7,093 nucleotides of DNA from DAOVGU01 sp030637775 [NCBI: bacterium] (lineage in GTDB: Bacteria; Ratteibacteria; UBA8468), in contig DAOWFY010000170.1 in NCBI GenBank assembly GCA_030637775.1, positions 1 to 7,093 of the forward strand. Direction: 5' to 3'. Positions 1 through 7,093 of this stretch are shown one piece after another (the stretch's first letter is position 1; every line of letters begins with the position of its first letter). A program made the translations under genes and the position numbers. The notes under the pieces were generated by a model, which made no database searches, was not told the DNA's origin, and saw only the letters and a program-made list of their open reading frames with translations.

Positions 1-37
1 CCATTAACTATGAATAATATTTACCCTAACTCTTACC

Positions 38-61
38 TATGTGTCTGAACCCAGACATATA
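38..61 (+). other. Short hairpin upstream of the small basic ORF
   Basis: A stem of about 10 bp is formed by TATGTGTCTG (38-47) and CAGACATATA (52-61) around a 4-nt AACC loop, with one G-T pair. The bases after it (TGTTATTCT) are only moderately T-rich, so it could be a weak terminator of a gene to the left or a leader hairpin of the ORF starting at 83. Nothing in the sequence decides between these. Confidence 0.3.
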
Positions 62-82
62 TGTTATTCTAAAAGAGAAAAA

Positions 83-229
83 ATGAAAAGAAGATTTACC
101 TTAAAGATATTTAAATCAAAGAAGAGATACCTCTGGCCGCGAAGTCCGGTGACCAAAATCAAGGAGAGCGAAAAGATTTACCGCAGAGAGCGCGAAAAGG
201 AAAGGCTACGGAAGGAAGGAAAGGAATAG
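83..229 (+). CDS. Small highly basic protein, hypothetical (48 aa)
   Basis: The ORF encodes about 48 residues from ATG 83. A longer version from GTG 41 is possible, but that start lies inside a hairpin. The product is extremely rich in Lys and Arg, with a central PRSPVTKIKESEKIYRREREK segment. The pattern 'xPxTxxKxSxKxYxRxxxK' resembles, from memory, short conserved hypothetical proteins of many bacteria with no assigned role; I cannot confirm homology here. No membrane segment or signal peptide is visible. A weak purine stretch (AAAGAGA, 72-78) is the only possible ribosome-binding site. It ends 3 nt before the 3' end of the convergent tRNA-Val gene. It may be a real RNA- or ribosome-associated microprotein, or an A/G-rich stretch that is open by chance. 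Confidence 0.4.
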   Translation: MKRRFTLKIFKSKKRYLWPRSPVTKIKESEKIYRREREKERLRKEGKE

Positions 230-232
230 GAG

Positions 233-304
233 TGGGCGATGCTGGGCTCGAACCAGCGACTTCTACCGTGTGAAGGTAGCACTCTCCCACTGAGTTAATC
301 GCCC
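233..304 (-). tRNA. tRNA-Val, anticodon CAC
   Basis: Read on the minus strand the sequence folds into a complete cloverleaf of 72 nt. The acceptor stem GGGCGAT pairs with ATCGCCC (298-304 with 234-240) and the discriminator is A (233). The D arm is ACTC-AGTGGGA-GAGT, the anticodon arm CTACC-TTCACAC-GGTAG, the variable loop AAGTC, and the T arm GCTGG-TTCGAGC-CCAGC with the TTCGA signature. The loop TTCACAC puts CAC at positions 34-36, which reads GTG (valine). The 3' CCA is not encoded (the next bases are CTCC), so a CCA-adding enzyme must supply it. No intron, and no other tRNA is adjacent in the window. Confidence 0.95.
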
Positions 305-317
305 TTTAGGCAGTATT

Positions 318-347
318 AGAATAACATAAAAAGAAGAAAAAAATCAA
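318..347 (-). promoter_or_regulatory. Possible promoter of tRNA-Val
   Basis: On the minus strand TTGATT (347-342) and TATTCT (323-318) are 18 nt apart, and the -10-like box ends 13 nt before the tRNA. Each box matches the sigma70 consensus at only 4 of 6 positions and the region is A/T-rich, so a chance match is quite possible. Confidence 0.25.
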
Positions 348-385
348 AAAATAGAAAAATATTCTACGCTCTTTGCCCACTATAT

Positions 386-415
386 TTGACATCCCAAAAG
401 ACTCTATGTTATAAT
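386..415 (+). promoter_or_regulatory. Strong sigma70-type extended -10 promoter of the HU gene
   Basis: A perfect -35 box TTGACA (386-391) and a perfect -10 box TATAAT (410-415) are separated by 18 bp, with TG at 407-408 giving an extended -10 (TGTTATAAT). Transcription should begin near 422, leaving a leader of about 30 nt. A consensus promoter suits an abundant nucleoid protein. It may also feed the downstream que genes if the hairpin at 740-808 does not stop RNA polymerase. Confidence 0.85.
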
Positions 416-432
416 CCTTGCTATTAAAGGAA

Positions 433-443
433 GGGGAGGTGAT
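433..443 (+). promoter_or_regulatory. Shine-Dalgarno site of the HU gene
   Basis: GGGGAGGTGAT (433-443) is close to the full anti-SD complement and ends 8 nt before ATG 452. It fixes the HU start and, with the consensus promoter, indicates high expression. Confidence 0.85.
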
Positions 444-451
444 AACAAGAA

Positions 452-721
452 ATGAATAAAGGAGAATTGATTGAAGCAATGGCTAAAGTAACCTGCAGCA
501 AAGCAGAGGCAGCCAAGGCATTGGATGCGGCATTGGCCGCAATCAAGGGCTCTTTGAAGAAGGGCAAGCCGGTTACCCTAATCGGCTTTGGTACCTTTAA
601 GGTATCCAGAAGAAAGGCGAGAACCGGAAGAAATCCTCAGACCGGAAAACCGATCAAGATTCCCGCCAAGAAGGTTCCGGTATTTAAAGCAGGAGCAGCA
701 TTGAAGAAAGCGGTAAAGTAA
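452..721 (+). CDS. hup: HU-family DNA-binding protein (histone-like)
   Basis: The 89-residue product has the length and signature of HU/IHF proteins: small basic dimers that bend and compact DNA in the nucleoid without strict sequence specificity. The N-terminal helices (about 1-40, [11 protein letters not shown] then [14 protein letters not shown]) form the dimer body. The GFGTF motif (45-49) leads into the beta arm. [12 protein letters not shown] (about 54-65) carries the Asn-Pro tip whose proline intercalates into [23 protein letters not shown] completes the C-terminal helix. The lack of tail extensions favours HU over a specialised variant. Whether it is an IHF subunit cannot be settled from sequence alone, but nothing points to IHF. 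It has its own strong promoter and SD and lies upstream of queC on the same strand with a palindrome between. Confidence 0.96.
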
Positions 722-728
722 GACCGAT

Positions 729-736
729 AGAGAGGG
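729..736 (+). promoter_or_regulatory. Displaced Shine-Dalgarno site of queC
   Basis: AGAGAGGG (729-736) is the only good SD between HU and queC. It is now 77 nt from ATG 814, because the palindrome 740-808 lies between them. With that palindrome removed the spacing would be 8 nt, an ideal distance. The inference is that this is the original queC ribosome-binding site. Confidence 0.55.
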
Positions 737-739
737 ATG

Positions 740-808
740 AGGGGTCAGGTCTCAACATTTAATAACCTATCACATAAATATTTTGTTAAATATTGAGACC
801 TGACCCCT
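740..808. repeat. REP-like palindromic element, copy 1 (between HU and queC)
   Basis: Two arms of about 26 nt (740-765 and 783-808) face each other around a 17-nt AT-rich loop. The left arm starts AGGGGTCAGGTCTCAAC and the right arm ends GAGACCTGACCCCT; in RNA the only imperfections are one C-A mismatch and one G-U pair. The outer 20 nt of the left arm are identical to copy 2 at 6918-6971, so this is a dispersed family and not an ordinary local hairpin. Such GGGGTCAGG palindromes resemble REP/BIME elements moved by Y1 (RAYT, IS200-like) transposases, but no transposase is in the window. There is no T-run after it, so it is not a typical intrinsic terminator. Confidence 0.85.
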
Positions 809-813
809 ATGTT

Positions 814-1488
814 ATGAAAAAAGCAATCGTTTTACTTTCGGGGGGAATTGATTCTTCAACTACCCTTTACTTAGCCAGACACAAGGGCTACAAGACCTTG
901 TGTCTGATTTTTGACTACCATCAGAGGCACAAGAAGGAGATAGAGTCGGCTAAAGCCATTGCTAAAAGCACCAATAGCGACTATAAGATAATAAGGATTC
1001 TTCTGCCGGAGGGAGGAAGTTCTCTTCTAAATCCAGATATATCACTTGCTATCGGTAAGGAGAAGATCCCTTCCACCTATGTCCCCGCCAGGAACATCAT
1101 ATTTTTAGCCTACGCTGCCTCCTATGCTGAGGCCTGGGGAGCCCGTGTAATATTTATCGGGGTAAATCAAGTAGATTATAGTGGTTACCCTGATTGCCGC
1201 GAGAGCTTTATCCGTACTTTCAACCAGATGATTAAGGTAGGAACCAAATCCTGGACACAAAAGAGAAAAGATATGAAGGTAATTGCTCCTCTGATGAAGA
1301 TGACCAAGGGAGAGATAATTAAATTGGGAGTGAAATTAGAGGTTCCTTACCATCTTACCTGGTCCTGCTACGAAGGAAAGGGAAAGCCCTGTCTTAAATG
1401 CGATTCCTGCAAATTCCGTCTTAAAGGATTCCGGGAGGCGAGGGTAGAAGACCCTCTCCTAACCGATGGAAAAGGCAAAGGTCTCTGA
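814..1488 (+). CDS. queC: 7-cyano-7-deazaguanine (preQ0) synthase QueC
   Basis: QueC uses ATP and ammonia to convert 7-carboxy-7-deazaguanine to preQ0, the cytosolic precursor of tRNA queuosine. The 224-residue product starts MKKAIVLLSGGIDSSTT with the PP-loop ATP pyrophosphatase motif SGGIDSS (9-15). The C-terminal zinc motif is complete: C185, C193, C196 and C199 in SCYEGKGKPCLKCDSC. Length matches the family. ATG 814 is chosen because the PP-loop normally lies within the first ten residues; a TTG at 793 would place the start inside the palindrome. No SD lies directly upstream; the best one is beyond the hairpin at 729-736. The 3' end overlaps queE by 23 nt, suggesting translational coupling. 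No preQ1 riboswitch-like fold is visible upstream. Confidence 0.95.
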   Translation: MKKAIVLLSGGIDSSTTLYLARHKGYKTLCLIFDYHQRHKKEIESAKAIAKSTNSDYKIIRILLPEGGSSLLNPDISLAIGKEKIPSTYVPARNIIFLAYAASYAEAWGARVIFIGVNQVDYSGYPDCRESFIRTFNQMIKVGTKSWTQKRKDMKVIAPLMKMTKGEIIKLGVKLEVPYHLTWSCYEGKGKPCLKCDSCKFRLKGFREARVEDPLLTDGKGKGL

Positions 1489-2146
1489 ACTCTTCTCCTC
1501 CATCCAGGGAGAGGGGTTATACGTAGGCAGAAAGGAAATATTTATTCGCTTTTCTGGTTGTAACCTCAACTGTGTTTTCTGTGACGTTAATAATAAGAAG
1601 GGAGAATTTTATACTGTTGAGGAACTGGTGGAAGAGATTAAGAGAATTAACAGAGAGGCAAAATGGCTCACTTTAACCGGAGGAGAGCCTCTTCTCTGGT
1701 GCGATTTCCTAAAGGAATTTCTTCCTCTTCTAAAGAATGAAGAACTGAAGATAAATCTGGAAACCAATGGAACTATGCCCGAGAAATTCAGAAAAATAAA
1801 GGATTTGATAGATATTGTGGCCTTAGATTTTAAGTTACCCAGCTCAACTGCAGAGAAACCTTTCTGGAAAAAACACCAGCAATTCTTAAATCTGGCTAAA
1901 GAGAAGTCCTTCGTTAAGGTTGTCATCACCGCTAAAACAATTTCCGAGGATCTAAAAAAAGCGGTAAAAATAATTTCCGAGATTGATCAGGAAATTCCTC
2001 TTATCTTACAACCGGTTACACCTCATAGAAAATTTAGAGCCGTAGCTCCGATGAAGAAAGTTTTGAAATTTCAGGAGCAGGCCCTCAAATTCCTCACTGA
2101 TGTGAGGGTAATACCCCAGATACACAAATTCCTGAAGTTGAGGTAA
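1466..2146 (+). CDS. queE: 7-carboxy-7-deazaguanine synthase QueE (radical SAM)
   Basis: QueE is a radical S-adenosylmethionine enzyme that contracts 6-carboxy-5,6,7,8-tetrahydropterin to 7-carboxy-7-deazaguanine, the step before QueC. The 226-residue product has the family N-terminus SELFSSIQGEG (7-17), an RFSGCNLNCVFCD segment with a CxxxCxxC [4Fe-4S] cluster motif (C32, C36, C39), and the SAM-binding TGGEP (71-75). It ends with the usual RVIPQIHKFLKLR tail. The start at 1466 is supported because SIQGEG must be near the N-terminus and no earlier in-frame start fits. No strong SD precedes it; the 23-nt overlap with queC implies coupled translation. The partner enzyme QueD is not in the window. 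Confidence 0.95.
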   Translation: MEKAKVSELFSSIQGEGLYVGRKEIFIRFSGCNLNCVFCDVNNKKGEFYTVEELVEEIKRINREAKWLTLTGGEPLLWCDFLKEFLPLLKNEELKINLETNGTMPEKFRKIKDLIDIVALDFKLPSSTAEKPFWKKHQQFLNLAKEKSFVKVVITAKTISEDLKKAVKIISEIDQEIPLILQPVTPHRKFRAVAPMKKVLKFQEQALKFLTDVRVIPQIHKFLKLR

Positions 2147-2152
2147 AAGGAG
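2147..2152 (+). promoter_or_regulatory. Shine-Dalgarno site of queF
   Basis: AAGGAG directly after the queE stop codon lies 5 nt before ATG 2158. It fixes the queF start and shows independent ribosome loading within the operon. Confidence 0.75.
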
Positions 2153-2157
2153 CCAAA

Positions 2158-2553
2158 ATGAAATTGAGTAAAGAGTATGATCGGTTGCAGAAAAATATAA
2201 GAAAGGTAAAGAAACCTCCGATAGAGGTCTGGAGCAACAAATATCCGGATAAAAAATGCATCGTTACCATTGAAATTTCTGAGTTCACCTGTCTTTGCCC
2301 CAAGACCGCTCTTCCCGATTTCGCCACCATCATTATAAAATACATTCCCGATAAATACTGCGTGGAACTGAAGTCTTTCAAATATTACCTTCTCTCCTAC
2401 CGGAATGTAGGGATATTTCATGAGCATGCCATCAATAGGATTTTAGATGATTTTGTTCACGCCTGCCATCCACGCTGGACCAACATCATCGGGGAATTTA
2501 ACCCCCGCGGAGGAATCAAAACCACCGTAACTCGAGAGTATAAAAGAAAATAG
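2158..2553 (+). CDS. queF: NADPH-dependent preQ0 reductase QueF, short YkvM-type
   Basis: QueF reduces the nitrile of preQ0 to the amine preQ1 using NADPH; preQ1 is then inserted into tRNA by Tgt. The single-domain T-fold protein has 131 residues, shorter than Bacillus-type QueF (about 165) and far shorter than the two-domain E. coli form. The active-site segment EFTCLCPKTALPDFATI (42-58) has the conserved catalytic Cys (C47) and Asp (D54). The QueF signature ELKSFKYY (70-77) and the substrate-binding FHE (87-89) follow. The fold ends FNPRGGIKTTV near the C-terminus as expected. It is 11 nt after queE and completes the preQ0-to-preQ1 part of the pathway. T-fold relatives such as FolE and QueD are excluded by the Cys and ELKS motifs. 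Confidence 0.95.
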   Translation: MKLSKEYDRLQKNIRKVKKPPIEVWSNKYPDKKCIVTIEISEFTCLCPKTALPDFATIIIKYIPDKYCVELKSFKYYLLSYRNVGIFHEHAINRILDDFVHACHPRWTNIIGEFNPRGGIKTTVTREYKRK

Positions 2554-2693
2554 TCATAATGAAGGGAGTGGAGGAAGTAAATTGACAGAGGATTTAAAAT
2601 AAAGTTGTACTAAATTATAAGAAATTATAAAATACCCTCAATGATCCACTTATTATGCAAATCAAGAAATTTTATAATAGGAGATTATAAATC
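2554..2693 (+). promoter_or_regulatory. AT-rich gap carrying signals for the downstream gene pair
   Basis: This 140-bp gap is clearly more A/T-rich than the que genes. An SD-like AGGAG (2679-2683) lies 10 nt before ATG 2694. Several partial promoter boxes exist: TTGACA at 2582-2587, TTGTAC 2605-2610 with TATAAA 2626-2631 (15-nt spacer), and TATAAT 2673-2678. None has both boxes at good spacing, so an individual promoter cannot be assigned. No clear operator palindrome for autoregulation was seen. Confidence 0.35.
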
Positions 2694-3320
2694 ATGAAAG
2701 CAGAAAAGAAGGCAAATATTCGGTTTGCATTCAACGTGAAGAAGTTTGTTAATGCTATGGCTTTATTCGCCCAAGAAGTAAATAAATTAGATAAACTGAA
2801 AGCTGCAAAACTTCTTTATTTTGCGGATAAACATCATTTGGTAAGATACGGACGGCCAATTTTTGGTGATCGATATCACAGTCTTGATTACGGACCAGTT
2901 CCTTCTCTTTGTTTAGATATTATGAATGAAGTTTTACAACCTTTAGATGAAATTTCAATGCGAACTCCGTACAAAAATATATTTGAGCGAAAACTTAAAG
3001 TATCTAAACCTAAAGACCACCCTTATCCTTGTTTCAAGAAAGTAGAAGATCCTGACATGGAAGTATTTTCTCAATCAGAAATTGAATCTTTAAAAGCAAC
3101 AATTGCCAAATATGGCAAGAAAACCGGCGGTAAACTCATTGACTTATGCCATGAGGAAGCAACATGGTTAAAAACGAGAGGAAGTGAAAATCCAGACCCA
3201 GAAATTGACTACCGGCTATTTTTTAAAAATAGTCCTGAAGCAGAGCCTGGTGTTTTAGAATTAATGGAAGCTTCTCAAGAAGATAGAGATTTTATTAAGC
3301 ATCTTCAGAATGAAACTTGA
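2694..3320 (+). CDS. Panacea-domain (DUF4065, SocA-like) protein, probable antitoxin
   Basis: The 208-residue product carries a Panacea domain, seen as FNVKKFVNAMALFAQ then LKAAKLLYFADKHHLVRYGRPIFGDRYHSLDYGPVP (about 13-70), the region where the family has KLxKLLYFADxxHL...YGRPIxGDxYxxxxxGPVP. The C-terminal part (about 120-208) is charged and helical and probably holds the toxin-specific surface. In characterised systems Panacea proteins neutralise unrelated toxin types (PanA antitoxins), and Caulobacter SocA is a proteolytic adaptor antitoxin. The overlap of its last 11 nt with the next small gene is the usual antitoxin-first layout. The gene is AT-richer than its neighbours, consistent with horizontal acquisition. 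The family is clear; the antitoxin role is inferred from context. Confidence 0.85.
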   Translation: MKAEKKANIRFAFNVKKFVNAMALFAQEVNKLDKLKAAKLLYFADKHHLVRYGRPIFGDRYHSLDYGPVPSLCLDIMNEVLQPLDEISMRTPYKNIFERKLKVSKPKDHPYPCFKKVEDPDMEVFSQSEIESLKATIAKYGKKTGGKLIDLCHEEATWLKTRGSENPDPEIDYRLFFKNSPEAEPGVLELMEASQEDRDFIKHLQNET

Positions 3321-3735
3321 TAGCTCCTTTGACCAGATATTTCAACAAGGTTCTGTCCTGAAGTATTCTAAATTTCTACTATCTGATGGAAGACGCAAGC
3401 CCAAAATTTTTGTAATACTTAATAAAAATCCAACCCACAATTTAATGCGCTGTGTGCTAACTACCTCCCAATTCAATTTTTATAATAAGTCTCCACAATG
3501 GAAAAAAGATCAGTTCGTTTTAATTCCAGCTGGATCTGTTTCTTTTCTTCCTGTAAAAACATTTATAAACTGTGAGGTTACATATACATTACCCAAATCG
3601 AAATTGGTAGAGGCTTATCGAAAACAGAAATTGGAGAGTTTTGGTATTTTGCCTAAAAAGTTTCTCGATAAAGTTATCGATATTATAAGAAGTTCAATCC
3701 TTATCGAAACAGAGGTTAAGAAAGCTATTCTGTAA
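3310..3735 (+). CDS. Small PemK/MazF-like protein, probable toxin paired with Panacea
   Basis: The 141-residue protein has the outline of the PemK/MazF SH3-like barrel: an early GSVLKY strand (14-19), then SDGRRKPKIFVILNK (25-39) where MazF has a basic loop and the RPVLVV-type strand, then MRCVLTTSQ (46-54) equivalent to the VxxxPxTS strand. A terminal helix, LPKKFLDKVIDIIRS, matches the family ending. MazF/PemK toxins are ribonucleases that cut mRNA, but catalytic residues cannot be assigned confidently by eye, so RNase activity is inference. ATG 3310 overlaps the upstream stop by 11 nt, implying coupling. There is no membrane segment. If the fold assignment is wrong it remains the most likely partner of the Panacea protein. 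Confidence 0.65.
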   Translation: MKLDSSFDQIFQQGSVLKYSKFLLSDGRRKPKIFVILNKNPTHNLMRCVLTTSQFNFYNKSPQWKKDQFVLIPAGSVSFLPVKTFINCEVTYTLPKSKLVEAYRKQKLESFGILPKKFLDKVIDIIRSSILIETEVKKAIL

Positions 3736-3797
3736 ACCTCAACTTTTCTACTGCTCCCTCCAAATACTCCAGTTCCAAGCAGCTAAATCATCGCTGT

Positions 3798-4766
3798 CTA
3801 AACTATTATCTTTTCCACAACAAATACGCGGGTAGGGAAGCCTACCAGTTTGGAAACAGTGAGATTTCCATCGCCAGATAGAACTCTGGTTTTTGCCCTT
3901 TCTACGGGGAGAGAATGAATTCCAGCCTGAAAATGCATATGGGATAAAATTGTCGTTCCCGGGGGTCCATTATAGACCACCATATATTCTGGTGCGTTCA
4001 AAACAAATTCTACCATTATCCGAATCTCATTTTTATCAATGAACTGATAAGTATGTTTTTCATTCACGATAACAATGTGATGGTCATAGTAAGGGTAGGG
4101 GTTAGCCGAGATAATATAGCCATTCCAGGGGTAATCTTCCCTTCCTTTTTCGTAAGAGCAATAGGGGCATTCCTCCTCTCCCTTCTTTCTTTTCTCCACT
4201 AACGAAAAGCTCACAATCGATTTTCTTCTTCCATTATATTGAACCTCAATCAAACCATCCTCATACGATTTAGTTTCTATTCCCTTGAGACATTCCTCTC
4301 GCACAAATCCATTCTTAATCCCCTTTTTCCAGAGGGTATCGACCTTCTCGGCTAAAAAAGGAAATTTCAGGCCTTGCCTGCCGGAAGGCAGATTAAAATT
4401 CTCACTTTTGTCCTTTATTTTTTTGTCTTTTAGATACTCATCGACAAATTTGAGGTCTTCTTCAGAACTGCTCACATAATTAAGGGCTTCTCTCACATTT
4501 TTATCATCAGAAAATTCAAAGACATCTTTATCCACCGTTATCACAAGACCGGCCATTTCTGAAGAACCGGGCTTGATTGTCTTGTCCTTATCATGGAAGT
4601 GGTCAATATAATTTTTCGGAAGTCTCGTCCACCGGGGAAAAAGAAAGGCACGTAGGCGGTGATTCCGACAGGCGACAATGACATTAATGATCTTTGTTTT
4701 CTCATTACTCAGAAGAAGATTAACCAAATTTCCTACCGTCTCTACAAATCCCATTTTCTTTTCCAT
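3798..4766 (-). CDS. GalT/HIT-superfamily protein related to DUF4922 and GDP-L-galactose phosphorylase, apparently circularly permuted
   Basis: The 322-residue product carries a GalT-type active site near its C-terminus: HMHFQ (H276, H278, Q280) after VVYNGPPGTTILS, and a CPYC pair (C200, C203) with H238, matching the zinc and catalytic layout of hexose-1-phosphate uridylyltransferases (H278 the likely nucleotidylated residue). IEVQYNGRRKSIVSF, NPYPYYDHHIVIVNEKHT and HFQAG resemble DUF4922 proteins and plant VTC2. Residues 6-115 (FVETVGNLVNLLL, INVIVACRNHRLRAFLFPR, SSEMAGLVITVDKDVFE) resemble the part that normally follows HxHxQ, so the order looks swapped. A short repeat encodes LPSGRQG (126-132) in the linker. 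It probably transfers or phosphorolyses a nucleotide-sugar or dinucleotide; substrate unknown. No SD precedes ATG 4764-4766; M5 is an alternative start. Confidence 0.75.
   Translation of the reverse strand: MEKKMGFVETVGNLVNLLLSNEKTKIINVIVACRNHRLRAFLFPRWTRLPKNYIDHFHDKDKTIKPGSSEMAGLVITVDKDVFEFSDDKNVREALNYVSSSEEDLKFVDEYLKDKKIKDKSENFNLPSGRQGLKFPFLAEKVDTLWKKGIKNGFVREECLKGIETKSYEDGLIEVQYNGRRKSIVSFSLVEKRKKGEEECPYCSYEKGREDYPWNGYIISANPYPYYDHHIVIVNEKHTYQFIDKNEIRIMVEFVLNAPEYMVVYNGPPGTTILSHMHFQAGIHSLPVERAKTRVLSGDGNLTVSKLVGFPTRVFVVEKIIV
4375..4390. repeat. Short GC-rich palindromic repeat in the linker of the GalT-like gene
   Basis: TGCCTGCCGGAAGGCA is a near-palindrome (two mismatched positions) centred on CCGG. 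On the coding strand its neighbourhood gives the peptide LPSGRQG, foreign in composition to the Lys/Glu-rich linker around it. I recall similar LPAGRQG-type insertions scattered through genomes of uncultured bacteria, which would make this a dispersed element tolerated in frame; that is memory, not tested here. Confidence 0.5.
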
Positions 4767-4775
4767 TTTGACACT

Positions 4776-4914
4776 GAGGCGAGGAAGTTCCCTGAAGCGT
4801 GCCTTGTTGGCGACAAGCGGGCATGGTGTCCGAAGGACGAGCGAGGAGCAACGAGAGTGAAGATTTCCTCGCTGGGGAAATCAAACGTGCCGCTGAAGGA
4901 AACTTCCGAGCCTC
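4776..4914. mobile_element. MITE-like 139-bp inverted-repeat element between priA and the GalT-like gene
   Basis: The two ends (4776-4799 and 4891-4914) are inverted copies matching at 19 of 24 positions without gaps, sharing GAGGC, GGAAGTT, CCT and AGCG blocks. Inside are smaller hairpins: CTTGT/ACAAG (4803-4817), GTCC/GGAC (4828-4838), and GATTTCC/GGAAATC (4862-4882). It holds no plausible gene. It fills nearly the whole gap, starting 1 nt after the priA stop and ending 9 nt before the GalT-like start. The structure suits a non-autonomous transposable element or a composite of nested small repeats. No flanking target duplication is obvious and no transposase is present. None of the hairpins is followed by a T-run, so it is not a clear terminator. 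Confidence 0.55.
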
Positions 4915-4915
4915 T

Positions 4916-6907
4916 TTATAACATATCAATCGGGTCGATGTCAATGAAATAAGGGAATTTTATCTCCTTCAGGCTCTCACTCAAGAAGGAATCCAGACCC
5001 TCAATCTTCTTTACTTTAAGAATAAGGTGATAGCGAAAGTAGTTTTTAATCCTGACATGGAAGCAGGGGGCTGGTCCTAAAATCTCCATTCCTTCTTTTT
5101 TTTCCGAATTTAATCGCGCAAAAAGGGTTTGAATATCTTTCCTTACTTTTTCCTCCTTCCTTCCTCTTACTGAAATGTTGACAAAATGGCTATAAGGGGG
5201 ATATCCCAGCTCCTTGCGTAGAGTTAGTTCCTTCTCATAGAAGAGAGAGAAATCCCTCTTCTTTAGAGATTTGATTGCATAATGGTCGGGCAGATAGGTC
5301 TGGACAAGAACCTCTCCGGGAATCTCTCCTCTTCCGGCTCGACCAGCTACCTGAAAGAGCAGTTGAAAGGTTCTCTCGGAGGCTCGGAAGTCGGCTAAAT
5401 TTAAGGAGGTATCAGCACTGATGACACCGATAAGGGTGACATTGGGAAAGTGATGCCCCTTGGCAAGCAATTGCGTGCCAACAAGTATTTTAATCTTCCT
5501 CTTGTTAAAGTCGGAAAGAAGATTTCGCAGGGATTTTTCTTTTTTCATCGTCTCGGCATCCAATCTTCTGATTCCAATATCGGGAAATAATTTCTTTAGT
5601 TCCCTTTCTACCCGCTCCGTCCCCAGACCAAGAAAACTGATTTTCCTTCCGCAGACCGGACAAAGGGAAGGCACCTTTTGATGAAAATTACAGTAGTGGC
5701 AGTAAAGACCTTTCTTGGAACGATAGTAGATGAGAGGAAGACTGCAGCGCTTACATTTTAGGATGAAACCACACTCCCGGCAGAGAAGGGATGTATGATA
5801 GCCCTTCCGATTAAGGAAAAGGATGATCTGCTCTCCTTTAAGTAGCCTTTCTTCCATCAAATGGAGCAATTCTTTGGAGAATATCGCCGGTTTGCCACCT
5901 CGATATCTACCGCGCATATTGACAATATGAATTTCAGGTAATGCTCTTTTCTCTATCCTTTCGGTAAGTCTAATTAACTTGTATTCTCCAATCCTTGCCC
6001 GATAATAGGATTCTAAGGAAGGGGTAGCAGTTCCCAGGATGAGAAGGGAATGTGTAAGTTTTGCGCGCTTTCTTGCCACTTCCCGGGCGTGATACTTTGG
6101 CTCTCTATCCTCCTTATAGGAGCTCTCAAATTCCTCATCGATGATGATTAAACCCAATCTTGGAAGAGGGGTAAAGATGGCCGATCTTGGTCCGATGACA
6201 ATGTCGATATTACCTTTTCTGATTTCCTGCCACCGGTCGTACCGCTCCCGACCGCTCAATTGTGAGTGTAGTACCGCTACCCGCTTGCCAAATCTCTCCT
6301 TTATCCAGAGAGATATCTGGGGGATAAGTGAGATTTCGGGAACCAGGCAGATTGCCTGGCGGTTTTTCTCGAGGATGTGACCGATAGCGCGCAGATAGAC
6401 CTCGGTCTTTCCACTGGCGGTAATCCCTTCCAGGAGGACAGTTTCCTCTTTTTCATTTTTAATCAGACAGCGGATTTCAGCAATTGCTTTCTCCTGCTGG
6501 GAGGTGGGAGGAAGGGCGAGAATCTTCTCCATAATCAATTGCGCCGGGGAGGCAAAAAAGGTTCCTTTTGACATCCGTGTGGCGGGAGAGGTGGCGAGAG
6601 CAATTGCTTGTCCCCAGGAGGAATGGTAATAGTCGGCCATCCATTTGGTGAGGGAGAGAATCTCTTTTGTTAAAATTGGTTCTTCATCTAATACCTTCAG
6701 GATATTCTTATAGGTTATGCCCCCTCCCTCGAGGGGAGGGGATGCGGAGGGTGAAAGGATATTGACAATATAGCCGATAATCTTTCTTTGTTTTCCGAAG
6801 GGGACAACGACTCTTTTGCCAATCCCTACCTCTTTTTCAAAACCGGCAAAACCATAGGAGAAGGTCCGTTTGATGGGCAGGTTAAGAGCAACCTCGGCTA
6901 ATTTCAT
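4916..6907 (-). CDS. priA: Primosomal replication-restart helicase PriA, without a recognisable winged-helix domain
   Basis: PriA is the 3'-5' DNA helicase that recognises collapsed forks and reloads the replisome. The 663-residue product begins with the fork-binding domain (about 1-105: RTFSYGF, KRVVVPFGKQRKIIGYIV, ADYYH). It then has Walker A GITASGKT (161-168), motif II DEEF (257-260; normally DEEH), GTATPS (292-297), and eight zinc cysteines (376, 379, 385, 388, 403, 406, 416, 419). LGTERVE (428-434), VGTQLLAKGHHFP, QVAGRAGR (519-526) and the C-terminal domain ending DIDPIDML complete it. E. coli PriA has 732 residues; the deficit lies between the fork-binding domain and Walker A, where the winged helix normally sits. 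No SD precedes the ATG; a REP-like palindrome ends 10 nt upstream. The gene follows the methyltransferase gene and probably shares its transcript. Confidence 0.96.
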   Translation of the reverse strand: MKLAEVALNLPIKRTFSYGFAGFEKEVGIGKRVVVPFGKQRKIIGYIVNILSPSASPPLEGGGITYKNILKVLDEEPILTKEILSLTKWMADYYHSSWGQAIALATSPATRMSKGTFFASPAQLIMEKILALPPTSQQEKAIAEIRCLIKNEKEETVLLEGITASGKTEVYLRAIGHILEKNRQAICLVPEISLIPQISLWIKERFGKRVAVLHSQLSGRERYDRWQEIRKGNIDIVIGPRSAIFTPLPRLGLIIIDEEFESSYKEDREPKYHAREVARKRAKLTHSLLILGTATPSLESYYRARIGEYKLIRLTERIEKRALPEIHIVNMRGRYRGGKPAIFSKELLHLMEERLLKGEQIILFLNRKGYHTSLLCRECGFILKCKRCSLPLIYYRSKKGLYCHYCNFHQKVPSLCPVCGRKISFLGLGTERVERELKKLFPDIGIRRLDAETMKKEKSLRNLLSDFNKRKIKILVGTQLLAKGHHFPNVTLIGVISADTSLNLADFRASERTFQLLFQVAGRAGRGEIPGEVLVQTYLPDHYAIKSLKKRDFSLFYEKELTLRKELGYPPYSHFVNISVRGRKEEKVRKDIQTLFARLNSEKKEGMEILGPAPCFHVRIKNYFRYHLILKVKKIEGLDSFLSESLKEIKFPYFIDIDPIDML
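6719..6752. repeat. GC-rich repeat inside the priA coding region
   Basis: A run of C-rich then G-rich sequence centred on CCCTCGAGGG (6726-6735) is followed by GATGCGGAGGGTG. The coding strand gives SPSASPPLEGGG (residues 52-63), a low-complexity loop between two conserved strands of the fork-binding domain. Against E. coli PriA the loop is about five residues longer. It looks like a small in-frame repeat insertion; I recall similar sequences dispersed in other genomes, but only this copy is in the window. Confidence 0.45.
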
Positions 6908-6917
6908 ACTTTTTTAT

Positions 6918-6971
6918 AGGGGTCAGGTCTCAACATTTGACAAAACTGTCAAATGTTGAGACCTGACCCCT
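6918..6971. repeat. REP-like palindromic element, copy 2 (between methyltransferase gene and priA)
   Basis: This is a perfect palindrome: 25-nt arms (6918-6942 and 6947-6971) around the loop AAAC, beginning AGGGGTCAGGTCTCAAC and ending with its exact complement. It belongs to the same family as 740-808; the inner part of the stem (TTTGACA) is where the two copies differ. Perfect arms suggest this copy is younger or recently corrected. It supplies the stop codon of the upstream gene and lies 10 nt before the priA start. Confidence 0.9.
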
Positions 6972-7093
6972 TATCCTTCATCGCTTTGATATGCTCGGGG
7001 GTGGTGCCGCAGCAGCCACCGATAATTTTGGCGCCAGAGTCAATAAGCTCAGGGAGTCTATCGGCCATAAAGGAAGTCCCTTCCTTAAAAACC
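6949..7093 (-). CDS. C-terminal end of a homocysteine S-methyltransferase domain protein (partial)
   Basis: Only the last 47 residues are in the window; the 5' part lies beyond 7093. ADRLPELIDSGAKIIGGCCGTTPEHIKAM contains the GGCCGTTPEHI signature, in which the paired cysteines are zinc ligands that activate homocysteine. Relatives include the N-terminal module of cobalamin-dependent methionine synthase MetH, BHMT-type enzymes and fusions with methylenetetrahydrofolate reductase; the fragment cannot tell them apart. Because the gene ends here, no MetH-type pterin- or cobalamin-binding modules follow, so it is stand-alone or has this domain last. The final residues GSGLNI and the TGA stop (6951-6949) are encoded by the REP-like palindrome, so the native C-terminus has been replaced. 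priA begins 41 nt downstream. Confidence 0.9.
   Translation of the reverse strand, partial: VFKEGTSFMADRLPELIDSGAKIIGGCCGTTPEHIKAMKDKGSGLNI

What the first reader, a model, noticed from the sequence alone, without database searches (positions are those of the whole stretch)
3798..4766. Circularly permuted DUF4922 / GDP-L-galactose phosphorylase-like enzyme
In VTC2-type phosphorylases, as I recall the sequence, the order is: N-terminal strand region, HxHxQ (HLHFQAY), a YPVRxLLFE strand, an L-S-x-x-V-S helix, FNVLISDCGxxIFLxPQ, then ISGHMVLKRKEDYE and the final helices. Here the second half comes first: FVETVGNLVNLLL, INVIVACRNHRLRAFLFPR, SSEMAGLVITVDKDVFE (6-115). A linker follows, then EVQYNGRRKSIVSF, CPYC, NPYPYYDHHIVIVNEKH, HMHFQAG, and GFPTRVFVVEK at the very end. 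Joining the C-terminus (GFPTRVFVVEK) back to residue 6 restores the family order. This is what a tandem duplication followed by loss of the outer halves would give. The zinc and catalytic residues (C200, C203, H238, H276, H278, Q280) all look intact, so the permuted protein may be active.
Basis: partly seen in the sequence, partly recalled or inferred. Interest (0 to 1): 0.8.

Follow-up and report, generated by a model that had tools for sequence, protein, structure and literature searches.

The report
Naturally circularly permuted HIT-type sugar-nucleotide enzyme
In two little-known groups of uncultured bacteria, an enzyme of the galactose/Ap4A phosphorylase kind has its front and back halves swapped in the gene, yet its catalytic residues are kept and the gene is under strong selection, so it probably works and shows that this fold tolerates being re-cut.

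Summary
The 322-aa gene at 3798-4766(-) encodes a DUF4922 (PF16269) protein whose C-terminal half comes first. Residues 1-118 align only to the C-terminal half of ordinary DUF4922 proteins (hhalign E 1.3e-8; 0 of 200 column shuffles as good). Residues 134-322 align only to the N-terminal half (E 1.5e-27), and a rotation scan peaks after residue 118. Half-profiles built only from ordinary proteins find the halves swapped in 7 of 7 permuted loci and normal in 75 of 75 others, 70 of these being training rows. It is no assembly error: the order recurs in 4 of 4 held genomes of the window's family and 3 of 7 of a second phylum. dN/dS is 0.05-0.10 in both halves. Predicted models share 25 secondary-structure elements, rotated. 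The ordinary model matches yeast Ap4A phosphorylase end to end (Z 23.1), the permuted one only its N-terminal part (Z 9.5). Catalytic residues are invariant, so nucleotidyl-histidine phosphorylase/transferase chemistry is likely. Substrate and evolutionary route are unknown; identity with VTC2 is not shown.

The parts
3798..4766 (-). Whole gene, 322 aa plus stop: permuted DUF4922/Apa2-like HIT-superfamily nucleotidyltransferase or phosphorylase
   Evidence: ORF; PF16269 E 7.6e-16; 7-member family alignment A2; dN/dS about 0.1
4422..4751 (-). 'B' half, residues 6-115: equivalent to the C-terminal half of ordinary DUF4922 proteins, here N-terminal
   Evidence: hhalign E 1.3e-8 to canonical columns 245-339 of 348; E 5.7e-10 to the canonical C half, no match to the N half; canonical C-half HMM E 5.8e-8 at 4437-4709
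4359..4421 (-). Linker, residues 116-136, joining the old C-terminus to the old N-terminus; low confidence in the model and fast-diverging
   Evidence: pLDDT blocks 67 and 75, residues 128-132 below 50; 14 alignable linker codons, pN 0.308 against 0.07-0.12 in the halves for window against L030; faster than both halves in 5 of 6 comparisons
4375..4391 (.). Copy of a dispersed palindromic repeat lying in frame in the linker (adds LPSGRQG)
   Evidence: 28 hits in the genome with up to 1 mismatch, both strands counted, 0 for the reversed control pattern; the insertion is absent from the other 6 members
3810..4358 (-). 'A' half, residues 137-319: N-terminal catalytic HIT half of ordinary DUF4922, here C-terminal
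   Evidence: hhalign E 1.5e-27 to canonical columns 30-225; canonical N-half HMM E 8.5e-24; VIA-align to Apa2 1-211, Z 9.5
4158..4169 (-). CPYC, residues 200-203, presumed zinc ligands C200 and C203
   Evidence: Invariant in 7 of 7 permuted; equivalent C79/C82 invariant in 34 of 34 canonical rows aligned; zinc role recalled from GalT
3921..3941 (-). HMHFQAG, residues 276-282: HxHxQ motif, presumed zinc ligand H276, nucleophile H278 and Q280
   Evidence: Invariant in 7 of 7 and as H160/H162/Q164 in 34 of 34 canonical rows aligned; roles recalled from GalT-branch enzymes

Best explanation
The gene encodes a natural circular permutant of the two-half DUF4922/Ap4A-phosphorylase-like enzymes of the HIT superfamily. 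The cut lies between the last strand of the catalytic half (FVVEK) and the helix that opens the second half (FVETVGNLVNLLL). A variable linker of about 15-25 residues joins the old C-terminal helix to the old N-terminal helix, so the chain reads second half, linker, catalytic half and should fold to the same globule. Shown: swapped order, family-wide conservation, purifying selection and predicted fold. Inferred from conserved motifs: C200, C203, H238 and H276 bind zinc, H278 attacks the alpha-phosphate of a nucleotide substrate to give a nucleotidyl-histidine intermediate, and phosphate or a sugar-1-phosphate takes up the nucleotide. That is phosphorylase or transferase chemistry rather than hydrolysis. 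A galactokinase-like gene lies next to one member (Ratteibacteria) and glycosyltransferase and O-antigen-ligase genes lie near two others, so a nucleotide-sugar substrate is the best guess, and a guess only.
For: Profile tests: B half to canonical C half E 1.3e-8, 0 of 200 column shuffles as good, reversed control 13.3 against 57.6. Cross controls: B half to canonical N half and A half to canonical C half give no match (E 0.16 and 0.37). Rotation scan in steps of six columns: maximum 236.3 at the cut after residue 118 against 188.4 unrotated. A permuted-only HMM finds A in 70 of 70 canonical proteins and a separate B match (i-E up to 0.01) in 51 of 70, C-terminal of A in 51 of 51. Canonical-only half HMMs: 7 of 7 permuted loci swapped; 75 of 75 others normal, of which 70 are the training rows. 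A permuted-profile search of 386 genomes found one ORF matched by both halves in normal order (G162). AF2: window model pLDDT 89.5, pTM 0.91; canonical model 95.0, 0.92; 9 + 16 elements in rotated order. Fold comparison. Selection. Catalytic residues invariant. Context.
Against: No protein has been made or assayed. The B-half match is remote: 19% identity over 95 columns in the hhalign output. Residues invariant in 34 of 34 canonical rows have changed in the B half (E233 to T24, R258 to L49, S273 to K65), so the activity may have shifted. The AF2 alignment for the window contained unpaired canonical halves, so the model is not wholly independent of the family assignment. Foldseek gives the window model no PDB match at E up to 0.001 (best: Apa2, E 0.07), while the ordinary model reaches 1.5e-11; a permutant would do this, but so would a poor model. 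Gene neighbours differ between lineages, which weakens the substrate inference: in the window itself there are only HU-, queC/E/F- and SocA-like genes, one unassigned ORF and priA.
Confidence: 0.85

Rival explanations
1. Assembly or binning artefact: a repeat joined two pieces of a normal gene in the wrong order.
For: A dispersed palindrome lies exactly in the linker and the genome is a fragmented draft of 177 contigs.
Against: The same order is seen in six further loci from other genomes, in two phyla; none of these six has the insertion in the linker. The ORF is under purifying selection.
Confidence: 0.01
2. Residues 1-115 are an unrelated N-terminal domain and the protein is a stand-alone catalytic half; the resemblance is chance.
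For: Pfam and NCBIfam report nothing on 1-115 at E up to 1; identity to canonical C halves is low; Foldseek's best hit is weak and VIA-align matches only 133-322 to Apa2.
Against: Column-shuffle, reversed and cross-half controls all fail to reproduce the match. The canonical-only C-half HMM hits 7 of 7 permuted proteins at E 3.5e-9 to 1.4e-5. The secondary-structure elements match one for one.
Confidence: 0.03
3. The fold is right, but the enzyme is a hydrolase or a non-catalytic, ligand-binding protein rather than a phosphorylase/transferase.
For: Changed residues in the B half at positions invariant in the canonical rows aligned; no assay of a bacterial DUF4922 protein was seen (search listing only).
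Against: HxHxQ (not HxHxH), CxxC and H238 are invariant in 7 of 7, and both halves show dN/dS of 0.05-0.10.
Confidence: 0.25
4. The permuted order is ancestral and the ordinary order derived.
For: In the catalytic-half tree the permuted clade lies beside the canonical clade, not inside it; the tree root is arbitrary.
Against: The ordinary-order model matches Apa2, DUF4931, ADP-glucose phosphorylase and GalT structures in sequence order, and 75 of 75 sampled relatives have the ordinary order.
Confidence: 0.05

Closest known systems
DUF4922 proteins (PF16269) of Bacteroidota and others
   Same: Sequence family by Pfam cut-off; both halves align; same catalytic residues; similar length, mostly about 310 aa
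   Different: Halves in the opposite order; several canonical-invariant residues changed in the second half; no GT2-DUF4922-SpoIID cassette among the ORFs listed for the window, L003-L005 and L031-L033, although L032 and L033 have a GT2 gene nearby
Yeast Ap4A phosphorylase Apa2 (4i5t/4i5v/4i5w)
   Same: Closest solved fold for both models; the catalytic half aligns to residues 1-211, Z 9.5
   Different: Apa2 runs in ordinary order; residues 1-115 of the window protein are not matched in sequence order
GalT type 2 (TIGR01239/PRK05270 families)
   Same: HIT stretch PYxYYxxH ... ILSHxHxQ resembles the window's; NCBIfam match to 218-294, E 3.2e-12, far below the cut-off
   Different: The second half gives no match (B half against five GalT2 proteins E 0.34); ordinary order; about 490 aa
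VTC2/GGP (GDP-L-galactose phosphorylase)
   Same: Hydrophobic HxHxQ motif of the GalT branch, as described in passages of PMC6878703
Natural circular permutants in general (saposin/swaposin, DNA methyltransferases)
   Same: Same kind of event; both models of origin described in passages of PMC3320104
   Different: None of my searches turned up a permuted HIT-transferase in titles or abstract starts

Membership tests
DUF4922 (PF16269) | Pfam gathering score over the catalytic domain | tested here: met
   58.8 bits against cut-off 23.6, profile positions 19-145 of 146
DUF4922 (PF16269) | CxxC, distal His and HxHxQ catalytic/zinc residues | tested here: met
   Invariant in 7 of 7 permuted rows and in 34 of 34 canonical rows aligned, out of 70 held
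DUF4922 (PF16269) | Ordinary domain order: catalytic half then second half | tested here: not met
   Swapped in 7 of 7; ordinary in 75 of 75 others. It is therefore filed as a permuted variant, not an ordinary member
Apa2-like two-half fold | Both halves present in the model | tested here: met
   9 + 16 secondary-structure elements match the canonical model in rotated order; the canonical model matches Apa2 end to end, Z 23.1, rmsd 3.0, 267 aligned
Apa2-like two-half fold | Second half superposes on the Apa2 C-terminal part in space | not testable with these tools
   No coordinates lay in the Python box, and the fold searches aligned only 133-322 of the window model to Apa2
GalT type 2 | NCBIfam equivalog cut-off | tested here: not met
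   44.4 bits against 650.15 for TIGR01239
VTC2/GGP | GDP-hexose phosphorylase activity and GGP-specific sequence | not tested
   No VTC2 sequence was compared; activity cannot be tested here
HIT-superfamily phosphorylase/transferase | Nucleotidyl-His intermediate and phosphorolysis or transfer | not testable with these tools
   Needs enzymology

The most novel reading that the evidence does not exclude
This is the first known natural circular permutant of the two-half HIT transferases (GalT/Ap4A phosphorylase/GGP kind): a single ancient event, fixed in two candidate phyla as the only full copy of the family found in those draft genomes, giving an active enzyme with the catalytic half at the C-terminus and a shifted substrate.
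Probability: 0.6. Interest if true: 0.65.

Novelty: new variant of a known kind. Interest (0 to 1): 0.57.

Why it matters
Natural circular permutants of metabolic enzymes are uncommon (recalled, not counted here) and are good tests of how folds tolerate re-wiring. Here seven permuted proteins and many ordinary relatives can be compared directly. The case also shows that domain annotation which ignores order misses such proteins: Pfam reports only the catalytic domain. The family gives a ready pair for asking whether permutation changed specificity in an enzyme class (DUF4922) for which the search returned only two papers, both on plant GGP by title and abstract start.

Tried and rejected
VTC2 as the identity: neither Pfam nor NCBIfam listed a GGP family at E up to 1, and I compared no VTC2 sequence. 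Direct PDB sequence search with the four-member permuted profile: only two weak hits, to a ribosomal protein and a helicase (E 0.27 and 0.66). Viral-contig scan: 30 pattern matches, none a relative. Phage and plasmid tblastn: 12 records each, none covering 80% of the query; of the 10 plasmid rows listed, 8 bear a named feature, ordinary DUF4922 (3) or galT (5). Pseudo-repeat between the two halves by sequence: no match (canonical C half against N half E 0.11), so the idea that the permutation simply swaps two HIT repeats rests on recalled structure knowledge only; VIA-align rows to GalT (6k5z Z 4.6, 1hxq Z 4.3) are too weak to use. Tandem or partial second copies: no second hit of any of four half-profiles in 83 loci. 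A first mixed alignment (A3) put the canonical C halves in the wrong columns; I trimmed them (one search tested settings offline; 24 of 24 then placed correctly with the automatic setting) and used A5 for the fold. In the fold comparison of the window model, the absence of a match for 1-115 is expected for a sequence-order aligner and is not evidence of a new fold.

Rows dropped: of 80 loci, 6 were permuted and 74 others; 70 of the 74 gave ORFs of 296-345 aa and were used in the canonical alignment. Four (L071, L095, L097, L103) were left out of it because the ORF was extended, fused or mis-framed, but their loci were included. The canonical model used 34 of the 70; the window model used halves of 24 of the 70. 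The tree used 42 rows: 7 permuted, 28 of 70 canonical, 2 plasmid DUF4922 and 5 GalT2; 8 of its 39 inner branches are starred.

Full report
What is there. The window is contig 34 (7093 bases) of a 1.4-Mb draft genome of 177 contigs. The gene at 3798-4766(-) is an open frame of 322 aa. Its neighbours are HU-like, queC, queE-like and queF genes on the plus strand, a SocA-like ORF with an overlapping 141-aa ORF, and priA upstream on the same strand as the gene. Pfam finds DUF4922 (PF16269) at residues 160-282, E 7.6e-16, and nothing on 1-115.

Is the order real? The four held genomes of the window's taxonomic family have the gene at full length (90, 83 and 67% identity to the window copy). A scan of genome contigs gave 358 relatives, of which the best 80 were kept. 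By record title the six are two 'bacterium' MAGs from one project, Candidatus Ratteibacteria, Candidatus Calescamantes, Caldisericota, and one further 'bacterium'. By whole-genome search the gene is in 4 of 35 genomes of the window's phylum, all four in one family, and in 3 of 7 genomes of a second phylum. A wider search of 386 genomes matched in 16, and only the 4 family members covered the whole profile. The order is therefore not an assembly error.

Is it a circular permutation? I split the seven permuted proteins into B (residues 1-118) and A (134-322) and compared them with a profile of 70 ordinary DUF4922 proteins. B aligns to canonical columns 245-339 of 348, E 1.3e-8, score 57.6; A aligns to columns 30-225, E 1.5e-27. 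A followed by B aligns over 291 columns with score 233.0, against 188.4 in native order. Column-shuffled B scored at most 29.0 in 200 trials, reversed B scored 13.3, and scanning rotations in steps of six columns gave the maximum (236.3) at a cut after residue 118. Cross-half controls gave no match: B against canonical N half E 0.16; A against canonical C half E 0.37; canonical C against N half E 0.11. In the reverse direction, an HMM from the seven permuted proteins matched A in 70 of 70 canonical proteins and a separate B stretch (i-E up to 0.01) in 51 of 70, C-terminal of A in 51 of 51. HMMs from canonical halves only, run on six-frame translations of 83 loci, found both halves in 82: swapped order in 7 of 7 permuted loci (C-half E 3.5e-9 to 1.4e-5), ordinary order in 75 of 75 others, always in one ORF. 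Of the 75, 70 are the training proteins and 5 are not. The remaining locus, L008, holds only a fragment. These E-values are for one comparison or for small databases and are rough.

Structure. AlphaFold2 gave pLDDT 89.5, pTM 0.91 for the window protein (55 rows: 7 permuted, 24 canonical N halves, 24 trimmed canonical C halves, unpaired) and 95.0, 0.92 for an ordinary relative, L082 from a Phycisphaerae MAG (34 rows). The ordinary model runs through 16 elements (H13-27 to E202-207) and then 9 (H210-227 to H310-324). The window model runs through 9 of the same types (H7-19 to H103-114), then a low-confidence linker, then 16 of the same types (H138-151 to E315-320). VIA-align puts the ordinary model on yeast Apa2 4i5t_B over 10-314 to 3-316 (Z 23.1, rmsd 3.0, 267 aligned). 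The window model matches the same chain only over 133-322 to 1-211 (Z 9.5, rmsd 3.5, 174 aligned), as expected of a permutant under a sequence-order aligner. Plain Foldseek gives E 1.5e-11 for the ordinary model but nothing at E up to 0.001 for the window model, whose best hit is Apa2 at 0.07. The window alignment contained canonical segments, so the model is supporting and not independent proof.

Does it work? dN/dS is 0.098 for window against L029, 0.084 for window against L030 and 0.111 for L033 against L034. Within the halves of these pairs it is 0.055-0.098. The more distant pairs are saturated or nearly so at silent sites. The 14 alignable linker codons diverge faster than both halves in 5 of 6 comparisons. 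C200, C203, H238, H276, H278 and Q280 are invariant in 7 of 7, and the equivalent C79, C82, H121, H160, H162 and Q164 (matched) in 34 of 34 canonical rows. From GalT enzymology (recalled), these are zinc ligands, nucleophile and its helper. Passages of PMC6878703 say that a hydrophobic HxHxQ motif marks the GalT branch of the HIT superfamily, and passages of PMC11066809 say that lack of one of the conserved histidines favours reaction with phosphate over hydrolysis in GGP. In the B half N28, R45, P50, P66 and G73 keep canonical-invariant residues (N237, R254, P259, P274, G281), but T24, L49 and K65 replace E233, R258 and S273, so the substrate may differ.

Substrate clues. In the Ratteibacteria contig the gene is followed by a galactokinase-like GHMP kinase, cut by the contig end and below the NCBIfam cut-offs (GHMP_kinases_N E 1.9e-17, galactose-binding signature E 6.7e-10). 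It is preceded by an HAD-like ORF, a phosphofructokinase and a 6-phosphogluconate dehydrogenase. In the two contigs read from the second phylum (L032, L033) it lies after a GT2 glycosyltransferase and a folD gene (scanned in L033; read from the translation in L032) and before an O-antigen-ligase/TPR protein; in L033 a 179-aa ORF without a Pfam match intervenes. Among ordinary DUF4922 loci, the upstream gene was a GT2 protein in 4 of 4 scanned and the downstream gene a SpoIID protein in 1 of 1 scanned. Fusions to one or both domains occur in 3 ORFs scanned; in a Paraprevotella MAG GT2, DUF4922 and SpoIID form one 1294-aa ORF. This context is not universal: on a Parabacteroides record the downstream gene is sppA, and on a Persicobacter plasmid a divergent DUF4922 gene lies near a beta-galactosidase-like gene and an aminoglycoside-phosphotransferase-family kinase. 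Nucleotide-sugar or sugar-1-phosphate metabolism fits most of these, but no specific substrate does.

Origin. On a tree of the catalytic half (42 rows) the seven permuted proteins form one group (100/97 against the GalT2 rows; 92/95 at the drawn fork) beside, not within, the ordinary DUF4922 clade; the root is arbitrary and branches are long. This is consistent with one event. [quoted passage not shown]

Literature. Searches for circular permutation with histidine triad, GalT, galactose-1-phosphate uridylyltransferase, phosphorylase and related terms, and for DUF4922, returned no paper that I recognised from title and abstract start as describing such a permutant. Only listed rows were seen, and the library lacks most subscription papers.

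Noticed in passing
window 4767-4915: The whole spacer between the gene and priA belongs to a dispersed repeat family: 31 places in the genome including itself, 79-97% identity for the others. It folds strongly as RNA (-60.9 kcal/mol, z -3.9). Looks like a MITE/REP-type element.
   Followed up: partly
window 4375-4391: Short palindrome TGCCTGCCGGNAGGCAG, 28 hits in the genome (both strands counted, up to 1 mismatch), lying in frame inside a coding linker.
   Followed up: partly
L008 229-330 (G003 contig 64): A 34-aa fragment matching the last residues of the permuted protein (62% identity); no other part of the gene was found in this 1830-base locus. Possibly the remnant of a second copy.
   Followed up: partly
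L095 4498-8382; L103 6001-8229; L120 2315-4780: Fusions of ordinary DUF4922 with GT2 glycosyltransferase and/or SpoIID domains; in L095 all three form one 1294-aa ORF. This links DUF4922 to glycan work.
   Followed up: partly
window 2694-3735: SocA-like ORF (NCBIfam type VI antitoxin model, 31.7 bits, below cut-off 190) overlapping a 141-aa ORF without an NCBIfam match at E up to 1e-5; possibly a toxin-antitoxin-like pair.
   Followed up: no
window 793-2553: queC, queE-like and queF genes in a row: part of a preQ1/queuosine pathway cluster.
   Followed up: no
L118 3995-4975 (Persicobacter plasmid): Very divergent protein annotated DUF4922, ordinary order by its translation, grouping with GalT2 on a long branch of the tree; near a beta-galactosidase-like gene and an aminoglycoside-phosphotransferase-family kinase.
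   Followed up: partly
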